A stretch of 64,000 nt of DNA from Lachnospiraceae bacterium. Lineage in GTDB: Bacteria; Bacillota; Clostridia; Lachnospirales; Lachnospiraceae. Below, piece after piece: positions 1 through 64,000 of the stretch. The stretch spans positions 62,001 through 126,000 of the forward strand of contig JAGBEV010000026.1 of the NCBI GenBank assembly GCA_017936785.1. Direction: 5' to 3'. Numbering within the stretch: the stretch's first letter is position 1; each line of letters opens with the position of its first letter. The notes beneath the pieces were generated by a model. That model was not told where the DNA came from, searched no databases, and saw nothing but the letters and a program-made list of their open reading frames with translations. A program made the position numbers and the translations under genes.

Positions 1-833
1 TTTCTTGTATTTTTCTTACCAATGAGTTCTTTATTTGAAAAACTGCCTGTGCTGAGGTTTCCACCCCGGACCTTTAATCTGGAATAAGGGGAACTCTTTG
101 TTACATGGATATATACGGTAACTTTCGCACTGCCTATCTTATCCAGAGTAAGATTTGGGTTTGCACTCTGCAGATCTGCTAAAGCAAACTCCTGCAAGGT
201 TTCGTGACCTTCAACTGTCTTTGCTTCATCATCAAATATAGTGACAGCATCCTCTGCCTCTTTATCCTTTTCAGCCTGAATCTCATCATCTGTCGGCTCT
301 ACCAGCATAGAAAATCCTGTCAGAGTAATTGCTGGCTCCTTTTGGAAAAAGGAGAGATTAATTCCTTTCAATGTTCCAGTCTTTGTATAAGACTTCTTGA
401 TGGCATCAATGGATATGTATGCAACATATTCGCCTTTTCCACTATCCATCTGGGAATCTCCGATGGTAATAATATTATCCTCCCATCCATTCCAGCCTGT
501 ATCAAACGGCTGGAAGGTAAATACTTTAGTCTCTGCTGCCGGTGTCCCCTCTGTTTTATAAGACACCTTAAAATATTTTCCAGTCGCATCTCCAATATTT
601 ACTGTCTGTAGATATCCATCATATTTCGTCTCTCCATTTTCAACTTTATCATGGGAACTGTCATTTGATGTTAATTTCTTACCAGATTCTGTTAAAATGT
701 TCTTCTCCAATAATCCTTCTTCTGGCTGCGTAACCGCTGCAGAAGCCTTCGCTGCATCTGGCCATGTTACTGAAGTCAGTACAACAGCCAATGTAAGGAC
801 AGATGCTAACGCTTTCCGAAAACGTCTCTTCAT
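1..833 (-). CDS. Secreted protein of unknown function, N-terminal 277 residues (partial)
   Basis: The frame runs leftward from an ATG at 831-833 and stays open to the left edge, so the C-terminus lies outside the window. A GGAGACGAAACA ribosome site precedes the ATG. The first 33 residues are a typical signal peptide: MKRRFRKA, then a hydrophobic stretch, ending near an Ala-Ser-Ala-Ala cleavage site. The mature part is rich in Thr, Lys, Asp and Gly, has several Trp/Phe-Gly turns and looks like beta-sandwich extracellular sequence. An acidic linker (about residues 195-215) is followed by a second domain. I do not recognise a named family; carbohydrate-binding or surface-attached protein is a guess from composition only. 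Confidence 0.75.
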   Translation of the reverse strand, partial: MKRRFRKALASVLTLAVVLTSVTWPDAAKASAAVTQPEEGLLEKNILTESGKKLTSNDSSHDKVENGETKYDGYLQTVNIGDATGKYFKVSYKTEGTPAAETKVFTFQPFDTGWNGWEDNIITIGDSQMDSGKGEYVAYISIDAIKKSYTKTGTLKGINLSFFQKEPAITLTGFSMLVEPTDDEIQAEKDKEAEDAVTIFDDEAKTVEGHETLQEFALADLQSANPNLTLDKIGSAKVTVYIHVTKSSPYSRLKVRGGNLSTGSFSNKELIGKKNTR

Positions 834-1142
834 TGTTTCGTCTCCTTTCTTTCTCTCAATGTACCTATTCGGTTTCTTCTCATTTGTACTCTTTTCCTGG
901 TCTTCTCCTCCTTTCTATTAAACATAGACAATACTCCCAAATTCTCCGGCTATTATCTTTATGCCTTTGAATTCATAATAAAAATCCCCTACTTTTTGTT
1001 AAGGGCTGTCACACTTTGCATGACAGCCCTAACATTTCAACAAAAAATCCAAAAATATTTTATTATTTTTATGTAAATTTACTATTTTATAATACCAGCC
1101 ATATGAATAAATGTCAATTACATAATATTATTTAAAAGTCCA
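834..1142. other. 309-bp AT-rich intergenic region with one strong hairpin
   Basis: No gene is visible. The hairpin has arms AGGGCTGTCA (1002-1011) and TGACAGCCCT (1021-1030) around a nine-base loop, and pairing extends by GTT/AAC with one bulge. It could end transcription coming leftward from the methyltransferase gene at 1143-1943, but neither side carries a clean T-run, so a classical intrinsic terminator is not proven. The rest is A/T-rich spacer presumably holding the promoter of the secreted-protein gene. Confidence 0.45.
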
Positions 1143-1943
1143 TCACCCCCTCCTCTGACGTGCTGCTTCATACATCACAACTGCCGCTGCTACTGCTGCA
1201 TTGAGGGATTCCAGACTGCCACCCATCGGAATACGGATACGTCCTGTCAAACTTTCACTTACTTCCCAGGAAATACCATTTGCTTCATTTCCAATCACTA
1301 TTCCAGATGGTTTCCGGTAATCAACCTGATCATAGCATTCACTTCCCTCCATCATTGTCCCATATACCGAGATGCCTTTTCCTTTCATCTTCTCTATAGT
1401 CTGGGAAAGATTTTCTACATAAACAAAAGGAACACGGAAAATCGCTCCCATCGTTGAGCGAACCACCTTAGGATTAAAAACATCTACACTTTCCCTGCTG
1501 AGAATCACTCCGGACATGCCCGCCCCTTCACTGGTACGAAGGATGGTTCCCAGATTTCCCGGATCCCGAAGTGCATCCAATAAAAGAAAGACAGCCTTTT
1601 CATCCGAAAGGATCTCCTCCAGGGTATACTCTGGCATCTTTACCACACCAAGGATTCCCTGCGGTGTCACAGTTTCTGAAATCTGCTCCAGTATATGCTG
1701 TGAGACTATTTCTACCAGTGCGCCAGCAAACTCTTCAGACACCTCCTGTTCCATTTTCGCACTCCATTCCTGCCGGTAAAGATGTTCGCCTATGTAGATC
1801 TTCTGTAATTTCCCATAAGATGCTGCTTCTCTTGTCAGTTTAATCCCTTCTGTGACAAAACATTTACTTTTACGCCGTTGTCTTGCATTTTTCTGTAATT
1901 TTACCAATTCCTTTATCTGTGGATTTGACTCACTGCTTATCAT
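1143..1943 (-). CDS. TrmH/SpoU family RNA 2'-O-ribose methyltransferase
   Basis: A 266-aa cytoplasmic enzyme predicted to transfer a methyl group from S-adenosylmethionine to a ribose 2'-hydroxyl in rRNA or tRNA. The N-terminal ~100 residues form the substrate-binding L30e-like domain (starts MISSESNPQIKELVKL). The SPOUT knot domain follows, with motif 1 RDPGNLGTILRT, motif 2 IVIGNEANGIS and motif 3 IRIPMGGSLESLNAAVA, the latter two forming the trefoil-knot SAM site. The length is normal for this family. An AAAAGGAG site sits just upstream of the ATG at 1943. The gene stands alone on the minus strand. The exact target nucleotide cannot be told from sequence. Confidence 0.9.
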   Translation of the reverse strand: MISSESNPQIKELVKLQKNARQRRKSKCFVTEGIKLTREAASYGKLQKIYIGEHLYRQEWSAKMEQEVSEEFAGALVEIVSQHILEQISETVTPQGILGVVKMPEYTLEEILSDEKAVFLLLDALRDPGNLGTILRTSEGAGMSGVILSRESVDVFNPKVVRSTMGAIFRVPFVYVENLSQTIEKMKGKGISVYGTMMEGSECYDQVDYRKPSGIVIGNEANGISWEVSESLTGRIRIPMGGSLESLNAAVAAAVVMYEAARQRRG

Positions 1944-2084
1944 ATATGACTCCTTTTCCGTTCCAACTAAAAGTTCTGTTCTCTCTAGTATAACTCCCTT
2001 ACATTATATTGAAAAGTGCTTTTCGGTGATAAAAAACCAGCCCCTATCTATTTACCAGAGCAAAGAACAGAACTGACAACAGAA

Positions 2085-2117
2085 GAGGGCAGACAAATTT
2101 CAGATTTGTCTGCCCTC
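2085..2117 (-). terminator. Intrinsic terminator of the feo operon
   Basis: A perfect 14-bp stem (GAGGGCAGACAAAT at 2085-2098 pairing with 2104-2117, five-base loop) lies about 50 bp past the stop of the Fur-family gene on the minus strand. It is followed on that strand by a T-rich stretch (TTCTGTTGTC). Confidence 0.65.
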
Positions 2118-2166
2118 AGGCATATGTTATATTTTCCTTATCAGCTTATTTTGCCGCCAAAGCTTT

Positions 2167-2598
2167 TCAAGCCCTGGTACATTTGCACGGTCTTGTTTCT
2201 ACACTATGGATCTGACGTCCATTGGCATATCCACTGGCATTTAATCCTGTCTGAATAATCTGGCTCCACTTACGTGCAGACAATTCTATCACAGATCCAT
2301 CATCTAATTTTATGGTACATGCGTTTCCTATCTCGCAATCTGTTTCTTCACACTCCGGACCGCAGGTAATCTTATACATATTCTTCCGGTTAATCGCTCC
2401 GATTTCTTCTAACGTATTAATCATACGATATACTGTCGCAGAACCAATTTTTTTATCCAGCTTGGATGCCTTATAGTATATCTCTTTACAGCAGGAACAA
2501 TCTTCCTCAAGAATAATATCCAGAAGCATTAATCTTTGCTTGGTAATCCTGCATCCCTGCTCTCGTAATTTCTGAATGATCAGTTCTTTCTGCATCAT
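2167..2598 (-). CDS. Fur-family metal-responsive transcriptional repressor at the end of the feo operon
   Basis: A DNA-binding regulator of the Fur/Zur/PerR superfamily, 143 aa from the ATGATG at 2598. A longer frame to 2637 exists, but its extra 13 residues are out-of-frame sequence of the upstream Cys-rich gene. GGAGG lies nine bases before the ATG at 2598, and that ATG overlaps the upstream TGA (ATGA), so 2598 (or 2595) is the start. The winged-helix domain includes GSATVYRMINTLEEIG (about residues 53-68), and the C-terminal half is rich in Cys (CSCC, CGPEC, CEIGNAC, CKC), consistent with metal binding. Position in the feo operon suggests iron-linked control. Whether it senses Fe, Zn or peroxide is not clear. 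Confidence 0.8.
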   Translation of the reverse strand: MMQKELIIQKLREQGCRITKQRLMLLDIILEEDCSCCKEIYYKASKLDKKIGSATVYRMINTLEEIGAINRKNMYKITCGPECEETDCEIGNACTIKLDDGSVIELSARKWSQIIQTGLNASGYANGRQIHSVETRPCKCTRA

Positions 2599-2771
2599 CG
2601 GCAATGTCCTCCGCAATGGGAGCAGTCCCCGCCACACTGCAATGACTTTCCATTCTTTTTATCGCGAATCATGCTGCGAATCACCAGATACACAATACCA
2701 AGTACAATTGCTCCAACAATCCATGTTCCCATAAAAATCACCATGCCTTTCTTCCTTCTGCTAATATCCAT
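2595..2771 (-). CDS. FeoB-associated Cys-rich membrane protein
   Basis: A 58-aa protein of the small FeoB-associated family that follows feoB in many Firmicutes. It has a basic start (MDISRRKKG), one membrane helix (about residues 9-32, MVIFMGTWIVGAIVLG and on), a basic loop and a C-terminal Cys/His cluster (CGGDCSHCGGHC), fitting a metal-handling partner of the FeoB transporter. It starts 42 bp after the feoB stop and overlaps the Fur-family start by four bases, so the three are co-transcribed. The ribosome site is weak (GGTGA). Its biochemical role is not established. Confidence 0.85.
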   Translation of the reverse strand: MDISRRKKGMVIFMGTWIVGAIVLGIVYLVIRSMIRDKKNGKSLQCGGDCSHCGGHCR

Positions 2772-2813
2772 TCAAATCACCATACCAACAGAGAAAACAC
2801 AATCACCAATAGA

Positions 2814-4967
2814 CTATTTTGCACCAGCTAATGCTTTACTGTCAATTTTTAATGTTTTACTTTCCTGATGAGGCCTGAATAAGAGATAGATAAACACAAT
2901 TATCAGGATAAACGCAATGACTGTTCCCACTCCAAAGGTACCCGCTGAAATCAGAGTACCGATCTGGTAAATACAAAGCGATACAAGATATGCAAGCACT
3001 GTCTGGTATCCGATTGCAAACCAGAACCATTTGGTGTTGTTCATCTCACGCTTAATGGCACCCATTGCTGCAAAACAAGGCGCACACAACAGATTAAATA
3101 CCAGGAATGCATAAGCTGCCACTGGAGTGATCGTTGCTGCAAGCTGGCTCCAGATTTCTGCTCCGTCCTCAGCAACCTCAGCAAAACCAAACAGGATACC
3201 AAAGGTAGCAACAACGTTCTCTTTTGCAATCAGTCCTGTTACTGCTGCTACTGCCATCTTCCAATCACCAAAACCAAGTGGTGCAAAAATCGGTGCAATC
3301 ACTTTACCAATTGCTGCTAAGATACTGCTGTCAAGCTGCTCTGCATCCAGCATACCAAACTTTCCATCTGCCCATCCAAATCCCTGCAGGAACCACAATA
3401 CAATAGTAGAAAGAAGGATAATAGTACCCGCCTTCTTAATGAACGACCATCCACGCTCCCACATACTTCTAAGAACATTGCCTACTGTAGGCAGATGATA
3501 CGCAGGCAGCTCCATAACGAACGGGGCAGGGTCTCCTTCAAACATTTTTGTCTTCTTTAAAATAATACCAGAACAGATAATCGCTGCAATCCCAACAAAG
3601 TAAGAACTCCATGAAACCCAGCCTGCATTGTCAAAAAATGCTCCGGCGATCAATGCAATGATTGGAAGTTTTGCTCCACAAGGAACAAATGTAGTTGTCA
3701 TAACTGTCATTTTACGATCTCTGTCATTTTCAATGGTACGCGATGCCATAACACCCGGCACACCACATCCGCTACCGATCAGCATCGGAATAAAGGATTT
3801 ACCGGAAAGACCAAATTTTCTGAAAATTCTGTCCATAATAAATGCAACTCGCGCCATATATCCACAAGCCTCTAAAAATGCCAGGAAAATGAACAGAATC
3901 AGCATCTGTGGCACGAAACCGAGAACTGCACCAACACCGCCGACAATACCGTCAGCAATAAGGCTTGTAAGCCAATCAGCACAGTGGATTGCTTCCAGCC
4001 CACTTGTAACGCCCGGAACAATCCATTCACCAAACAACGTGTCATTGGTCCATCCAGTCACCCAGTCACCTACTGTCGTAACAGAAACATAATATACCAG
4101 AAACATGACTGCAGCAAAAATCGGCAGTGCAAGCCATCTGTTTGTTACAATACGGTCAATTTTATCAGATGTCGTCAATGCTTTCTTCTTGTTCTTTGTA
4201 ACACACTCTTCAATAATAGAAGAAATATATACATATCTTTCATTGGTAATAATACTTTCTGTATCATCATCGTATTTTTCTTCCAGATATGCTATTTCCG
4301 AAGAAACATCCGGCACCTTTTTCATTTGAACAGATATTTTGTCATCCTTTTCCAACAGCTTAATGGCAAAAAATCTTTTCTGAGATTCCGGAATATCAGA
4401 ACCTAATCTGTCTTCCACATCCTGAATCGCTTTTTCTACATCAGGGTCGAACTCATGTACCGGAACTCCTACTGATTTCCTCTGCGCCAGTCCTACTGCC
4501 TTTTCAGCAGCTTTTTGGACGCCAGTCCCCTTCAAAGCAGAAATCTCTACTACTTCACAACCCAATTTTTGACTCAGCTTATCAATATGTATCTTATCTC
4601 CTGTCTTCTCCAGCACATCAATCATATTTACAGCCATGATAACCGGAATCCCTAATTCCATCAACTGCGTTGACAGGTACAGGTTTCTTTCAATATTCGT
4701 GCCATCAATAATATTGATGATCGCATCTGGTCTCTCTGTAATCAGGTAATTTCTTGCCACTACTTCCTCTAATGTATAAGGAGACAGGGAATAAATACCC
4801 GGTAAATCCATGATTACTACATCCTTATGTCCTTTTAACTTTCCTTCTTTTTTCTCCACCGTTACACCAGGCCAGTTACCAACAAACTGGTTGGAACCCG
4901 TCAGTGCGTTAAATAATGTTGTTTTTCCGCAGTTTGGATTACCTGCTAATGCAATTCTAATCGACAT
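2814..4967 (-). CDS. feoB: Ferrous iron transport protein B (GTPase-coupled permease)
   Basis: A 717-aa inner-membrane Fe(II) importer. The N-terminal G domain carries GNPNCGKTT (G1, residues 9-17), DLPGIYSLSP (G3) and VNMIDV (G4), followed by a helical GDI-like spacer to about residue 260. The membrane part holds the paired Gate motifs, including GCGVPGVMASRTI and a second Cys-containing helix (VFNLLCAPCFAAMGAI), and ends in a short basic tail. Length is typical for the family. AAAGGGAGC precedes the ATG. It lies 138 bp below feoA, and the gap holds a TTAG-N6-CTAA operator and a possible promoter, so feoB may also be transcribed separately. It is followed by the Cys-rich protein and a Fur-family regulator. 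Confidence 0.97.
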   Translation of the reverse strand: MSIRIALAGNPNCGKTTLFNALTGSNQFVGNWPGVTVEKKEGKLKGHKDVVIMDLPGIYSLSPYTLEEVVARNYLITERPDAIINIIDGTNIERNLYLSTQLMELGIPVIMAVNMIDVLEKTGDKIHIDKLSQKLGCEVVEISALKGTGVQKAAEKAVGLAQRKSVGVPVHEFDPDVEKAIQDVEDRLGSDIPESQKRFFAIKLLEKDDKISVQMKKVPDVSSEIAYLEEKYDDDTESIITNERYVYISSIIEECVTKNKKKALTTSDKIDRIVTNRWLALPIFAAVMFLVYYVSVTTVGDWVTGWTNDTLFGEWIVPGVTSGLEAIHCADWLTSLIADGIVGGVGAVLGFVPQMLILFIFLAFLEACGYMARVAFIMDRIFRKFGLSGKSFIPMLIGSGCGVPGVMASRTIENDRDRKMTVMTTTFVPCGAKLPIIALIAGAFFDNAGWVSWSSYFVGIAAIICSGIILKKTKMFEGDPAPFVMELPAYHLPTVGNVLRSMWERGWSFIKKAGTIILLSTIVLWFLQGFGWADGKFGMLDAEQLDSSILAAIGKVIAPIFAPLGFGDWKMAVAAVTGLIAKENVVATFGILFGFAEVAEDGAEIWSQLAATITPVAAYAFLVFNLLCAPCFAAMGAIKREMNNTKWFWFAIGYQTVLAYLVSLCIYQIGTLISAGTFGVGTVIAFILIIVFIYLLFRPHQESKTLKIDSKALAGAK

Positions 4968-5071
4968 TTCAATGCTCCCTTTCTTATTTTGAAGTTAAAT
5001 TGATTTTGAAGTCAGATTCTTTTTTCATCCTTTTGTTTGCCAATTCCATCTTATGTTCGTTTTTCCTATTT

Positions 5072-5100
5072 GAAATTAGCTAAAACTAACCTCTGGTCAA
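5072..5100 (-). promoter_or_regulatory. Putative feoB promoter with iron-regulator operator
   Basis: On the minus strand TTGACC (5100-5095) and TAATTT (5078-5073) are 16 bases apart. Between and overlapping them is the dyad TTAG (5076-5079), six bases, CTAA (5086-5089). The same half-sites and spacing occur in the feoA2 promoter at 5692-5711, which supports a shared DtxR- or Fur-type operator. The -10 is weak. Confidence 0.5.
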
Positions 5101-5105
5101 AAAAA

Positions 5106-5327
5106 TTACTCCACTTCTATCATTTCTGCATCTGCTTTCCGAAGAGATAATTCATATCCTCTTACTGTAACCTCTACCGGATCACCCAGTGGTGCAACCT
5201 TCCTCACAAATACAGCGACCCCTTTCGTAATCCCCATATCCATAATACGACGCTTTACCGGCCCCTCTCCTGTCAGTTTTTTCACTGTAACAGTCTGACC
5301 ACACGGTACTTCTTTTAGTGTTTTCAT
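5106..5327 (-). CDS. feoA: FeoA, SH3-like ferrous iron transport accessory protein
   Basis: A 73-aa cytoplasmic protein of the FeoA family (SH3-like barrel) that works with FeoB. Recognisable segments are the N-terminal MKTLKEVPCGQ, the central RRIMDMGITKG and the C-terminal PVEVTVRGYELSLRKADA. AGGAG lies eight bases before the ATG. It sits between a second FeoA-domain gene (62 bp upstream) and feoB. Confidence 0.93.
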   Translation of the reverse strand: MKTLKEVPCGQTVTVKKLTGEGPVKRRIMDMGITKGVAVFVRKVAPLGDPVEVTVRGYELSLRKADAEMIEVE

Positions 5328-5389
5328 TGCGCATACTCCTTTTTTTCAGATTTATTATGTTAAGACTGCGAATACTTTGCCCCACAGCA

Positions 5390-5602
5390 CTAAACCATAA
5401 TTTTGTTTGCCATGTCTTTCCCTATTGCAACTCTGGAATCCTTGACATTGACAATCATGTTGCCTCCGATTTCTGAAACAACAGTAACTGTTCCACCAGT
5501 TACAAAGCCAAGATTTTCCAGAAATTTGCGAGTCTCTTCCTTTCCACCCACTTTTCTAATGACATTTGGTTCTCCTGTTTTTACCATAGATAACGGCATC
5601 AT
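5390..5602 (-). CDS. Second FeoA-domain protein, first gene of the feo operon
   Basis: A 70-aa FeoA-like protein from the ATGATG at 5602/5599, which follows GAGG by five to eight bases. An in-frame ATG at 5635 with a weaker AAGG site would add 11 residues. Family features are TGEPNVIRKVGG, FLENLGFVTGGTVTVV and an ending SRVAIGKDMANKIMV. Duplicate FeoA proteins ahead of FeoB are common in Clostridia. A strong promoter lies 95 bp upstream, so this is the first cistron of the operon. Confidence 0.88.
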   Translation of the reverse strand: MMPLSMVKTGEPNVIRKVGGKEETRKFLENLGFVTGGTVTVVSEIGGNMIVNVKDSRVAIGKDMANKIMV

Positions 5603-5691
5603 CTCATCCTCTTTCTTCCTTGTAATCAATAACATCTTGCCTTCTGCAACTACTTAATCAGCGATTATTGATAAATTTTTTCGCCTCTTTG

Positions 5692-5725
5692 AAGTTAGTA
5701 TATGCTAACTTTTATTAGCTGTCAA
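5692..5725 (-). promoter_or_regulatory. feo operon promoter with overlapping operator
   Basis: On the minus strand TTGACA (5725-5720), a 17-base spacer and TATACT (5702-5697) form a near-consensus housekeeping promoter. The -10 lies inside the dyad AAGTTAG (5692-5698), six bases, CTAACTT (5705-5711), so a bound regulator would block RNA polymerase. TTAG-N6-CTAA resembles the core of DtxR/IdeR-type boxes. Confidence 0.75.
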
Positions 5726-5757
5726 GAACATTGTTGATATTTTTTATCAATAGCAAT

Positions 5758-5790
5758 TTGAAAAAAAACGCGTTACGTGTTATACTAACT
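5758..5790 (+). promoter_or_regulatory. Promoter of the divergent DtxR-family gene
   Basis: TTGAAA (5758-5763), a 17-base spacer and TATACT (5781-5786) precede the regulator gene by about 60 bp. The -10 runs into ACTAACTTC, which matches one half of the feo operator, suggesting possible autoregulation by a half-site. The other half-site is not intact at the expected spacing. Confidence 0.6.
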
Positions 5791-5843
5791 TCAATTTGTT
5801 ACAACGAACGATTAAAAATATTTATGTGGGGTGATAAACAATT

Positions 5844-6206
5844 ATGGCAAATACCGAATCCGCCGAAAACTATCTGGAAACAATTTTGATTTTGAGCCAA
5901 AAGCTTCCTGTAGTCCGTTCTGTGGACGTTGCAACGGAATTGGGTTATAAAAAATCAAGTGTCAGTATCGCCATGAAAAATCTTCGAAAAAAACAATACA
6001 TCACAGTTACTGATGCTGGGTATATCTATCTGACAGATTCCGGCAAAGAAATCGCAGAAATGATATATGAACGCCATGAACTGATTTCCTCCTGGTTGGA
6101 AAAACTGGGAGTTCCAAAAGAAATTGCGGCAGAAGATGCCTGCCGGATGGAACACGTCATTAGCAAGGAAAGTTTTGAAGCAATCAAAAAGCATGTTTTT
6201 CGTTAA
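5844..6206 (+). CDS. DtxR/MntR-family metal-dependent transcriptional regulator
   Basis: A 120-aa regulator encoded divergently from the feo operon. The winged helix-turn-helix covers residues 1-65 (ESAENYLETILILS, SVDVATELGYKKSSVSIAMKNL), followed by a dimerisation region with metal-ligand-like residues (YERHELISSWLEKLGV, AAEDACRMEHVIS) as in MntR/DtxR. It lacks the C-terminal SH3 domain of full-length DtxR, as is common in Clostridia. The start follows GGGGTGAT. It is the obvious candidate to bind the TTAG-N6-CTAA sites and repress feo when metal is plentiful; that link is inferred from position. Its last codons lie inside the terminator at 6186-6223. Confidence 0.88.
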   Translation: MANTESAENYLETILILSQKLPVVRSVDVATELGYKKSSVSIAMKNLRKKQYITVTDAGYIYLTDSGKEIAEMIYERHELISSWLEKLGVPKEIAAEDACRMEHVISKESFEAIKKHVFR

Positions 6207-6223
6207 TGAAAAACATGCTTTTT
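6186..6223 (+). terminator. Intrinsic terminator overlapping the end of the DtxR-family gene
   Basis: A perfect 16-bp stem (6186-6201 with 6208-6223) has a six-base loop GTTAAT and ends in a T-run. The stop codon TAA (6204-6206) lies in the loop, and the last codons form the left arm. Confidence 0.85.
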
Positions 6224-6291
6224 CCATTATTACAGAGACATGCCCTAAACACCAAAAAACTTATAAACTATCTGTTCATTTCGTAAATTTC

Positions 6292-6300
6292 TGGTATACT
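6292..6300 (+). promoter_or_regulatory. Extended -10 promoter for the chemoreceptor operon
   Basis: TGGTATACT is a good extended -10 element 36 bp before the chemoreceptor start. No convincing -35 is present. Confidence 0.4.
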
Positions 6301-6335
6301 ATAGGTAAATATCTCGTTGACTAAGGAGGAAGTAA

Positions 6336-8300
6336 ATGAAAAAAAGAAAAACAATGAAACAAAAAATTGTATTTTATGTCATGAGTGTATCTATTCTGCT
6401 TGGAGTGCTGCTGACACTGGTAATGATTATCAGCAGTTACATATCTACAGATTCCATACTACTTGACAATCTGCAGATGATGGCAAAAACTTCTTCTCAG
6501 AACGTAAGCTCAAATCTTCATCTTCTGACAGACCGGATGGCGAATCTTTCCCTTGAAAAGGAACTGTCAGATGAACAGGCTGACAACAGTACAAAACAGC
6601 AAACTCTGGATGAAAGAAAAACCCGTATTGAATTTGTCTGGCTTGCAGCCTATGATATAAACGGTCAGAAATTATATGGAGATGATACTGCTCCTAAATC
6701 GATTGCAGAAGAAAAATATTACGACAATATAACAAAAACAAATAATATCACTATCGGTGAACCTTTTTACGCCAGTGACATCTGGCAGCTTGCAGTAGGC
6801 ATCCCACTAAAAAATGAAGAGGAAATCTATGCATATCTCATCGGAAGCTATAAATATGATTTATTGAACGATGTACTGACCAACATTAATATCGGAGTAC
6901 ACGGCTCTGCTTATGTTATTAACGAAGAAGGAACGATCATTGCAGACAAGGATTTGGAAAATATGGAGAAACACCCTAATGTGTATGATATCTATGGTTC
7001 CAAAAAGAATAATGCTATATTCGATTCGATGATCAGTTTTCAAACAGGCTCAAATCTCATGACCCTGCACCACCAGAAACATTACGCTGCGTACTCTCCT
7101 GTTTCCGGTACCAACTGGACTCTGGTCATAGATGCTCCGCGTAATGACTTTATGAAAACACTGATTACAGCAATTATGATCTGTATCCTGTTGACTATCT
7201 TCTTATTAATTGCAGCAAGATTTTACATTGCAAAAATGGCAGACAAAATCTCCGATTCCCTGTCTCTGTCTACCAGAAGATTAACCGCATTATCCGAAGG
7301 AAATTTAAAAGATAACGTTATTCTTGCACAAACGGGCGATGAAGCAGAGATCTTGACAGAGGCACTTGCCAGAACAATTAACAATATTGACTCCTATATT
7401 GATAATTTAAAAACTTCTCTTGGTTTCCTATCCGAAGGAGACTATTCTCAGGAGGTGCCTGATACCTTTATCGGTGATTTTGCGGCAATAAGAGAAGCTT
7501 TGACCAGCATTACCCATTCTCTGAACCAGACGATGTATCAGATCAACCGCGCATCTGCTGCTGTCAATCAGAATTCTTCTGAAGTATCCGGATATGCACG
7601 ACGGCTTTATGACGGTTCCAGAGAGCAGTCTGATGCACTGGACCGGCTGAGCGAAAGTATACGCATTATAACGGAAAAGATTCAACTGATCGATGAAAAT
7701 GCAGAACAACTAAAAGCATCCACCAACGGAGCCGAGAGCAAAGTATATCAGGGAAAACAGCAAATGGATTCTATGCTTGGAACAATGAATAATATTTATT
7801 CTAATATGCAGGAAATCATTAAAATCAGCCAGATGATCGAGGAAATTTCCTCCCAGACCAGTCTCCTTTCTCTCAATGCCTCCATTGAGGCTGCCCGTGC
7901 TGGTGAAAGCGGTAAGGGCTTTGCAGTTGTAGCACAGCAGATCGGTGTATTGTCTGAGCAGACAGCCGATGCCCTGAAACAAACTGGTGAAATGATCGAA
8001 CAGGCAAACCTCTCCATTGAAGAAGGACTGAAGACAGCTAGAGCAACAGCGGAATCCTTCCAGGAGATCAATGTGGCGACAGACGAATTTACAGGTATCT
8101 CTAAACAGATCGAGCAGGTTGCAGCAGAACAGAAAAACGCTGTTCATCTTGTCACACAGGAAATCTCTACTGTGCTTGACATTGCCAATACGAACCAGAA
8201 GCTGGCAGAGGAGACCGACATAACTGCATCCCGTTCCCTTTCCCAGGCAGAGGAACTGGAACAGGTAGTTGCATCTGTAAAATTAAGGGAGGAATCATAA
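6336..8300 (+). CDS. Methyl-accepting chemotaxis protein with extracellular dCache-type sensor
   Basis: A 654-aa transmembrane chemoreceptor. TM1 (about residues 14-36) is followed by an extracellular sensor of about 240 residues with Cache-like features (VWLAAYDINGQKLYGD, DIWQLAVGIPLKNEEEIYAYLIG, INEEGTIIADKD, SPVSGTNWTLVIDAP). TM2 (about 272-294) leads to a HAMP segment and a long coiled-coil with the conserved hairpin tip EISSQTSLLSLNASIEAARAGE, which docks CheA/CheW. There is no C-terminal CheR/CheB-binding pentapeptide. AAGGAGGAAGTAA precedes the ATG. Its stop overlaps the start of a flavinylated lipoprotein (TAATG), so sensing may be linked to redox state. The ligand is unknown. Confidence 0.93.
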   Translation: MKKRKTMKQKIVFYVMSVSILLGVLLTLVMIISSYISTDSILLDNLQMMAKTSSQNVSSNLHLLTDRMANLSLEKELSDEQADNSTKQQTLDERKTRIEFVWLAAYDINGQKLYGDDTAPKSIAEEKYYDNITKTNNITIGEPFYASDIWQLAVGIPLKNEEEIYAYLIGSYKYDLLNDVLTNINIGVHGSAYVINEEGTIIADKDLENMEKHPNVYDIYGSKKNNAIFDSMISFQTGSNLMTLHHQKHYAAYSPVSGTNWTLVIDAPRNDFMKTLITAIMICILLTIFLLIAARFYIAKMADKISDSLSLSTRRLTALSEGNLKDNVILAQTGDEAEILTEALARTINNIDSYIDNLKTSLGFLSEGDYSQEVPDTFIGDFAAIREALTSITHSLNQTMYQINRASAAVNQNSSEVSGYARRLYDGSREQSDALDRLSESIRIITEKIQLIDENAEQLKASTNGAESKVYQGKQQMDSMLGTMNNIYSNMQEIIKISQMIEEISSQTSLLSLNASIEAARAGESGKGFAVVAQQIGVLSEQTADALKQTGEMIEQANLSIEEGLKTARATAESFQEINVATDEFTGISKQIEQVAAEQKNAVHLVTQEISTVLDIANTNQKLAEETDITASRSLSQAEELEQVVASVKLREES

Positions 8301-8752
8301 TGAAAAAGAAAAAAACAATTCTATTTTTAACTGCTGTGCTGTCACTCCTTCTATTATCTGGATGCAGTATCGGGAACAAAATGAAGGATGGCTATTATAC
8401 CGCAGAAATGTCTGACTTTTCCCATGGCTGGAAAGAATATGTCTGTATTCTTGTGAAAAATGACAAGATCGTTTCCGCAGAGTTTAACGCCAAGGATGAA
8501 AGCGGATTTATAAAAGCATGGGATAATGAATACATGCGGAACATGGGTGCTGTTAATGGAACTTATCCCAATAAATATACCAGGGAATATGTCCAGCAGC
8601 TGATGGAAGGACAAAAAGGAACCAAGGTAGATATGGTAACCGGAGCAACTAGTTCTGGTGAAAATTTTGAGAAATTGATTTCTGCAGTAATCAAACAGGC
8701 GGAAAAGGGCAACTCTGCTGCAGCTATTGTAGAATCTGAACCAGAAGAATAA
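8300..8752 (+). CDS. FMN-binding (flavinylated) lipoprotein
   Basis: A 150-aa exported lipoprotein. The signal peptide ends in lipobox LLLSGC with Cys22 as the lipidated residue. The rest is one FMN-binding domain with a DMVTGATSSG motif (residues 111-120). Asp-x-x-Thr-Gly-Ala-Thr is the recognition motif for ApbE flavin transferase, with FMN attached to the final Thr (residue 117). Related proteins are RnfG/NqrC subunits and PplA-like extracellular electron carriers. The region around HGWKEYVCILVKNDKIVSAEFNAKDESG is typical of the stand-alone Gram-positive form. It is translationally coupled to the chemoreceptor. No apbE gene is in the window. Confidence 0.85.
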   Translation: MKKKKTILFLTAVLSLLLLSGCSIGNKMKDGYYTAEMSDFSHGWKEYVCILVKNDKIVSAEFNAKDESGFIKAWDNEYMRNMGAVNGTYPNKYTREYVQQLMEGQKGTKVDMVTGATSSGENFEKLISAVIKQAEKGNSAAAIVESEPEE

Positions 8753-8765
8753 AGAAAAGCTTAGA

Positions 8766-8794
8766 TATACAAAATCATTTATTTTCATTATAAT
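8766..8794 (+). promoter_or_regulatory. Promoter of the bacteriohemerythrin gene
   Basis: TATACA (8766-8771), a 17-base spacer and TATAAT (8789-8794) lie about 25 bp before the start codon and just behind the AGGAGG ribosome site. The gene can therefore be expressed apart from the chemoreceptor pair. Confidence 0.5.
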
Positions 8795-8819
8795 AGACAA
8801 AAACAGGAGGTATCTTTTT

Positions 8820-9242
8820 ATGACAATTGAATTTGATGAAAATCTAATTACAGGAAATGAAACAATTGATAATCAGCACAAGGAGCTGATTGAACGAATC
8901 AGACAATTTGTAAAAAGCTGTGAGAATGGAGATAGCAAGGTCAAAGCTATCAATATGCTGGATTATCTGGTGGAATACACCAATTTTCATTTTGCTGCCG
9001 AAGAAAAGCTGCAGGAAGAAGTGAATTACCCTGGTTTAAAACAGCATCAGAAAAAACACGAGGAATTCCGGAAAACGCTCCGGGATCTGGACGAATTTTT
9101 AGAGGAGTCGGAGGGTCCTACTGATGCATTTGTCAATCAGGTAGAAGCAAAAGTGGTAAATTGGTTATTTAACCATATCAAGACCTTTGACCGTTCGGTT
9201 GCGGAGTATATCTTCCTGCAGGATAATCCGGACCGTCTCTGA
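8820..9242 (+). CDS. Bacteriohemerythrin, di-iron oxygen-binding protein
   Basis: A 140-aa cytoplasmic four-helix protein that binds O2 reversibly at a di-iron centre. The ligand set is complete: His20 (DNQHKEL), His57 and Glu61 (FHFAAEEK), His76 and His80 (HQKKH), His119 and Asp124 (FNHIKTFD). Length is typical. AGGAGG lies nine bases before the ATG, and a terminator follows at 9273-9327. In an anaerobe it probably scavenges or senses oxygen, or carries it to a reductase. It follows the chemoreceptor and flavin lipoprotein, which hints at a redox or oxygen theme. Confidence 0.95.
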   Translation: MTIEFDENLITGNETIDNQHKELIERIRQFVKSCENGDSKVKAINMLDYLVEYTNFHFAAEEKLQEEVNYPGLKQHQKKHEEFRKTLRDLDEFLEESEGPTDAFVNQVEAKVVNWLFNHIKTFDRSVAEYIFLQDNPDRL

Positions 9243-9272
9243 TGATCTGATTTCTATTACTGAATACTTGAC

Positions 9273-9327
9273 AGAGCAGTCAGTAGATTTTTTAAATAAA
9301 CAAAATCTGCCGACTGCTCTCTTTTTT
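9273..9327 (+). terminator. Intrinsic terminator after the bacteriohemerythrin gene
   Basis: Arms AGAGCAGTC (9273-9281) and GACTGCTCT (9312-9320), with inner pairing AGATTTT/AAAATCT, are followed by CTTTTTT. It may also serve the convergent Csp-like gene. Confidence 0.8.
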
Positions 9328-9364
9328 ATCTTTTTCTCCTGCACTACTCTCATAACATCTCTAA

Positions 9365-11155
9365 TTAAACAGGTATACTATCTGCCACACACAGTGCTCC
9401 CCAGCCCTGTCGTGGAGACGGAACCGGTTCACCAGGCAGCGGTCTCGCTCCTTTTATCAGATATGCCTTTACTTTTTCCCCATACAGAAAAGGATCATTT
9501 CCTCTTACAATTCCCCATTCCATCAGTAACGCCGCACTTCCCGTCACAAACGGGGCAGCCATAGAGGTTCCGGTCCTGGCAGTATATCCTCCTCCAGGTG
9601 CTGCTGTCACTACTTCCACTCCCGGTGCCACCAGTGTCGGCATATTTCTTTTGTCTATAGTATTTCCTCTTCCCGAAAAAACAGCCAGCGTATCGTTATC
9701 CTGACGATACGCTCCCACCGTAATGACATTTCTGGCAGTGGAAGGAATCGTCAAAGTGCTTTCTGTTGTGGGACGGAGAAATCCGGTAGACATGCCAATA
9801 GCCTCTATTGTCGGCAGCCACATTTCCACTCTTCCATCTACAATCTTTTCTGGTATCAAAAGAATCCGCCAGATTCCCTCACTCAAAAACAACTCTCCCT
9901 CCGCCGGCAGCCATTCCAGATAGATTTCCTGGGTCTGTGTATAAGGAGTAGGTTCACCATAATATACCAGCAGTCGGTTTCCGGCCAGCCGGTATTCCTC
10001 TGAATTTCCCAGCCGGGGATCAATCTGCTGACGCATACCATTAGGTGCCTCAATAAATACCGCAAGATCATCTGCATAATTTTTCCAGATCTGTAAACTG
10101 ATATTTGTTTCATTCCCAGCCATAGCAAACGGTACCGCTTCCATTTGGGTTTCCAACATGACCTGTACATGGTGTCTCGCATCCCCCTCATTTCCCGATG
10201 CGATTACAATAACATTTTTCCACACACCAGATAAATCTGAAATATAACTTTCAAACAGAGACTGTCCATCATGGGCACCGTAATTATTTCCAAAGCTAAG
10301 ATTCATGGATACGGGCATCTGGAGCTGGACTGCTTTTCTGACAATATAATCCAAAGCTTCCATCACTTCCGTAGTTCGCGGAAAACCTTCCTGTGTCACT
10401 CCCAGTTTTACAAGTATCAGCGGACTTTCTATGGCAACACCCCGGTAACGGTTTCCTGCCGAACCTCTTCCATTTCCCGCCGCAATCCCTGCCACTGCTG
10501 TCCCATGACCAGAACCAGTTTCAGCAGGACGGTAAACTCCCTCTGGCTGCTGCCCCTGTAATAGCTGATTTAATATTTCCTGTGTAAATTCCACTCCGGT
10601 TCCATATCTTTCCGGTGCACGAAGAATACTGTCCTCACTTGCCGTTCCTGTCTGATCCCACAAATATAAAATACGTGTACTGCCATCTGGATTTAAGAAA
10701 GATGGATGGGAAATATCGATGCCGGAATCAACAATACCTACCAGGATTCCCTGCCCAGTCAATCCTGTTCTTTGACCTGCCATTCCTGCCTGGCTGCCTC
10801 CACTTCCCTGAACAGAAGTAATGCAGGATACACTACGTCCCACATCCAGAGAAAAATAGAGCTGTTTTGGCTTTTCCACATACTGGATCTGTGGAAGCGC
10901 AGCAAGCTGATCAACGCTGCCTTCCGGAACACGGATAATACCATACTGGTTAAACAACGGAATTGCCTGGCTTCCAGTGACAGCTTCCTCCACCGCTTCC
11001 AGTTCTCCGGTATATTTTACAATAACCCTCCATGTTTTTTCCTGTGCGTCATACCCCGTTCCCAGTTCCCTGCTCTGTTCCCTTTCCTCCACTGGTATGT
11101 CAATTGCCAGATTCAGTGTAGAATCCAGCTTTTGATTATTCTCCATAACATTCAC
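9365..11155 (-). CDS. Csp-like subtilisin-family serine protease (S8)
   Basis: A 596-aa S8 peptidase without signal peptide. It has an N-terminal prodomain (to about residue 105), then a catalytic domain with Asp143 (VGIVDSGIDISHPSF), His217 (GSGHGTAVAG), oxyanion Asn322 (IASGNEG) and Ser531 (GTSMAAPFV). About 130 residues inserted between the Asn and Ser segments match the jellyroll domain typical of clostridial Csp proteases. Csp proteases cut pro-SleC to start cortex hydrolysis during germination, and a split sleC-type gene lies about 4 kb away, but many Lachnospiraceae carry several Csp-like proteases, so the substrate is inferred. The in-frame ATG three codons in (11146) is an alternative start; the ribosome site GGAAGGGTGA could serve either. 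Confidence 0.88.
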   Translation of the reverse strand: MNVMENNQKLDSTLNLAIDIPVEEREQSRELGTGYDAQEKTWRVIVKYTGELEAVEEAVTGSQAIPLFNQYGIIRVPEGSVDQLAALPQIQYVEKPKQLYFSLDVGRSVSCITSVQGSGGSQAGMAGQRTGLTGQGILVGIVDSGIDISHPSFLNPDGSTRILYLWDQTGTASEDSILRAPERYGTGVEFTQEILNQLLQGQQPEGVYRPAETGSGHGTAVAGIAAGNGRGSAGNRYRGVAIESPLILVKLGVTQEGFPRTTEVMEALDYIVRKAVQLQMPVSMNLSFGNNYGAHDGQSLFESYISDLSGVWKNVIVIASGNEGDARHHVQVMLETQMEAVPFAMAGNETNISLQIWKNYADDLAVFIEAPNGMRQQIDPRLGNSEEYRLAGNRLLVYYGEPTPYTQTQEIYLEWLPAEGELFLSEGIWRILLIPEKIVDGRVEMWLPTIEAIGMSTGFLRPTTESTLTIPSTARNVITVGAYRQDNDTLAVFSGRGNTIDKRNMPTLVAPGVEVVTAAPGGGYTARTGTSMAAPFVTGSAALLMEWGIVRGNDPFLYGEKVKAYLIKGARPLPGEPVPSPRQGWGALCVADSIPV

Positions 11156-11281
11156 CCTTCCTTATGTCTTGTCTTCTATTCTATGACTCTCTGTTAAAAG
11201 AAATCACTTTATATCAATAGACTTTTTCTGACAAAGAAAGTATAATTATACTAACATATAAAATACGATAAGGAGAATATT

Positions 11282-12634
11282 ATGGGATTAATCAAAGCAA
11301 TTTCAGGCGCAATCAAAGGGGTTACCGCCGACCAGTGGAAAGAATATTTTTATTGTGACTCATTGGAAGCAGATGTATTGGTAACCAAAGGACGTAGAAG
11401 AAACAACAGTAAATTTGGAACAAGCAACAAAGGAAATGATAATATCATCAGCAATGGTTCTGTTATAGCCGTCAATGAAGGCCAGTGTATGATCATCGTT
11501 GACCAGGGTAAAGTTGTTGAATTCTGTGCTGAGGCAGGAGAATTCATGTACGATACCTCTACCGAACCAAGTCTGTTGTATGGTGATTTGGGCGAAAATA
11601 TCGGAAAGACCTTCACAGCCATTGGCAAGCGTTTTACTTTTGGTGGTGATACCGGCAAGGACCAGAGAGTTTATTTCTTCAATACAAAGGAAATCATGGG
11701 GAATAAATACGGCACTGCCAATCCGGTTCCTTTCCGTGTCGTAGATACCAATATTGGCTTAGATGTAGATATTTCTGTCCGTTGCAATGGAGAGTATTCC
11801 TACCAGATTTTTGACCCGATTCTTTTCTATACCAATGTCTGCGGAAATATTACAGATGAATATACAAGAGACAATATTGACAGTCAGCTAAAATCTGAGT
11901 TGATGACTGCTTTACAGCCAGCCTTTGCACAAATTTCCGCTATGGGAATTCGTTACAGCGCAGTACCTGCCCACACTATGGAGGTTGCAGATGCATTAAA
12001 TAAAATATTGTCTGAAAAATGGGGACAGCTTCGCGGTATCAGGATTGTTTCTTTCGGTGTAAACACTATTAAAGCATCCGAAGAAGACGAAGAAATGATC
12101 AAGGAGCTGCAAAAAACTGCTGTAATGCGCAATCCAAACATGGCAGCTGCTACCCTGGTGGGTGCACAGGCTGAGGCTATGAAGGCTGCTGCTTCCAACA
12201 CCTCCACAGGTCCAATGATGGCATTTGCCGGCATGAATATGGCAAATAATGCAGGCGGTATGGATGCCAATTCTTTATTTACAATGGGTCAGCAGCAGAA
12301 TACTCCACCAGTAGCTCCTGCTCCTGCAGCTCCAAATCCTGCCCCATCACCAGCTCCTGCAGCTGACTCCTGGACCTGTTCCTGCGGCAAGGTCAATCAT
12401 GGCAAATTCTGTGTAGAATGCGGTACTCCAAAACTCGTTCCACAAGCTGGCTGGACATGCTCCTGCGGTGCTGTAAACCAGGGTAAATTCTGTCCGGAAT
12501 GTGGTGCGAAAAAACCTGCCGGTGCACCTTTATATAAATGTGACAAGTGTGGATGGCAGCCAGAGGACCCACACAAGCCACCGAAATTCTGCCCGGAATG
12601 TGGCGATATCTTCGATGAAAATGATATACAGTAA
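11282..12634 (+). CDS. SPFH-domain protein with C-terminal zinc ribbons (YdjI-like)
   Basis: A 450-aa protein. Residues 1-290 match the SPFH/band-7 type seen in Bacillus YdjI (KGVTADQWKEYFYCDSLEAD, IIVDQGKVVEFCAEAGEF, VDTNIGLDVDISVRCNGEYSY). An Ala/Met-rich and Pro-Ala linker (about 290-362) joins three zinc ribbons, each with paired Cys (CSCG/CVECG, CSCG/CPECG, CDKC/CPECG). SPFH proteins scaffold membrane microdomains, and in Bacillus this family works with the PspA-YdjG-YdjH membrane-stress system. AAGGAGAATATT precedes the ATG. Two further members of that system follow, so the three form an operon. No PspA is adjacent. Confidence 0.88.
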   Translation: MGLIKAISGAIKGVTADQWKEYFYCDSLEADVLVTKGRRRNNSKFGTSNKGNDNIISNGSVIAVNEGQCMIIVDQGKVVEFCAEAGEFMYDTSTEPSLLYGDLGENIGKTFTAIGKRFTFGGDTGKDQRVYFFNTKEIMGNKYGTANPVPFRVVDTNIGLDVDISVRCNGEYSYQIFDPILFYTNVCGNITDEYTRDNIDSQLKSELMTALQPAFAQISAMGIRYSAVPAHTMEVADALNKILSEKWGQLRGIRIVSFGVNTIKASEEDEEMIKELQKTAVMRNPNMAAATLVGAQAEAMKAAASNTSTGPMMAFAGMNMANNAGGMDANSLFTMGQQQNTPPVAPAPAAPNPAPSPAPAADSWTCSCGKVNHGKFCVECGTPKLVPQAGWTCSCGAVNQGKFCPECGAKKPAGAPLYKCDKCGWQPEDPHKPPKFCPECGDIFDENDIQ

Positions 12635-12645
12635 GGAGAAGCTTT

Positions 12646-13761
12646 ATGGACGATATAAATGACAAGAACATCGTAGAAACCAACGAAGAAACCGACAAAA
12701 AATGTCCTCAGTGCGGTGGCGTGATGGACTTTAATCCTGCCACAGGTAATCTGAAGTGCCCCTATTGTGATTATGAAGAAATTATTCAGATACAGAAGGA
12801 GGAGCCAAAGAAAGCAGAGGAATTAGATTTTTATGCAGCAGAGCATACTGCCAATAAGAACTGGGGGACGGAAACAAAAACCGTCCTCTGTAATGCATGC
12901 GGTGCCCAGTCCATTTATGATGCATTACAGACCTCTGCAGTTTGCCCATTCTGTGGCTCCAATCAGGTTATGGATGCTAACAGCCAGGATACGATTGCTC
13001 CCGGTGGTGTCGTCCCATTCCGTATTAGCGACAAAGAAGCTTCTGAATTATTTAAAAAATGGATCAAAAGGAGATGGTTTTGTCCGAAACTTGCCAAGGA
13101 CAGTGCAAAGCCAAAGCGTTTTAACGGGATTTACCTGCCATATTGGACCTTCGATGCAGACACCTACTCCTCTTATCATGGTGATTACGGCATTGACCAT
13201 AAAAGAAAAGATCGGGAGGGCAATATCCATATTGAGACAGATTGGCACAGAACCTCCGGTTCATACAGAGAATTTATCAACGATGAACTGGTACTTGCCT
13301 CCTCAAACCACGACATGTCCATACTTCACAAGCTGGAGCCATTTGATACTGAAAATAACAAGGCATACAAACCCGAATATATTGCCGGCTTCGTTGCAGA
13401 ACGGTATTCTCTCGGTCTGAAAGATGCATGGAATACTGCCATGATATCCATCAGGGCAAAATTAAAACATCATATATCCGATAAGATCCAAAGAGAGCAT
13501 CATGCAGACCATGTCCGCAATGTAAATCTCAGAACCGATTACAGTGACATCACCTATAAATACCTGCTGCTGCCCATCTGGATATCCAATTTTAAATACA
13601 ATGACAAGGTATATCAGTTTATGGTAAATGGACAAACCGGTAAGGTTGCAGGAAAGACACCTGTCTCTATTCCAAAGGTTGTTATTACTGTAATCGGAAT
13701 CATTGCAATTATCGCAATTCTGTATTATCTTGACATTTTAAATTTTGATATGTTTTATTAA
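12646..13761 (+). CDS. TFIIB-type zinc-ribbon membrane protein (YdjG-like)
   Basis: A 371-aa protein starting 11 bp after the SPFH gene (AAGGAG, then ATG). It has one zinc ribbon near residue 20 (CPQCGG, CPYCDY) and another near residue 85 (CNACGA, CPFCGS), a large middle domain with YLPYWTFDADTYSSYHGDYG, and a C-terminal membrane helix (about 342-362). The layout matches Bacillus YdjG, a membrane partner of PspA and YdjH. Its molecular role here is inferred from the family. Confidence 0.82.
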   Translation: MDDINDKNIVETNEETDKKCPQCGGVMDFNPATGNLKCPYCDYEEIIQIQKEEPKKAEELDFYAAEHTANKNWGTETKTVLCNACGAQSIYDALQTSAVCPFCGSNQVMDANSQDTIAPGGVVPFRISDKEASELFKKWIKRRWFCPKLAKDSAKPKRFNGIYLPYWTFDADTYSSYHGDYGIDHKRKDREGNIHIETDWHRTSGSYREFINDELVLASSNHDMSILHKLEPFDTENNKAYKPEYIAGFVAERYSLGLKDAWNTAMISIRAKLKHHISDKIQREHHADHVRNVNLRTDYSDITYKYLLLPIWISNFKYNDKVYQFMVNGQTGKVAGKTPVSIPKVVITVIGIIAIIAILYYLDILNFDMFY

Positions 13762-13782
13762 AGGATTTTTTCAAAAAATCCT
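13762..13782 (+). terminator. Short A/T hairpin between the zinc-ribbon and Tim44-like genes
   Basis: AGGATTTTTT and AAAAAATCCT pair around a single C directly after the upstream stop. It could attenuate transcription into the next gene, but the arms are A/T-rich and no long T-run follows. Confidence 0.3.
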
Positions 13783-13806
13783 CATCAGGAACTATATGGA
13801 GGCATT

Positions 13807-14568
13807 ATGAATTACATACCTGTCATTATTATTTTAGTACTGCTTCTGACTATCATTCTTGCCATTTTTTGTGGTATAAGCTATGTAAAACACAAGACAA
13901 AAGAATTATCCCGTACCATTTTTGGTACAGAAAGTCTTTCTGCCGGTGCCCAGCAGATGAAACGGGAATACGCCACAACTCCAAAATCAGTCTCCGCCAT
14001 GACAAGTCTGCTTCTCCCTAAAATTGTATCTGACTTCCCGGATTTCCAGTATGACGAGATGAAAGAGCGGGCAGAAAATCTATTAACACAGTATCTGCGG
14101 GCAGTGACACAGAGAAATGCTGCCATTTTAACAGACGGAAATACAGAGCTGAAACAGCAGCTGGATAATCATATCCAAATGCTTTCTGTTCAGGACCTGC
14201 AGGAACATTTTGACCAGATTAAAATACACCGTACAGAGATCAACCAGTACCGAAAAACTGATGGAAGATGTATTATCACCTTCCAGTCCGCTTTAGAATG
14301 TTACCATTACATCACAGAGCCTTCCTCGGCAATAAAGGAAGGCTCCAGGGATTACAAATATCAAACAAAATACAATACGGATCTAATCTATATTCAGGAC
14401 CGGAATCTGGTAGAAAATGAGCTGGATAACGCACTAGGTGTCAACTGCCCCAACTGCGGAGCCCCTCTTTCTTCTCTTGGTGCAAAAAAATGCGAATACT
14501 GTGGCACACCGGTAATCGAAATCAATATCCATGCCTGGTCCTTTAGCAATGTAGAAGAAATCCGGTAA
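13807..14568 (+). CDS. Tim44-like membrane protein with C-terminal zinc ribbon (YdjH-like)
   Basis: A 253-aa protein with an N-terminal membrane helix (about residues 4-27), a Tim44/NTF2-like middle domain (PKIVSDFPDFQYDEMKERAE, LQEHFDQIKIHRTEINQY) and a terminal zinc ribbon (CPNCGAPL, CEYCGTPV). Length and plan match Bacillus YdjH (about 254 aa). GGAGG is four bases before the ATG. It completes the SPFH, zinc-ribbon and Tim44 trio. It ends four bases before the stop of the convergent dUTPase gene. Confidence 0.8.
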   Translation: MNYIPVIIILVLLLTIILAIFCGISYVKHKTKELSRTIFGTESLSAGAQQMKREYATTPKSVSAMTSLLLPKIVSDFPDFQYDEMKERAENLLTQYLRAVTQRNAAILTDGNTELKQQLDNHIQMLSVQDLQEHFDQIKIHRTEINQYRKTDGRCIITFQSALECYHYITEPSSAIKEGSRDYKYQTKYNTDLIYIQDRNLVENELDNALGVNCPNCGAPLSSLGAKKCEYCGTPVIEINIHAWSFSNVEEIR

Positions 14569-14572
14569 GCAA

Positions 14573-15007
14573 TCACTGCTTTCCGGTGCTTCCAAAGCCA
14601 CCTCTGTCAGCCCCCTCCAGCTTCTCAACAATATCAAACTGGATGCGGGGCTGATTTTTCATAATTCGAAACTGGCAGATACGGTCATTCACATGAATGG
14701 TTGTATCTCTCATGGCAATAACGGGCATTCTCCACATATCGTTGTCTCCACAATACGAACCATCCACTATGCCACAGTGATTTGCCTGTATGATACCAAA
14801 ATTTTTGTATGTACTGCTCCGCGGCACAATATGTGCCTCATATCCCTCCGGCAGTTCCATGGCAACGCCAAGGGGAATCAGCTTAAATTCTCCCTGCTTC
14901 AGCGTAATCTCCTCAGATGCTCTCAGATCGATCCAGTCAGACTTTCCGTCAATATACTCCAGTTTATCGATCTGGTCAGTAAAATATTTAATTTTAATCA
15001 TTTCCAT
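14573..15007 (-). CDS. dut: dUTP diphosphatase (trimeric dUTPase)
   Basis: A 144-aa enzyme that hydrolyses dUTP to dUMP and pyrophosphate, keeping uracil out of DNA and supplying dTMP synthesis. Motifs in order: DLRA (1), [12 protein letters not shown] (2), [17 protein letters not shown] (3, with the catalytic Asp), [11 protein letters not shown] (4) and GGFGSTGK (5). Motif 3 is longer than in the standard bacterial enzyme and resembles the Clostridium/phage-like branch. GAGGGAAAAAA precedes the ATG. It stands alone, tail to tail with the YdjH-like gene. Confidence 0.93.
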
Positions 15008-15175
15008 TTTTTTCCCTCATTTCTTGCACTGCCTTGTTGAACAGAATATTGCTTGTGCCGCAGCACAGGCACAAACCCTCTGAGAAGCAAAGCTAACCCA
15101 GATTTCTTATCATCCATCATATCATACTCATGGAAATTATCCAATCAGAAATCATTCACACATCCTCTCTGTCCT

Positions 15176-15183
15176 CATACTAT
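15176..15183 (+). promoter_or_regulatory. Possible sporulation-type -10 element upstream of sleC
   Basis: CATACTAT lies 40 bp before the sleC start and resembles the -10 of sigma-E or sigma-G promoters. No convincing -35 match was found at the right distance, so this is weak. Confidence 0.25.
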
Positions 15184-15223
15184 AATATGAAATATATTGT
15201 TTCCCAAACAGAAAGGATTTTCT

Positions 15224-15733
15224 ATGTCAAATCCACTTTCTATGCAGCAGGACCGCCCGGATACCGGTCTGTTACAGGTCAATGTCAATTCTATCCTTGG
15301 TTCCCGTGCCATTGCCGGAGCAACGATACAAATTTTCGATAACAGCCAGCCAGAAGATATACTGGAAGAAGTCACTACCGATGTAAACGGCCAAAGCGAA
15401 GAGATCTCCCTGCCGGCACCGCCACTGGAATACAGTATGGAGCCAAGTGCCCAGCAGCCATATTCTGTATTTAATATCAGGATTACGGCTCCCGGTTATG
15501 AATCGGTTGAAATATCCGGTGCGGAAATCCTCTCCGGTCAAACGGCACTGCAAAATATAGTATTAATGCCGATGAAAGATGCACTGGGAACCAGTGAAGA
15601 ACTGTTTGTCATCCCACCTCATACGCTATATGGAGATTATCCTCCCAAAATAGCAGAAAATGAAATCAAAACCGTTAGTGAAACCGGTGAGATCGTACTT
15701 AGCCGTGTGGTAATCCCCTCTGGTGTGCGATAA
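15224..15733 (+). CDS. sleC: 5' part of an interrupted sleC-type spore cortex-lytic enzyme gene
   Basis: Codons 1-165 (15224-15718) encode the N-terminal pro-region of a SleC-type protein; four more codons (Ser-Gly-Val-Arg) and the TAA at 15731-15733 come from the inserted element. The start is the ATG six bases after AAAGGA; an earlier in-frame ATG at 15197 lacks a ribosome site. Recognisable segments are LLQVNVNSILGSRAIAGATI, a Gly/Pro-rich repeat-like domain, HTLYGDYPPKIAE, and SRVVIP at the break. In SleC proteins the Val-Val-x-Pro is followed directly by Glu-Tyr-x-x-Val-His-Asp-Gly, which is found at 20930. As it stands this fragment has no catalytic domain. See 15719-20929 and 20930-21700. 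Confidence 0.9.
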   Translation: MSNPLSMQQDRPDTGLLQVNVNSILGSRAIAGATIQIFDNSQPEDILEEVTTDVNGQSEEISLPAPPLEYSMEPSAQQPYSVFNIRITAPGYESVEISGAEILSGQTALQNIVLMPMKDALGTSEELFVIPPHTLYGDYPPKIAENEIKTVSETGEIVLSRVVIPSGVR

Positions 15734-16463
15734 AATGGCGCAAGGTGGACGTATCCCATTTTTTTACCTTGTCTGGATTCTGAAACATCTCTCCACTTTT
15801 CCGATACTCTCCCGGCGGATTGATTCCCCGCTCCTGCAATTGTACCTGGATTTCCTCTAAACTGTGCCCCTGCTGTTTCCTCTTACAGATCCATCGGACA
15901 ACTGCCATGGTTTTTTTCTCCTCTATAAGCAATCTTTTTCCATTCTGCCATATTATTTCATATCCATATGGTGCAACACTCCCCAGATAATTTCCTTCCT
16001 TCTTCTTCTGCTGTTTGACCAGATGTACTTTTCGTCCGATATCCTTTGCATACCACTCATTCATCAGATTTCTCATGCTTCCCTCCAGACTTCCCGGAAG
16101 TCCAGTCAAACTATCATAACCATCACTGATACATACCAGACGGATTCCCCATAGAGGAAACAGCTTTTCTATATATTCTCCCGTTTTCAGATAGTCCCTG
16201 CCCAGTCTGGAATAGTCCTTACAGACAATACACTGGATTCTATGCTCCTCGGCGTCCTTTATCATCTGTAGAAATCCCGGACGTGTAAAGCCGGTCCCAC
16301 TATAACCCTGGTCAATATAACACCGGTATTCCTCCAGCTCTGTTCCCTGTTGAGAATGCCTCTGCATCCAGGTTCTTGCCAATAAGATCTGATTTTCAAT
16401 GCTGTTATCTTTCTCATTGCCATGCTCAACCGAAATCCTTGCATAAATTCCCACCTGCTGCAT
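15699..16463 (-). CDS. Serine recombinase 2 of the sleC element (short form)
   Basis: A 254-aa site-specific recombinase. The resolvase domain has catalytic Ser11 (YARISVEHG), NSIENQ, the GTGFTRPGF loop and CKDYSRLGRDYLKTGEYIE. The start of the recombinase (DNA-binding) domain follows (GSVAPYGYEI, WDTSTLRHFIAHQ), but the protein ends there; zinc-ribbon and coiled-coil parts of large serine recombinases are missing. The start is the ATG at 16463, nine bases after GGAGG and overlapping the stop of recombinase 1 (TGATG). The frame could extend to a GTG at 16514. The last codons lie beyond the CCCC core, so its tail (Arg-Gly-Leu-Pro-His-Gly) is partly encoded by sleC and would become Arg-Gly-Leu-Val-Tyr-Val in an excised circle. 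Confidence 0.9.
   Translation of the reverse strand: MQQVGIYARISVEHGNEKDNSIENQILLARTWMQRHSQQGTELEEYRCYIDQGYSGTGFTRPGFLQMIKDAEEHRIQCIVCKDYSRLGRDYLKTGEYIEKLFPLWGIRLVCISDGYDSLTGLPGSLEGSMRNLMNEWYAKDIGRKVHLVKQQKKKEGNYLGSVAPYGYEIIWQNGKRLLIEEKKTMAVVRWICKRKQQGHSLEEIQVQLQERGINPPGEYRKSGEMFQNPDKVKKWDTSTLRHFIAHQRGLPHG
15707..15730 (+). other. attL: left junction of the sleC element
   Basis: Host side GTGGTAAT, then core CCCC (15715-15718), then element arm CTGGTGTGCG (15720-15729). The arm is the inverse of the right-end arm at 20915-20924 with nine of ten bases matching. The dinucleotide CC at 15716-15717 is at the symmetry centre, as expected for the two-base overlap of serine recombinases. Confidence 0.8.
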
Positions 16464-17617
16464 CAGTACTTCCTCCAGACCGTCTTTATCAGAATGGACT
16501 TTCTCTCTGGACACACCTCAATTTTCTGAAAAAACAGCACCAGAAACAACCGTCTCATCCATTCCTCCACAGGTTCCTTCTCCTTCAGGTAATACCGGCA
16601 AAGATAAGAAAATAAATATTCTTCTCCCCATTCCACCTGCTCTGTCAGATGATTTCCGATTCCTGACCACAGATTGCAGAATACCTTTCCTTTCCGGCAT
16701 CGAATCCGCTGCTCTTCCAGCAGTTCTACTCTTTTAAATACCCATTTCGGTATCAAAACCGGCACCCTGTCCTCCACACAGATCCATTCCTTCTCCGGCA
16801 GCTTTCTCCTGACATTTAATTTATAGCTGATCTTTCTATCCTTTCCCTGTTGCATAGCTCCGGTATACATCCTGTTGTGCAGGATACGTCTTACGGAGAG
16901 TGGCGACCAGCGCGCCTCCTCTGCTCTGTCAAATCCAGACTGGTACTGGCTGCCCATCTGTCTCTTATATTCTCTGGGACAAGGGATTTTTTGCCGGTTC
17001 AGAACCTGTGCTATCCGTTCTGCCGCCATGCCTCCCAGACGAAGCCAGTAAATTCCTTTTACAATCTCTGCCACCTGCTCATCAATAACCAGACGGTGGA
17101 CATTATCCTCCGCCTTCTGATATCCATATCCTGCAAATGCACCGATATATTCTCCCATCTGCCGTTTTGTCTGCTGCTGCCATCTTACCTTTTGGGAAAT
17201 ATCCCGGCAATATGCATCATTCATCAGATTTAATACCGGCATTAAAAGAGATTGTTCCATAAACTCACTCTGTATGCTGTCATATTGGTCTGAAATGGCA
17301 ATCAAACGGATTCCCAGCTTTGGAAAAATTTCCTGAAGATAATATCCGGTTTGTATATACTCCCTTCCCAACCGGGATAGATCCTTCACTAAAATACAAT
17401 CAATCTGTCCATCATAAGCTGCATGCATCATCTTTTGAAAACCGGGACGGTCAAAACGGCTTCCGGACCATCCATCATCCACCCACTCTCCAGTCAGAAA
17501 CATATCCGGTTTTTGCCGGATAAACTGCTGGATCAAAAGACGCTGGTTTTGTATACTATTACTCTCTTCTCCCCCGTCTTCCCGAGAAAGCCGGAGATAC
17601 ATTCCACACCGGATCAC
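16463..17617 (-). CDS. Serine recombinase 1 of the sleC element
   Basis: A 384-aa site-specific recombinase. The resolvase domain carries catalytic Ser11 (YLRLSREDGG), NSIQNQRLL, GWSGSRFDRPGFQKM and VKDLSRLGREYIQTGYYL. The recombinase domain follows (about residues 155-300: GAFAGYGYQK, WSPLSVRRILHNRMYTGAM), then a region lacking the usual four-Cys zinc ribbon and a Glu/Arg-rich C-terminus. It starts at a GTG (17617) preceded by GGAGGAGGAAGA and overlaps the 60-aa gene by GTGA; it overlaps recombinase 2 by one base. Coupled translation suggests the two recombinases act as a fixed-ratio pair, perhaps a heteromer. It probably cuts and rejoins the ends at 15716 and 20927. Confidence 0.93.
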   Translation of the reverse strand: MIRCGMYLRLSREDGGEESNSIQNQRLLIQQFIRQKPDMFLTGEWVDDGWSGSRFDRPGFQKMMHAAYDGQIDCILVKDLSRLGREYIQTGYYLQEIFPKLGIRLIAISDQYDSIQSEFMEQSLLMPVLNLMNDAYCRDISQKVRWQQQTKRQMGEYIGAFAGYGYQKAEDNVHRLVIDEQVAEIVKGIYWLRLGGMAAERIAQVLNRQKIPCPREYKRQMGSQYQSGFDRAEEARWSPLSVRRILHNRMYTGAMQQGKDRKISYKLNVRRKLPEKEWICVEDRVPVLIPKWVFKRVELLEEQRIRCRKGKVFCNLWSGIGNHLTEQVEWGEEYLFSYLCRYYLKEKEPVEEWMRRLFLVLFFQKIEVCPERKSILIKTVWRKY

Positions 17618-17796
17618 TCTTCCTCCTCCTTTCCCATTGCAGCCAGATTTTGATACAGCACACTATTTTTTGCTTCCTGATATAATGCCATCGCCTCTTC
17701 CCAGTCCGGCCCCTCCTTAGCATAGCTTACATAAATCTGATAACCGTTTAGCATTCCTGCCGCTTCAAAATCCTCTTTCCATCTTTCTTCTTCCAT
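17614..17796 (-). CDS. 60-aa acidic protein of the sleC element, candidate directionality factor
   Basis: The ATG at 17796 is five bases after GAGG; a longer frame to 17820 would start inside the palindrome and has no ribosome site. The protein is acidic at both ends (MEEERWKEDF, GKEEEE) with a predicted helical middle (DWEEAMALYQEAKNSVLYQNL). I do not recognise a family. It is the first gene of the recombinase operon and is translationally coupled to recombinase 1, so a recombination directionality factor or accessory subunit is a reasonable guess from position and size only. Confidence 0.75.
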   Translation of the reverse strand: MEEERWKEDFEAAGMLNGYQIYVSYAKEGPDWEEAMALYQEAKNSVLYQNLAAMGKEEEE

Positions 17797-17805
17797 AAAA
17801 TCCTC

Positions 17806-17843
17806 AAATAAAAAACACATTAAGCTTAATGTGTTTTTTATTT
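17806..17843. terminator. 38-bp perfect palindrome between cargo and recombinase operons
   Basis: AAATAAAAAACACATTAAG is followed directly by its exact inverse complement, with no unpaired spacer. On the minus strand it follows the stop of the alpha/beta hydrolase gene (17849) by five bases and ends in T6, so it can act as an intrinsic terminator for the cargo operon. It also abuts the ribosome site of the 60-aa gene, leaving no room for a promoter downstream of it, so it may equally be an operator or attenuator of the recombinase operon. Confidence 0.7.
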
Positions 17844-17848
17844 CTATC

Positions 17849-18796
17849 TTATTCTTTATTTGCTGATTCAGAACCTTTTGCAGTCAGGGACGTATGCTGG
17901 CTGATAAATTCCTCCACTTCTTTCCATGCTTCTTCCGATTCCGGCATCCGCATCAGTCCCATCTGGAACACATGAAACATTCCTTCATAAACTGTCTGTC
18001 TCACTTCGCATCCGGCCTTCTTTGCTTTCTCCGCCGCAGAAAGTGTATCACTCAACAGCATTTCTATACTGCCAACCTGAAACAGCATCGGAGGAAGCCC
18101 TGTATAATCTCCAAACAGAGGAGACATATATGGATCCTTTGGATCATGGTCTGCCACATATTCCCCATTATATATCATACTCTCTCTGGTATTTCCAAAG
18201 AGAGGGTCTTTCTCATAATTCTCCGTATAAGAATCACCAGAGGCAGTCAGATCTGTCCATGGTGACATCATGACCAGACATTTTGGAAGAGGCAGCCTGT
18301 TATCCCGCAGATAAAGGCTTAACGCCAATGCCAGTCCACCTCCTGCGGAATCACCTGCCAAAATGATCTGATTTCCCCGATAACCCACATCCAAAAGCCA
18401 CTGATATGCCGCCAGCGCATCCACCAGTGCTGCCGGATAGGGATTTCCCGGTGCCACACGGTAATCAACAGAAAGAACTTTCCGGTATCCTTTCATCTGA
18501 CTGTAAAGAACGGCAAAATCACGGTATACATTCCTCATTTTTCCAATATAACCGCCGCCGTGAAGCTGTAAAACCACTTCCCCACAATCCTCCTGGGGAG
18601 GTGTCAGCAGTTCCATTTCGAAATGATGCATCTGGATGGGCATACACAAATATCCATCCGGACAGTGCCAGGCAGGTTCCACCAGCTTTTTCCGAAAGGT
18701 TCCGTCCTGTATCTTCGGTCCGATAATATGCTGGGAAGTAGAAAATTTAATCACATCCCGGACTATTTTTGCCTTTAAGCTAATCTTTTCTTTCAT
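17849..18796 (-). CDS. Alpha/beta hydrolase of the hormone-sensitive-lipase type (element cargo)
   Basis: A 315-aa esterase/lipase-like enzyme. The oxyanion-hole motif is LQLHGGGYIG (about residues 77-86), the nucleophile elbow is AGDSAGGGLAL (catalytic Ser near residue 150), the acid is the Asp in EMLLSD, and the His is in GMFHVFQ. No signal peptide is seen. GAGGGTACAG precedes the ATG. It is the last gene of a three-gene leftward cargo operon with a zinc-ribbon membrane protein and a condensation-type acyltransferase, suggesting joint handling of an acyl ester. The substrate is unknown. Confidence 0.87.
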   Translation of the reverse strand: MKEKISLKAKIVRDVIKFSTSQHIIGPKIQDGTFRKKLVEPAWHCPDGYLCMPIQMHHFEMELLTPPQEDCGEVVLQLHGGGYIGKMRNVYRDFAVLYSQMKGYRKVLSVDYRVAPGNPYPAALVDALAAYQWLLDVGYRGNQIILAGDSAGGGLALALSLYLRDNRLPLPKCLVMMSPWTDLTASGDSYTENYEKDPLFGNTRESMIYNGEYVADHDPKDPYMSPLFGDYTGLPPMLFQVGSIEMLLSDTLSAAEKAKKAGCEVRQTVYEGMFHVFQMGLMRMPESEEAWKEVEEFISQHTSLTAKGSESANKE

Positions 18797-18847
18797 CTGT
18801 ACCCTCTTTCATTCCCCATCCTTTCTGGACATTTCTATGCTATAAGA

Positions 18848-19528
18848 TTATACGTGAAATTTTCGCTTTAATTCATTGGCCGCCTTCCTGTCTCCAATAA
18901 TCAGAGTTCCCGTCCAGAGAAAAACCGATATTCCTAGTACAACCCATGGCAGAATCATACCCTGAACAATTCCTGACAGATAAAATATCAAATCCAGAAC
19001 ACTTAACAATACCGTAAATAACTGCATGATCACATAGTTTTGCCAGTTTGCATAATTGATGATCATACAGAGGACAATGGTCAGATCAATTCCAAAAATC
19101 ACGCAGGGCAGTCCAACTTCCAATGACCAGCCGCTGAATCCCAGAGTGATATCAATGCAGATGATCAAAGCAATCAGACCAATCACCTGAAGATAAATCT
19201 TACGGATATGCCCGGTTCTTTTATTCAGAATCCCCCGTACTGTTAAAATCAAATAAATGATTGCTCCTCCACTGATGGCTGACCACCAGGTACAGGAATA
19301 TGAATAGGTGTAATAATTAATTATCACCAGTACCGCCTCTATCAGCAAAGCAAAATACATACAAATCCTGCTGATCTGTTTGAGCTTTCTTGTCTTTAAA
19401 CCCACATCAGGGTATTCGTCCGCTGTTTCTTCTGATAATCCTCTTCTTTCCTGCAGTACCATATCACACAGGGGACAGACCGCTATATCATCTGCAACAG
19501 AAACCCCGCATCTTTTACATTTATTCAT
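18848..19528 (-). CDS. Zinc-ribbon polytopic membrane protein (element cargo)
   Basis: A 226-aa protein beginning with a zinc ribbon (CKRCGVSV, CPLCDM within the first 22 residues) and followed by about six membrane helices between residues 52 and 212, ending in a basic tail (KAANELKRKFHV). It resembles the DUF6320-type proteins found beside acyltransferase and hydrolase genes in Clostridia. Its start overlaps the end of the acyltransferase gene by eight bases, indicating tight coupling. Function is unknown. Confidence 0.8.
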   Translation of the reverse strand: MNKCKRCGVSVADDIAVCPLCDMVLQERRGLSEETADEYPDVGLKTRKLKQISRICMYFALLIEAVLVIINYYTYSYSCTWWSAISGGAIIYLILTVRGILNKRTGHIRKIYLQVIGLIALIICIDITLGFSGWSLEVGLPCVIFGIDLTIVLCMIINYANWQNYVIMQLFTVLLSVLDLIFYLSGIVQGMILPWVVLGISVFLWTGTLIIGDRKAANELKRKFHV

Positions 19529-20807
19529 AATACACTCCGTTACTCTCTATTGTTACATCAATTCCATCCTGCACCAGTGTTTTAAAAAACCTCCTTTGTA
19601 TGGAAGCGTCCCGCAGTATGGAACTAAAGGTAAATACCAGTTCATCTTTATAGGAACAGATGGTTCCTTTTACATTTTGTCCCGCTGATACCGAAAGCAT
19701 AGCACAAAATCGTCTGATATACGGCTGATATGGCTCGTCCACCTGCATTGCTCCAATATTGGTCATGGTAGTGGTAGTTGCCTTTGCACTGGAATAATAA
19801 ACCCAGCGCATGGCAATTTTTTTGATAAGCAGCGGTACCGCACGCAAAACCAGATTTTTTTGATTAGAGACATTATAGGAAAACAATTTTTCCAGATGCT
19901 CCTTGTTAATCTGTTCCCTAAGGCTTTTTACTACGATCTCTGTCACCTCTTCCAGAGTATACTCCTCTTTCTCAGGATGAAAAACAGCACTGACCATAGC
20001 AAAAAAATTCCTCGTGGTGAGAGATTCAAAATAGGGTCGCAGGTTTACCGGAATACAGGTAACAACAGGCTTCTTGGAAACCGCTCCATGTAAATATTCT
20101 TTGTAAATACTGTAGGTATATACACTTGCCAGGTATTCGTTGATGCTGATTCCTCTCTCTCTGGAAACCTGCCTGAGTTGTTCCACAGACATATAACCAT
20201 GAATCACTCCAAGAGCTCCTGTCCGCAGTTTTTCCCCTTTGATATGCACTGCCGGTTCCGATTTATACCCCCTGGGCTGGCTCTTTTTATAATTTTTCAG
20301 ATAACTGTCCTCCGTATTCAGAGAAGTGGTATCTGATAGTTCATCTCCTGTCACCTTGCAGAGTGAAGGATATTTCAGACGAAGATACTGGTAAGTCAGC
20401 TCTTTCAAAAAAGTTACTCCGCCCATCCCATCCGCCAGTACATGAAACACCTCCAAATTGATACGACATTTATAATAAGTCACCCGGAACAGATAATTTC
20501 GGTTGGTATGGGGTTCTATATAACGGCAGGGATAATCATTCTCCTCTGTCACCAGCGGAGCACCCTTCCGGTTGGTCTCAAAATAATACCAGAATACTCC
20601 CGTGCGCATCCGCACATTCATCGAATCAAACCAAGGGAGAATCCGAACCAAAGCCTCCTGCAGCAATTCCTTATCAATTTCCTCTGTCAGAGTCACTGAA
20701 ATCCGATACACATTCGTCATGCTCTCTGTGGCGATCACAGGAAACAGATTTGCTGTGTTATCAAGCTTTGCCCAGCGGATTTCCTTTCTTTTGGTTCGTT
20801 CTTTCAT
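19521..20807 (-). CDS. Condensation-domain-like alcohol acyltransferase (element cargo)
   Basis: A 428-aa member of the CoA-dependent acyltransferase superfamily, related to alcohol acetyltransferases and condensation domains. The HxxxDG catalytic motif is present as FHVLADGMGG, with a second conserved segment near CIPVNLRPYFES. The ATG at 20807 follows GGAGAGAAGC; the frame stays open to 20852, but the added part has no ribosome site that fits as well. It is the first gene of the cargo operon, whose promoter must lie in the 122 bp up to the right element end. The acyl acceptor cannot be told from sequence. Confidence 0.82.
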   Translation of the reverse strand: MKERTKRKEIRWAKLDNTANLFPVIATESMTNVYRISVTLTEEIDKELLQEALVRILPWFDSMNVRMRTGVFWYYFETNRKGAPLVTEENDYPCRYIEPHTNRNYLFRVTYYKCRINLEVFHVLADGMGGVTFLKELTYQYLRLKYPSLCKVTGDELSDTTSLNTEDSYLKNYKKSQPRGYKSEPAVHIKGEKLRTGALGVIHGYMSVEQLRQVSRERGISINEYLASVYTYSIYKEYLHGAVSKKPVVTCIPVNLRPYFESLTTRNFFAMVSAVFHPEKEEYTLEEVTEIVVKSLREQINKEHLEKLFSYNVSNQKNLVLRAVPLLIKKIAMRWVYYSSAKATTTTMTNIGAMQVDEPYQPYIRRFCAMLSVSAGQNVKGTICSYKDELVFTFSSILRDASIQRRFFKTLVQDGIDVTIESNGVYYE

Positions 20808-20914
20808 GCTTCTCTCCATTCCTGCGCACACATATGCGCATCCCTTTTTCAAAACTATTCTAGCAGACTATAAGGGAGATTTCCACCTCAATATAATATT
20901 TAACTCAAACTAAA

Positions 20915-20938
20915 CGTACACCAGCCCCCGAATATGTA
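20915..20938 (+). other. attR: right junction of the sleC element
   Basis: Element arm CGTACACCAG (20915-20924), a C, the core CCCC (20926-20929), then host sequence GAATATGTA. The arm is the inverse complement of the left arm at 15720-15729 except one base. The dinucleotide CC at 20927-20928 is at the symmetry centre. Confidence 0.8.
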
Positions 20939-21700
20939 ATCGTCCATGACGGACCACCTTCTGACTCCAGGGCAAAAAACTATTATGTAAAATACAAAGA
21001 CTACATCAAAAATGTAGCATCCAGCGAAATCTATGCTACCTGGCCTGAAGCAACACTTTATGCAAATATTCTTGCCATTCAGTCCATTACCTTAAACCGC
21101 GTCTACACAGAATGGTATCGCAATAAGGGCTACGATTTTACCATTACCAGTTCAACTGCTTACGACCAGAAATGGATTTCCGGACGTAATATCTATGCAA
21201 GTATTTCGGAAGCAGTAGATACCATTTTTGCCAATTTCATCTCCAGACCAAATATTACCCAGCCGCTTTTTACACAATACTGTGATGGCAGACAGGTTTC
21301 CTGTCCGAACTGGATGCGGCAGTGGGATTCTAAATATCTGGGAGACCAGGGATACTCCGCAATTGAAATTCTCCGCACCTTCTACGGAGATTCTGTTTAT
21401 ATTAATTCTTCTGATGAAATCTCGGGTATTCCTTCCTCCTGGCCGGGATATGATCTGACTGTTGGCTCTATCGGCGATAAAGTACGTCAGATGCAGCATC
21501 AGTTAAATGTAATTTCCAAAGGATATCCTCTCATTCCAAAAGTAGCAGAGGATGGCATTTATGGAGAAAAAACAGCCGATGCAGTAAGAACCTTCCAAAA
21601 AATATTTAATCTGCCTCAGACCGGTGTTGTAGATTTTCCAACCTGGTATCGGATTTCTGAAATTTTCGTTGGCGTAAGCCGTATCGCAGAACTGGCTTAG
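20930..21700 (+). CDS. sleC: 3' part of the interrupted sleC gene: catalytic and peptidoglycan-binding domains
   Basis: 256 codons without a stop or frameshift, lacking their own start and ribosome site, so silent unless joined to the 5' part. It begins EYVIVHDGPPSD, then carries a SpoIID-like lytic transglycosylase domain with the catalytic Glu in VASSEIYATWPEA, followed by ITSSTAYDQKW, TQYCDGRQVSCPNWMRQW and KYLGDQGYSAIE. The C-terminal peptidoglycan-binding domain spans the last 80 residues (VGSIGDKVRQMQHQLN, EDGIYGEKTADAVRTFQK). Order and length match SleC, which degrades spore cortex during germination after Csp cleavage. An ORF caller would start it only at a Met at 21314 and miss half of it. 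Confidence 0.92.
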   Translation, partial: EYVIVHDGPPSDSRAKNYYVKYKDYIKNVASSEIYATWPEATLYANILAIQSITLNRVYTEWYRNKGYDFTITSSTAYDQKWISGRNIYASISEAVDTIFANFISRPNITQPLFTQYCDGRQVSCPNWMRQWDSKYLGDQGYSAIEILRTFYGDSVYINSSDEISGIPSSWPGYDLTVGSIGDKVRQMQHQLNVISKGYPLIPKVAEDGIYGEKTADAVRTFQKIFNLPQTGVVDFPTWYRISEIFVGVSRIAELA

Positions 21701-21723
21701 AAAAATCTGTATAACTAAAAACC

Positions 21724-21758
21724 AACCCGGACACCATGCACCGCAGGATGTCCGGGTT
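21724..21758 (-). terminator. Bidirectional hairpin between sleC and the lipid kinase gene
   Basis: AACCCGGACA (21724-21733) pairs with TGTCCGGGTT (21749-21758). On the minus strand GGTTTTTAG follows, fitting a terminator for the queA-kinase operon; it may also stop sleC transcripts. Confidence 0.65.
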
Positions 21759-21781
21759 CGTAATTATATCTATCCGAAATT

Positions 21782-22744
21782 TCAGCTTTTTTTCGGAAGC
21801 ATGGAAATACTTTCCTGTACCTTCTTTGCACAGATGATCGGAAGAGCCTGTTGATAATTCTGCATAAGAACCTCCCGGCAAAATCCCCCATCTTCTCCGT
21901 CCAATGTCCACTGGACTTCGTCATCACTGATAATGTGTATTTTATTGCTGCTGAATTTGAAAATTTCAGGAGCATCCAGTTTCTTTGTGAGCAAAGCATT
22001 GAGAGCCTCCTGCATCTGAAGCAGGTTCTTTAAATCACGGATAAACAATCCCTCAAACAATCCATCATCCATCTTAATATTCTTTTTCCGGTATGCCTGA
22101 AAGCCTGCTACGGATACGGAATTGCTTACCAGTCCCAGTATAAAATCATCTTCTATCACCTGGTCATCATATTCGATCCGCATGTGATGTGGTTTGATTT
22201 CCGCCACATGTTTGATTCCCTCTACAAAATATGCCGTCTTTCCCAACGCATTTTTCAGCTCCTGCGGCGTCTGGTAGGAAACCTCCGTAAAAGCTCCAAA
22301 TCCGGCTACATATGTAAAAAATTTGTCATTGAAGCCACCCATGTCACAGTGAAAAACCGTTCCCTCTGTAACCAGTTGTGCTGCTCTCTTCATAATTTTA
22401 GGAATTTTCAGGCTGGAAGCAAAATCATTCACAGTACCTGCAGGAATATATCCACAGACAGGCCTTTTCTCCAGATGCATCAACCCGGTTGCCACTTCAT
22501 TCATGGTACCATCCCCACCGGAACATACAATATAATCATATTTTGCTCCCTGCTCGATGACAATATTCTTGGCATCCTCTTTTTTCTGGGTAGCTACCAC
22601 AGTCACCAGAAAATCTGACTGGCAGAATATCTGTATGATATCTGACAATTTATTTTTAATCTGTTCCTTTCCTGCCATGGGATTATAAACGAACAACATC
22701 TTTTTTCTTTTTATTTTACCTTCCCATTCATAAACATCACTCAT
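21782..22744 (-). CDS. Diacylglycerol/lipid kinase family protein (YegS/DgkB-like)
   Basis: A 320-aa kinase. The nucleotide-binding signature [14 protein letters not shown] and the [12 protein letters not shown] motif identify the DAGK catalytic domain in the N-terminal half; the C-terminal half is the beta-sandwich domain ending in WTLDGEDGG. It probably phosphorylates diacylglycerol or a related lipid at the membrane, returning it to phosphatidate synthesis. The start is ATG at 22744 (MSDVYEW), nine bases after GGAGG and overlapping the end of queA; a longer frame reads back into queA and is not supported. Confidence 0.88.
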
Positions 22745-23789
22745 CGACATCCACCTCCAAATCATCTGTAATAAACATCGCATCTCCAAAAGAAAAGAAC
22801 CGGTATTTCTTTTCTACTGCCTCCTGATATGCCTCCATAATCTGTTCCTTTCCTGCCAACGCCGAAACAAGCATTAAAAGAGTCGATTCCGGCAGGTGAA
22901 AATTGGTGATCAGGCAGTCCAGTACCTTAAAATGATACCCCGGATAGATAAAAATGCTTGTATCTCCCTCCATTGCCCGTACCATGCCATTCTCATCTGC
23001 TGCTGATTCCACGGTTCGGCAGCTTGTAGTTCCCACACAGATCACTCTGCCTCCCTGCTTCTTCGTCTCGTTGATCATCTTAGCAGCTTCCTCTGGCACC
23101 TGGAAATACTCTGTATGCATATGATGTTGTGTGACATCCTCTACCTTCACTGGACGGAATGTTCCCAGACCGACATGCAATGTTACATTTGCTATCCTGA
23201 CTCCCTTTTGCTGAATCCGTTCCAACAGCTCGCTGGTAAAATGAAGCCCTGCTGTAGGCGCTGCCGCAGAGCCTTCATATTTTGCATATACTGTCTGGTA
23301 TCTGTTTTTATCTTTCAGCTGATGTGTAATATATGGTGGTAACGGCATTTGTCCCAACTGATCCAGTATCTCCTCAAAAATCCCATCATATTCGAACTGT
23401 ATCAGCCTGTTTCCTTCCTCCACTACTTCCTGCACCACAGCCTTAAGCAGTCCGTTGCCAAAGGAAAGATGTGTTCCCGGGCGTGCTTTTTTCCCTGGTT
23501 TTACAAGTGTTTCCCATATATTTTTTTCTTTTCGCTTCAATAGAAGGACTTCTACCTTTCCTCCTGTTTCCTCCCTCTCCCCAATCAACCTGGCAGGAAT
23601 TACTTTCGTATTATTGATGACCAGACAATCTCCCGGATGCAAAAAGTCAATAATTTCATGGAAAACCTTATGTTTCCTTTCTCCGGTCTCTTTGTCCAGT
23701 ATAAGCAGCCGGGAAGCAGCACGGTCCTCTATAGGATCCTGTGCAATCAATTCCTGTGGCAATTCGTAATCAAAATCTGATGTTTTCAT
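22737..23789 (-). CDS. queA: tRNA preQ1(34) S-adenosylmethionine ribosyltransferase-isomerase
   Basis: A 350-aa enzyme that transfers the ribosyl group of S-adenosylmethionine to preQ1 at tRNA position 34, giving epoxyqueuosine. Family signatures are [14 protein letters not shown] near the start, [42 protein letters not shown] and [14 protein letters not shown]. The ATG at 23789 follows GAGGAATAAT; an ATG four codons upstream lacks a ribosome site. It overlaps the lipid kinase start. No tgt or queG gene is nearby. Confidence 0.96.
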
Positions 23790-24095
23790 ATTATTCCTCA
23801 TTCTTATATATCACTCTGTTCTTTTGTACATTTCTTTACTGGCAAAAAAAGCTATTCCCATCCAGTCAAAGGAAATCTATACTTGAGATATTATACGTTT
23901 ATTTCAATAAAAAATCCAGCCCTTTGTAAATAATAGGTAAATTTGCATGTAAGCCAAGTAAATTCTTCAAAAATATCTCCAAAATACTAGTTATTTTTCA
24001 CAGAATAACGTAAAATACTATTGTAAGAATCTGTCTATCTATTTTTCGTATTCCATTGCGAATTATGATAATATATTATTAGAGGAGGTTTTCCG
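23790..24095. other. 306-bp divergent intergenic region between queA and ppx
   Basis: AT-rich spacer that must hold the promoters of queA (leftward) and the polyphosphate operon (rightward). AGAGGAGG sits just before the ppx ATG, and an AT-rich GATAATATATTATT lies about 25 bp before it. No gene, conserved RNA or strong hairpin was seen. Confidence 0.4.
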
Positions 24096-25667
24096 ATGGC
24101 GGTCACTACTTTCGCAGCAATTGATGTCGGTTCCCATGAAACATCACTTCGTATATATGAAATTTCCAAAAAAATCGGCATTCATGAACTAGACTATGTG
24201 CATCATTCTGCCCGGCTTGGATATGAAACATATTCCACCAAACACATCAGCTATCATTCTATTGACAAGCTTTGTACCATTCTCAATGGTTTTAAAGATA
24301 AAATGAAAGAATATCAGATCACAGATTATATGATCGCCGCCACCAGCGCTTTGCGTGAAGCGGATAATAATCTGATTGTTCTGGACCAGGTGCGTCAGCG
24401 TACCGGCTTTAAAATAAAAATACTGAGCAATTCAGAGCAACGCTATCTCTGCTATAAATCCATTGCTCTGACAGAAAACGCCTTTCATAAACTGATCCAG
24501 AAGGGTGCTCTGCTGGTAGACGTAGGGGGAGGCAGTATGCAGCTTTCTCTTTTTGACAAAAGTTCACTGGTCACCACCCAGAATATACTTCTTGGTTCTC
24601 TCCGAATCCAGGAAATTCTTCAGAATATGAAAAACCAGACCGACAATTACCAGAATCTGGTATACGAATATATATCTAATGATCTGCATACATTTTCTGA
24701 ACTGTATCTAAAAAAGTACAAAATAAAAAATATCATTGCGGTAGGAAACCAGCTACGTATTTTTGTTAAATATTTAAGTGTCCATAATTTCGGACATATA
24801 CAGCCTACAGACAGCAAAGGAAAGAAAAAGGATTCTGTCAGCCGTCAGGAATATGAAGAATTTTATCAGTCAATTTCTTCCCAGCATCCGGAAGAGCTTG
24901 CCAGAGAACTGGATACTTCTCTGGAACAGGCATCTCTCCTGCTTCCCACTGCTATGATCTACCACAATATCTTTGAGGAAACAGGTGCCGAACAGATGTG
25001 GCTCTCTGGGATTACCCTCTGCGAAGGCATGGCAGCAGACTTTGCCGAAAAGAAAGAAAAATTTGTTCCCGATCATAATTTTGTGGAAGATATCGTCCAC
25101 GCTGCCAGAAGTCTTGCTATGCGTTATGAATGCAGTTCTGAACATTGTGAAAGCGTGGAACAGGCAGCACTGAAAATATTTGATGCTCTAAAACGGCAGC
25201 AAAATATGACAAAGCATGACCGCCTGCTTTTACAGATTGCGGTAATCCTGCACAATTGTGGCAGTTATATAAATCTAAATGATGTGGGGGAAAATTCATA
25301 TAAAATTGTTATGTCTACTGAGTTAATCGGAATCTCCCATAAAGAACGCATGATCGTGGCATCTGTTGTAAGATACCTGCAGGAATATTTCCCCGAGTTT
25401 CAGGAAATACAGGATGTTTTCGACCGGGAGGATTACGTAAAAATAGCAAAATTAAATGCGATTCTCCGTCTGGCAGATGCCATGGACCGGAGTCACAAGC
25501 AGAAATTCAAACATCTGACTACCGCCCTGCGAAACCGTCAGCTGGTCATAACCGGAGATACCCTGTACGATATCACACTGGAACAAGGTATCTTCGAGCT
25601 GCATTCCTCCTTTTTTGAAGAAGTATACGGCATAAAACCCGTTTTAAAACAGAAAAAAACTTTTTAA
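24096..25667 (+). CDS. ppx: Ppx/GppA-family exopolyphosphatase
   Basis: A 523-aa enzyme expected to release phosphate from polyphosphate or to hydrolyse pppGpp. The N-terminal actin-like ATPase fold shows AAIDVGSHETS (the usual Asn of the GSN motif is His here), ATSALREADN and LVDVGGGSMQLSLF. The C-terminal third is an HD-type helical domain (LLQIAVILHNCGSYIN, LRLADAMDRSHKQKF). AGAGGAGG precedes the ATG. The next gene, 25 bp downstream, is polyphosphate kinase, so both sides of polyphosphate turnover are in one operon. Confidence 0.92.
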   Translation: MAVTTFAAIDVGSHETSLRIYEISKKIGIHELDYVHHSARLGYETYSTKHISYHSIDKLCTILNGFKDKMKEYQITDYMIAATSALREADNNLIVLDQVRQRTGFKIKILSNSEQRYLCYKSIALTENAFHKLIQKGALLVDVGGGSMQLSLFDKSSLVTTQNILLGSLRIQEILQNMKNQTDNYQNLVYEYISNDLHTFSELYLKKYKIKNIIAVGNQLRIFVKYLSVHNFGHIQPTDSKGKKKDSVSRQEYEEFYQSISSQHPEELARELDTSLEQASLLLPTAMIYHNIFEETGAEQMWLSGITLCEGMAADFAEKKEKFVPDHNFVEDIVHAARSLAMRYECSSEHCESVEQAALKIFDALKRQQNMTKHDRLLLQIAVILHNCGSYINLNDVGENSYKIVMSTELIGISHKERMIVASVVRYLQEYFPEFQEIQDVFDREDYVKIAKLNAILRLADAMDRSHKQKFKHLTTALRNRQLVITGDTLYDITLEQGIFELHSSFFEEVYGIKPVLKQKKTF

Positions 25668-25692
25668 CCTATCAATAGAAAAGAGGTATCCT

Positions 25693-27903
25693 ATGAGTAA
25701 ATCACCTTATTTAAAACCTGAATATTTTTATAACCGGGAACTTAGCTGGATTTCCTTTAATTACCGTGTTCTTGGCGAAGCACAGGATAAAGACATCCCT
25801 TTACTGGACCGATTAAAATTCCTGAGTATTACTGCGTCTAATCTGGATGAATTTTATATGATCCGTGTAGCATCATTAAAGGATATGGTTCAGGTAAATT
25901 ATACAAAAAAAGACATCGCCGGTATGACCCCGGCACAACAGCTCACTGCAATCAGTGAGAAAACCCATCAGCTGGTGCAAGATCAGTATAAGACCTACAA
26001 CAGCAGTCTGATTCCGGCTCTCAAACAGAATGGTATCCACATTTTGTCCCATCATGAAGGGCTGACTCCCTCACAGGCAAAATATGTAGATGATTATTTC
26101 CTCTCGGAGGTATATCCTGTATTAACGCCAATGGCAGTAGATTCCTCCCGTCCTTTCCCTCTCATCAGGAATAAGTCTCTTAATATCGGAGCTATTTTAA
26201 AAATGAAGACCTCCGGCAAAACAGATGAGAATAACGGACATTTTCGTGAACTTTATATCACGCATAACGGCAAAAAGAAAAGTGATTCCTCTGATACAGA
26301 TTTTGCAACAGTCCAGGTTCCTTCCGGCCTGCCCCGTACAGTGGAAATTCCTTCCGCTTCTCCAGAAGAACGTACTTACATTCTTCTGGAACAGATCATC
26401 GAACGCAATATCCACCGTCTTTTCATGAATTACGAAGTCCTCTGTGCTTTTCCATACCGTGTCATGCGTAATGCTGACTTAACGATTGAGGAAGACGAGG
26501 CTGCCGACCTGTTAATGGAAATCGAAAAGCAGATCAAGAAACGCCAATGGGGAGAGGCAATCCGTCTCCAGGTAGAGGACGGAATTGACCGCCGTCTTCT
26601 GAAAACTCTGAAAAAAGAATTAAATATCAGGGAAGAAGATATTTTTCAGATCAATGGTCCTTTGGATCTGACCTTTCTGATGAAATTATCCGGCATGGAA
26701 GGCTATGAACATCTAAAAGGGAAAAAATATACGCCACAGCCTGCAAAATGGCTGCATGGAGAGGAAAATCTATTCGAACAGATCAGAAATCATGATATCC
26801 TTCTCCATCATCCCTATGAAACTTTTGACCCGGTAGTAGACTTTGTCCGCCAGGCTTCCAAGGACCCTGACGTACTCGCAATCAAGCAGACTCTATACCG
26901 TGTCAGCAGCCACTCTCCTATTATCGCCTCCCTCGCCGCCGCCGCAGAGAATGGAAAACAGGTTACTGTACTGGTAGAGCTGAAAGCTCGTTTTGACGAA
27001 GAAAACAACATCATATGGGCGCGAAAGCTGGAACAGGCAGGATGCCATGTTATTTATGGTCTGGTGGGACTGAAAACCCACAGTAAGATTACTCTGGTAG
27101 TCCGCAGGGAAGAGGACGGCATCCGGCGTTACGTTCATCTGGGCACAGGTAACTACAACGACAGCACTGCAAAGCTGTATACGGATATGGGTCTTCTTAC
27201 CTGTCAGAAAGCCATCGGTGAGGATGCCACCGCTGTTTTTAATATGCTGTCCGGCTACTCTGAGCCAGCAGGCTGGAATAAGCTTGCCATTGCTCCTCTC
27301 TGGCTGAGAGACCGTTTTACCCAGCTCATCAAGAGAGAAACTGAATATGCTAAGGCGGGCAAACCTGCTTTTATCAAGGCAAAGATGAACTCCCTGTGCG
27401 ACCGTGGTATCATTGCCTCTCTTTACGAAGCTGCCGCCGCCGGAGTCAAAATAGAACTGGTAGTCCGTGGAATCTGCTGTATCAAAACAGGGCTTCCTGA
27501 AATTGGAAAAAACATTCATGTCCGCTCCATTGTTGGCGATTTTCTGGAGCACAGCCGTATCTTTTATTTCCACAATAATGGATTTGAAGAAGTCTATATG
27601 GGAAGTGCCGACTGGATGCCGAGAAATCTGGATAAACGTGTGGAAATCATGTTTCCGGTAGAAGACGAAGCACTAAAGGCAGAAGTAATCCATATTTTGG
27701 ATATTCAACTGGCAGATAATGTAAAAGCCCATGTGATGCAGCCAGACGGTACCTATAAAAAACCGTCCCGCCACGGAAAAGAAAAGTTGAATTCCCAGGA
27801 ATACTTCTGTAAGGCTGCCATTAAAAACGCTGCAAACCACAAAAAAGAACAGCGCAGTAACCGGACCTTTGAACCATTAAAACATGAACCAACAGAAATC
27901 TAA
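25693..27903 (+). CDS. ppk1: Polyphosphate kinase 1
   Basis: A 736-aa enzyme that makes polyphosphate from ATP reversibly. Domains in order: N-terminal (FYNRELSWISFNYRVL), head (RPFPLIRNKSLNIG), then two phospholipase-D-like catalytic domains with the phosphohistidine region GLKTHSKITLV, HLGTGNYNDSTAKLYTD, and the second His segment EHSRIFYFHNNG followed by MGSADWMPRNLDKRVE. Length is slightly above the usual 690-700, owing to a Lys-rich tail. It is co-transcribed with ppx and ends at a clear terminator. Confidence 0.96.
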   Translation: MSKSPYLKPEYFYNRELSWISFNYRVLGEAQDKDIPLLDRLKFLSITASNLDEFYMIRVASLKDMVQVNYTKKDIAGMTPAQQLTAISEKTHQLVQDQYKTYNSSLIPALKQNGIHILSHHEGLTPSQAKYVDDYFLSEVYPVLTPMAVDSSRPFPLIRNKSLNIGAILKMKTSGKTDENNGHFRELYITHNGKKKSDSSDTDFATVQVPSGLPRTVEIPSASPEERTYILLEQIIERNIHRLFMNYEVLCAFPYRVMRNADLTIEEDEAADLLMEIEKQIKKRQWGEAIRLQVEDGIDRRLLKTLKKELNIREEDIFQINGPLDLTFLMKLSGMEGYEHLKGKKYTPQPAKWLHGEENLFEQIRNHDILLHHPYETFDPVVDFVRQASKDPDVLAIKQTLYRVSSHSPIIASLAAAAENGKQVTVLVELKARFDEENNIIWARKLEQAGCHVIYGLVGLKTHSKITLVVRREEDGIRRYVHLGTGNYNDSTAKLYTDMGLLTCQKAIGEDATAVFNMLSGYSEPAGWNKLAIAPLWLRDRFTQLIKRETEYAKAGKPAFIKAKMNSLCDRGIIASLYEAAAAGVKIELVVRGICCIKTGLPEIGKNIHVRSIVGDFLEHSRIFYFHNNGFEEVYMGSADWMPRNLDKRVEIMFPVEDEALKAEVIHILDIQLADNVKAHVMQPDGTYKKPSRHGKEKLNSQEYFCKAAIKNAANHKKEQRSNRTFEPLKHEPTEI

Positions 27904-27910
27904 AATCAAA

Positions 27911-27947
27911 AAACAGGAGAACCCAAAAACAATTCTCCTGTTTTTTT
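27911..27947 (+). terminator. Intrinsic terminator of the ppx-ppk operon
   Basis: AAACAGGAGAA (27911-27921) pairs with TTCTCCTGTTT (27933-27943), followed by a T-run. The left A-run means it may also serve the convergent alkD-like gene. Confidence 0.88.
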
Positions 27948-27966
27948 CTATTCTATCAGCAGACTG

Positions 27967-28683
27967 TCAAATTCTTTGAATACGTTCTCTCTCCTGCCGC
28001 ATCCACTCCTTATCTGTGTCTCTGATCCGATAAGATTCGATACATTTTTGCAATGTCTTACGGTAGGTCTCCTGTTCGATTGGATGCTCTTTCAGATAGT
28101 CCCTGGTTTTTTCCGGAAATTTTGCCCATGCTGTGGCAAATGCCCATGCAATCCCCATGCTGGTATAATATCCACGTACCGGCAGACTGCCAAGCACCGC
28201 AAGTACCCTGTCGATATACTCTGGGACCAGATACTGTGCCATCAATGTTACTGCCACCACACGCACTTCAAATTCCGACTCACTGTCTTTGTATTCCATC
28301 AACAGATTCCAGATTTCCTCTGGATATTTCCTGGCAATTTTCAAGGAACTGCACAGAGCATCATTGACCGACCAATTATTTACTGTCGGTATAAACTTTC
28401 GCAGAGCATCCTTAATTTCCTCAATCCCCGCTTTGGAATACCCAATTACAAATGCCTGCAGCAGCTTCTCCTCAAAATAGAGCGGTTCCTTCCATTCCAA
28501 ACACTCTCTTAGGCTGTTTCCGCCTTCTGCATCTTTCCTGACAAGTTCCTTTGCCAGTTTTCGCAGGACCGGTATACGGATTCCCAGCATATTTTCTACA
28601 CCAGGAATCAGACTGGAGGAAAATTTCTGGTATCCCTCCTCCTGATATTCCGATAACTGCAATCTGATTTCTTCCTGTGTCAT
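27967..28683 (-). CDS. DNA alkylation repair protein (AlkD-like HEAT repeats)
   Basis: A 238-aa protein made of HEAT-like repeats typical of AlkC/AlkD DNA glycosylases, which remove alkylated purines. Characteristic parts are GVENMLGIRIPVLRKLAKEL, VIGYSKAG, FIPTVNNWSVNDALCSSLK, FEVRVVAVTLMAQYL and YYTSMGIAWAFATAWAKFPE. The start is the ATG at 28683 (MTQEEIR), seven bases after GGGGG; a TTG two codons upstream is less likely. It is 15 bp downstream of polC and likely co-transcribed. Confidence 0.88.
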   Translation of the reverse strand: MTQEEIRLQLSEYQEEGYQKFSSSLIPGVENMLGIRIPVLRKLAKELVRKDAEGGNSLRECLEWKEPLYFEEKLLQAFVIGYSKAGIEEIKDALRKFIPTVNNWSVNDALCSSLKIARKYPEEIWNLLMEYKDSESEFEVRVVAVTLMAQYLVPEYIDRVLAVLGSLPVRGYYTSMGIAWAFATAWAKFPEKTRDYLKEHPIEQETYRKTLQKCIESYRIRDTDKEWMRQERERIQRI

Positions 28684-28698
28684 CCTCAATCCCCCTAA

Positions 28699-31600
28699 TC
28701 ACAGAAAATCTAATATTGACATTTGGTTGCTGTGCGGCAGATCTCTCATCAATCCCAGATCTCCCATAGTCTCTACCGTATTGGCACTAACCTTACAACG
28801 GTTCTTAAAATCCTCTCTGGACAGGAATTTTCCTTTTCTTGCCTCAGCCTCGATCAGCTCTGCCGCTTTGCCTCCCAGACCATCTATCGTAGAAAATGAT
28901 GGCATCAGTTTTCCATCCACGATCTGAAAACGGGTTGCTTTTGCCCGGTAGATATCCAGCTTTACAAATTCAAAACCTCTGGCATACATCTCCTGGACAA
29001 TCTTCATATCTTCCAAAGTGGACTTCTCTTTATCTGACAGGGAATCGCTCCGTTTATTGTAATCTGCCATATAATATTCCAGACGTTCCTTTCCGAGACA
29101 CATCAGCTCATAATTAAATGCAGTAGCACGGATACTGAAATAGGCAGCATAATATGCCAGCGGCTTATGTACCTTAAACCATGCCACACGCATAGCCATC
29201 ATGATATAAGCCGCCGCATGTGCCTTCGGGAACATGTATTTGATACGCTGGCAGGATTCAATATACCAGTCCGGTACATTACACGCTTTCATATCGGCTA
29301 TCATGCTGTCATCCAATCCCTTGCCCTTACGGACACTTTCCATGATCTTAAATGAACGCTCATTTTCCACACCCATCCGAATTAAATAGGTCATAATATC
29401 ATCACGGGTACAGATTGCCGTTGACAGGGTACAATAACCGTTGGCAATGAAATATTCTGCATTATCCTGCCATACATTAGTTCCGTGGGACAATCCGGAA
29501 ATGCGGACCAGATCCGAGAAATTTTTCGGTTTGGTTGCCACCAGCATGTTCATAACGAAATGGGTACCAAGCTCCGGCAATCCCAGACTTCCCAGAGTGC
29601 ATCCTCCAATATCCTCCGGTTGGATTCCCAGTGCCTCTGTACTCTCAAACAGAGAAAGTACCTTCTTGTCGTCCATCCGGATTTCGGCTGCATTCACCTT
29701 CGTCAGATCCTCCAGCATACGTATCATGGTTGGATCCTGATGACCCAGAATATCCAGCTTCAGCAGATTGGCATCAATCTTATGGTAATCAAAATGTGTC
29801 GTAATGATTTTAGTTGTCATATCGTTTGCCGGATGCTGTACCGGCGTAAAGGTATAAATCTCCTCACCGATCGGAAGAACAACGATACCACCCGGATGCT
29901 GTCCGGTAGAACGCCGCACGCCGACGCACCCGCCGGCAATCCGCTCTATCTCTGCACTCCTCTTGGTAATTTCCTTCTCCTCAAAATATTTTTTCACATA
30001 ACCATAGGCTGTTTTTTCTGCCATAGTGCCAACTGTCCCAGCACGGAAAGTCTGTCCGGCACCAAAGATGACTTCTGTATAATCATGGGCATTACTCTGA
30101 TACTCGCTGGAGAAATTTAAATCGATATCCGGCTCTTTATTTCCCTTAAAACCCAGGAAGGTCTCAAACGGAATATCATGTCCATCCTTTGCCAGCATCT
30201 CTCCACAGACAGGACACGGCTTATCCGGCATATCACAGGCAGATGAACCGGAATATGCCTTAACCTCATCCGAATCAAAATCATAGTAATGACAGTTCGG
30301 ACAGTAGTAATGTGCCGGAAGCGGATTGATCTCACTGATTCCTGCCATCGTAGCTACAAAGGAAGAACCAACAGAGCCTCTGGAACCTACCAGGTATCCA
30401 TCCTCTACCGATTTCCATACCAGCTTCTGTGCAATGATATACATAACAGCATATCCATTGCTGATAATAGAATTCAACTCTCTCTCCAGTCGTTCCGTAA
30501 CAATTTCCGGCAGATTCTCTCCATACATGGAGTGTGCTTTATTATAGCAGATATCTCTCAGATCCTGGTCAGAATTTTCAATCTCGGGAGGACATTTTCT
30601 CGGACTGCAGGGATGGATATAGTCAATCATATCTGCAATAAGATTCGTATTGGTGATAACAACCTCCTCCGCCTTGGCAGCCCCCAGATACTGAAACTCT
30701 GACAACATCTCTTCTGTGGTTCGGAAATACAGAGGTGCCTGCTGGTCCGCATCGGAAAATCCCTTTCCCGCCATGATAATACGGCGGTATACTTCATCCT
30801 CCGGATTCAGGAAATGCACATCGCAGGTAGCAACTACCGGCTTATGATAGGCCTCTCCCAAGGCAACAATCTTCCGGTTAATCTCCATCAGATCATTTTC
30901 ATCCTGTATCTGGGGATATCTGTCCTTTTCCCGTATCATAAATTCATCATTTCCCAAGGGCTGTATCTCCAGATAGTCATAGAACCGCACCAGACGGTCA
31001 ATCTCTTCATCCGGTTTTTCCTCCAGGATAGCCTGATACAGTTCTCCAGCCTCACAGGCAGACCCCATCATCAAACCTTCCTTCCATTGGAGATATAAGC
31101 TTTTCGGAAGCTTTGGACGACGGTTAAAATATTTCAAATGGGACTCCGATACCAGACGGTACAGATTGACCCTGCCGATTTCGTTTTTTGCCAGGATAAT
31201 GGCATGATATGCCGGCATTTTCTGAATGGTCTCCTCATTCGGTCTGCCAAACTCATTGAGCTGTGCCAGTGTGGTAATTCCTTTTTCCTCCAGACGCTTA
31301 CACAGACGCAGAAAAATTTCCGCCGTAGCACCGGCATCGTCCACTGCACGGTGATGATTCTCCAGAGAAACTCCCAACTCCTTGGCAACCCTGTCCAGTT
31401 TATACCGCTTCAGTTGCGGCAGCAATGCCCGTGACATGGCTACGGTGTCAATTACAGTAAAATCTGCTTCCAGCCCTTGCTCTTTTGCTTTCTGGTTGAT
31501 AAAGCCGATATCGAAATCGGCATTGTGTGCTACCATAACACAGCCTTCACAAAATTCCAGAAATTTCGGCAGAATTTCCTCTATGACCGGTGCATCTGCC

Positions 31601-33288
31601 ACCATACTGTCATTGATACTGGTCAGCTGTTCAATGTGATATGGAATCGGCATACGTGGATTGACAAAGGTACTGAACTGCTCCGTAATAGTCTGGTTTT
31701 CCACCTTCACTGCACCGATTTCAATAATCTGGTTACTCTTCGGACCGATTCCTGTGGTTTCCAGATCAAATACCACAAAGGAATCATCCAGCGTCTGTCC
31801 TCTCTCATTTCTGACAGTTTCCAGCAGATCATCTACCAGGTATGCTTCAACGCCATATATTACCTTTAAATCATCATCCGGCTTTAACGCATGGTCAGCA
31901 TCCGGGAAAGACTGTACTACGCCGTGGTCCGTAATGGCAATGGACTTATGCCCCCATTTTAAAGCAGTCTTTACATAAGCCCCCACATCCATAACAGAAT
32001 CCATCTCGCTCATCTGTGTATGGGCATGAAGTTCGACCCTCTTTCTTCCCTGGTAATTGTCCATACGGGTAATTCTGGTATCCTTTCCCGGCTTCATTCC
32101 CCGGACAGAGGAGATACTGATTTCACGGCTGAAATTGTCATACAGAGGCATCCCCTTTACGATTACAAACTTCCCCTTAGAGGCATGCTCTTTAATCTCT
32201 TCTGCCTGTTCCGGCTGTAAAAACAGTTTGACTGCAATGGTATCTGTAAAGTCAGTTACATGAAAGGAATAAAGAATTTTTCCACTTCGCAGCTCTTTTT
32301 CCTCAGCACTGATAATCTGCCCTTCAATGACTACCTCATCAATCTCGCCCTGGATATCTGCAATTTTAACATGCCCGCCTTCACAATTTCTGCCATAAAA
32401 GCATTCCTCATCTATATTTCCTCTTCCAAAACTGCCTTTGGATTTCCAACCGCTTTTTTCAAACCGTCTGGAAGCCCCCTGTCCATAGCTGGAGGCTGTC
32501 TTTGATGCAGGCTGCCCTCCGGCAGTTTTCTTTCCGGCAGACTGCCTGTTGACATCTGCCGTTTTTTTCACTTCTTCCTCCATGGCAGCCGCATTTACTG
32601 CAGCTGCTGCAGCTTCTGCATCCGGAGTCAGCTCCCACGGAACTTCATCACTGACAGAGTCTGCTGTTTCTTTTCCAGCAGTATTAACCGTTCCCTTTTT
32701 ATCAGAAACTGCTTTGCCATCCTCTGGTGCCTTTTGTGTCCTTCTCTCCAGATGATATATTTCATAGCCCTTTGGTTCTTCCCGTTTAACAGGCTCTGTA
32801 TACTCCAGCTTCATGGTTACTTCCATTCCGGCCTTTTCTTTAAAAATCGTCTGGATCTTCTCTACCAGATGCTTTTCTCTGGCACGGTACATACTGTCAT
32901 CCTCACAGCTCAATGTAAGTATATCCTTCTCCAAAACGGTCTTTCCGCTATACAGCATATTAAAATCCAGGATATTTTCTTCCTTTAGGATCTGTAGAAC
33001 ACTCTCCTCATACTCCTGCCAGAAATTTGCCGGCTGATACTGGCTGGAAAGCTGATAATAGTCATCCACCTGTACTTCAAATCCTGCAGGACCCAGTATC
33101 AGTTCCAGGTTATAACGGAGCAGACAAATCTCACGGTAGGGAATTACATGGGTGCTTTTCAGCCGGACTACAACCAGATGCCTGTCCTGAAAGATTCGGA
33201 TACGTTCTACCAGAACATCGGAAAAAAGCCTCTTTTGGCGGTCCGTCATCTTCAAGCCTTCAAATGTCTCCAATAATGTCTGGTCCAT
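28699..33288 (-). CDS. polC: DNA polymerase III PolC-type alpha subunit
   Basis: A 1529-aa replicative polymerase of low-GC Gram-positive bacteria. Domains in order: N-terminal region, a Ala/Lys-rich linker (about residues 180-290), an OB-fold segment, a PHP domain (RVELHAHTQMSEMDS), an inserted 3'-5' exonuclease (VVFDLETTGIGPKSNQIIEIG), the polymerase core with PDIDLNFS, and a zinc-binding CPNC/CPVC pair. The end is helix-hairpin-helix and the clamp-binding-like tail SILDFL. It is longer than Bacillus PolC (1437 aa) mainly in the linker. GGAGTGACAAAGG precedes the ATG. Confidence 0.98.
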   Translation of the reverse strand: MDQTLLETFEGLKMTDRQKRLFSDVLVERIRIFQDRHLVVVRLKSTHVIPYREICLLRYNLELILGPAGFEVQVDDYYQLSSQYQPANFWQEYEESVLQILKEENILDFNMLYSGKTVLEKDILTLSCEDDSMYRAREKHLVEKIQTIFKEKAGMEVTMKLEYTEPVKREEPKGYEIYHLERRTQKAPEDGKAVSDKKGTVNTAGKETADSVSDEVPWELTPDAEAAAAAVNAAAMEEEVKKTADVNRQSAGKKTAGGQPASKTASSYGQGASRRFEKSGWKSKGSFGRGNIDEECFYGRNCEGGHVKIADIQGEIDEVVIEGQIISAEEKELRSGKILYSFHVTDFTDTIAVKLFLQPEQAEEIKEHASKGKFVIVKGMPLYDNFSREISISSVRGMKPGKDTRITRMDNYQGRKRVELHAHTQMSEMDSVMDVGAYVKTALKWGHKSIAITDHGVVQSFPDADHALKPDDDLKVIYGVEAYLVDDLLETVRNERGQTLDDSFVVFDLETTGIGPKSNQIIEIGAVKVENQTITEQFSTFVNPRMPIPYHIEQLTSINDSMVADAPVIEEILPKFLEFCEGCVMVAHNADFDIGFINQKAKEQGLEADFTVIDTVAMSRALLPQLKRYKLDRVAKELGVSLENHHRAVDDAGATAEIFLRLCKRLEEKGITTLAQLNEFGRPNEETIQKMPAYHAIILAKNEIGRVNLYRLVSESHLKYFNRRPKLPKSLYLQWKEGLMMGSACEAGELYQAILEEKPDEEIDRLVRFYDYLEIQPLGNDEFMIREKDRYPQIQDENDLMEINRKIVALGEAYHKPVVATCDVHFLNPEDEVYRRIIMAGKGFSDADQQAPLYFRTTEEMLSEFQYLGAAKAEEVVITNTNLIADMIDYIHPCSPRKCPPEIENSDQDLRDICYNKAHSMYGENLPEIVTERLERELNSIISNGYAVMYIIAQKLVWKSVEDGYLVGSRGSVGSSFVATMAGISEINPLPAHYYCPNCHYYDFDSDEVKAYSGSSACDMPDKPCPVCGEMLAKDGHDIPFETFLGFKGNKEPDIDLNFSSEYQSNAHDYTEVIFGAGQTFRAGTVGTMAEKTAYGYVKKYFEEKEITKRSAEIERIAGGCVGVRRSTGQHPGGIVVLPIGEEIYTFTPVQHPANDMTTKIITTHFDYHKIDANLLKLDILGHQDPTMIRMLEDLTKVNAAEIRMDDKKVLSLFESTEALGIQPEDIGGCTLGSLGLPELGTHFVMNMLVATKPKNFSDLVRISGLSHGTNVWQDNAEYFIANGYCTLSTAICTRDDIMTYLIRMGVENERSFKIMESVRKGKGLDDSMIADMKACNVPDWYIESCQRIKYMFPKAHAAAYIMMAMRVAWFKVHKPLAYYAAYFSIRATAFNYELMCLGKERLEYYMADYNKRSDSLSDKEKSTLEDMKIVQEMYARGFEFVKLDIYRAKATRFQIVDGKLMPSFSTIDGLGGKAAELIEAEARKGKFLSREDFKNRCKVSANTVETMGDLGLMRDLPHSNQMSILDFL

Positions 33289-33325
33289 CCTTTGTCACTC
33301 CTCTCTTTCAACTCGCGTAAACCAC

Positions 33326-33355
33326 ATAAGCTGCCCTGTTAACAGGACAGCTTAT
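33326..33355 (-). repeat. Long hairpin between ispG and polC
   Basis: ATAAGCTG, one base, CCTGTT pairs with AACAGG, one base, CAGCTTAT. The odd base is a C-A mismatch on the plus strand but a stable U-G pair in leftward RNA. No T-run follows, so it may be an attenuator or an RNA-processing site rather than a terminator. Confidence 0.4.
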
Positions 33356-33368
33356 TTCTGTCACAAAA

Positions 33369-34430
33369 CTACGTTCCGCTTTCCAGCTTCAATAATTCCT
33401 CCTTCAATGCGAAAAGCAGCTGCTCTTCCGGAACCTTTTTTATCACTTCACCTTTTTTGATCAACAGACCTTCGCCTTTCCCTCCAGCAATTCCCAGATC
33501 AGCTTCTCTTGCTTCTCCCGGACCGTTGACCACACACCCCATTACAGCAACCTTAATATCCAGGTCCATATCCTTGACCAGTTCCTCCACCTGACCTGCC
33601 AGACCAATCAGATCGATCTGCGTCCGTCCACAGGTAGGACAGGATACTACTGTCACTCCACCCTTGCGTAAGCCCAGGGTACGCAGAATCAATTTAGCAG
33701 AACGAACCTCTTCTACCGGATCACCTGTCAGTGAAACACGAATGGTATCACCGATTCCCTGATATAAAATGTTTCCCAGACCGATTGCTGACTTAATGTT
33801 GCCGGATAAAATCGTCCCCGACTCTGTAATTCCCACATGAAGCGGATAATCCGTCTGCTTTGCAATCAGTTCATGTGCTTTGATACACATCAGAACATCG
33901 GAAGATTTAATACTGATCACCAGATTGTCATATCCCATCTGTTCAATGAGTTGTACTTTGCCCAGAGCACTGCGGACAATGCCTTCTGCAGTCACACCAC
34001 CATACTCTTCAATATATTCCTTTTCCAGCGAACCACTGTTGACACCGATACGGATTGGGATATTTCTCGATCTTGCTGCATTGACCACAGCCCGTACCCT
34101 TTCTTCCTCCCCAATATTTCCCGGATTGATCCGTATTTTATCCGCTCCGTTTTCCATGGCGGCAATGGCCAGACGATAGTCAAAATGAATATCTGCTACC
34201 AACGGGATCGAAATCTGCTTTTTTATCTGCCCCAATGCCTGGGCCGCTTCCATCGTAGGCACTGCACAGCGGATAATATCACATCCAGCCTCCTCCAGAC
34301 TGTGTATCTGCTCCACTGTTGCGTTGACATCCTCTGTCTTGGTATTTGTCATAGACTGGATTGCAATGGGATTGCCACCGCCAATGGCTCTGTTCCCGAT
34401 CTGAATCACCCTTGTATTTTCCCGATACAT
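33369..34430 (-). CDS. ispG: 4-hydroxy-3-methylbut-2-en-1-yl diphosphate synthase
   Basis: A 353-aa iron-sulfur enzyme of the MEP isoprenoid pathway converting MEcPP to HMBPP. The N-terminal TIM-barrel holds IQSMTNTKTEDVNATV and ADIHFDYRLAIAA, and the C-terminal [4Fe-4S] domain holds CPTCGRT and GCVVNGPGEA. The ATG at 34430 is six bases after AAGGAG; the frame also has an ATG two codons earlier, overlapping the ribosome site. It is 15 bp after rseP in the leftward operon. Confidence 0.96.
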   Translation of the reverse strand: MYRENTRVIQIGNRAIGGGNPIAIQSMTNTKTEDVNATVEQIHSLEEAGCDIIRCAVPTMEAAQALGQIKKQISIPLVADIHFDYRLAIAAMENGADKIRINPGNIGEEERVRAVVNAARSRNIPIRIGVNSGSLEKEYIEEYGGVTAEGIVRSALGKVQLIEQMGYDNLVISIKSSDVLMCIKAHELIAKQTDYPLHVGITESGTILSGNIKSAIGLGNILYQGIGDTIRVSLTGDPVEEVRSAKLILRTLGLRKGGVTVVSCPTCGRTQIDLIGLAGQVEELVKDMDLDIKVAVMGCVVNGPGEAREADLGIAGGKGEGLLIKKGEVIKKVPEEQLLFALKEELLKLESGT

Positions 34431-34445
34431 ATTCATCTCCTTATA

Positions 34446-35801
34446 TTATCTGATAATTCTCAAAATATCATTAAACATAATAAATACCATAAATATCATT
34501 AATAGGAAAAAGCCTATAATATGAACAAACCCTTCCTTCTCTCTATCGATTGGCTTTCCGCGAACTGCCTCAATAAGAATAAATACCAGTCTTCCCCCAT
34601 CTAATGCCGGTAAAGGAAGTAAATTCATAACTCCCAGATTGGCACTCAAAAGAACTGACATATATAGTATATTTATAATTACCATCTTGATACCATAATC
34701 CACACTCTGGTCAATCACACCGCCTACGGCATCCACAATACCGACCGGACCGGAGATATCATCCTTGGACAACTTACCACCTATCAATTGTCCTAAGCTT
34801 GCCACTGTAGTCTCAATCCAGTATTTCACCTCTATAAAGCTGTATTTTAAAACTCCACCTGCTCCCATCATTACATTTTTGGAAGCTAGAAAGCCCAATG
34901 TCTTTCCCTCATACGGCTTTGGTGTTACCGTATAATTTTTTTCCTGTCCTTTTCGTTCTACGACAAAATCTACTGCCTTGCCATCATTTTTCACCTCATT
35001 CATGAGCCGGCTCAGTTCACCAGAATTTTTTACTGTATTTCCATTCACACGGATAATCTTATCCCCTGTCTGGATTCCCGCCTTTTCAAAAGCTCCATCT
35101 TCACTGATTCCCAGAATTTCTGCATTGGAAGAAGCCTCCTGAGCATAATTGAAGCCAAATAAAAACGTTTTATAATCTGGATCAATGCTGAGAGTTTCCT
35201 CCTTACCATTCCGTTCCACAACCAGTTTTACATCCTCCCCTGTCAATGGATGAAGCTGCTGGTACGTATCAATTTCACGTCCAATCGAAATCTTGTGTCC
35301 ATTAATGCTCTTTACCCTGTCTCCCACTTCGACTCCGGCAGTTTCTCCCGGTTGTCCACTATACACCTGAACAACCTCTGGAAGATCGATTCCCGCATTA
35401 CCCAGAATAATGATAGAAAAAACAAATGCCAAAATAAAGTTGAAAAATGGTCCGGCAAAAATAACGGAAAAACGTGCCCAGACTCCTTTGCTGTTAAAAG
35501 AGCCCTCTGAAACATCATCCGTATCCTCTCCTACCATAGCACAGGAACCACCAAGTGGAAACAGTTTCCAGGAGTATTTCGTGACTCCCTGCCATTCCAC
35601 TCGTTCTTCAAATTTCTTCTGATTACACAGAAATTTGCATTGAAAGCCTTCTGCTGTCTTTGCAATGGTAACCAGCCTTGGTCCCATCCCTATAGAAAAT
35701 TCCGTTACCTCTACGCCATTTTTCTTTGCCAGAAGAAAATGACCAAATTCATGAACTACTACTATAATCGTAAAAATCAATAATGCAGCGATGATATTCA
35801 T
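34446..35801 (-). CDS. rseP: Site-2 intramembrane metalloprotease (RseP/RIP)
   Basis: A 451-aa membrane protease. The zinc site HEFGH is at residues 17-21 in TM1, and the third ligand is in the C-terminal LLPLPALDGGRL. Two PDZ domains lie between (PGETAGVEVGDRVKSINGH and DGAFEKAGIQTGDKIIRVNG). The family cleaves membrane-bound anti-sigma factors or signal-peptide remnants. The length is near the upper end for the family because of the second PDZ. It sits between dxr and ispG, the conserved position. Confidence 0.95.
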   Translation of the reverse strand: MNIIAALLIFTIIVVVHEFGHFLLAKKNGVEVTEFSIGMGPRLVTIAKTAEGFQCKFLCNQKKFEERVEWQGVTKYSWKLFPLGGSCAMVGEDTDDVSEGSFNSKGVWARFSVIFAGPFFNFILAFVFSIIILGNAGIDLPEVVQVYSGQPGETAGVEVGDRVKSINGHKISIGREIDTYQQLHPLTGEDVKLVVERNGKEETLSIDPDYKTFLFGFNYAQEASSNAEILGISEDGAFEKAGIQTGDKIIRVNGNTVKNSGELSRLMNEVKNDGKAVDFVVERKGQEKNYTVTPKPYEGKTLGFLASKNVMMGAGGVLKYSFIEVKYWIETTVASLGQLIGGKLSKDDISGPVGIVDAVGGVIDQSVDYGIKMVIINILYMSVLLSANLGVMNLLPLPALDGGRLVFILIEAVRGKPIDREKEGFVHIIGFFLLMIFMVFIMFNDILRIIR

Positions 35802-35870
35802 CTAAAATAACCAGCCTTTCTTTTCTCATAACTTTACCTACAGAGAACATACTGTCCTCTTTTTAATTAA

Positions 35871-37019
35871 CTATGCAGGATATCTTCCGGCTATCCGCTG
35901 ATATACCTCAGCTTCCACCTGCAGTATCTCATCCAGGGATGGATTGGCAATATTGGTATGTTCCTCCATACATTCCTCAATAATCTGTGGTATATCCAGA
36001 TAAGCAATCTTTCTGTCCAAAAACAATGCCACCGCCTTTTCATTGGCAGCATTAAATACCGTTGGCATGCTGCCACCTTCTCTTCCTGCCTGATATGCCA
36101 GCTCCAACCCACGAAAAGTCTCTCTGTCAGGCTGTTCAAAAACAATCCCTGCCAGTTTTGAAAAATCCAGCCTCTCTCCTGGCAGATTCCTGCGCTGTGG
36201 ATATGTTAAAGCATACTGGATCGGCAGCTTCATATCTGGTGTACCAAGTTGTGCCATCACGGCACCATCTACAAATTCCACCATAGAATGAATCACGCTT
36301 TGCGGCTGCAATACTACATCAATCTGATCAAAGTCCACATCAAAAAGCCATTTCGCTTCAATTACTTCCAGACCCTTGTTTACCATAGTAGATGAATCAA
36401 TGGTAATCTTTCTGCCCATAGACCAGTTTGGATGTTTCAGTGCATCCTCCACCTGGATGTTTTTCAAATCCTCCTTCTTTTTTCCACGAAATGGACCGCC
36501 GGAGGCAGTCAATAAAATTCTGCTGATCTCCCTGTGATGCTCTCCGTTCAGACATTGAAAAACAGCTGCGTGTTCACTGTCCACCGGCATCAAAAGTACC
36601 CGGTGCTTTTGTATCATCGGCATGATAATGTGCCCTGCCGTCACCAAGGTTTCTTTATTGGCAAAGGCGATATCCTTTCCTGCACGGATTGCCTCTACTA
36701 CCGGCTGGATCCCTATCATCCCCACCACAGCGGCTACCACCACATCAGCAGAAGACACGGTAGCACAGGCAATCAGTCCTTCCATTCCATACAAGACAGA
36801 AACATCCTTCGACTGCACACGGATTGCCAGCTCTCTTGCTTTTTTCTCGTCATAAATGCAGACCAGTTCCGGATGAAACTCCTGAATCTGCTGTTCCACC
36901 AGATCAATATTGCTGCCTGCTGCCAGAGCAACCACTTTCATATCCTCATTGCCACGGATTACCTCCAGAGTCTGTGTTCCAATAGAACCTGTCGAACCTA
37001 ATATCGCAATATGTTTCAC
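35871..37019 (-). CDS. dxr: 1-deoxy-D-xylulose-5-phosphate reductoisomerase
   Basis: A 382-aa NADPH-dependent enzyme making MEP, the committed step of the MEP pathway. The dinucleotide site is GSTGSIGTQTLEV at the N-terminus; metal and substrate motifs are NKETLVTAG, PVDSEHAAVFQCL, LTASGGPFRG and STMVNKGLEVIEA. The start is a GTG at 37019, preceded by GAGGGGAAAGT. It lies 31 bp after cdsA. Confidence 0.97.
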   Translation of the reverse strand: MKHIAILGSTGSIGTQTLEVIRGNEDMKVVALAAGSNIDLVEQQIQEFHPELVCIYDEKKARELAIRVQSKDVSVLYGMEGLIACATVSSADVVVAAVVGMIGIQPVVEAIRAGKDIAFANKETLVTAGHIIMPMIQKHRVLLMPVDSEHAAVFQCLNGEHHREISRILLTASGGPFRGKKKEDLKNIQVEDALKHPNWSMGRKITIDSSTMVNKGLEVIEAKWLFDVDFDQIDVVLQPQSVIHSMVEFVDGAVMAQLGTPDMKLPIQYALTYPQRRNLPGERLDFSKLAGIVFEQPDRETFRGLELAYQAGREGGSMPTVFNAANEKAVALFLDRKIAYLDIPQIIEECMEEHTNIANPSLDEILQVEAEVYQRIAGRYPA

Positions 37020-37050
37020 ACTTTCCCCTCATTTCTCACTCTATTTCTGA

Positions 37051-37839
37051 CTATGCCAGAAATACCACCAGTATATAAACAATCGGTGCAGTAAAAATAA
37101 TACTGTCAAAACGGTCCAGTATTCCCCCATGACCCGGAATCAGATGACCATAATCCTTAATATCATGATTTCTTTTTATAGCAGATGCTGTTAAATCTCC
37201 TATCTGTGAAATAATAGAAGAAACTCCGCCAATCAATGCAAACTGCCACCAATAGTTTGTATCTTTATAAAATGCCAGAGCATACAGAAAGCCAATCAAT
37301 GCTGCTCCGAAAATGCCCCCCAGACATCCCTCAATGGTTTTATTCGGACTGAGCTTTGATGGAAGCTTATGTTTCCCGGCAAGCTTTCCCACACAATAAG
37401 CACAGGTGTCAGATCCCCATGCCCCAATAAAGATCAGCCATACTGACAGGATTCCTTTTTCCAGAAAGCGTACTTTAAATACAAAGGAGAGCATCAAAGT
37501 CACATAAAATAGTCCAAAAAAAAGCATCGTCATCTGTTCTGAATTGTACGCAGGATAGGCAATCACGTAACATGCCATCATGACCATCAATGTCACTATC
37601 ATCCAGAGTACCATATATTCATAAGCATTATCTAAAATCAGTATATCCAACACGATACTGGAAATATAACCAATTACAGCAGGAAAAGATTTTTCCATCT
37701 TCACTGCCCGATATAATTCATATAATCCAATCAATGAAATGACTGTAATCACCCAAAAAAGCGGGTAACTTCCATACACCAACAGGGCAATGGTGACAGC
37801 CATCAATATTATTCCACTAGTAAGTCTTGTCCAAAACAT
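37051..37839 (-). CDS. cdsA: Phosphatidate cytidylyltransferase (CDP-diglyceride synthase)
   Basis: A 262-aa membrane enzyme making CDP-diacylglycerol from phosphatidate and CTP. About seven membrane helices are visible, and the signature region is SDTCAYCVGKLAGKHK, KLSPNKTIEGCLGG, GDLTASAIKRNHDIKDYG and PGHGGILDRFDS. Its neighbours uppS (10 bp upstream) and dxr link phospholipid and isoprenoid supply. Confidence 0.95.
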   Translation of the reverse strand: MFWTRLTSGIILMAVTIALLVYGSYPLFWVITVISLIGLYELYRAVKMEKSFPAVIGYISSIVLDILILDNAYEYMVLWMIVTLMVMMACYVIAYPAYNSEQMTMLFFGLFYVTLMLSFVFKVRFLEKGILSVWLIFIGAWGSDTCAYCVGKLAGKHKLPSKLSPNKTIEGCLGGIFGAALIGFLYALAFYKDTNYWWQFALIGGVSSIISQIGDLTASAIKRNHDIKDYGHLIPGHGGILDRFDSIIFTAPIVYILVVFLA

Positions 37840-37849
37840 ATCTATCCCC

Positions 37850-38566
37850 TTATTTCACTCCGCCAAAACGCCGGTCTCTTGACTGATAAAATTCTACTGC
37901 CTTTTCCAGCTCCTTTTTATCAAAGTCTGGCCAGAGTACATCAGTAAAATAAAATTCAGCGTATGCCAGCTGCCATAACAGATAATTGGAAAGTCTCTGT
38001 TCACCACTGGTACGGATCATCAAATCCGGGTCAGGAATTCCTTTGGTATCCAGATATCCCGCGATCACATCCTCTGTCACATCAGACGGCTCTATTTTTT
38101 CTTCCTTGATATCCTGTGCCAGATTCCGCACGGCTCTTGTTATTTCGTCCCGGCTTCCATAGTTAAGTGCCACCTGGAAGTGCAGACCGGTATTCTGCGC
38201 CGATACCTTTTCCAGCTCCCGGATTCTTTCCTGAAGTTCCGGCTCCAGCCTGCTGATATCACCAACCACCCGAACCTGCATATTGTTCTTTTGACTTGTT
38301 TTCAAGCAGTCTTTTAAATAACTATGAAGGAGCTTCATCAGAGCATCCACTTCTTCCTTTGGTCTGGACCAGTTTTCTGTAGAAAATGCATACATGGTGA
38401 CATACTCAATCCCCATATTCCAGGCAGCCTCACAGATTTTCTCCACGTTTTTACTACCTGCCGCATGTCCTGCGTTGCGCGGAAGCATTCTTTTTTTTGC
38501 CCATCTTCCGTTGCCATCCAGAATGATCGCAACATGACGTGGTACTGTTTTTTCTTTTTTCTCCAT
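37850..38566 (-). CDS. uppS: Isoprenyl transferase (undecaprenyl diphosphate synthase)
   Basis: A 238-aa cis-prenyltransferase making the C55 lipid carrier precursor for cell-wall synthesis. Key motifs are AIILDGNGRWAKKR (with the catalytic Asp near residue 17), YAFSTENWSRP, and RTSGEQRLSNYLLWQLAYAE with LWPDF. AAAGAGGTAACTT precedes the ATG. Located between frr and cdsA in the conserved order. Confidence 0.97.
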   Translation of the reverse strand: MEKKEKTVPRHVAIILDGNGRWAKKRMLPRNAGHAAGSKNVEKICEAAWNMGIEYVTMYAFSTENWSRPKEEVDALMKLLHSYLKDCLKTSQKNNMQVRVVGDISRLEPELQERIRELEKVSAQNTGLHFQVALNYGSRDEITRAVRNLAQDIKEEKIEPSDVTEDVIAGYLDTKGIPDPDLMIRTSGEQRLSNYLLWQLAYAEFYFTDVLWPDFDKKELEKAVEFYQSRDRRFGGVK

Positions 38567-38635
38567 AAGTTACCTCTTTGCGAAAACGATAGGGACAGGC
38601 AGTATTGCCCATCCCTTTTCTTTTATCTATGATGA

Positions 38636-39190
38636 CTATACTGTCATGATTTCCTTTGACTTATCGTCAATCATCGTATCTACCTTTTTAATATATTCAT
38701 CGGTCATCTTCTGAATGTCATTTTCCAGACTCTTCTGCTCGTCCTCAGAAATCTCATTTGCCTTCTGCTCTTTTTTGATTGCATCGTTAGCATCTCTACG
38801 GATATTGCGTACTGCAACTTTTGCATTCTCACCCTTCTTCTTTACATCCTTAACCAGCTCCTTACGACGTTCCTCGGTAAGCTCTGGAAATGTCAGGCGG
38901 ATTGCCTTGCCGTCATTGTTCGGAGTAAGACCTAAATCAGAAGTCAGAATTGCCTTCTCAATCTCTTTGATCAGACTGGCTTCCCATGGCTGAATCACCA
39001 GGGTACGTGCCTCTGATACAGAAATGTTTGCCACAGACTGCAGATTAGATGGCTGACCATAGTAATCTACTGTAATACGGTCCAGAACATGCGGATTTGC
39101 TCTTCCAGCACGAATGGTTGTATATTCATTTGCCAAACTGTCCAGCGATTTTTCCATTTTCTCTTTAAACTGATTTAATTCTACGCTCAT
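38636..39190 (-). CDS. frr: Ribosome recycling factor
   Basis: A 184-aa factor that splits post-termination ribosomes with EF-G. Typical segments are MSVELNQFKEKMEKSLDSL, TIRAGRANPHVLDRI, VDYYGQPSNLQSVANI, and NDGKAIRLTFPELTEERRKEL. Length is canonical. GGAGAAAAAC precedes the ATG, and the gene is 28 bp after pyrH. Confidence 0.98.
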   Translation of the reverse strand: MSVELNQFKEKMEKSLDSLANEYTTIRAGRANPHVLDRITVDYYGQPSNLQSVANISVSEARTLVIQPWEASLIKEIEKAILTSDLGLTPNNDGKAIRLTFPELTEERRKELVKDVKKKGENAKVAVRNIRRDANDAIKKEQKANEISEDEQKSLENDIQKMTDEYIKKVDTMIDDKSKEIMTV

Positions 39191-39218
39191 GTTTTTCTCC
39201 TTTTCTATACTGTATTAT

Positions 39219-39923
39219 TTATGCAGTAACCAGGGTGCCCTTTGTTACGCCATTTACTGTGTTTACGATGCTGTTCTCTTCATTGAGTCCAAATATCATC
39301 ATAGGCATATGATTTTCCATACAAAGTACTGCAGCTGCCAGATCAATAACGCCCAGGCGCTGATTGATCACTTCATTGATATCAATCTCATCATACTTTT
39401 GGGCATCTGGATTGACTGCCGGATCAGAGTCATAGACACCGTCAATGGATTTACCAGACAAAATCACATCTGCCTCCATCTCCACAGCCCTCAACACAAT
39501 GGCTGTATCTGTAGAAAAATAAGGATGACCAGTTCCGCCGGCAAAGAAAGTAACAATTCCATTTTCCATATATTGGTTCGCCTTGTCTTTGGAAAACACC
39601 TCAGTAAAAGAACTGCACTCAAATGGTGTCAATACGCTTGTCTTGATTCCCACTGAACGAAAAATTTCAGACACATAGATGCAATTCATTACTGTTGCGA
39701 GAGTACCAATCTGGTCAGCCTTTGTCCGGTCAATATTTTTACTGGTACGGCCTCTCCAGAAATTTCCGCCACCAGTTACCACTCCAATCTGAATCCCATC
39801 ATCCACCAGCTGCTTTACCTGTTTGGCAATCTCTATGCAGGTTGCCTCATCAAAGCCTGTTTTGTTGGGACCAGCAAGCGCTTCTCCACTGAGCTTCAAT
39901 AATACTCGCTTATACTTTGCCAT
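39219..39923 (-). CDS. pyrH: UMP kinase
   Basis: A 234-aa hexameric kinase phosphorylating UMP to UDP. Motifs: LLKLSGEALAG, GVVTGGGNFWRGR, TATVMNCIYV, FFAGGTGHPYFSTDTAIVLRA and LSGKSIDGVYDSDP. AGGAGG lies 11 bases before the ATG. It follows the bactofilin gene by 18 bp and precedes frr, as in other Firmicutes. Confidence 0.98.
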   Translation of the reverse strand: MAKYKRVLLKLSGEALAGPNKTGFDEATCIEIAKQVKQLVDDGIQIGVVTGGGNFWRGRTSKNIDRTKADQIGTLATVMNCIYVSEIFRSVGIKTSVLTPFECSSFTEVFSKDKANQYMENGIVTFFAGGTGHPYFSTDTAIVLRAVEMEADVILSGKSIDGVYDSDPAVNPDAQKYDEIDINEVINQRLGVIDLAAAVLCMENHMPMMIFGLNEENSIVNTVNGVTKGTLVTA

Positions 39924-39941
39924 AACGCATCGAACCTCCTG

Positions 39942-40748
39942 TTATTTTTCCTCAAAAAATTCTTCCAGATCCACACCTGCATAATTCAAGGAACAATATC
40001 CATCTACTACTGCACTATTGTTGACCTGAATGGATTTTGCCTTGATGCTTCCCTTCACAATTGCAGTGGAATCAACAATAACTGGTCCATTCACATCGAT
40101 ATTACCTTTTACAGCACCTGCGATTGAAGCAGAAGTTCCGGTAATATCACCAATGATAACAGTTCCTAATGCAATCTCAACACTGCCCTCACTTGCAACA
40201 TTTCCTTCCAGACGCTTTGTTTTTACCACAATATCAGCAGCGGAAACATTTCCTGAAATCTGTCCGTAAACAGAAAGCTTCCCTAAACAATCTACATCAC
40301 CGGTAATCGTACCCATGATTTCCAATGAACCCTCAGAAGAAATCCCACCATTAATAGTGGTTCCCTTGGTAATAATCGTAGTATCATTATCTGCTGCAGT
40401 TTCAGGCTTCTTTACCATCTCTGTATTTCCTTCGTTTACCATTTCTATCGTTTCCTCTTTCTCCTCTACTGTCTCTTTCTCCAGCTCTTCCAGAGAAGGA
40501 AGTTCTATTTCCTGTCCAACATTTTCTTCTGGTATTTCCTCTGGTGCATCCTCCGGTGTTTCCAATTCTGGAGCCTCTTTTGGCAGAATAAAATCAGGGA
40601 TCTCTTCCTGTACAAATTCTTCCGCGCTATCCACAGAACTGTCAGCAAACAAATCATCCTTTATCAGGCTGCTCTCTCCGGAATTATCCTCCGCAAAAAT
40701 CTGACTTAATAAATCTTTATCCACATTTGCATCTTCAAAATCACTCAT
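39942..40748 (-). CDS. Bactofilin-like polymer-forming cytoskeletal protein with acidic N-terminus
   Basis: A 268-aa protein. Residues 1-115 are very acidic and Pro/Glu-rich (for example EETIEMVNEGN), while residues 120-265 form the bactofilin beta-helix (TTINGGISSEGSLEIMGTIT, KTKRLEGNVASEGSVEIALG, GNIDVNGPVIVDST). Bactofilins polymerise without nucleotide and organise cell shape, often with peptidoglycan hydrolases; a polysaccharide deacetylase gene lies just upstream. AAGAGGAGGAAGAGACA precedes the ATG. It heads the pyrH cluster by 18 bp. Confidence 0.88.
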   Translation of the reverse strand: MSDFEDANVDKDLLSQIFAEDNSGESSLIKDDLFADSSVDSAEEFVQEEIPDFILPKEAPELETPEDAPEEIPEENVGQEIELPSLEELEKETVEEKEETIEMVNEGNTEMVKKPETAADNDTTIITKGTTINGGISSEGSLEIMGTITGDVDCLGKLSVYGQISGNVSAADIVVKTKRLEGNVASEGSVEIALGTVIIGDITGTSASIAGAVKGNIDVNGPVIVDSTAIVKGSIKAKSIQVNNSAVVDGYCSLNYAGVDLEEFFEEK

Positions 40749-40763
40749 TGTCTCTTCCTCCTC

Positions 40764-40859
40764 TTATTCTACAGTAGCAGTTTCCTCGTTTTGGCTCTTT
40801 TTTATGTCAGAATCATCATCCAACATCATGTCATCCTTAAAGTCCCTAAAGAAGTCCAT
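40764..40859 (-). CDS. 31-aa acidic mini-protein before the bactofilin gene
   Basis: The frame starts MDFFRDFKDDMMLDDD, ends EETATVE and is flanked by AAGGAAGAACAGGT before its ATG. It fits exactly between the deacetylase stop (18 bp away) and the bactofilin start (15 bp away). It is acidic like the bactofilin N-terminus. It may be a real small protein or a leader for translational coupling; I know no family. Confidence 0.5.
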   Translation of the reverse strand: MDFFRDFKDDMMLDDDSDIKKSQNEETATVE

Positions 40860-40877
40860 ACCTGTTCTTCCTTATCA

Positions 40878-41819
40878 TCAGCCGGCAGGATTGAATTTTA
40901 CATGCTGTACCGGCTGTGTCCTGGTCGTAATTGGCAAAATATCATAATCTGCACTTTTCAACCTCCGAATCAACTCCGGCAAAGATTCCGCTGTCGCTGT
41001 TTTTGTCTTCTCATCGTGCATCAGCAACACTACATTTTCTCCTGCTGCCTTCACGCTCCTCATTGCGCGGGAAGTCAGTTGGGACGGTGTGTATGTTTTT
41101 CCCGTGGCATCGTCATTCTGTGCATTCCAGTCAAAATAGGTAATCCCCTTTTTGTTCACATATTGAATACATTTACTCATAGGTACTTCACTGACTGTGT
41201 TACTGCTTCCACCTGGAAAGCGATAAAATTCAGGCCGGACTCCAGCTGCATCATACAAAAAATCACTGATTTTATTGACATCTTCTTTAAATGCATCCAG
41301 ATTTGCATAAATCGTACTGTAAATATGGCTATAGGAGTGCATTGCCAAAGTATGGCCCTCCTGCACGATTCTCTGATACCGGGCGGTATTTTCTTCTCCC
41401 TCCCTGGCCAGGCAAAAAAAAGTGGCACGAACATTATACTCTTTCAATGTGTCTAAAATATGGTCTGTATTTTGACTGGGACCATCATCAAAAGTCAGAT
41501 AAACATTCGGTTTTTCCGGATGATCTGTCGTTGCCTCAGCCTGTTTTTTCAGCTGGGACTCCTTTTTTTTCAGCTCTTTTTCTATCTGCTCCAGCTGTTC
41601 CTGAAGACTTTTTTGATTGGTCTCACTGTCCTTCAGCTGCTTTTCCAGCGAAGAAATATCTTGTTTCAGCTTCTTCATCTTAAAATGACTGTAACAGCTG
41701 TACACCAGTGGAATTAGTATGATTGCAACTATCACAGAAAATACGATCCGTCTGGCACGCACTATCCGCCGACGCTGTTCACGGGCCCTGGCACGTCTTA
41801 CCATCTCATTCCGTGTCAT
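40878..41819 (-). CDS. Membrane-anchored polysaccharide deacetylase (NodB domain)
   Basis: A 313-aa enzyme with a basic start, one membrane helix (about residues 26-45), a Lys/Glu-rich coiled coil (about 48-95) and an extracellular NodB deacetylase domain. Catalytic motifs are YLTFDDGPSQNTDHI (catalytic Asp and metal Asp), MHSYSH (metal His pair), YRFPGG and LLMHDEKTKTA. It likely removes acetyl groups from peptidoglycan or another cell-wall glycan. GGAAAGGGTGAAAAA precedes the ATG. It is the first gene of the leftward cluster that continues with the mini-protein and bactofilin. Confidence 0.92.
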   Translation of the reverse strand: MTRNEMVRRARAREQRRRIVRARRIVFSVIVAIILIPLVYSCYSHFKMKKLKQDISSLEKQLKDSETNQKSLQEQLEQIEKELKKKESQLKKQAEATTDHPEKPNVYLTFDDGPSQNTDHILDTLKEYNVRATFFCLAREGEENTARYQRIVQEGHTLAMHSYSHIYSTIYANLDAFKEDVNKISDFLYDAAGVRPEFYRFPGGSSNTVSEVPMSKCIQYVNKKGITYFDWNAQNDDATGKTYTPSQLTSRAMRSVKAAGENVVLLMHDEKTKTATAESLPELIRRLKSADYDILPITTRTQPVQHVKFNPAG

Positions 41820-41980
41820 TTTTTCACCCTTTCCGTTTTCTTATCATCTTATTCATTGCAAACAATACCCATACTGACCAATTATAACACTCTTTTTCAT
41901 TTTCGTCTACATTCCAGCAAGAAATGATTGAATCTGTAAAATCACTGCGCTATAATAACCTTGAAAGGATGGGAATTTCT

Positions 41981-42487
41981 ATGAAAAAAAGGTTATCACC
42001 AGCACGGGAACACTACTTCCTGAAATTGTTCCAGGAAATCTGTGACCATTCCCGCTTCATGCAGAGCAAACAGAATATCCAGCATGGACAGACCAGTGTT
42101 TACCAGCATAGTCTCTCTGTTGCTTATCTCAGTTGCCTGATAGCAGAAAATCTGTCCCTTTTTGTAGATTGGCATGATTTGATCCGGGGAGCACTGCTTC
42201 ATGACTATTTTCTGTACGACTGGCATGACAAAAGTCATGATCATCCCCGCCCCCACGGCTTGACCCACCCTCAGGCTGCTTATGAAAATGCCTCCAGGGA
42301 CTTTACTCTGTCACTCAAAGAAATCAATATCATCAAGCGTCATATGTTCCCACTGACCTTGATGCCTCCCACCTGTCTGGAGGCATGGATCGTCTGCCTG
42401 GCAGACAAATATCTGTCCACACTGGAAACACTTTTTCCGGAATGGGAACCTTTTATCTCGGAAGAAGATTTAGAAAAACCTGCTTGA
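41981..42487 (+). CDS. HD-domain phosphohydrolase
   Basis: A 168-aa protein with an HD metal-dependent hydrolase fold. The histidine/aspartate set is HSLSVAYLSC, LLHDYFLYDWHD, a His-rich segment DHPRPHGLTHP, and the Asp in VCLADKYLS. The ATG at 41981 follows GGGAATTTCT; upstream Mets in frame (41924, 41969) lack a well-placed ribosome site. The substrate is unknown. It precedes dtd by 30 bp. Confidence 0.85.
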   Translation: MKKRLSPAREHYFLKLFQEICDHSRFMQSKQNIQHGQTSVYQHSLSVAYLSCLIAENLSLFVDWHDLIRGALLHDYFLYDWHDKSHDHPRPHGLTHPQAAYENASRDFTLSLKEINIIKRHMFPLTLMPPTCLEAWIVCLADKYLSTLETLFPEWEPFISEEDLEKPA

Positions 42488-42517
42488 TTCGTATATAAGC
42501 AAGAAAGGAAATGTGCT

Positions 42518-42967
42518 ATGAAATTTGTAATTCAAAGAGTGCAGAAAGCATCTGTCACTGTAGACCAGAAAATTACAGGATCCATCGGCCAGGGCTTTTT
42601 CATTCTGGTGGGGATCAACAACGAAGATACAGAAGAAATTGCAGATAAGATGCTGAAAAAAGCATTGAACCTGCGCATCTTTCCAGATAGAGAAGGAAAA
42701 ACAAACTGCTCTCTCCAAGATGTCAGCGGACAGCTCCTTCTGGTCTCCCAGTTTACACTGTATGCCAACTGTAAAAAAGGAAACCGCCCTTCCTTTTTTA
42801 ATGCAGGAGACCCGGAACATGCCAACACGCTCTACGAATATCTATTAAAGCAGTCACATCATTACTGTGATGTAGTTCAGTCTGGTATTTTCGGAGCTGA
42901 TATGAAAGTCGAACTGATCAACGACGGTCCCTTTACTATTGTACTTGACTCTGATGAACTCTTTTAA
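42518..42967 (+). CDS. dtd: D-aminoacyl-tRNA deacylase
   Basis: A 149-aa homodimeric enzyme that hydrolyses D-aminoacyl-tRNA, a translation proofreader. Signatures are VIQRVQKASVTVDQ at the start, SQFTLYANCKKGNRPSF in the middle and NDGPFTIVLDS at the end. AAGAAAGGAAATGTGCT precedes the ATG. Its TAA shares bases with the stop of the convergent MoxR-like gene (TTAA). Confidence 0.97.
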   Translation: MKFVIQRVQKASVTVDQKITGSIGQGFFILVGINNEDTEEIADKMLKKALNLRIFPDREGKTNCSLQDVSGQLLLVSQFTLYANCKKGNRPSFFNAGDPEHANTLYEYLLKQSHHYCDVVQSGIFGADMKVELINDGPFTIVLDSDELF

Positions 42968-44454
42968 CAATTAATTTCTGACAGCAACTCCCGTTTTCTG
43001 GTACCGATCAACAGTTCCTGGTTATATTGCAAATATCTGTCACAGGTATGCTCTGCCAGAAAAGACGCCGCTTCTGCGGATACAGTCAGTTCTGTTACAA
43101 AGACGATCATCTCCTGACCAGTCTCAAAGGCATGTTCCATAAAATCAAAGGCATATTCTAATGCACTTTTGGCTTCTGCCTCTTTCTGTTCCAGCTTGGC
43201 ACACTGCTGGTCAAACTCCGTCTTTGCCTGTCCAAAGGCTTTCTCTGGTGGAAGCCCCGCCTGCGGTGCCGCTTTCTTCCAATGCCCCAGCAGTCTCTCT
43301 CTAAATAGCGCTTCTTCTTTCCCATAAAATCCTGCTTTACCAGCTGCTGCAATCTCCTCTTCCTTTTCCGTCAGAAGACCTTCATATATTTCCTCCGGTG
43401 TTTGGGACAGATCATCCAGCCTATGTCGGTATTCTTTTAAAAATCCATACCAGTCATCCATCATGTTTTTTTCCTGCTGTACTTTTTTCATTTCCAGCAA
43501 TACCCCATCCAGAAGAAGATTGACCACACTGATACGCTCATCAAATGCAGCATGGTAAAGACGGGTATAAATCTCGGTTTTAACCTTACCCTGCAAGATC
43601 TGAGGAATCCCATAATCATCCTGATACTTCCGATAAAGGTCTATATAAGCTGCTACTTCCTCTGCCACATCTCTGTGACGTAGAAACTCATATACAATTT
43701 CTTCTGATACCGTAAGCCCCATCGAGTCATATACCTGCATCAGACTGCTGAAATCTTCCCAGCCTCTGGCAGTAACAAACTGTAATCCATCCACATCGGT
43801 CTCTATCCGGTAGAAATTCTTTGGATGCAGCTCCAAATAACTTAACAAAGCACCATGTATCTTTCTTTCTCTGGCATATTCCTTCCACACACCATAGTCT
43901 GCTTCAATATCGATTCTTCTGACACGATCCAGTGTAACCATATCAAAATCCCTGACTGATTTATTGTATTCCGGAGGATTACCTGCTGCCACAATGATCC
44001 ATCCATCCGGTATCTTCTGGTTTCCAAAAGTTTTGCATTGTAAAAACTGAAGCATTGTCGGTGCCAGTGTCTCCGAAACACAGTTAATTTCATCAATAAA
44101 TAAAATTCCTTCTTTTAGTCCTGTTTCCTTCATTTTTTCATACACACTGGCAATAATCTCACTCATAGTATATTCCGTAACAGAATATTCTCTGTCTCCA
44201 TACTCTGCTTTACGGATAAAAGGAAGTCCCACTGCACTCTGTCTGGTATGATGAGTAATCGTATACGCCACCAGCCCAACCCGGCATTCTCTGGCAATCT
44301 GTTCCATAATCTGGGTCTTCCCGATTCCCGGTGGTCCCATCAACAGAACCGGACGCTGTCTGAGATTTGGGATCAGATAATTTCCTCTCTCATCCTGACA
44401 CAGATATGCCTGTACTGTATTTTTAATTTCCTGTTTTGCTTCCTTGATATTCAT
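42964..44454 (-). CDS. MoxR-like AAA+ ATPase
   Basis: A 496-aa ATPase with Walker A GPPGIGKT (about residue 39), Walker B GILFIDEINCVSE and a sensor region IVAAGNPPEYN, followed by a long helical C-terminus rich in Glu and Lys. The start is ATG at 44454, six bases after GGAG; four more codons upstream lack a ribosome site. It is paired with a VWA-domain gene (24 bp upstream), the classic MoxR plus VWA arrangement used for chaperone-like metal insertion or stress response. The client is unknown. Confidence 0.88.
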   Translation of the reverse strand: MNIKEAKQEIKNTVQAYLCQDERGNYLIPNLRQRPVLLMGPPGIGKTQIMEQIARECRVGLVAYTITHHTRQSAVGLPFIRKAEYGDREYSVTEYTMSEIIASVYEKMKETGLKEGILFIDEINCVSETLAPTMLQFLQCKTFGNQKIPDGWIIVAAGNPPEYNKSVRDFDMVTLDRVRRIDIEADYGVWKEYARERKIHGALLSYLELHPKNFYRIETDVDGLQFVTARGWEDFSSLMQVYDSMGLTVSEEIVYEFLRHRDVAEEVAAYIDLYRKYQDDYGIPQILQGKVKTEIYTRLYHAAFDERISVVNLLLDGVLLEMKKVQQEKNMMDDWYGFLKEYRHRLDDLSQTPEEIYEGLLTEKEEEIAAAGKAGFYGKEEALFRERLLGHWKKAAPQAGLPPEKAFGQAKTEFDQQCAKLEQKEAEAKSALEYAFDFMEHAFETGQEMIVFVTELTVSAEAASFLAEHTCDRYLQYNQELLIGTRKRELLSEINC

Positions 44455-44478
44455 TCTTTTCTCCATTCCGCGTGTCTA

Positions 44479-45780
44479 TCACGCAAACTCTTCTTTCTCC
44501 AGCCTGAGACGTAATGCCCATGCCGGTATCTGCTCTTCCTCATAGTCCTCCAAAAAAAGAAAAGCAGTCTGATACGATGGTTTTTGTTTTGGGTAGATTC
44601 CTTTTCCATCCGTAAAATAGAGCAGGCCACACAGATTTTCAAAAACCCCCTGTTCTATCAGTTCATTGACATAGGAAAATGCCGGACGAAAATCCGTACC
44701 TCCTCCGCCAAGCACCTGAAAATTTTGAAACATTTCTGCCAGCTTGGATTCATCACTGATGATATCGTCCTTCTGCACCTTCTCGTCACATTGCAGAATA
44801 CGTATCCTGGCATGATGAAAAAAGCTGTTCTGCCTAGACAGGATATCCAGGGTCTCCTTTAAAAATCCCTGTACCAGTTCACCACTGGTGGAATAACTGG
44901 TATCTACCACAACGACAAAGTCCTGTATCTTTTTTACTTCCCGGCTTTCCAACGGCTCGATCAGGGGCATATTTCCATACACCCGAAGACCATAGGAATA
45001 AAAATTCAGATCGTATTCATCTGGATCACAGTACAGTTCTTCCCGCATAACGGCAAATTTCTGCAAAAATTCCCGATAGCTGCGTCTGCCTTTCGCTGCC
45101 TTCATCTGAGCAGCCATAAGCTCCTCCCCCTCTTCCGGCTCAACTCCCCGTCGTTTCTGCTCCATCTGTGTCTGTCTGGAAATCTTGTTCCACTGTCTTC
45201 TTGCCTGCTGCGGTACTGCCTGTTTCTGTTCCTCTTTCGGCCAATATCGGTGATCATCGGTAAAAAACTCCTGCTGAAGAGTATTTATTTCCTCTTCATC
45301 TTTTGTTCTGAGAACCCGGTAAATGACCGCAGCAGAGATTCCCTGCTGAAGCTGTTCCAGTTCTTCATAAGTTTTTTGCCGGATCCATCCCAAAATCCGT
45401 CTGGTGGAAGGCTTTTTCATTCCATCGATTACATATTCTACAGCAATATCACATGCCAGATGCCACATCTGGCGGTTTCTGTTCCCGCCAATCCACAAAT
45501 GATGGAACAGGCAGTGAAGTACCGTATGGAGATACAGACGGTTCAGATAACTGCTGTTATCCTGAAACACCCGGAGTATCTGTTCAGAAGAAAAAAACAG
45601 GGCTGTCCCATCGGTGGCACAGGTGGTAATCTGTGAATCAGCCTGCGGAGTTAATGCTGACAGCGCAATCCCCAGAAAACGCAAGTCCAGATAAAGCTCA
45701 TCCTTTACAAAGCCCAGCACTTTGATGGACATAGCCTCCTCCCATTCTGTCTGGGTTTGGATATGTTGTTTGGATGCCAC
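44479..45780 (-). CDS. VWA-like domain protein with putative metallopeptidase part
   Basis: A 433-aa protein of the DUF2201/VWA-like type. The N-terminal part has LHTVLHCLFHHLWIGG, resembling a metal-binding His set. The C-terminal part is a von Willebrand A-like fold with MIDAS motif VVDTSYSTSGE (Asp-x-Ser-x-Ser) and GGGGTDFRPAF. It starts at a GTG (45780) seven bases after GGAGG; an in-frame ATG at 45732 after GGAGGAGGCT is an alternative. It works with the MoxR-like ATPase encoded downstream. Confidence 0.82.
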   Translation of the reverse strand: MASKQHIQTQTEWEEAMSIKVLGFVKDELYLDLRFLGIALSALTPQADSQITTCATDGTALFFSSEQILRVFQDNSSYLNRLYLHTVLHCLFHHLWIGGNRNRQMWHLACDIAVEYVIDGMKKPSTRRILGWIRQKTYEELEQLQQGISAAVIYRVLRTKDEEEINTLQQEFFTDDHRYWPKEEQKQAVPQQARRQWNKISRQTQMEQKRRGVEPEEGEELMAAQMKAAKGRRSYREFLQKFAVMREELYCDPDEYDLNFYSYGLRVYGNMPLIEPLESREVKKIQDFVVVVDTSYSTSGELVQGFLKETLDILSRQNSFFHHARIRILQCDEKVQKDDIISDESKLAEMFQNFQVLGGGGTDFRPAFSYVNELIEQGVFENLCGLLYFTDGKGIYPKQKPSYQTAFLFLEDYEEEQIPAWALRLRLEKEEFA

Positions 45781-45831
45781 TGTTTTCCTCCTTTCTATTG
45801 TCTGACAATAAAAGCCTCTGCAAACTCGTTG

Positions 45832-46827
45832 CTAAAACGAATCAAAGGAATACCGTTCCTTACCAGATTCTCCCGAAAAATTCTGCTTTAAACGCAGCAG
45901 GCTGGCTGCTCCCTCTGGCCAACCCTGGCCGGAAGCAATCTGGATACTGCGGTCCAGCCATTGACCGGACAAATTTTTTTCCTGAAACAAAAACGTAAGC
46001 AGGTCCAGCTGTTTCGTTTTTACCAGTTCTGTAATAATCCATTCTGCCTGTCCCCGTACATAATTCTGATAACGGATTCTTGCCTGCGCACTTAACCCAA
46101 CCGGATATCTCAGCCGATTAAGTGCCATTTTGCTAAGAGTTTCAGGACTTTCCTCTACACATGCCTGCTCGAAGATTCCATCATATTTTCCTAAATCCAC
46201 TATTCCATCCTGAAAACACTGTCTGGCACGAAAGCCCTCTCCTGTAAGGTTCAGTGCAAAAATATGTGCCGGACCTACTTCATCATACATTTCATAGTAT
46301 TCCGGGTAAAATAATGCCCCTTCTGTCCTTCCTTCCCTTTGAAAAATCACCTGTGTATCGGAAGCACGCTGGCTAAGAATCTGCTTCAGTCCACTGTTTT
46401 CCTGTATCCCACACTGCAAGACCAGCAGTTTTAGATGAAGACAGTTCATAAAAGCATCACTGCCCACCTCCACTAAACCCTTTCCAAAATGAAGCTCCTC
46501 CAGTCCGGAACAATTATAAAAAGCCAGATTCCCAAGTTTTTCCACGGAATCCGGCAATATTACTTTCTGGATATATTTTCCGGAAAGTTCCCGCATCCAT
46601 GGTTTTTTTATCCCCGAAATATTTTCTGCTGTATCAGAACTTCCAATTTCACTTTCCGTATTCTTTTTTGAGGAATCAGAAAAGCAATAGGCACCAATTT
46701 CTGTTACTGGTATTCCCTCTATCTGTTCCGGTATCATAACATATGGTGAAGCCCCATACCCACAAAGGATCCGGACTCCACCACTCTTTGTATACTCCCA
46801 TCGAAAAACATATTCTCTGTTATCCAC
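45832..46827 (-). CDS. BspA-type leucine-rich-repeat protein
   Basis: A 331-aa protein without signal peptide. Two or three BspA/TpLRR repeats are visible (IPEQIEGIPVTEIGAYCFSD, LPDSVEKLGNLAFYNCSGLE, LHFGKGLVEVGSDAFMNC). The C-terminal half is helical, with EWIITELVKTKQLDLLTFLF. It starts at a GTG that overlaps the stop of the L,D-transpeptidase gene (GTGGATAA), implying translational coupling. It may be a binding partner for the MoxR/VWA module that follows; function unknown. Confidence 0.75.
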   Translation of the reverse strand: MDNREYVFRWEYTKSGGVRILCGYGASPYVMIPEQIEGIPVTEIGAYCFSDSSKKNTESEIGSSDTAENISGIKKPWMRELSGKYIQKVILPDSVEKLGNLAFYNCSGLEELHFGKGLVEVGSDAFMNCLHLKLLVLQCGIQENSGLKQILSQRASDTQVIFQREGRTEGALFYPEYYEMYDEVGPAHIFALNLTGEGFRARQCFQDGIVDLGKYDGIFEQACVEESPETLSKMALNRLRYPVGLSAQARIRYQNYVRGQAEWIITELVKTKQLDLLTFLFQEKNLSGQWLDRSIQIASGQGWPEGAASLLRLKQNFSGESGKERYSFDSF

Positions 46828-48412
46828 GAAGCTTTCTCTCTGCCTCCACCAGCTTGTTATAATTGGTCACCAGCTTTCTCTGGGAATAGCTCAACCTGTT
46901 ATAAATAGCACGGGAATGTTCAATTCTCTTCCGGCTGGCAGAAGTTACCTTTCCAATCTTATTAATCGACTCAATCACAGCAGTTGCAATCTGCTCATCG
47001 CTTTGTCCTGTAATATGGCTGCTTTCAGTACCTTTTAATTCATAACAGATCACCGGACTGCCTTTCTCCACATAACTATAGATTTTTTTTGCTACAGCAT
47101 ACGGCAAGTTGACACAACCATGAGAACCGCCCGTTTTATAAAGACTTGCGCCAAACTGGCTGCGCCAGGTAGCATCATGCATTCCGATATTCCCATTAAA
47201 CGGCATCCAGTAGGATACTGGAGTAGCATAATTTTCGCCTACCAGCTCTGCAATCTCCTCTTTATAAGTTAATGCATAAACACCTGCCGGAGTTCCATTT
47301 CCAGCAGATACGTTGCCGGAAACAAAATCCGATTCAAGTACTTTTTTTCCGTTCTGGTATACGAAAAGGTGCTGTGCCGTCAGGTTAATTTCCACATAGC
47401 TGTCTCCATAATCATTTTCCCCATAGCTCGCCGCTTCCTGTATATATTCTGGAGTCCGTGTCACTTTTTTCCCTTTTTTTATCAGTTTCTGTATCTTTGC
47501 AGTTTCTTTTGCTGTATTCATCCACCAGCCATAATCACCACCACTGATGGAAACCTTTTTTCCATAACTGGTCTGGAATGTCCGGTTTGTAAAAATGGTA
47601 TCGTATTTTCTCCTGAGCCCTGTTACATATTCCTCAACTTTAGCCTTTTGCACGACTGCTTTATTTTTCTTCAGCTTCAACCAGTTGTGTATCGTATTGC
47701 CATCCAACACTTCCTGATCATCCCCAAATGTATAGGTAATCTGAGTGCTGGTATAAGTATTGAGCTGTTTCAGAATCCGGTTCAAAGTCTTATCCTCAGA
47801 GGTTACCTTAGGCTGTTCATAGCAGCCTGCCTCCGATAAATCAATTTCCTGAGCCAAAGTCAGAACAGCTTCTTTTACCTTTTGCAAGGTTACTTCCTGG
47901 TTTAATTGATTGCCTTCTGTCTCCTTGACGATTTCATATCCCTTCCCGGATACATAATCGGAAATATAAGCATCTTTTGCCTCCTGTACCTCTTCTGCTG
48001 CAAACCCCTTCAGAGAATTGACAGCTTGGGACAATTTTTGTTCGTCCAAAGATAACAGATCACCTACCTGATATTCCCTGTCTTTTTTTAAGATCCAGGA
48101 AAAACCACCCTGTTTTTGGATTATATTTTTTATGGCAGCTTCATCAGTCATCTCCAGTCCAAGCTGCTCTCCAGTTATCTTCTGTTCCAGTATAGAGCCA
48201 TCTGCTGCTTTTTCGTAAATAGTCAGTTCATATTGCTCCATCGCTTTTTTCACTTGTGCCGGCGTCTTTCCTGAAACAGCGATACCGTTGATTTTCGTTC
48301 CATTCATCAAATGACTGCCGTAGTAGACAGCACCTGCCAGATATCCCCCCAGCAAAAGTACTGCCAGTCCTGCAACTACAGATATTAATATCTTCTTACT
48401 TTTTCCTCTCAT
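46820..48412 (-). CDS. L,D-transpeptidase (YkuD) with N-terminal membrane anchor
   Basis: A 530-aa cell-wall enzyme forming 3-3 crosslinks or anchoring proteins to peptidoglycan. It has a membrane helix (about residues 8-31), two peptidoglycan-binding-type (PG_binding_4-like) segments between residues 40 and 320, and a YkuD catalytic domain with SHGCVNLPY (catalytic Cys and His) preceded by IGMHDATWRS. A Lys/Arg-rich helical tail follows. GGGGAGAAC precedes the ATG. The gene overlaps the LRR gene. Confidence 0.93.
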   Translation of the reverse strand: MRGKSKKILISVVAGLAVLLLGGYLAGAVYYGSHLMNGTKINGIAVSGKTPAQVKKAMEQYELTIYEKAADGSILEQKITGEQLGLEMTDEAAIKNIIQKQGGFSWILKKDREYQVGDLLSLDEQKLSQAVNSLKGFAAEEVQEAKDAYISDYVSGKGYEIVKETEGNQLNQEVTLQKVKEAVLTLAQEIDLSEAGCYEQPKVTSEDKTLNRILKQLNTYTSTQITYTFGDDQEVLDGNTIHNWLKLKKNKAVVQKAKVEEYVTGLRRKYDTIFTNRTFQTSYGKKVSISGGDYGWWMNTAKETAKIQKLIKKGKKVTRTPEYIQEAASYGENDYGDSYVEINLTAQHLFVYQNGKKVLESDFVSGNVSAGNGTPAGVYALTYKEEIAELVGENYATPVSYWMPFNGNIGMHDATWRSQFGASLYKTGGSHGCVNLPYAVAKKIYSYVEKGSPVICYELKGTESSHITGQSDEQIATAVIESINKIGKVTSASRKRIEHSRAIYNRLSYSQRKLVTNYNKLVEAERKLRG

Positions 48413-48536
48413 GTTCTCCCCATTCCTTTTATGCTTTTAGTTTAAAAACAGCATGAACTGTTTTAAGATATATCTTTTTGATTTTAACATCCTTTTGTAT
48501 CAATTTTGTGTCATTCAAAATCTTTGTCCTGTTTCT

Positions 48537-48761
48537 TTACATCATCTGACTCTTTAACTGCTTGATCATTTCCATGTCCTGCGCTGTCACTTTCATATTA
48601 GTACACAGATTCTTTCCTTCTGCAGTGGTGACCTTGATTTCAACAACCGTGCCTTCCCCGATACATTGACCAGCATCCCGGAAAAACAAAGGCACTTTCG
48701 GGTGACTTTCATTAAATCTTTCAAACATACCCTTCATCTTCATTATATTCATTGGATTCAT
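48537..48761 (-). CDS. 74-aa conserved hypothetical protein
   Basis: A small protein starting at ATG 48761 (MNPMNIMKMKGMFERFNE), preceded by GAGGTGGAGAGAT and overlapping the PAP2 stop by ATGA. A longer frame to 48800 reads within the PAP2 gene. It is a compact alpha/beta sequence (GEGTVVEIKVTTAEGKNLC, DMEMIKQLKSQMM). I do not recognise a function; coupling to the phosphatase suggests a related role. Confidence 0.7.
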   Translation of the reverse strand: MNPMNIMKMKGMFERFNESHPKVPLFFRDAGQCIGEGTVVEIKVTTAEGKNLCTNMKVTAQDMEMIKQLKSQMM

Positions 48762-49321
48762 ATCTCTCCACCTCGTATCTTTTTTTGATTGAAACTCCAC
48801 CAGACTACCAGCTTTTCAGCCAGGTATCCAACTCCTATCCCAGTCATCATCCCAAATAGGACATCGCTTAAATAATGTACCCCTACATATAACCGGGATA
48901 CCCCGATCAATGCAGCAAGAAGCATTGCCCAGACACCTTCTTTCTTCGGCAGGTTCCGGTATAAAACGGTAGCCGCTGCAAAGGAACTTCCTGTATGCCC
49001 GGACGGAAAGGAATAGTCCTTTTGTTTCTGGATCAGAGGCTCCAATTGATTTATGATATCATAGGGTCTGGTTCTTTCCACAAGATTTTTCAATATCAGA
49101 TTGTTCAGCAACAGAGAACCAAGCAATGCCAGGATGCTCATGAAACCAATTCTCCTGGTCCGTCTCGGAATCAGTAAAAAGACAGACAGAACAACCCAGA
49201 TAAATCCTGCATTTCCCAATTTGGTAACTGTTATAAAAAATGGATTAAAAACAGGATTGCGGACATAATCCTGAATAAATAACAAAATTCCGCTCTCCAG
49301 CTCCGATAAAACCTCTATCAT
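48758..49321 (-). CDS. PAP2-family membrane phosphatase
   Basis: A 187-aa integral membrane phosphatase, possibly acting on undecaprenyl diphosphate or phosphatidate. The three signature motifs are KNLVERTRP, FPSGHTGSSFA and SRLYVGVHYLSD with catalytic His. The start MIEVLSELESG at 49321 gives the usual family length; a longer frame begins at 49414. The ribosome site GGGAGG is rather far (17 bases). The downstream 74-aa gene is coupled. Confidence 0.9.
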   Translation of the reverse strand: MIEVLSELESGILLFIQDYVRNPVFNPFFITVTKLGNAGFIWVVLSVFLLIPRRTRRIGFMSILALLGSLLLNNLILKNLVERTRPYDIINQLEPLIQKQKDYSFPSGHTGSSFAAATVLYRNLPKKEGVWAMLLAALIGVSRLYVGVHYLSDVLFGMMTGIGVGYLAEKLVVWWSFNQKKIRGGEI

Positions 49322-49508
49322 ATTTTTTCTTTCTTTTTCCTCCCTTTTGTCAGGCGATAGCTTTCCCCGATCATCTGACCGATTTCCCTCTCCGGCACAG
49401 AACCATTTTAACACTAATTTGCTTTTCTTGCTATAACTTTAAGAAAACTATAACATTTTCCTTTTTGAAACACAAACATCGAAAAAAAATGAAAATTTCC
49501 TAGAAAAC

Positions 49509-49540
49509 AAAAAAGCCAAGCTTCTCAACTTGACTTTTCT
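49509..49540 (-). terminator. Intrinsic terminator after the NYN-domain gene
   Basis: On the minus strand AAAAGTCAAG and CTTGGCTTTT pair (one U-G) around GTTGAGAAG-type loop bases and end in T6. It lies 32 bp past the gene at 49572. Confidence 0.7.
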
Positions 49541-49571
49541 GTCACTTTCCTCTTTTCTCATTCTAAAAACG

Positions 49572-50048
49572 TTATTGTTTTTTTCCTGCTTCAACGGATA
49601 AAATCAGCCGTTCAAACGACTCCTCAAATCTCTTATTATCTGCCTCTGTCCTTTTTGAATGTCCTTTTACATAGCCTCTGCTTTTTCTGCTTCTCGATCT
49701 CTTTGCATAGTGCCGCTCCATCATCATCGGTCCAATATTGATATCGGTGTACCATCTCCCGCTTTGATGAATCCCATATGCCCCTTTTCCCAGAATCATA
49801 TTTGCCACTCCATAATCCTGTGTTACAACGATGTCGCCTTTATTGCATCGTTTTATCAAAGCAAAATCTACCGCATCAATTCCAACATCAATTATGTTGA
49901 TCTCACTATAGTCAGAATAGAGAACATGGCTGGTGTCACATAACAGAATTACGGGAATAGAATACTTTTCTGCTACTCGTTCCACAATGGATATCACCGG
50001 GCATGCATCTGCATCTACCAATATTTTAAACCTCTTTCCTTCACGCAT
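49572..50048 (-). CDS. YaiI/YqxD (DUF188) NYN/PIN-like protein
   Basis: A 158-aa protein of the UPF0178 family with a NYN/PIN-like nuclease fold. Signature parts are LVDADACPVISIVERVA, the Asp-rich IIDVGIDAVDFALI, GDIVVTQDYGVANMILGKGA and RGYVKGHSKRTEADNKRFEE. Family members may act on RNA, but no function is established. It stands alone; GGAGGAG is about 13 bases before the ATG. Confidence 0.88.
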   Translation of the reverse strand: MREGKRFKILVDADACPVISIVERVAEKYSIPVILLCDTSHVLYSDYSEINIIDVGIDAVDFALIKRCNKGDIVVTQDYGVANMILGKGAYGIHQSGRWYTDINIGPMMMERHYAKRSRSRKSRGYVKGHSKRTEADNKRFEESFERLILSVEAGKKQ

Positions 50049-50260
50049 TTTTAACTTAACTCCTCCTTATTTTTGTCTTAATGAATATCCGGTCAGATTA
50101 TCAGTATGTATTATTGCGGATACTTTTTTAGTATATCTTATCATGATACGACACATATGTCATGTAATTTTTTTCATTTTTTTACACATTATTATATTCT
50201 GCGGAAGAATCTCTTGAAGACAATCTCACTTTTGACTTCGCAAATTTCCCATAAAGTAAA

Positions 50261-50298
50261 AAAATAGACCTGTTGCCCAAGACCACAGTGTCTATTTT
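50261..50298 (-). terminator. Intrinsic terminator at the end of the truncated lacI gene
   Basis: On the minus strand AAAATAGAC (50298-50290) and GTCTATTTT (50269-50261) pair, followed by a T-run. The stop codon of the lacI fragment (50297-50299) lies in the first arm. Confidence 0.75.
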
Positions 50299-50743
50299 AC
50301 CTTTTCTTGGTAATTACCATCCACGGAATCGTTAATTTTCGAAAGGGCTGAATACTTTTCTCATCGTTGTGGACTGGAGCGACAAGAAGTCCATCCACCC
50401 GATACTGCTGAAGCAAATTAAGATATTTTTGCTCTTTTTCCTGGCTGTAATCAGAATTAAAGATCAAAATGCTGTATCCAGCTTTCTCAGCTCCCTTTTC
50501 AATCTCTTTAATAATATCTGCAAAGAAAGGGTTGGAGATGTCCGGAACAATTGCCGCAAGAAGAAATGTCCTGTTTCCATTCAAACTTCTGGCTATCATA
50601 TTGGGCTGATAATTATATTTTCTGGCATAGTCCAATACTTTCGCTGCTACTTCCGGTTTTACAGAGGTATTTCCATTCAAAACTCTCGATACTGTCGCCT
50701 GGGATACCCCTGTCATTTTAGCTAATTCTGTCATCGTGATCAT
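50297..50743 (-). pseudogene. LacI-family regulator truncated after the first part of the sensor domain
   Basis: 148 residues from ATG 50743 (MITMTELAKMTGVSQATV), preceded by GGAG ten bases upstream. The HTH and hinge are complete (SRVLNGNTSVKPEVAAKVLDYA, NYQPNMIARSL), then the periplasmic-binding-like domain begins (LAAIVPDISNPFFADII, VDGLLVAP) but stops at ITKKR, about half the normal 330-340 aa. A terminator starts at the stop codon. No sugar operon is nearby. It is either a remnant after deletion or a free DNA-binding domain. Confidence 0.75.
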
Positions 50744-50935
50744 ACTGCCAATTCTCCGTTTCAAAGTCCGTGAATACGTATTCATTAACTAGAGATAATG
50801 TACAATATCTTTTTGTCTATGTCAATAGAATTATTTATTTTTTACATTTTGCATATATGTGTGTTTACTTTTTTATCATTTTTGCACAATTCTTTTTATC
50901 TTTTTAATCTTTAATAGTCAGACCAGGGAAAGATA

Positions 50936-51538
50936 TCACATTTTCTGATATATCTCTCCTAACAAATCTACCAATGTCACCATCTCATTTGTCGCTGTAT
51001 TCACACAAAAATCATAATCCGATGCCTTTCCCCAATCCTTTCCGGTATGATAGGTATAATAGGCGCTGCGTCTTTTATCTGATTTTCTGACAAGAGCTGC
51101 GGCTGCCTTTTCTTCCAGTTTATCCTTCTGCATCGTTGCAGCGATCCGATATTCCATCGGTGCCGTCACGAAGATACTTTTTACTGCATACTCTGAATAT
51201 TCTTTTAAAATCACATCCGCACATCTTCCCACAATAATACAGTCACTTTCCTTGGCATATTCCAGAATAACATGCCGTTGTACCATATATAATATTTCAT
51301 TAGCGCTTTTTCCATAGTATTCTGTGGAATTTCCCTCATAATAAATAGAATGCAATAAGGAGTTTGGCAACTGTTCCTCCGCTTTCCTCAGAATTTCTTC
51401 CCTCATTCCACTCTTTGCCACAGCATCCTCCAATATCTTTTTATCATAATAGGGGATAGCAAGATGCTCTGCCAGTGCATGTGCCAGATTATGACCTCCA
51501 CTCCCAAACTGTCTTCCGATACAAATTATTTTTCTCAT
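50936..51538 (-). CDS. Cytidylate kinase-like family protein
   Basis: A 200-aa P-loop kinase-like protein of the cytidylate-kinase-like family common in Clostridia. It has IICIGRQFGSGGHNLAHALAE, IPYYDKKILEDAVAK, IIVGRCADVILKE and SDKRRSAYYTYHTGKDWG. The ATG at 51538 is seven bases after AGGAG and overlaps the MMPL stop region, so it is the second gene of the exporter operon. The substrate is not known; despite the name, it may not phosphorylate CMP. Confidence 0.85.
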   Translation of the reverse strand: MRKIICIGRQFGSGGHNLAHALAEHLAIPYYDKKILEDAVAKSGMREEILRKAEEQLPNSLLHSIYYEGNSTEYYGKSANEILYMVQRHVILEYAKESDCIIVGRCADVILKEYSEYAVKSIFVTAPMEYRIAATMQKDKLEEKAAAALVRKSDKRRSAYYTYHTGKDWGKASDYDFCVNTATNEMVTLVDLLGEIYQKM

Positions 51539-54500
51539 CACTGTACTCCTTTCTCTTTTTTGATGATAATCCTGTCTAACAATAGCAGAACTGCCGGGAG
51601 AATAAATACAACCATCAGTACAGAACAGATTGCCCCATAAGCGATCATAAGACAGGTCTGTGCAATAATTTTCTGTGTCATAATCACGCTGACCGTCAGG
51701 CAGGTACTAATCAGAATCAGGGAAGAAGTCAGTACCGTTTTAATGGAACGGTTCATTGCCTCTCCCAATGCCTGCTCTTTCTCCAGTTTCTGCCGCATTT
51801 CCCTATAATTATCAAACAGCAGGATTCCGTAATCAATGGTTGCGCCCATTAAGATACACTGTACCAGAATCAGAGCAATATAATTGGTACTATATCCCTG
51901 CAGCGCCACAATAGCCGTTGTGATAAATACCGCCGCTTGAATAATTGCCACCAGCACAGCAGAACTGACAAAGGAACGGAAAGTAAACAGCACGACGATT
52001 AAAATTGCGATTACTGTCAGGATTGTCACAAAGTTCAGTTCCTCCGTAAATCCTTCATCCATCTCATATCCCATAGCAGAATCCCCGATCAAATAAGCCT
52101 CTTTCTTAAACTGTCCGGTCTTTTGCAATAATTCTCCTAAGCAGGCAAAAGTAGCCGCTCCCTCAGAAGGATATTTTGTGGAAATAATCATGCGGTTGTA
52201 TTTATCCCCCAGCATCAACTCCCGATTTTCCTGAATCTGTGTTTCACCATCTTCAATCTCTGAGCGCATATCCCCATCAATCGCAGCAGAATAAGTTTCA
52301 TCTGGCAGAATCTCATCAGTAATAAAGTGCAGAAATTCTTCTAATGTCATGGTGTCTTGTTCCACATCCAGCATGGACATCCTACGGATTTTCAGCATAT
52401 CCCTGACCTGATCTACATCTTCATCCATCTCATCTGCCAGTTCTTCTGCTGTCATAGGTTTTTCATAAATCCGCAAACTATCATCCAGTTCTTCCTTCCC
52501 ATCTTTATATTTTTTCCGTCCATCTGCCAGTTCCTCCTTCCCATCATTTAATCCCTTTTCTGCATCTTCTATCTGTTTCTTTGCCTTCGCTAGTTCTTTC
52601 TTGCCTGCCTCTAATTGCATTCTTCCCTTTGCCAGTTTTTTCTTTCCAGCCTTCAACTGTTTCCTGCCTTTTACCAGCTCTTTCTTTCCAGCCTCCAACT
52701 GTTTCCTGCCTTTCACTAGCTTTGTTTTTTCTGTTTGAAGTTTTTTCTTCCCTGCCTCCAACTGCTGCCTTGCAGTTTGAAGTTCAGCTTTTTGGTTCCC
52801 CAACTGTGAAGCAATCATCTCCTCTGTCATTCCAGCAAGCCGCATCTGTTCCTCTGCTGCTTCTAACTGCTGTTCTCCTGCTGCAATCTTTTTTTCATTG
52901 GTAGCCATTTCCTTTTCTGCCTTCTCTAGCTGTTTTTCTCCTGCAGCAATCTGCTTCTCACTTTTTGCAAGTTTCTTTTCGTTTGCAACTATTTTCTTTT
53001 CGCTCTCTGCAAGTTTTTTCTCATTTTTTGCAATAGTTTTCTCACTGTCCTCGATTTTCTTTTGATTTTTGGCAATTTCATTTTTTCCGTCCGCAATTTT
53101 TTTCTCACCGTCTGTCAGTTCTTTTTCTCCATCCGTCAGTTCCTTTTCGGCATCCTCTAAATCTTTTTTGCCATCCTTTATTTTGTCTTTGCCATCCTCC
53201 AGTTCCTTTCTGGCATCCTTGATTTGCTCTATTTGCTCTTTATCCATAAATTCTGTATAAGCAGGATTTCCAGCAACATGCGTATCTATATAGCAGATTA
53301 AATCATACATGGTAATCTTTTCATAATCCGAATCATTCTGATTATCCCTATACATCTGATAAAGCATCTTTGCCTGGTCAGCAGTAATGTCCATATCCTC
53401 TGTCAGTTCTTTATATGTATAAGATTTTCCAATGGTATTGGAATAATCCTGTACCGAGTTAACATCTTTCCGCTGCTCCAGCCATGCAATATACTCCGCA
53501 ATTTGTTCCGGACTTTCCTCTTTATCGTACAGCAACACTGTCTGGTTATCCAATCCAAAAGCTTCCTCTATTTTAGCCTGCTCCGGATTATCAAATGTTT
53601 TAATATAAGTAATATCCAATCCATTTTTCAGGAATAATGCCCCTATTGTTACAAGAATAATCAACGGCAACGACAGAAAACGTATTTTCCCCGCAAACTT
53701 CATGACCGGCTTCATATTCAGCTCCAATGATTTCTTGTGTGTCTTTGCCATTGCTTTATCAAAAACCACAACCAATCCCGGAAGAATTGCAAAAATGCAG
53801 AGCAGGCTGATAAACACACCCTTTGCCAGCACAATTCCCATATCCTGGCCGATCTTAAAACTCATGAACAACAGCACCAAAAGTCCCACAATGGTTGTTA
53901 CAGAACTGCTGGCAATGGCACTGAACGCATTGGTCAAAGCCTTTTTCATGGCAATTGCCGGGTTTGCCTGCTTCTGTTTTTCCTGATTGTACCGGTTCAT
54001 CAGCATAATGGAATAATCCATAGAAAGTCCCATCTGCAACAATGCCCCAACGGCAAAGGTCATGAACGAGACTGAAGGAAGAAACACATTGCTGCCCATA
54101 TTCAGAACGATGGCAATTCCTATGCAGCCCATATACAAAAAAGGTTCCACCCATGAATTGCAGAGTAAAAATAGAATAGTAAATATAATAGCAACAGCAA
54201 TCACTGCGATAATCGGTATTTCCTCCAGTAGCGTGTTTACCATCATGTCATTATCCACAACCGCCCCACACAGGTATGCCGAATTTCCATAGGCATCCTC
54301 AATATGCTTTAACACATTCCTTGCCTCTTCAGAATACGTATTCGCAGACACATTCAGCATATATTTGGAATGGTTATCCTTCTGATATGTTTCATCCTCC
54401 TGAAGATAAACAACACTCTTTACATGCTCCAGAGCCTCCAGTTCTGCCTTTCGCTCTAACTGTTCTTCCTCCGACAAATCATCAAACATAACAGTAATGG

Positions 54501-54693
54501 CAGACATCTCGCCATATTCTTTCTCCATCAGTTCCATGCCCCGCTTAACGGAAGAATCCGATGGCAGATACTTTGACATATCATAGTTGATATTGACTTT
54601 AAAAATCCCAATCGCTGCCACAACAGTAAGCACTGCAACGAAAACGAAAATAAACCCTCTTCTGTCCACAATATAATCTGCAAGTTTTTTCAT
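51538..54693 (-). CDS. MMPL/RND-family exporter with internal coiled-coil repeat domain
   Basis: A 1051-aa membrane protein. The start is MKKLADYIVDRR at 54693 after AGGAGATTAACC; the frame extends 49 codons upstream without a ribosome site. It has the two RND halves, each with about six TM helices (first block about 200-370, second about 880-1050) and an external domain. Between them, about residues 505-800, is a long coiled-coil of Lys/Glu-rich repeats with recurring KK(L/I)A(E/K)-type and DGKEEL-type units. Substrates are probably lipids or hydrophobic compounds. A TetR gene is divergent. Confidence 0.92.
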   Translation of the reverse strand: MKKLADYIVDRRGFIFVFVAVLTVVAAIGIFKVNINYDMSKYLPSDSSVKRGMELMEKEYGEMSAITVMFDDLSEEEQLERKAELEALEHVKSVVYLQEDETYQKDNHSKYMLNVSANTYSEEARNVLKHIEDAYGNSAYLCGAVVDNDMMVNTLLEEIPIIAVIAVAIIFTILFLLCNSWVEPFLYMGCIGIAIVLNMGSNVFLPSVSFMTFAVGALLQMGLSMDYSIMLMNRYNQEKQKQANPAIAMKKALTNAFSAIASSSVTTIVGLLVLLFMSFKIGQDMGIVLAKGVFISLLCIFAILPGLVVVFDKAMAKTHKKSLELNMKPVMKFAGKIRFLSLPLIILVTIGALFLKNGLDITYIKTFDNPEQAKIEEAFGLDNQTVLLYDKEESPEQIAEYIAWLEQRKDVNSVQDYSNTIGKSYTYKELTEDMDITADQAKMLYQMYRDNQNDSDYEKITMYDLICYIDTHVAGNPAYTEFMDKEQIEQIKDARKELEDGKDKIKDGKKDLEDAEKELTDGEKELTDGEKKIADGKNEIAKNQKKIEDSEKTIAKNEKKLAESEKKIVANEKKLAKSEKQIAAGEKQLEKAEKEMATNEKKIAAGEQQLEAAEEQMRLAGMTEEMIASQLGNQKAELQTARQQLEAGKKKLQTEKTKLVKGRKQLEAGKKELVKGRKQLKAGKKKLAKGRMQLEAGKKELAKAKKQIEDAEKGLNDGKEELADGRKKYKDGKEELDDSLRIYEKPMTAEELADEMDEDVDQVRDMLKIRRMSMLDVEQDTMTLEEFLHFITDEILPDETYSAAIDGDMRSEIEDGETQIQENRELMLGDKYNRMIISTKYPSEGAATFACLGELLQKTGQFKKEAYLIGDSAMGYEMDEGFTEELNFVTILTVIAILIVVLFTFRSFVSSAVLVAIIQAAVFITTAIVALQGYSTNYIALILVQCILMGATIDYGILLFDNYREMRQKLEKEQALGEAMNRSIKTVLTSSLILISTCLTVSVIMTQKIIAQTCLMIAYGAICSVLMVVFILPAVLLLLDRIIIKKEKGVQ

Positions 54694-54867
54694 GGTTAAT
54701 CTCCTTTGACAAATCCTAAAAAATATACTATGATGCAATTGTATCAACGAAGTGTTGGTTTTACAATAAACAGTTTTTAAGAAAACGATTTGAAAACAAC
54801 ATTTTAGATACATTCTGTTGTAAAAAATAAAATATGCCACAAACTTGTGCCAATATCAGGAGGAACC

Positions 54868-55434
54868 ATGATGAACAAAAAAGAGAACCAACGCATGCGC
54901 TTAACCAAATTACTATTTAAAAATGCTCTGATTACTCTTTTGCAGAAAAAAACCATTTATCAGATTTCTGTCACAGAACTATGTGATGCTGCCGAATTAA
55001 ACCGTTCCACATTTTACAAATATTACGAAAATGTCCGGGATATCCTGACCGAACTGGAAAAAGAAACATTGCAAAAGAGCAAACAATGTATGCAGGAAAT
55101 CGCAGTAGGGGAAGATAACTTCCACATTGCACCACTTTACCGTCTTCTCTGCGATATGCAAAATAACCGCGAAATCTATCAACTGCTTTTGAACAACAGC
55201 GCCAACGACGGCTTTCCCTCAGATATGATGCAGGAAACCATAGAATTTTTGAGAGACACGGCAAAATCACTGGATATCATAGAAGAAAAATCTGACTATC
55301 TGTTTCAGTATTTGGTCTCCGGATGTATCAGTGTAGTCCAGAACTGGATTAACGGGGAAATGAAAGAATCCCCGATGGAAATTTCGGAATTGATTTACCG
55401 CACTTCCGTTGCAGTTTTGAAAAGTGCACTATAA
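54868..55434 (+). CDS. TetR-family regulator, divergent from the large MMPL exporter
   Basis: A 188-aa repressor. The HTH is YQISVTELCDAAELNRSTFYKYYENVRDI; the C-terminal ligand domain is helical. The ATG at 54868 follows AGGAGGAACC; an earlier in-frame start (54847) lacks a ribosome site. It is divergent from the 1051-aa exporter (174 bp between starts), a standard arrangement for local repression and drug- or lipid-induced release. It is followed by a TSUP permease gene. Confidence 0.9.
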   Translation: MMNKKENQRMRLTKLLFKNALITLLQKKTIYQISVTELCDAAELNRSTFYKYYENVRDILTELEKETLQKSKQCMQEIAVGEDNFHIAPLYRLLCDMQNNREIYQLLLNNSANDGFPSDMMQETIEFLRDTAKSLDIIEEKSDYLFQYLVSGCISVVQNWINGEMKESPMEISELIYRTSVAVLKSAL

Positions 55435-55487
55435 CAAACGCTGCCACACTTTGCAAACCAACTTATTGTTTAAAAAGGAGAACGACC

Positions 55488-56258
55488 ATGTTATTGAAAC
55501 TTATCATCTGTTTTATTGCAGGAATTGGTGCAGGTCTGGGAACAGGATTTGCAGGAATGAGTGCTGCGGCTGTCATCAGCCCAGTCCTCATCACATTTCT
55601 AAATATGTCGGCATATGATGCCGTAGGAATTGCCCTGGCAAGCGATATCCTGGCAAGCGCTGTCAGCGCCTATACCTATGGAAAAAATAAAAATCTGGAT
55701 ATCAAAAATGGTCTTGTGATGATGTTGACCGTTTTAGCCTTTACCTTAGTGGGAAGTTTTCTGGCAAGTCTTGTCCCAAACACCACAATGGGTAGTTTTT
55801 CTGTATTTATGACTTTCTGCCTTGGTATCAAGTTCATTTTAAAACCAGTTATGACGACAAAAGAAACCATGCAGGCAGTGGAACCGAAGAAACGCCTGCT
55901 CCAATCTGTTATCTGCGGCATCATGATTGGACTGGTCTGCGGTTTTATCGGTGCAGGCGGCGGTATGATGATGCTTTTGATTCTCACCAGTGTCTTAGGC
56001 TATGAATTGAAAACAGCCGTGGGGACAAGTGTTTTCATCATGACCTTTACCGCCTTTACCGGCTCTGTCAGTCATTTTGCCATCGGTGGCATGCCAGATT
56101 TATGGTGTCTTATTTTCTGCATAATCTCCACCCTGCTGTGGGCGAGAGTTGCAGCAAAACTGGCAAATAAGGCAACACCTAAAACATTAAACCGGGTAAC
56201 GGGTGTCGTCCTTGCCGTACTGGGTGCTGCCATTATGCTTGTAAACTATCTGAAGTAA
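55488..56258 (+). CDS. TSUP (TauE/SafE-type) membrane permease
   Basis: A 256-aa protein with about eight membrane helices in two repeated halves (GIGAGLGTGFAGMSAAAVISP near the start, GFIGAGGGMMMLLIL in the second half), the hallmark of the sulfite/anion-export TSUP family. GGAGAACGACC precedes the ATG. It is 53 bp downstream of the TetR gene, so possibly co-regulated. The substrate is unknown. Confidence 0.88.
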   Translation: MLLKLIICFIAGIGAGLGTGFAGMSAAAVISPVLITFLNMSAYDAVGIALASDILASAVSAYTYGKNKNLDIKNGLVMMLTVLAFTLVGSFLASLVPNTTMGSFSVFMTFCLGIKFILKPVMTTKETMQAVEPKKRLLQSVICGIMIGLVCGFIGAGGGMMMLLILTSVLGYELKTAVGTSVFIMTFTAFTGSVSHFAIGGMPDLWCLIFCIISTLLWARVAAKLANKATPKTLNRVTGVVLAVLGAAIMLVNYLK

Positions 56259-56346
56259 AATTATGTTTCCAGACCACTTGAACGTTCTACCTCAAAAAAT
56301 CTACCGTATCTACTGAAACCAGATCCCCCGCATCTGAGCTTTGCCT

Positions 56347-58416
56347 TCATGAGAATAAATCTAACAATTTCTGAAATAAATTGGTTTCTCTCTTTTCTTC
56401 TTCCTCCACTTCTTCTAACTCTGGTATCTCTATTGCCGGAATTTTCATGACAAACAATACCGAATCCACCTTTGTATTTTTCTCAGAAACAAAGGAACCC
56501 GTTTCGATTTCAGAACCTGTCATTTCTTCAATCTTATCATCTACCTTATTTTGCATTTCCGAATCAATATCTTTTGTTTTCTCTTGAAATTCCCCTGTTC
56601 CTTCCTGCATTTCCCCTGTGCCATCACGGAGCTCTAAGATACCCGCGAACATCTCATTGGTACCATCATATAATTCGGAGGTTCCCTTCACTAATTGACC
56701 GGAACCCTTGGATAATTTTTGATACCCTTTTACAATTTTATTTACACCATCTGTATATTCACTAATGCCAGTATCCAGTTTTTTGTATTCTTTTACCAGC
56801 TTATTGATTCCCGTTTTCAGACTGGTCATATTTGTTACCAGCGTCTGTAAGGTGGAAGTTAGGCCTTGTATCTTCTTATTAAATTCCTTGTAACTGCTCT
56901 GAAGAGATAATGCCCCTTTCATTAAAGCTCCCGTTTCCCTGTCTAATTGTGCATCCATTCCGGAAATGAGGGCATTGCTTCCCTGAATATAGCTGACATC
57001 TGCTTTCAACAGGCTTTCTATCTGAATCAGTTTTCCCATCTGTGCCACATAGGAAGACAGTACGGAACTGTCACCGGATGCCTGATATTCCTGATACAGC
57101 TTCATGGCATCTGCATCCTCCTGTTTTACTAGTTCCTCAAGCTTCTGCCACATCCCCGTATTTCCACGATCCACATATGCCTGGTACAATGCCTTTCCGG
57201 CATCGGTAATTCCCAGAGCAGCAATTGCCTGATTATGCTGGCTGACAAAGGATTCCATATCATTAAGCCCTGCCTGTGACAATACCTGATAATAACTGCC
57301 AATACTTCCGTCTACTGTCTGAAGACCTGCAACAAGAGAATCAATCCCTGTCTGCATCTGGGTAGACGCTGTACTCAGCTTTTTCAAACTTTCTGCGTCC
57401 ATGTTTACCTTATCCAGCGATTTCTTAATTTTATTGAGGCTTTTCAGCACAGCCGCAGAGCCATCTGTCAGATCTCCCGATTTATTATCCAGTTTACCCA
57501 ACGCTTTTTTTACGTCCCGTATTCCATCATTTAAAGTATCTGCTCCCTTTTTTAACTCCTTTGCTCCATCTTCTAGTCCATCTGCACCATCTTCCAGTCT
57601 CTTTGTTCCATCTTCTAATTCCCCTGCACCGTCATCCAATTCTTTTGCCGCATCCTTAATTTCCAGCAATTTATCCGTTAATTCTGCAGTATCCAGATTG
57701 ATATTCAGATTCAGGCTTGTGCCATTGATGGAAATCTCTCCCATCTCAAAATCCTTTACATCTGCTGTAATTTCCAGATTATCTCCCTTCCCCGGCAGAA
57801 TGATATAGGACAACTGCTTATCTGAACCGACATTGACAATGGTTGCTCCGTCTGCCTGAATGTTCCGACAACGGGAAGAATCCAACGACATCGTTGTCTG
57901 TAAAGCATAGCCTTCCCAAAAAGAACTTTGACAGGACATATTCTGCGTAATGGAAAGAATTATTTTCAGGGAACCGGACATGCCGGCAATTTCATCAGCA
58001 GAATATTCTTCTCCATCCATAAAATACCGGATGCCTATATTCCATGGAAGTTCCGTTTTTTCTATATCCAAATCTCCCTGATAATACAATTTGTCCGCAT
58101 CCGTCTGAATACGGATCTGACCATCTTCATAATGAATTTCATCTGTTGTAGTCAGATTTTTTACTTTCGTATAATTTCCATAATCCGTGATATCTTTATC
58201 CGTAAAACTATTTACCACGTATGCGCCCTCCAGTGTTCCACTACTAGACAACATAGCATAAACTACTTCTTCTTTTTCCGTGCCGGGCAATGCAATCTTG
58301 CCACTCTCCTTGATATTACCTGTCTCTGCCGCCTTCACAGCAGAAACGCCCTGACTGATCACCAACATAACGGATAAACAGACGGCTATTTTCGTTTTCA
58401 TTCTTCTCTTATTCAT
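56347..58416 (-). CDS. Secreted LxxG heptad-repeat protein partner of MMPL exporter 2
   Basis: A 689-aa exported protein. The signal peptide covers the first ~29 residues (MNKRRMKTKIAVCLSV). The body has an N-terminal beta domain, then Leu-x-x-Gly heptad repeats (about residues 265-310, with LEDGADGLEDGAKEL), a helical centre, and a second repeat block near the end (YDGTNEMFAGILELRDGTGE). It resembles YhgE/Pip-like heptad proteins but has no C-terminal membrane segment. It follows MMPL exporter 2 (70 bp) and probably bridges the exporter to the envelope. Confidence 0.8.
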   Translation of the reverse strand: MNKRRMKTKIAVCLSVMLVISQGVSAVKAAETGNIKESGKIALPGTEKEEVVYAMLSSSGTLEGAYVVNSFTDKDITDYGNYTKVKNLTTTDEIHYEDGQIRIQTDADKLYYQGDLDIEKTELPWNIGIRYFMDGEEYSADEIAGMSGSLKIILSITQNMSCQSSFWEGYALQTTMSLDSSRCRNIQADGATIVNVGSDKQLSYIILPGKGDNLEITADVKDFEMGEISINGTSLNLNINLDTAELTDKLLEIKDAAKELDDGAGELEDGTKRLEDGADGLEDGAKELKKGADTLNDGIRDVKKALGKLDNKSGDLTDGSAAVLKSLNKIKKSLDKVNMDAESLKKLSTASTQMQTGIDSLVAGLQTVDGSIGSYYQVLSQAGLNDMESFVSQHNQAIAALGITDAGKALYQAYVDRGNTGMWQKLEELVKQEDADAMKLYQEYQASGDSSVLSSYVAQMGKLIQIESLLKADVSYIQGSNALISGMDAQLDRETGALMKGALSLQSSYKEFNKKIQGLTSTLQTLVTNMTSLKTGINKLVKEYKKLDTGISEYTDGVNKIVKGYQKLSKGSGQLVKGTSELYDGTNEMFAGILELRDGTGEMQEGTGEFQEKTKDIDSEMQNKVDDKIEEMTGSEIETGSFVSEKNTKVDSVLFVMKIPAIEIPELEEVEEEEKRETNLFQKLLDLFS

Positions 58417-58486
58417 GATAAAAACCTCCTGATCTTTTGACTATAGTATTACTAAGACAAACTATGCTGTGGAAATTATTCATCTA

Positions 58487-60526
58487 TCATTCCTTATTCG
58501 TTTTCATAAACAATCGGTCAAACAGATATAAAAAGCCTGGCAGCACCAATAACACAGCACAAAGAGAGCATATCGTTCCCCTGCCCAACAAAAATCCCAA
58601 CTGGGATAGCAGACCATGGGTTGAAATTTCCCCCAGCAGAAAACCGACAATAGTCAGAACAATACCAGACGTTAATATAGAAACCGACACATTTGACAAT
58701 GTCTCTACAATACTGTCTTTCTTTCCATACAAATACCGGTTTTCCTGATACCGCCCGGTAAGCAGAATCGCATAATCTACCGTAGCCCCCAGCTGAATCG
58801 AACTGATAATCAGATAAGCGATATAAAAAAGCGGTGAATCGGCATAATAAGGAAAGGAAAGATTCATCCATATGGCAGTTTCAATGGTAAGTACCAGTAT
58901 GACAGGAAGTACAACTGATTTCATGGTAAACAGAAGCACCAGAAAGACGGCTGCGATGGCCACAAAATTTACCTTCATCATATCTGCCGTAACCGTATCC
59001 ATTAAATCATAGGTACTGATGCCCTGTCCCGCTAAAAGGTATTGGTCCGGATAATAATCCTGTGCAATTTTCCGAATATTTTCTATCAGCCGGAATGTCT
59101 TATCACCTTCATAATCTACGTCAACTGATAAAACCATCCTGCTATAGTTTTCAGATTCCAGTTTGTCAAGCGTTTCTTTATCAAGATATTCATAGGGAAT
59201 TTCTGCTCCTGCCTGTTCTACAAAGGCAATGACACCAGAAACTTCCGGCAATTTTTTTATATTAGCTAACATCTCTGTTTCCGTTGCAGTGTCTCCCTTT
59301 GGCACCATCAGGACATAGGTGTCATTTTTTCCAAACACTTTCTCAATGGCTTTGGTATCATCTCCCATCTGCGTTCCTTCCGCAAAAATGTGGGAAGCGC
59401 CATAATAATAGGAATTTTGGATACTGGCAAGATAAGACGGTACAATCATCACAGTAAACAGGATTGCCAGCGGTATCATCATCTTTCTAACCACTTTTCC
59501 AAAACCGTGAAAATCTGGCATAAATGGTTTATGTTTTGTTTTATCCATATAAGGGGCAGCCATAAGAATCAGCCCTGGCATAAAGATAAAAACTACAATC
59601 AGACTGATGGCAATTCCCTTCGCCAGCGCATATCCTAAATCGGGTCCAATCCGAAAACGCATAAACGCTAGTGCCAGAAACCCAATCACTGTCGTTAAGC
59701 CACTGGACATAATGGAAGAAACTGATTTTACCAACGCTTTTCTCATAGCAGCCTCCGGGTTTTTCTCTTCCTGACGGCATTCCTCAAAACGATGAATCAG
59801 AAACACGGAATAATCCAGGGAAACCGCCAGCTGCAAAATATTCCCTGCTGCATTTGTCACAAATGAGATTTCTCCAAATATCAGATTGGAACCTGCATTG
59901 ATCAGCACCGCTACCCCCAGCCCGATTAATACAACTATCGGTTCCAGCCAGGAAGTTGTGGTAAGAGTTAAAATAATGAATACCAAAAAAACGGCAAAAA
60001 CAGCAATCTTTCTAATCTCACTAACGGTACTGTTTGTTGCCAGTGCCGTACTGACTGCAGAACCTGTCATGGCATTTTTGTCCCCAATCAATTCCCGGAT
60101 ATCTGCCACCGCCGAAATAATTTTTTCTTCCTGTAATGTAACAGAATACAGGGCAGTATCGTCCACATAATAATTTTCTGATATGTCTGCATCTGCCATT
60201 TCCAGAGGAATCCTGACATCTACGGCATCATCCAGCCAGGTAACTTCTGTCACTCCGTCAATCTGTAAAATTTTATCTTTGTATTGTAAGGCTTCTGGAA
60301 TGCTTACATCCCGAATCATGACTCTGACATTAGGAATGCCTCCATCAAATTCTTCTTCCATCACATCCAATGCCACGGATGAGGGGACATCTTCCGGCAG
60401 ATATGCATTCATATCATAATTTACCGCAATCAATGGTCTGCAAAGTACGCATATCACAAATACAATAACAAAAGCAGCCAGAATTTTCTTTCGATGCTGA
60501 ATAACACCTCTAAAAAAATGTTCCAT
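58487..60526 (-). CDS. MMPL/RND-family exporter 2
   Basis: A 679-aa membrane protein with two six-helix halves and an external loop in each (for example VNYDMNAYLPEDVPSSVALDV before the first block, SYYYGASHIFAEGTQMGDDTKAIEKV before the second). Motifs typical of MMPL proteins are SLDYSVFLIHRF and VDYAILLTGRY. It lacks the long internal coiled coil of the 1051-aa paralogue; the coiled coil is a separate protein here. The start is taken as 60526 (AAAGGA eight bases before); 60535 is possible. Confidence 0.9.
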   Translation of the reverse strand: MEHFFRGVIQHRKKILAAFVIVFVICVLCRPLIAVNYDMNAYLPEDVPSSVALDVMEEEFDGGIPNVRVMIRDVSIPEALQYKDKILQIDGVTEVTWLDDAVDVRIPLEMADADISENYYVDDTALYSVTLQEEKIISAVADIRELIGDKNAMTGSAVSTALATNSTVSEIRKIAVFAVFLVFIILTLTTTSWLEPIVVLIGLGVAVLINAGSNLIFGEISFVTNAAGNILQLAVSLDYSVFLIHRFEECRQEEKNPEAAMRKALVKSVSSIMSSGLTTVIGFLALAFMRFRIGPDLGYALAKGIAISLIVVFIFMPGLILMAAPYMDKTKHKPFMPDFHGFGKVVRKMMIPLAILFTVMIVPSYLASIQNSYYYGASHIFAEGTQMGDDTKAIEKVFGKNDTYVLMVPKGDTATETEMLANIKKLPEVSGVIAFVEQAGAEIPYEYLDKETLDKLESENYSRMVLSVDVDYEGDKTFRLIENIRKIAQDYYPDQYLLAGQGISTYDLMDTVTADMMKVNFVAIAAVFLVLLFTMKSVVLPVILVLTIETAIWMNLSFPYYADSPLFYIAYLIISSIQLGATVDYAILLTGRYQENRYLYGKKDSIVETLSNVSVSILTSGIVLTIVGFLLGEISTHGLLSQLGFLLGRGTICSLCAVLLVLPGFLYLFDRLFMKTNKE

Positions 60527-60722
60527 CTTGTTCATCCTTTCCGCCAGTAATTTTTTCTATCGGCTATATTTAATAGACAAAGAACATTTATTTGACATTT
60601 GTCACTTTTTTTGTTATAAGAAATCATATACAAATTAATTGAGATATGCAACGTACAAACTAAATAAAACTGTATGATAATTGACATAATCCGTGAAATG
60701 TTTCCTAAAATGGAGGATTTTT

Positions 60723-61304
60723 ATGAGCGCAAAAACAGATTTAAGAATTATTAAGACACATAAGGCTCTTTGCAAATCTTTTGCCGCCTTAATTGAAAAG
60801 AAAAAATTTGAAGAGATTACCGTCAATGAATTATGTGACCATGCCATGATACGGCGTGCCACTTTCTATAAACATTTCGCAGATAAATATGAATTTTTTG
60901 CTTTTTTTGTACAGCAAATACAGAAATCTATCATTAAACAATATTCAAGCACACAATCAGATTCCCCTTGTTCTTTTTCGGAGTACTATTTTTTTGTTTT
61001 TCATGGGGCAATCCGCTTTTTATCAAGCCATATTCAATTAGTGAACAATATTATACACAGTTCCGTATTTTCTACCCTGTTGGACATTTTATCTTTGGAA
61101 ATCCAACGGAATATATTACTGCATCTCAAAGACGAAAGTAAAAATAAAATCTGCCAGCCAGTAGATGCCCATGTTCTTTCCGCCTTTCTTGCAGGTGGTA
61201 TTATTCAGTTGCTACGATACTGGTTGACAAATTTAGATACCGTTTCCGAAGAAAAAATCTGTTCAGAATTTGAAAAAATATTATCCTCTGCATCTGCCTT
61301 ATAA
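60723..61304 (+). CDS. TetR-family regulator, divergent from MMPL exporter 2
   Basis: A 193-aa repressor with HTH EEITVNELCDHAMIRRATFYKHFADKYEFF and a helical ligand domain. The ATG at 60723 is six bases after GGAGG; an upstream in-frame ATG (60693) has none. It is divergent from exporter 2 (196 bp between starts), parallel to the first exporter module, and is probably the local repressor. The paralogous TetR at 54868 has a similar HTH (NELCDxAxxxRxTFYK). Confidence 0.9.
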   Translation: MSAKTDLRIIKTHKALCKSFAALIEKKKFEEITVNELCDHAMIRRATFYKHFADKYEFFAFFVQQIQKSIIKQYSSTQSDSPCSFSEYYFFVFHGAIRFLSSHIQLVNNIIHSSVFSTLLDILSLEIQRNILLHLKDESKNKICQPVDAHVLSAFLAGGIIQLLRYWLTNLDTVSEEKICSEFEKILSSASAL

Positions 61305-61384
61305 AAACTATATATTTAAAGTAATAATTTACTAAACCCCCTTTTTTTCTTACCGAAATCACTAATCATCTTGCGTTAGAAAGA

Positions 61385-61691
61385 TCAACATCCTAAAAAG
61401 CAGACAACTATCATGTCTGCCAGTGCCCTGATTCTTCCTTTTGCCACTTTGTCCACGACTGTCACGCAGAACTTATCATATCTACCTCACTGTTTTCAGC
61501 CTCTGCAAAATAGACAATCAAAATGTTACTATCTGTAGTTTGTACCGGTACTTCTGCAGGGGAATCGGCCTGCAGCCTTGTCTTGACTCCTCCCATGTTG
61601 AGAGCAGATACTGCTGCAACTATGACAACTGCAAGCACAGCCAGCAATACAAATAATCTTTTTTATCCAGGTTCTTTTTCTTCGTCTCCAT
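61385..61691 (-). pseudogene. Frameshifted and truncated exported flavodoxin
   Basis: The start METKKKNLDKK (ATG 61691) is followed in another frame by a signal-anchor LLAVLAVVIVAAVSALNMGG, then a flavodoxin beginning NILIVYFAEAENSEVD. That frame ends at a stop after ISSA, while the next frame continues VTVVDKVAKGRIRALADM as expected of the family. So two frameshifts and loss of the last ~100 residues are present. The first lies at an A6 run after LDKK. It was once an envelope flavodoxin, part of a redox cluster. Confidence 0.75.
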
Positions 61692-61697
61692 CGTATA

Positions 61698-61932
61698 TCA
61701 GTCCTTATGTCTCTGCTTTTCATTACTAACAGACAATTTTCGTCCCTGTAAAAACTTTTGAAGGGAATAGAAAATAAATATCACCAATCCCATGATAGCT
61801 GCATAATCCAAAAAGAAATCAATGACCGGCAATCATGGCAGCTACACCGCGCCAAACCCATATGCCGACCACATTTCCTTTTGCAGAATCTTTCTCTATA
61901 TCCAGAATAGGGATGGCTTTTTTACCATCCCC
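61698..61932 (-). pseudogene. Broken small membrane protein
   Basis: Minus-strand frame from just after a TAA at 61933 reads GDGKKAIPILDIEKDSA, GIWVWRGVAAMIAGH and then a stop (61819-61821). A different frame then continues IDFFLDYAAIMGLVIFIFYSLQ with a basic, charged tail ending KQRHKD. The two parts look like one membrane protein with a frameshift. I do not recognise the family. Confidence 0.5.
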
Positions 61933-61964
61933 TTAAGCATGCCATAATGGAATCCGATATGATA

Positions 61965-62603
61965 CTAATCATGGATAAAGTTTGTAAAAACAGCTGGCTC
62001 CTGCTCCGGCAAAGATATCCCAGACATCTCGGCAGCCTCTTTACACTTCAGCATATATGCCATATTTCTTCCCAGCACACGCATGGTATACAGACCCTCT
62101 AAGTCTTTCTTTACATCTTCCGGCGATGCCCCATGTACCATATTCCAGTAACGGGAAGACACTACCGGCATCTCCTGGATGGTAAAATACTTATTCATCT
62201 GGTCAAAAGTTGCCGTTGTCCCAGCCCTTCTGGCAGAAATCACAGCCGCAGCCGGTTTCATATAAAATGCCTTATTGCCATTACCGCACAGCTCGGAATA
62301 AAATAGTCTGTCCATAAAAGCGGTCATATTTCCGGAAGCAGCACCATAATGAACCGGTGTTCCGAAAATAAAACCATCTGCCCGATATGCCTTTTCTCTA
62401 ACCTTATTGACAATATCATCAAACACACACTCTCCCTTTTTTACACATGCTTTGCAGGCAATACAACCGCCAACGGGCTTATTTCCAATCCAGACAATCT
62501 CTGAATCAATCCCATCCTTTGCCAGGGTATCTGCTACTTCCTTCAACGCTGTATAGGTACATCCCTTCTCATGTGGTCCGCCATTGACCATTAAAACTTT
62601 CAT
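61965..62603 (-). CDS. NADPH-dependent FMN reductase / flavodoxin-fold oxidoreductase
   Basis: A 212-aa flavoprotein of the NADPH-dependent FMN reductase family. The FMN phosphate loop is VNGGPHEKGCTYTAL at the N-terminus, the Cys-rich CIACKACVKKGEC is typical of the clostridial iron-sulfur-associated subfamily, and FIFGTPVHYGAASGNMTAFMDRL follows. AAGGAGGAAAATCCG precedes the ATG. It lies between pseudogenes and an aldo/keto reductase gene, so it is probably part of a redox-detoxification cluster. The substrate is unknown. Confidence 0.88.
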   Translation of the reverse strand: MKVLMVNGGPHEKGCTYTALKEVADTLAKDGIDSEIVWIGNKPVGGCIACKACVKKGECVFDDIVNKVREKAYRADGFIFGTPVHYGAASGNMTAFMDRLFYSELCGNGNKAFYMKPAAAVISARRAGTTATFDQMNKYFTIQEMPVVSSRYWNMVHGASPEDVKKDLEGLYTMRVLGRNMAYMLKCKEAAEMSGISLPEQEPAVFTNFIHD

Positions 62604-62607
62604 CGGA

Positions 62608-62760
62608 TTTTCCTCCTTATTTTGCTCTATTCCCGCTTTCAGATGATTGACAATCTCTACTGTCTTTTCTGGCTAAATCTCTGAGTACCAGACATAGACA
62701 TCATCGGATGAGTTTTCTAATATCCATCCTCCGGTCTCCTTCCTGTAGCACAAACAATAT
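62608..62760 (-). pseudogene. Possible coding remnant upstream of the reductase gene
   Basis: In frame with the reductase, the minus strand reads GGWILENSSDDVYVWYSEI, a stop, then PEKTVEIVNHLKAGIEQNK up to the reductase ribosome site. This is protein-like but has no start and one stop, so it may be the worn C-terminus of a lost gene. Low confidence. Confidence 0.3.
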
Positions 62761-62766
62761 ATTAAT

Positions 62767-63621
62767 TTATTTCTGTTCGTCCACAGGCGGTACCATCTCT
62801 GCATAACTTTTCAGCAGTTCCGGTGTACTGGTATAATATCTTTTATCCTGATTAAGTGCCTGTATCTCCTTCATCTCCTCTGCCGTCAGTTCAAAATCAA
62901 ACAGATCAAAATTGTCACGGATGTGGTCTGGATTTTTTGAACCAGGAATTACCACGTTTCCTGTCTGCACGTGCCAGCGAAGGATAATCTGCGCATTGCT
63001 TTTGCCATACTTCTCAGCCAATTTTGAAAATGCAGGTTCCTGAATCAATGCTGCATCGCCATGTCCCAATGGATACCACGCCTGAATTACAATCTCTTCT
63101 TTTTCCAGAAAATCCTTTAATCCCTTTTCCTGCGAATACGGATGGGTTTCTGTCTGCAATACCGTCGGTTTCACTTCACAGACACTTAATATTTCCCTAA
63201 TCTGCTCCTCGTTAAAATTAGACAGGCCAATTGCCTTGACTTTTCCCTCTTTATACGCTTTTTCCATCCGGCGGTATCCTGCGATATAGTCGCCTGCCGG
63301 CTGATGAATCAGCAAAAGGTCTATATAATCTGTGTCAAGTCGCTGCAACGTCTTTTCCACTGCATCAGACTGATTGTAAAAAGCTGGCCACAGCTTGGTC
63401 TCCAGAAATATATCCTTTCTGGCAATCCCGGATTTTTTCATGGCACGCCCTACTGCTTTTTCGTTGACATAGGCGTTTGCGGTATCAATCAGCCGGTATC
63501 CATCCTGCAATGCGCTTACACAAGAAGTCTCTGCCTCATCCGGACTTAGCATAAATGTACCGATTCCCACCATCGGCATTTCCACTCCATTATTTAATTT
63601 CACATACATTTGATTACTCAT
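62767..63621 (-). CDS. Aldo/keto reductase
   Basis: A 284-aa NADPH-dependent carbonyl reductase. The catalytic tetrad is visible: Asp in RLIDTANAYVNE, Tyr in the same segment, Lys in LETKLWP and His in LLIHQP. The cofactor-binding end has VIPGSKNPDHIRDNFDLFDF. AGGAGAGGTTTAAA precedes the ATG. It matches the small-AKR (AKR5-like) group. A second, partial AKR lies at the window edge. Confidence 0.93.
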   Translation of the reverse strand: MSNQMYVKLNNGVEMPMVGIGTFMLSPDEAETSCVSALQDGYRLIDTANAYVNEKAVGRAMKKSGIARKDIFLETKLWPAFYNQSDAVEKTLQRLDTDYIDLLLIHQPAGDYIAGYRRMEKAYKEGKVKAIGLSNFNEEQIREILSVCEVKPTVLQTETHPYSQEKGLKDFLEKEEIVIQAWYPLGHGDAALIQEPAFSKLAEKYGKSNAQIILRWHVQTGNVVIPGSKNPDHIRDNFDLFDFELTAEEMKEIQALNQDKRYYTSTPELLKSYAEMVPPVDEQK

Positions 63622-63698
63622 TTTAAACCTCTCCTATCTTATTTTTATCTGTTATTTCATGACACCTGTTATAACATCGCCGAAACACATCAAACGAT

Positions 63699-63827
63699 TC
63701 ATAATTTCTTTGCCAGTTCCTGTGCCTCCGTTTTATTGGTTGCCATTCCCTGATCATCCATTCCATAAAGAGCCGCATACCTGCCCACTGTATAATCTCC
63801 AGCAACAAGCTGCTCTCTCCTTTTCAC
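63699..63827 (-). CDS. Possible 42-aa open frame after the partial aldo/keto reductase
   Basis: A GTG at 63827 overlapping the stop of the edge gene begins a frame reading REQLVAGDYTVGRYAALYG and ending AQELAKKL. It has protein-like composition but no clear ribosome site. It may be a fragment of a lost gene. Confidence 0.3.
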   Translation of the reverse strand: MKRREQLVAGDYTVGRYAALYGMDDQGMATNKTEAQELAKKL

Positions 63828-64000
63828 CTCTGTTTTACCTTTGAACCACCAAACACCTCGGACATTTCCATAGCATCCAGTGCCTCATCCAGTGCTGCCA
63901 CCTCACCAGCCGACAATATAACATCTGCTGCATCTGCATTTTCCTGCAAGCGTTCTGCTTTCCTGCTGCCTGGTATTGGCACCAGATACGGCTTTTTACA
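63824..64000 (-). CDS. Aldo/keto reductase, C-terminal 58 residues (partial)
   Basis: The frame is open from the right edge to a TGA at 63824-63826. It reads KKPYLVPIPGSRKAERLQEN, ADVILSAGEVAALDEALDAM and FGGSK, the cofactor-binding tail of aldo/keto reductases of the YajO/AKR11 kind. The N-terminal part lies outside the window. Confidence 0.8.
   Translation of the reverse strand, partial: CKKPYLVPIPGSRKAERLQENADAADVILSAGEVAALDEALDAMEMSEVFGGSKVKQR

Follow-up and report, generated by a model that had tools for sequence, protein, structure and literature searches.

The locus analysed here raises the question of how a bacterium makes use of a germination gene that its chromosome holds in two pieces. 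In the window, the whole stretch of 64,000 nucleotides analysed from a Lachnospiraceae bacterium (assembly GCA_017936785.1, contig JAGBEV010000026.1), sleC is divided by an element of about 5.2 kb. Based on the evidence collected below, we consider it probable that this small and likely host-adapted element is removed in the mother cell during sporulation by the two serine recombinases that it encodes, with restoration of the sleC reading frame.

The sleC gene and the element within it

The features of the locus are as follows.

15157..15184, forward strand: match to a sigma-K-type promoter (CAC-N16-CATACTATA), 39 nt upstream of the sleC start
15224..15718, forward strand: sleC 5' part (N-terminal region), 165 codons ending in SRVVIP; residues 58-220 of 9h68_A
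15699..16514, reverse strand: serine recombinase B, 271 aa; Resolvase and partial Recombinase domains, no Zn ribbon match
15715..15729, forward strand: left end of the element, core run CCCC followed by the arm TCTGGTGTGCG
15719..20929, no strand: intervening element, 5211 bp
16463..17617, reverse strand: serine recombinase A, 384 aa; Resolvase and Recombinase domains, no Zn ribbon match; 11 sequences aligned
17614..17820, reverse strand: small ORF immediately upstream of the recombinase A gene, listed with 68 aa (start codon unsure); candidate directionality factor
17806..17843, no strand: perfect 19-bp inverted repeat, terminator-like, separating the esterase gene from the recombinase genes
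17849..18796, reverse strand: alpha/beta-hydrolase (esterase-like; Abhydrolase_3), cargo
18848..19528, reverse strand: DUF6320 protein (domain match), cargo
19521..20852, reverse strand: acyltransferase-like protein, cargo; weak TIGR02946 match below cut-off, no Pfam match
20915..20929, forward strand: right end of the element, arm CGTACACCAG followed by core run CCCCC
20930..21700, forward strand: sleC 3' part, 256 codons starting with EYVIVHDG; SpoIID-like and PG_binding_1 domains; residues 221-476 of 9h68_A

The assignment to SleC made in the sequence-only reading is borne out by a solved structure, the "Spore cortex-lytic enzyme pre-pro-form" 9h68_A, to which the N-part (E 1.8e-20) and the C-part (E 6.8e-102) both align, their matches abutting between residues 220 and 221 with neither gap nor overlap; domain search finds SpoIID and PG_binding_1 in the C-part. 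The same reading had described two undamaged halves of 165 and 256 codons and a 5211-bp insert whose removal leaves the frame open. These coordinates hold when derived anew: neither part contains a stop codon, and residue 165 is followed directly by residue 166 in 13 of 13 intact orthologues compared (eight of genus g1, including the source assembly's second copy, together with G285, G115, G309, G178 and G019). The crossover falls inside a run of C's, and the element edges are exact only to within that run; a dyad of 10 + 6 + 10 bp, which the two element ends would form together, fits the in-frame choice of edge. As in skin-like elements, a single exact site inside a sporulation gene, for which mother-cell expression is inferred, is combined with a short core repeat, inverted arms and an encoded site-specific recombinase.

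The two serine recombinases reported earlier are recovered by domain search, and the stop codon of recombinase B lies within sleC, antisense to it. Both are short, the recombinase ORFs of these elements measuring 239-399 aa, and the domain set of large serine recombinases (Resolvase, Recombinase and zinc beta ribbon) is incomplete at this site, henceforth site A: Zn_ribbon_recom was absent from 8 of 8 site-A recombinases scanned, two from the window and six from relatives (E 0.01). The AlphaFold model of recombinase A has a mean pLDDT of 69. The dN/dS ratios are 0.06-0.12 for A and 0.13-0.21 for B (6 pairs each), and the shortened enzymes might be inactive or dependent on a partner. The small ORF, which has no match in Pfam or NCBIfam, has relatives in G293 and G404 and similar-sized ORFs in G407, G417, G415 and G424; a counterpart is not clear in the elements of G414, G405, G427 and G406. 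No phage genes were recognised among the six element ORFs (Pfam and NCBIfam), which sets the element apart from prophage-like ones, and a plasmid collection searched with the locus gave no match. Among the matches listed when named genomes were scanned with the recombinase-A alignment, the family is common and lies mostly outside sleC: only one of 80 loci kept, L154, had sleC parts, it belongs to the metagenome-assembled "Lachnospiraceae bacterium isolate HAN041" and is probably the same record as that of G414, and no cultured, named host of a split sleC was among these matches.

Recurrence in relatives and selection on the gene parts

At the identical sleC codon and with identical end motifs, the element is complete in seven other genomes from two genera and partial in four; the complete elements (n = 8 with the window) span 4905-5213 bp, and four further left ends and one right end were obtained. 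Eleven related species thus have sleC split at this codon, and G293 and G404 retain the gene order of the window in the same dut/dgk/queA/ppx neighbourhood. Within each element the two arms agree at 8-12 of 14 positions, compared to a mean of 3.5 for random pairs, and their co-variation is weak (own-partner score 80 against a mean of 74.5 for other elements' partners, with 115 of 1842 derangements scoring as high). Recurrence of the same split and the same ends in other genera is more than chance. Judged from these comparisons, the original claim was too narrow: no fewer than two other genera share the split, and further sites of sleC are broken as well.

An intact second sleC might make the split copy dispensable. 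Such a copy does exist in the source assembly (G000:C19), but it is g1-like, with an identity of 84-93% to three genomes of genus g1 and of 70-71% to another four; the assembly has a contamination value of 8.77. Its second queA is likewise 84% identical to G008 of g1, whereas queA and the sleC C-part of the window reach 84-85% identity with G293 (genus g286) and 65-74% with the g1 copies; by sequence comparison, the intact sleC sits on a contig nearest another genus. Furthermore, the split copy is the sole match to the sleC N-part in ten other split genomes (G199, G293, G404, G405, G406, G407, G414, G415, G417 and G424), with G427 and its three N-part matches as the exception. G405 has one recombinase only, and its N-part is 47% identical.

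Eight species in the genus of G199 have an unbroken sleC, from which it follows that use of sleC does not require the element. The trees call for 2 to 4 changes between split and intact states, and sleC of G416 continues past site A up to the contig end. Import of the insert as simple cargo was considered and set aside: in G408, G428 and G413 an unbroken sleC is closely followed by the esterase, DUF6320 and acyltransferase genes, and split and unbroken states are intermingled in the acyltransferase tree. SpoIVA was above cut-off in 13 of the 14 genomes queried.

Whether the halves in relatives have separated and decayed was also checked, and the opposite was found: they are split at the same codon, remain open and are under purifying selection. 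For split pairs with countable dS, dN/dS is 0.03-0.14 overall, 0.068-0.143 for the N-part (6 pairs) and 0.027-0.054 for the C-part (4 pairs, dS 1.7-2.1), these ranges applying after saturation of dS in one set (6 of 12 pairs for the N-part, 4 of 6 for the C-part) and omission of 17 of 21 C-part pairs with dS of 3 or more from a second.

Public protein data contain joined, scarless SleC versions nearly identical to split ones, with the junction VVIP-EY and nothing added. P0152 is 99.4% identical to P0084/P0087 in its N-part and 100% to P0150 in its C-part; the corresponding values are 96.3% (P0023) and 100% (P0134) for P0136, and 98.2% (P0042) and 98.7% (P0214/P0220) for P0123. Each joined protein forms a cluster of one sequence, the split partners clusters of 5 to 450. 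Such proteins could alternatively come from element-free strains.

Proposed excision in the mother cell and competing explanations

A sigma-K-type promoter lies upstream of sleC at 16 of 21 loci, compared to 0.13 expected from dinucleotide shuffles; in G408 the match is 101 nt upstream, and four of the five upstream regions without a match belong to split loci (G405, G427, G417, G406). In Clostridioides difficile, sleC is under sigma-K control and the sigma-K -35 element is AC, according to PMC3789822. From the promoter and this precedent we infer the timing of excision during sporulation. A consensus scan upstream of the recombinase genes returned sigma-K matches in 0 of 11 elements and a sigma-E-like match in 1 of 11.

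In the proposed mechanism, the CTGGTGT-type arms would be the binding sites of the recombinases, and strand exchange would take place inside the C run, before or as sigma-K switches on. The element would depart as a circle, carrying the acyltransferase, DUF6320 and esterase genes along, and the mother cell would then produce pro-SleC for the spore, whose genome would retain the element and hand it on. The split is proposed to have been kept over time because the mother cell dies, so that excision costs the lineage nothing. The locus is best read as a germination hydrolase gene that carries a domesticated developmental element of the skin type.

Among the alternatives, reversible or strain-level switching unlinked to sporulation, with low-rate exit and entry in vegetative cells or absence in some strains and sleC as a safe landing site, is unlikely. 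The alternation of intact and split species in the genus of G199, the joined near-identical proteins and the failure to find a sporulation promoter for the recombinases in 11 elements speak for it; it is opposed by the shared neighbourhood, the shared cargo and the diverged recombinases of genus g286 and the window, by purifying selection on both sleC parts and by a target promoter of the type expected for a terminal mother-cell gene. Function of the parts as two separate proteins, without rejoining, is very improbable. The N-part is equipped with a start and a promoter of its own, and an in-frame start codon precedes the C-part in G293, G407 and G414, yet the first start codon is well inside the C-part in the window, G404 and G415. 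In the C-part frame of the window no ATG, GTG or TTG occurs before 21314, hence the first 128 C-part residues cannot be started alone by a common start codon; in addition, the ends have stayed precisely where the two flanking residues adjoin in intact family members. A dead insertion, making sleC a pseudogene in these lineages, would agree with the physical split in the assembled chromosome and with the C-part's lack of an early start codon, but it is extremely improbable given compared parts free of stops, dN/dS far below 1, exact in-frame ends kept over 33% N-part protein divergence between the window and G293, and the split copy as sole N-part match in 10 of 11 split relatives. These last two readings were rejected on the evidence against each. 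An assembly chimera, for which the mixed assembly with its two queA and two sleC genes speaks, was rejected too: seven further assemblies show this structure, in one case on a contig of 1.5 Mb, and refute it.

Relation to known elements and biological meaning

Several known systems share features with the site-A element. Skin in sigK of Bacillus subtilis and C. difficile likewise is a serine recombinase element that splits a mother-cell sporulation gene, rejoined on excision, as described in PMC5025042; it is prophage-like, with one large serine recombinase (plus a directionality factor in C. difficile), and targets a sigma factor, as opposed to a 5.2-kb element without recognised phage genes, with two short recombinases, in a germination hydrolase gene. 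Gin in gerE of Bacillus cereus, in the account of PMC5595907, shares with it a non-phage character, more than one serine recombinase and a sigma-K-stage target, but has 28.6 kb and three recombinases, excision being by GirC with the factor GirX, compared to two short recombinases in one operon; unlike gin, the cargo here adjoins sleC in some intact relatives. The ccrA/ccrB genes of SCC elements also place two serine recombinases in one operon (as given in PMC5595907), and CcrB is the best NCBIfam match of recombinases A and B, far below cut-off; the Ccr profiles, at 442-558 positions, exceed both in length, and resistance cassettes are what SCC elements carry, whereas the present elements are found fixed in sleC. 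PMC10747680 describes yin in yabG, vfbin in spoVFB and SP-beta in spsM as prophage-like intervening elements of sporulation genes; sleC is absent from the targets it lists, and the YabG of C. difficile is stated there to process pre-pro-SleC. Known targets of sporulation rearrangement include a sigma factor, a transcription factor, a protease, coat-polysaccharide and dipicolinate genes, and spoVR; our literature search found no report of such an element in sleC.

In further relatives, sleC is interrupted at sites other than A. Under a longest-exact-repeat rule, the rejoined reading is family-like for G111, G429 and G232, and not for G062, G260 and G326. Two site-C recombinases were scanned as well, of which one reaches the Zn_ribbon_recom cut-off and the other stays just below. 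On balance, we lean slightly towards sleC being the main programmed-rearrangement gene of Lachnospiraceae, struck at no fewer than four sites by recombinases of different classes (a pair of short serine enzymes, a tyrosine integrase and large serine recombinases), with the site-A element as a long-kept genetic switch that combines two shortened recombinases with an operon captured from the host, and with the germination of many spores dependent on mother-cell DNA excision.

Lastly, the novelty lies in the target, a cortex-breaking germination enzyme, and in an element that is small, not recognisably phage and common to several genera, in a gene struck at other sites elsewhere. The finding bears on whether serine recombinases lacking the usual C-terminal domains can drive excision, and it provides parallel cases for asking what makes the genes of a dying cell a safe home for mobile DNA. 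If excision occurs as proposed, sleC would be functional in such genomes even though its annotation marks it as broken, and spores of the family would rely on the programmed removal of DNA in order to germinate.

The split gene and its intervening element

The insert in sleC is real and conserved, and very likely a functional gene-intervening element. The coordinates that the sequence-only reading had assigned to both gene parts and to the insert are right, and the two serine recombinases it described are present. All six element ORFs are antisense to sleC.

15224-15718: sleC N-part, 165 codons
15719-20929: insert, 5211 bp, with the six following ORFs
antisense to sleC: serine recombinase B, 271 aa
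antisense to sleC: serine recombinase A, 384 aa
antisense to sleC: small ORF
antisense to sleC: esterase-like hydrolase
antisense to sleC: DUF6320 protein
antisense to sleC: acyltransferase-like protein
20930-21700: sleC C-part, 256 codons

The C-part contains SpoIID and PG_binding_1 domains (Pfam) and offers none of the common start codons in its frame upstream of 21314. In alignment with 9h68_A, a SleC chain of solved structure, the N-part matches residues 58-220 and the C-part continues directly at 221-476, leaving no gap. Domain-family searches gave no match to phage families among the six element ORFs, and the zinc ribbon, a domain typical of large serine recombinases, was detected in none of the eight recombinases scanned from this insertion site (site A, VVIP/EY). 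The left end motif, CCCC-TCTGGTGTGCG, and the right end motif, CGTACACCAG-CCCCC, are arms of one dyad, of 10 + 6 + 10 bp when the ends are joined, and we infer a crossover inside the C run. At 15699-15718, the sleC antisense strand encodes the final codons and the stop of recombinase B, whose end is encoded within sleC antisense also in G293, G404, G424 and G406; excision would therefore alter the C-terminus of this recombinase. Upstream of dut, at 11282-14568, lie three ORFs resembling, by eye, an SPFH/zinc-ribbon protein and companions.

Conservation, selection and promoters

In a family-wide search of 397 genomes with the C-part, the two best matches outside the source assembly G000 were short frames, of 261 aa in G199 and 293 aa in G293. 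G293 carries the arrangement entire, including all six ORFs, in the order dut, sleC N-part, recombinase B, recombinase A, small ORF, esterase, DUF6320 protein, acyltransferase, sleC C-part, dgk, queA and ppx. N-part matches occur in two of three genomes in the genus of G293, both split at site A (G293, G404), and in 23 of 28 in the genus of G199 (none in the other five), nine of the 28 being split there (G199, G405, G406, G407, G414, G415, G417, G424, G427). The assembly spans the whole element in seven of these 11 split relatives and ends inside it in four; with the window, this gives eight complete elements of 4905-5213 bp, each with the edges ATCCCC on the left and CCCCC-GA on the right. 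No N-part match besides the split copy occurs in G199, G293, G404, G405, G406, G407, G414, G415, G417 and G424; G427 has three such matches. The G405 locus (L145 3858-5375) has one recombinase only and an N-part just 47% identical, its element ends being similar nonetheless.

Nei-Gojobori dN/dS, for split pairs with countable dS, was 0.068-0.143 for the N-part (six pairs), 0.06-0.12 for recombinase A and 0.13-0.21 for recombinase B (six pairs each); the C-part values of 0.027-0.054 (four pairs) are rough because dS was 1.7-2.1. Between two intact species, the C-part gave 0.043. In the first comparison set dS was saturated in 6 of 12 N-part and 4 of 6 C-part pairs, and in a second C-part set 4 of 21 pairs fell below the applied dS limit of 3.

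The uninterrupted sleC sought in relatives exists in eight of the 19 non-site-A genomes of the genus of G199 (G408, G413, G419, G420, G421, G425, G426, G428). The G411 gene is continuous, yet has two stops, and that of G416 reads beyond site A to a contig end. Intact species are interspersed with split species in the trees, the site-A label requiring two changes on the C-part tree, four on the N-part tree and three on the acyltransferase tree; the esterase, DUF6320 and acyltransferase genes, inside the element in split species, lie directly downstream of unbroken sleC in G408, G428 and G413 (loci L149, L150, L152). On these grounds the locus seems to have switched state more than once, with the cargo genes remaining nearby.

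The pattern [AC]AC-N15-17-CATAnnnTA, the textbook sigma-K form, was picked post hoc with the upstream regions already viewed. It precedes sleC at 16 of 21 loci, where dinucleotide shuffles predict 0.13: eight of the 12 site-A loci, four of the five intact ones and all four broken elsewhere. These 21 come from the 28 N-part loci of the two genera and the window, G411, G416, G419, G420, G421 and two further G427 loci being left out. Before the recombinase genes, a sigma-K match was found in none of 11 elements and a sigma-E-like match in one. For C. difficile, PMC3789822 describes sleC transcription from a sigma-K promoter and AC as the sigma-K -35 motif.

Joined proteins, a second sleC and breaks at other sites

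An N-part search of 5.8 billion proteins, with a length window admitting short proteins only, gave 1575 matches at E <= 1e-15. Among the best 120, 83 end shortly past VVIP with an arm reading x-G/A-V (site A), 13 depart from the family sequence ahead of RVYTEW, 23 reach RVYTEW and one is otherwise; part of these short proteins may be fragments from contig ends. The best 120 of 7988 C-part matches include 96 proteins of at least 380 aa; the VVIP-E junction is present in 90 of these. Within these two best-120 sets, a joined counterpart at the >= 95% level exists for nine of the 83 N-parts that end at site A, and in the joined clusters P0152, P0136 and P0123 the split partners match on both sides of a VVIP-EY junction with no added residues. 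Each joined cluster is a single sequence, against 5 to 450 for the split partners, which is consistent with a minority of cells undergoing excision; joined proteins from strains lacking the element would give an identical picture.

A second, intact sleC, also sought, is present in the assembly, on contig C19, though not, it appears, as the window organism's own. G000 has two queA and two sleC (contigs C19 and C65 versus C4), the second queA match containing one stop. The C19 sleC was compared with seven genomes of genus g1: identity is 92-93% with G001 and G007, 84% with G004 and 70-71% with the remaining four. The C65 queA is 84% identical to that of G008, and the comparison for this gene covered G008 alone among g1 genomes. 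For the window's own queA and sleC C-part, identity is 84-85% with G293 and 65-74% with the g1 versions. G000 thus appears to combine two genomes from a single family, and on this evidence the intact sleC is foreign to the organism of the window, since C19 and C65 are nearest g1 and the window genes nearest G293.

Four genomes of the genus of G199 have sleC broken at sites other than A (G409, G422, G429, G430). A break near residue 190 adjoins a tyrosine-type integrase in G429, G409 and G422 (L141 704-3912; L143 5225-6501; L144 5308-6588), Pfam-checked in G429 and G409; by eye, phage-type genes follow in G409 and G422, and G429 has only the insert, of 2.4 kb. Another, near residue 227 (site C), occurs in G427 and G430, with a large serine recombinase adjoining in G427, where one sleC (L139 3908-11998) holds two inserts: the site-A element and, 62 codons further along at the site-C break, the one with this recombinase. 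One of two site-C recombinases reaches the zinc-ribbon domain cut-off and the other falls just under; that of G427 adjoins a second dUTPase gene.

Among the matches listed from the family-wide N-part search (397 genomes), at least 26 frames are shorter than 380 aa, those of G000, G199 and G293 being the three split at site A. Twenty loci of the remaining 23 were inspected (L241-L260): six break at residues 225-229, eleven at 292-321, one is frameshift-like and two reach contig ends. The remainder of sleC is visible on the stretch examined in 6 of the 17 broken loci (G326, G111, G062, G171, G260, G232) and not on that stretch in the other 11. Seven of the 11 later breaks have a serine-recombinase-like ORF, called by motif (by eye in G201), at a distance of at most about 1.1 kb. 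The contigs that hold the G326 and G111 breaks are of chromosome size, at 3.5 and 3.8 Mb.

Relation to known interrupted sporulation genes

PMC10747680 and PMC5025042 list, respectively, sigK, spsM, spoVFB, gerE and yabG, and spoVR, as interrupted sporulation genes; the gin element is described in PMC5595907. A search of literature open to us, outside subscription papers and preprints, found no report of an element in sleC. By its predicted excision, the sleC element would work in the manner of skin and gin; it differs from both in target gene and in build, and therein lies its novelty.
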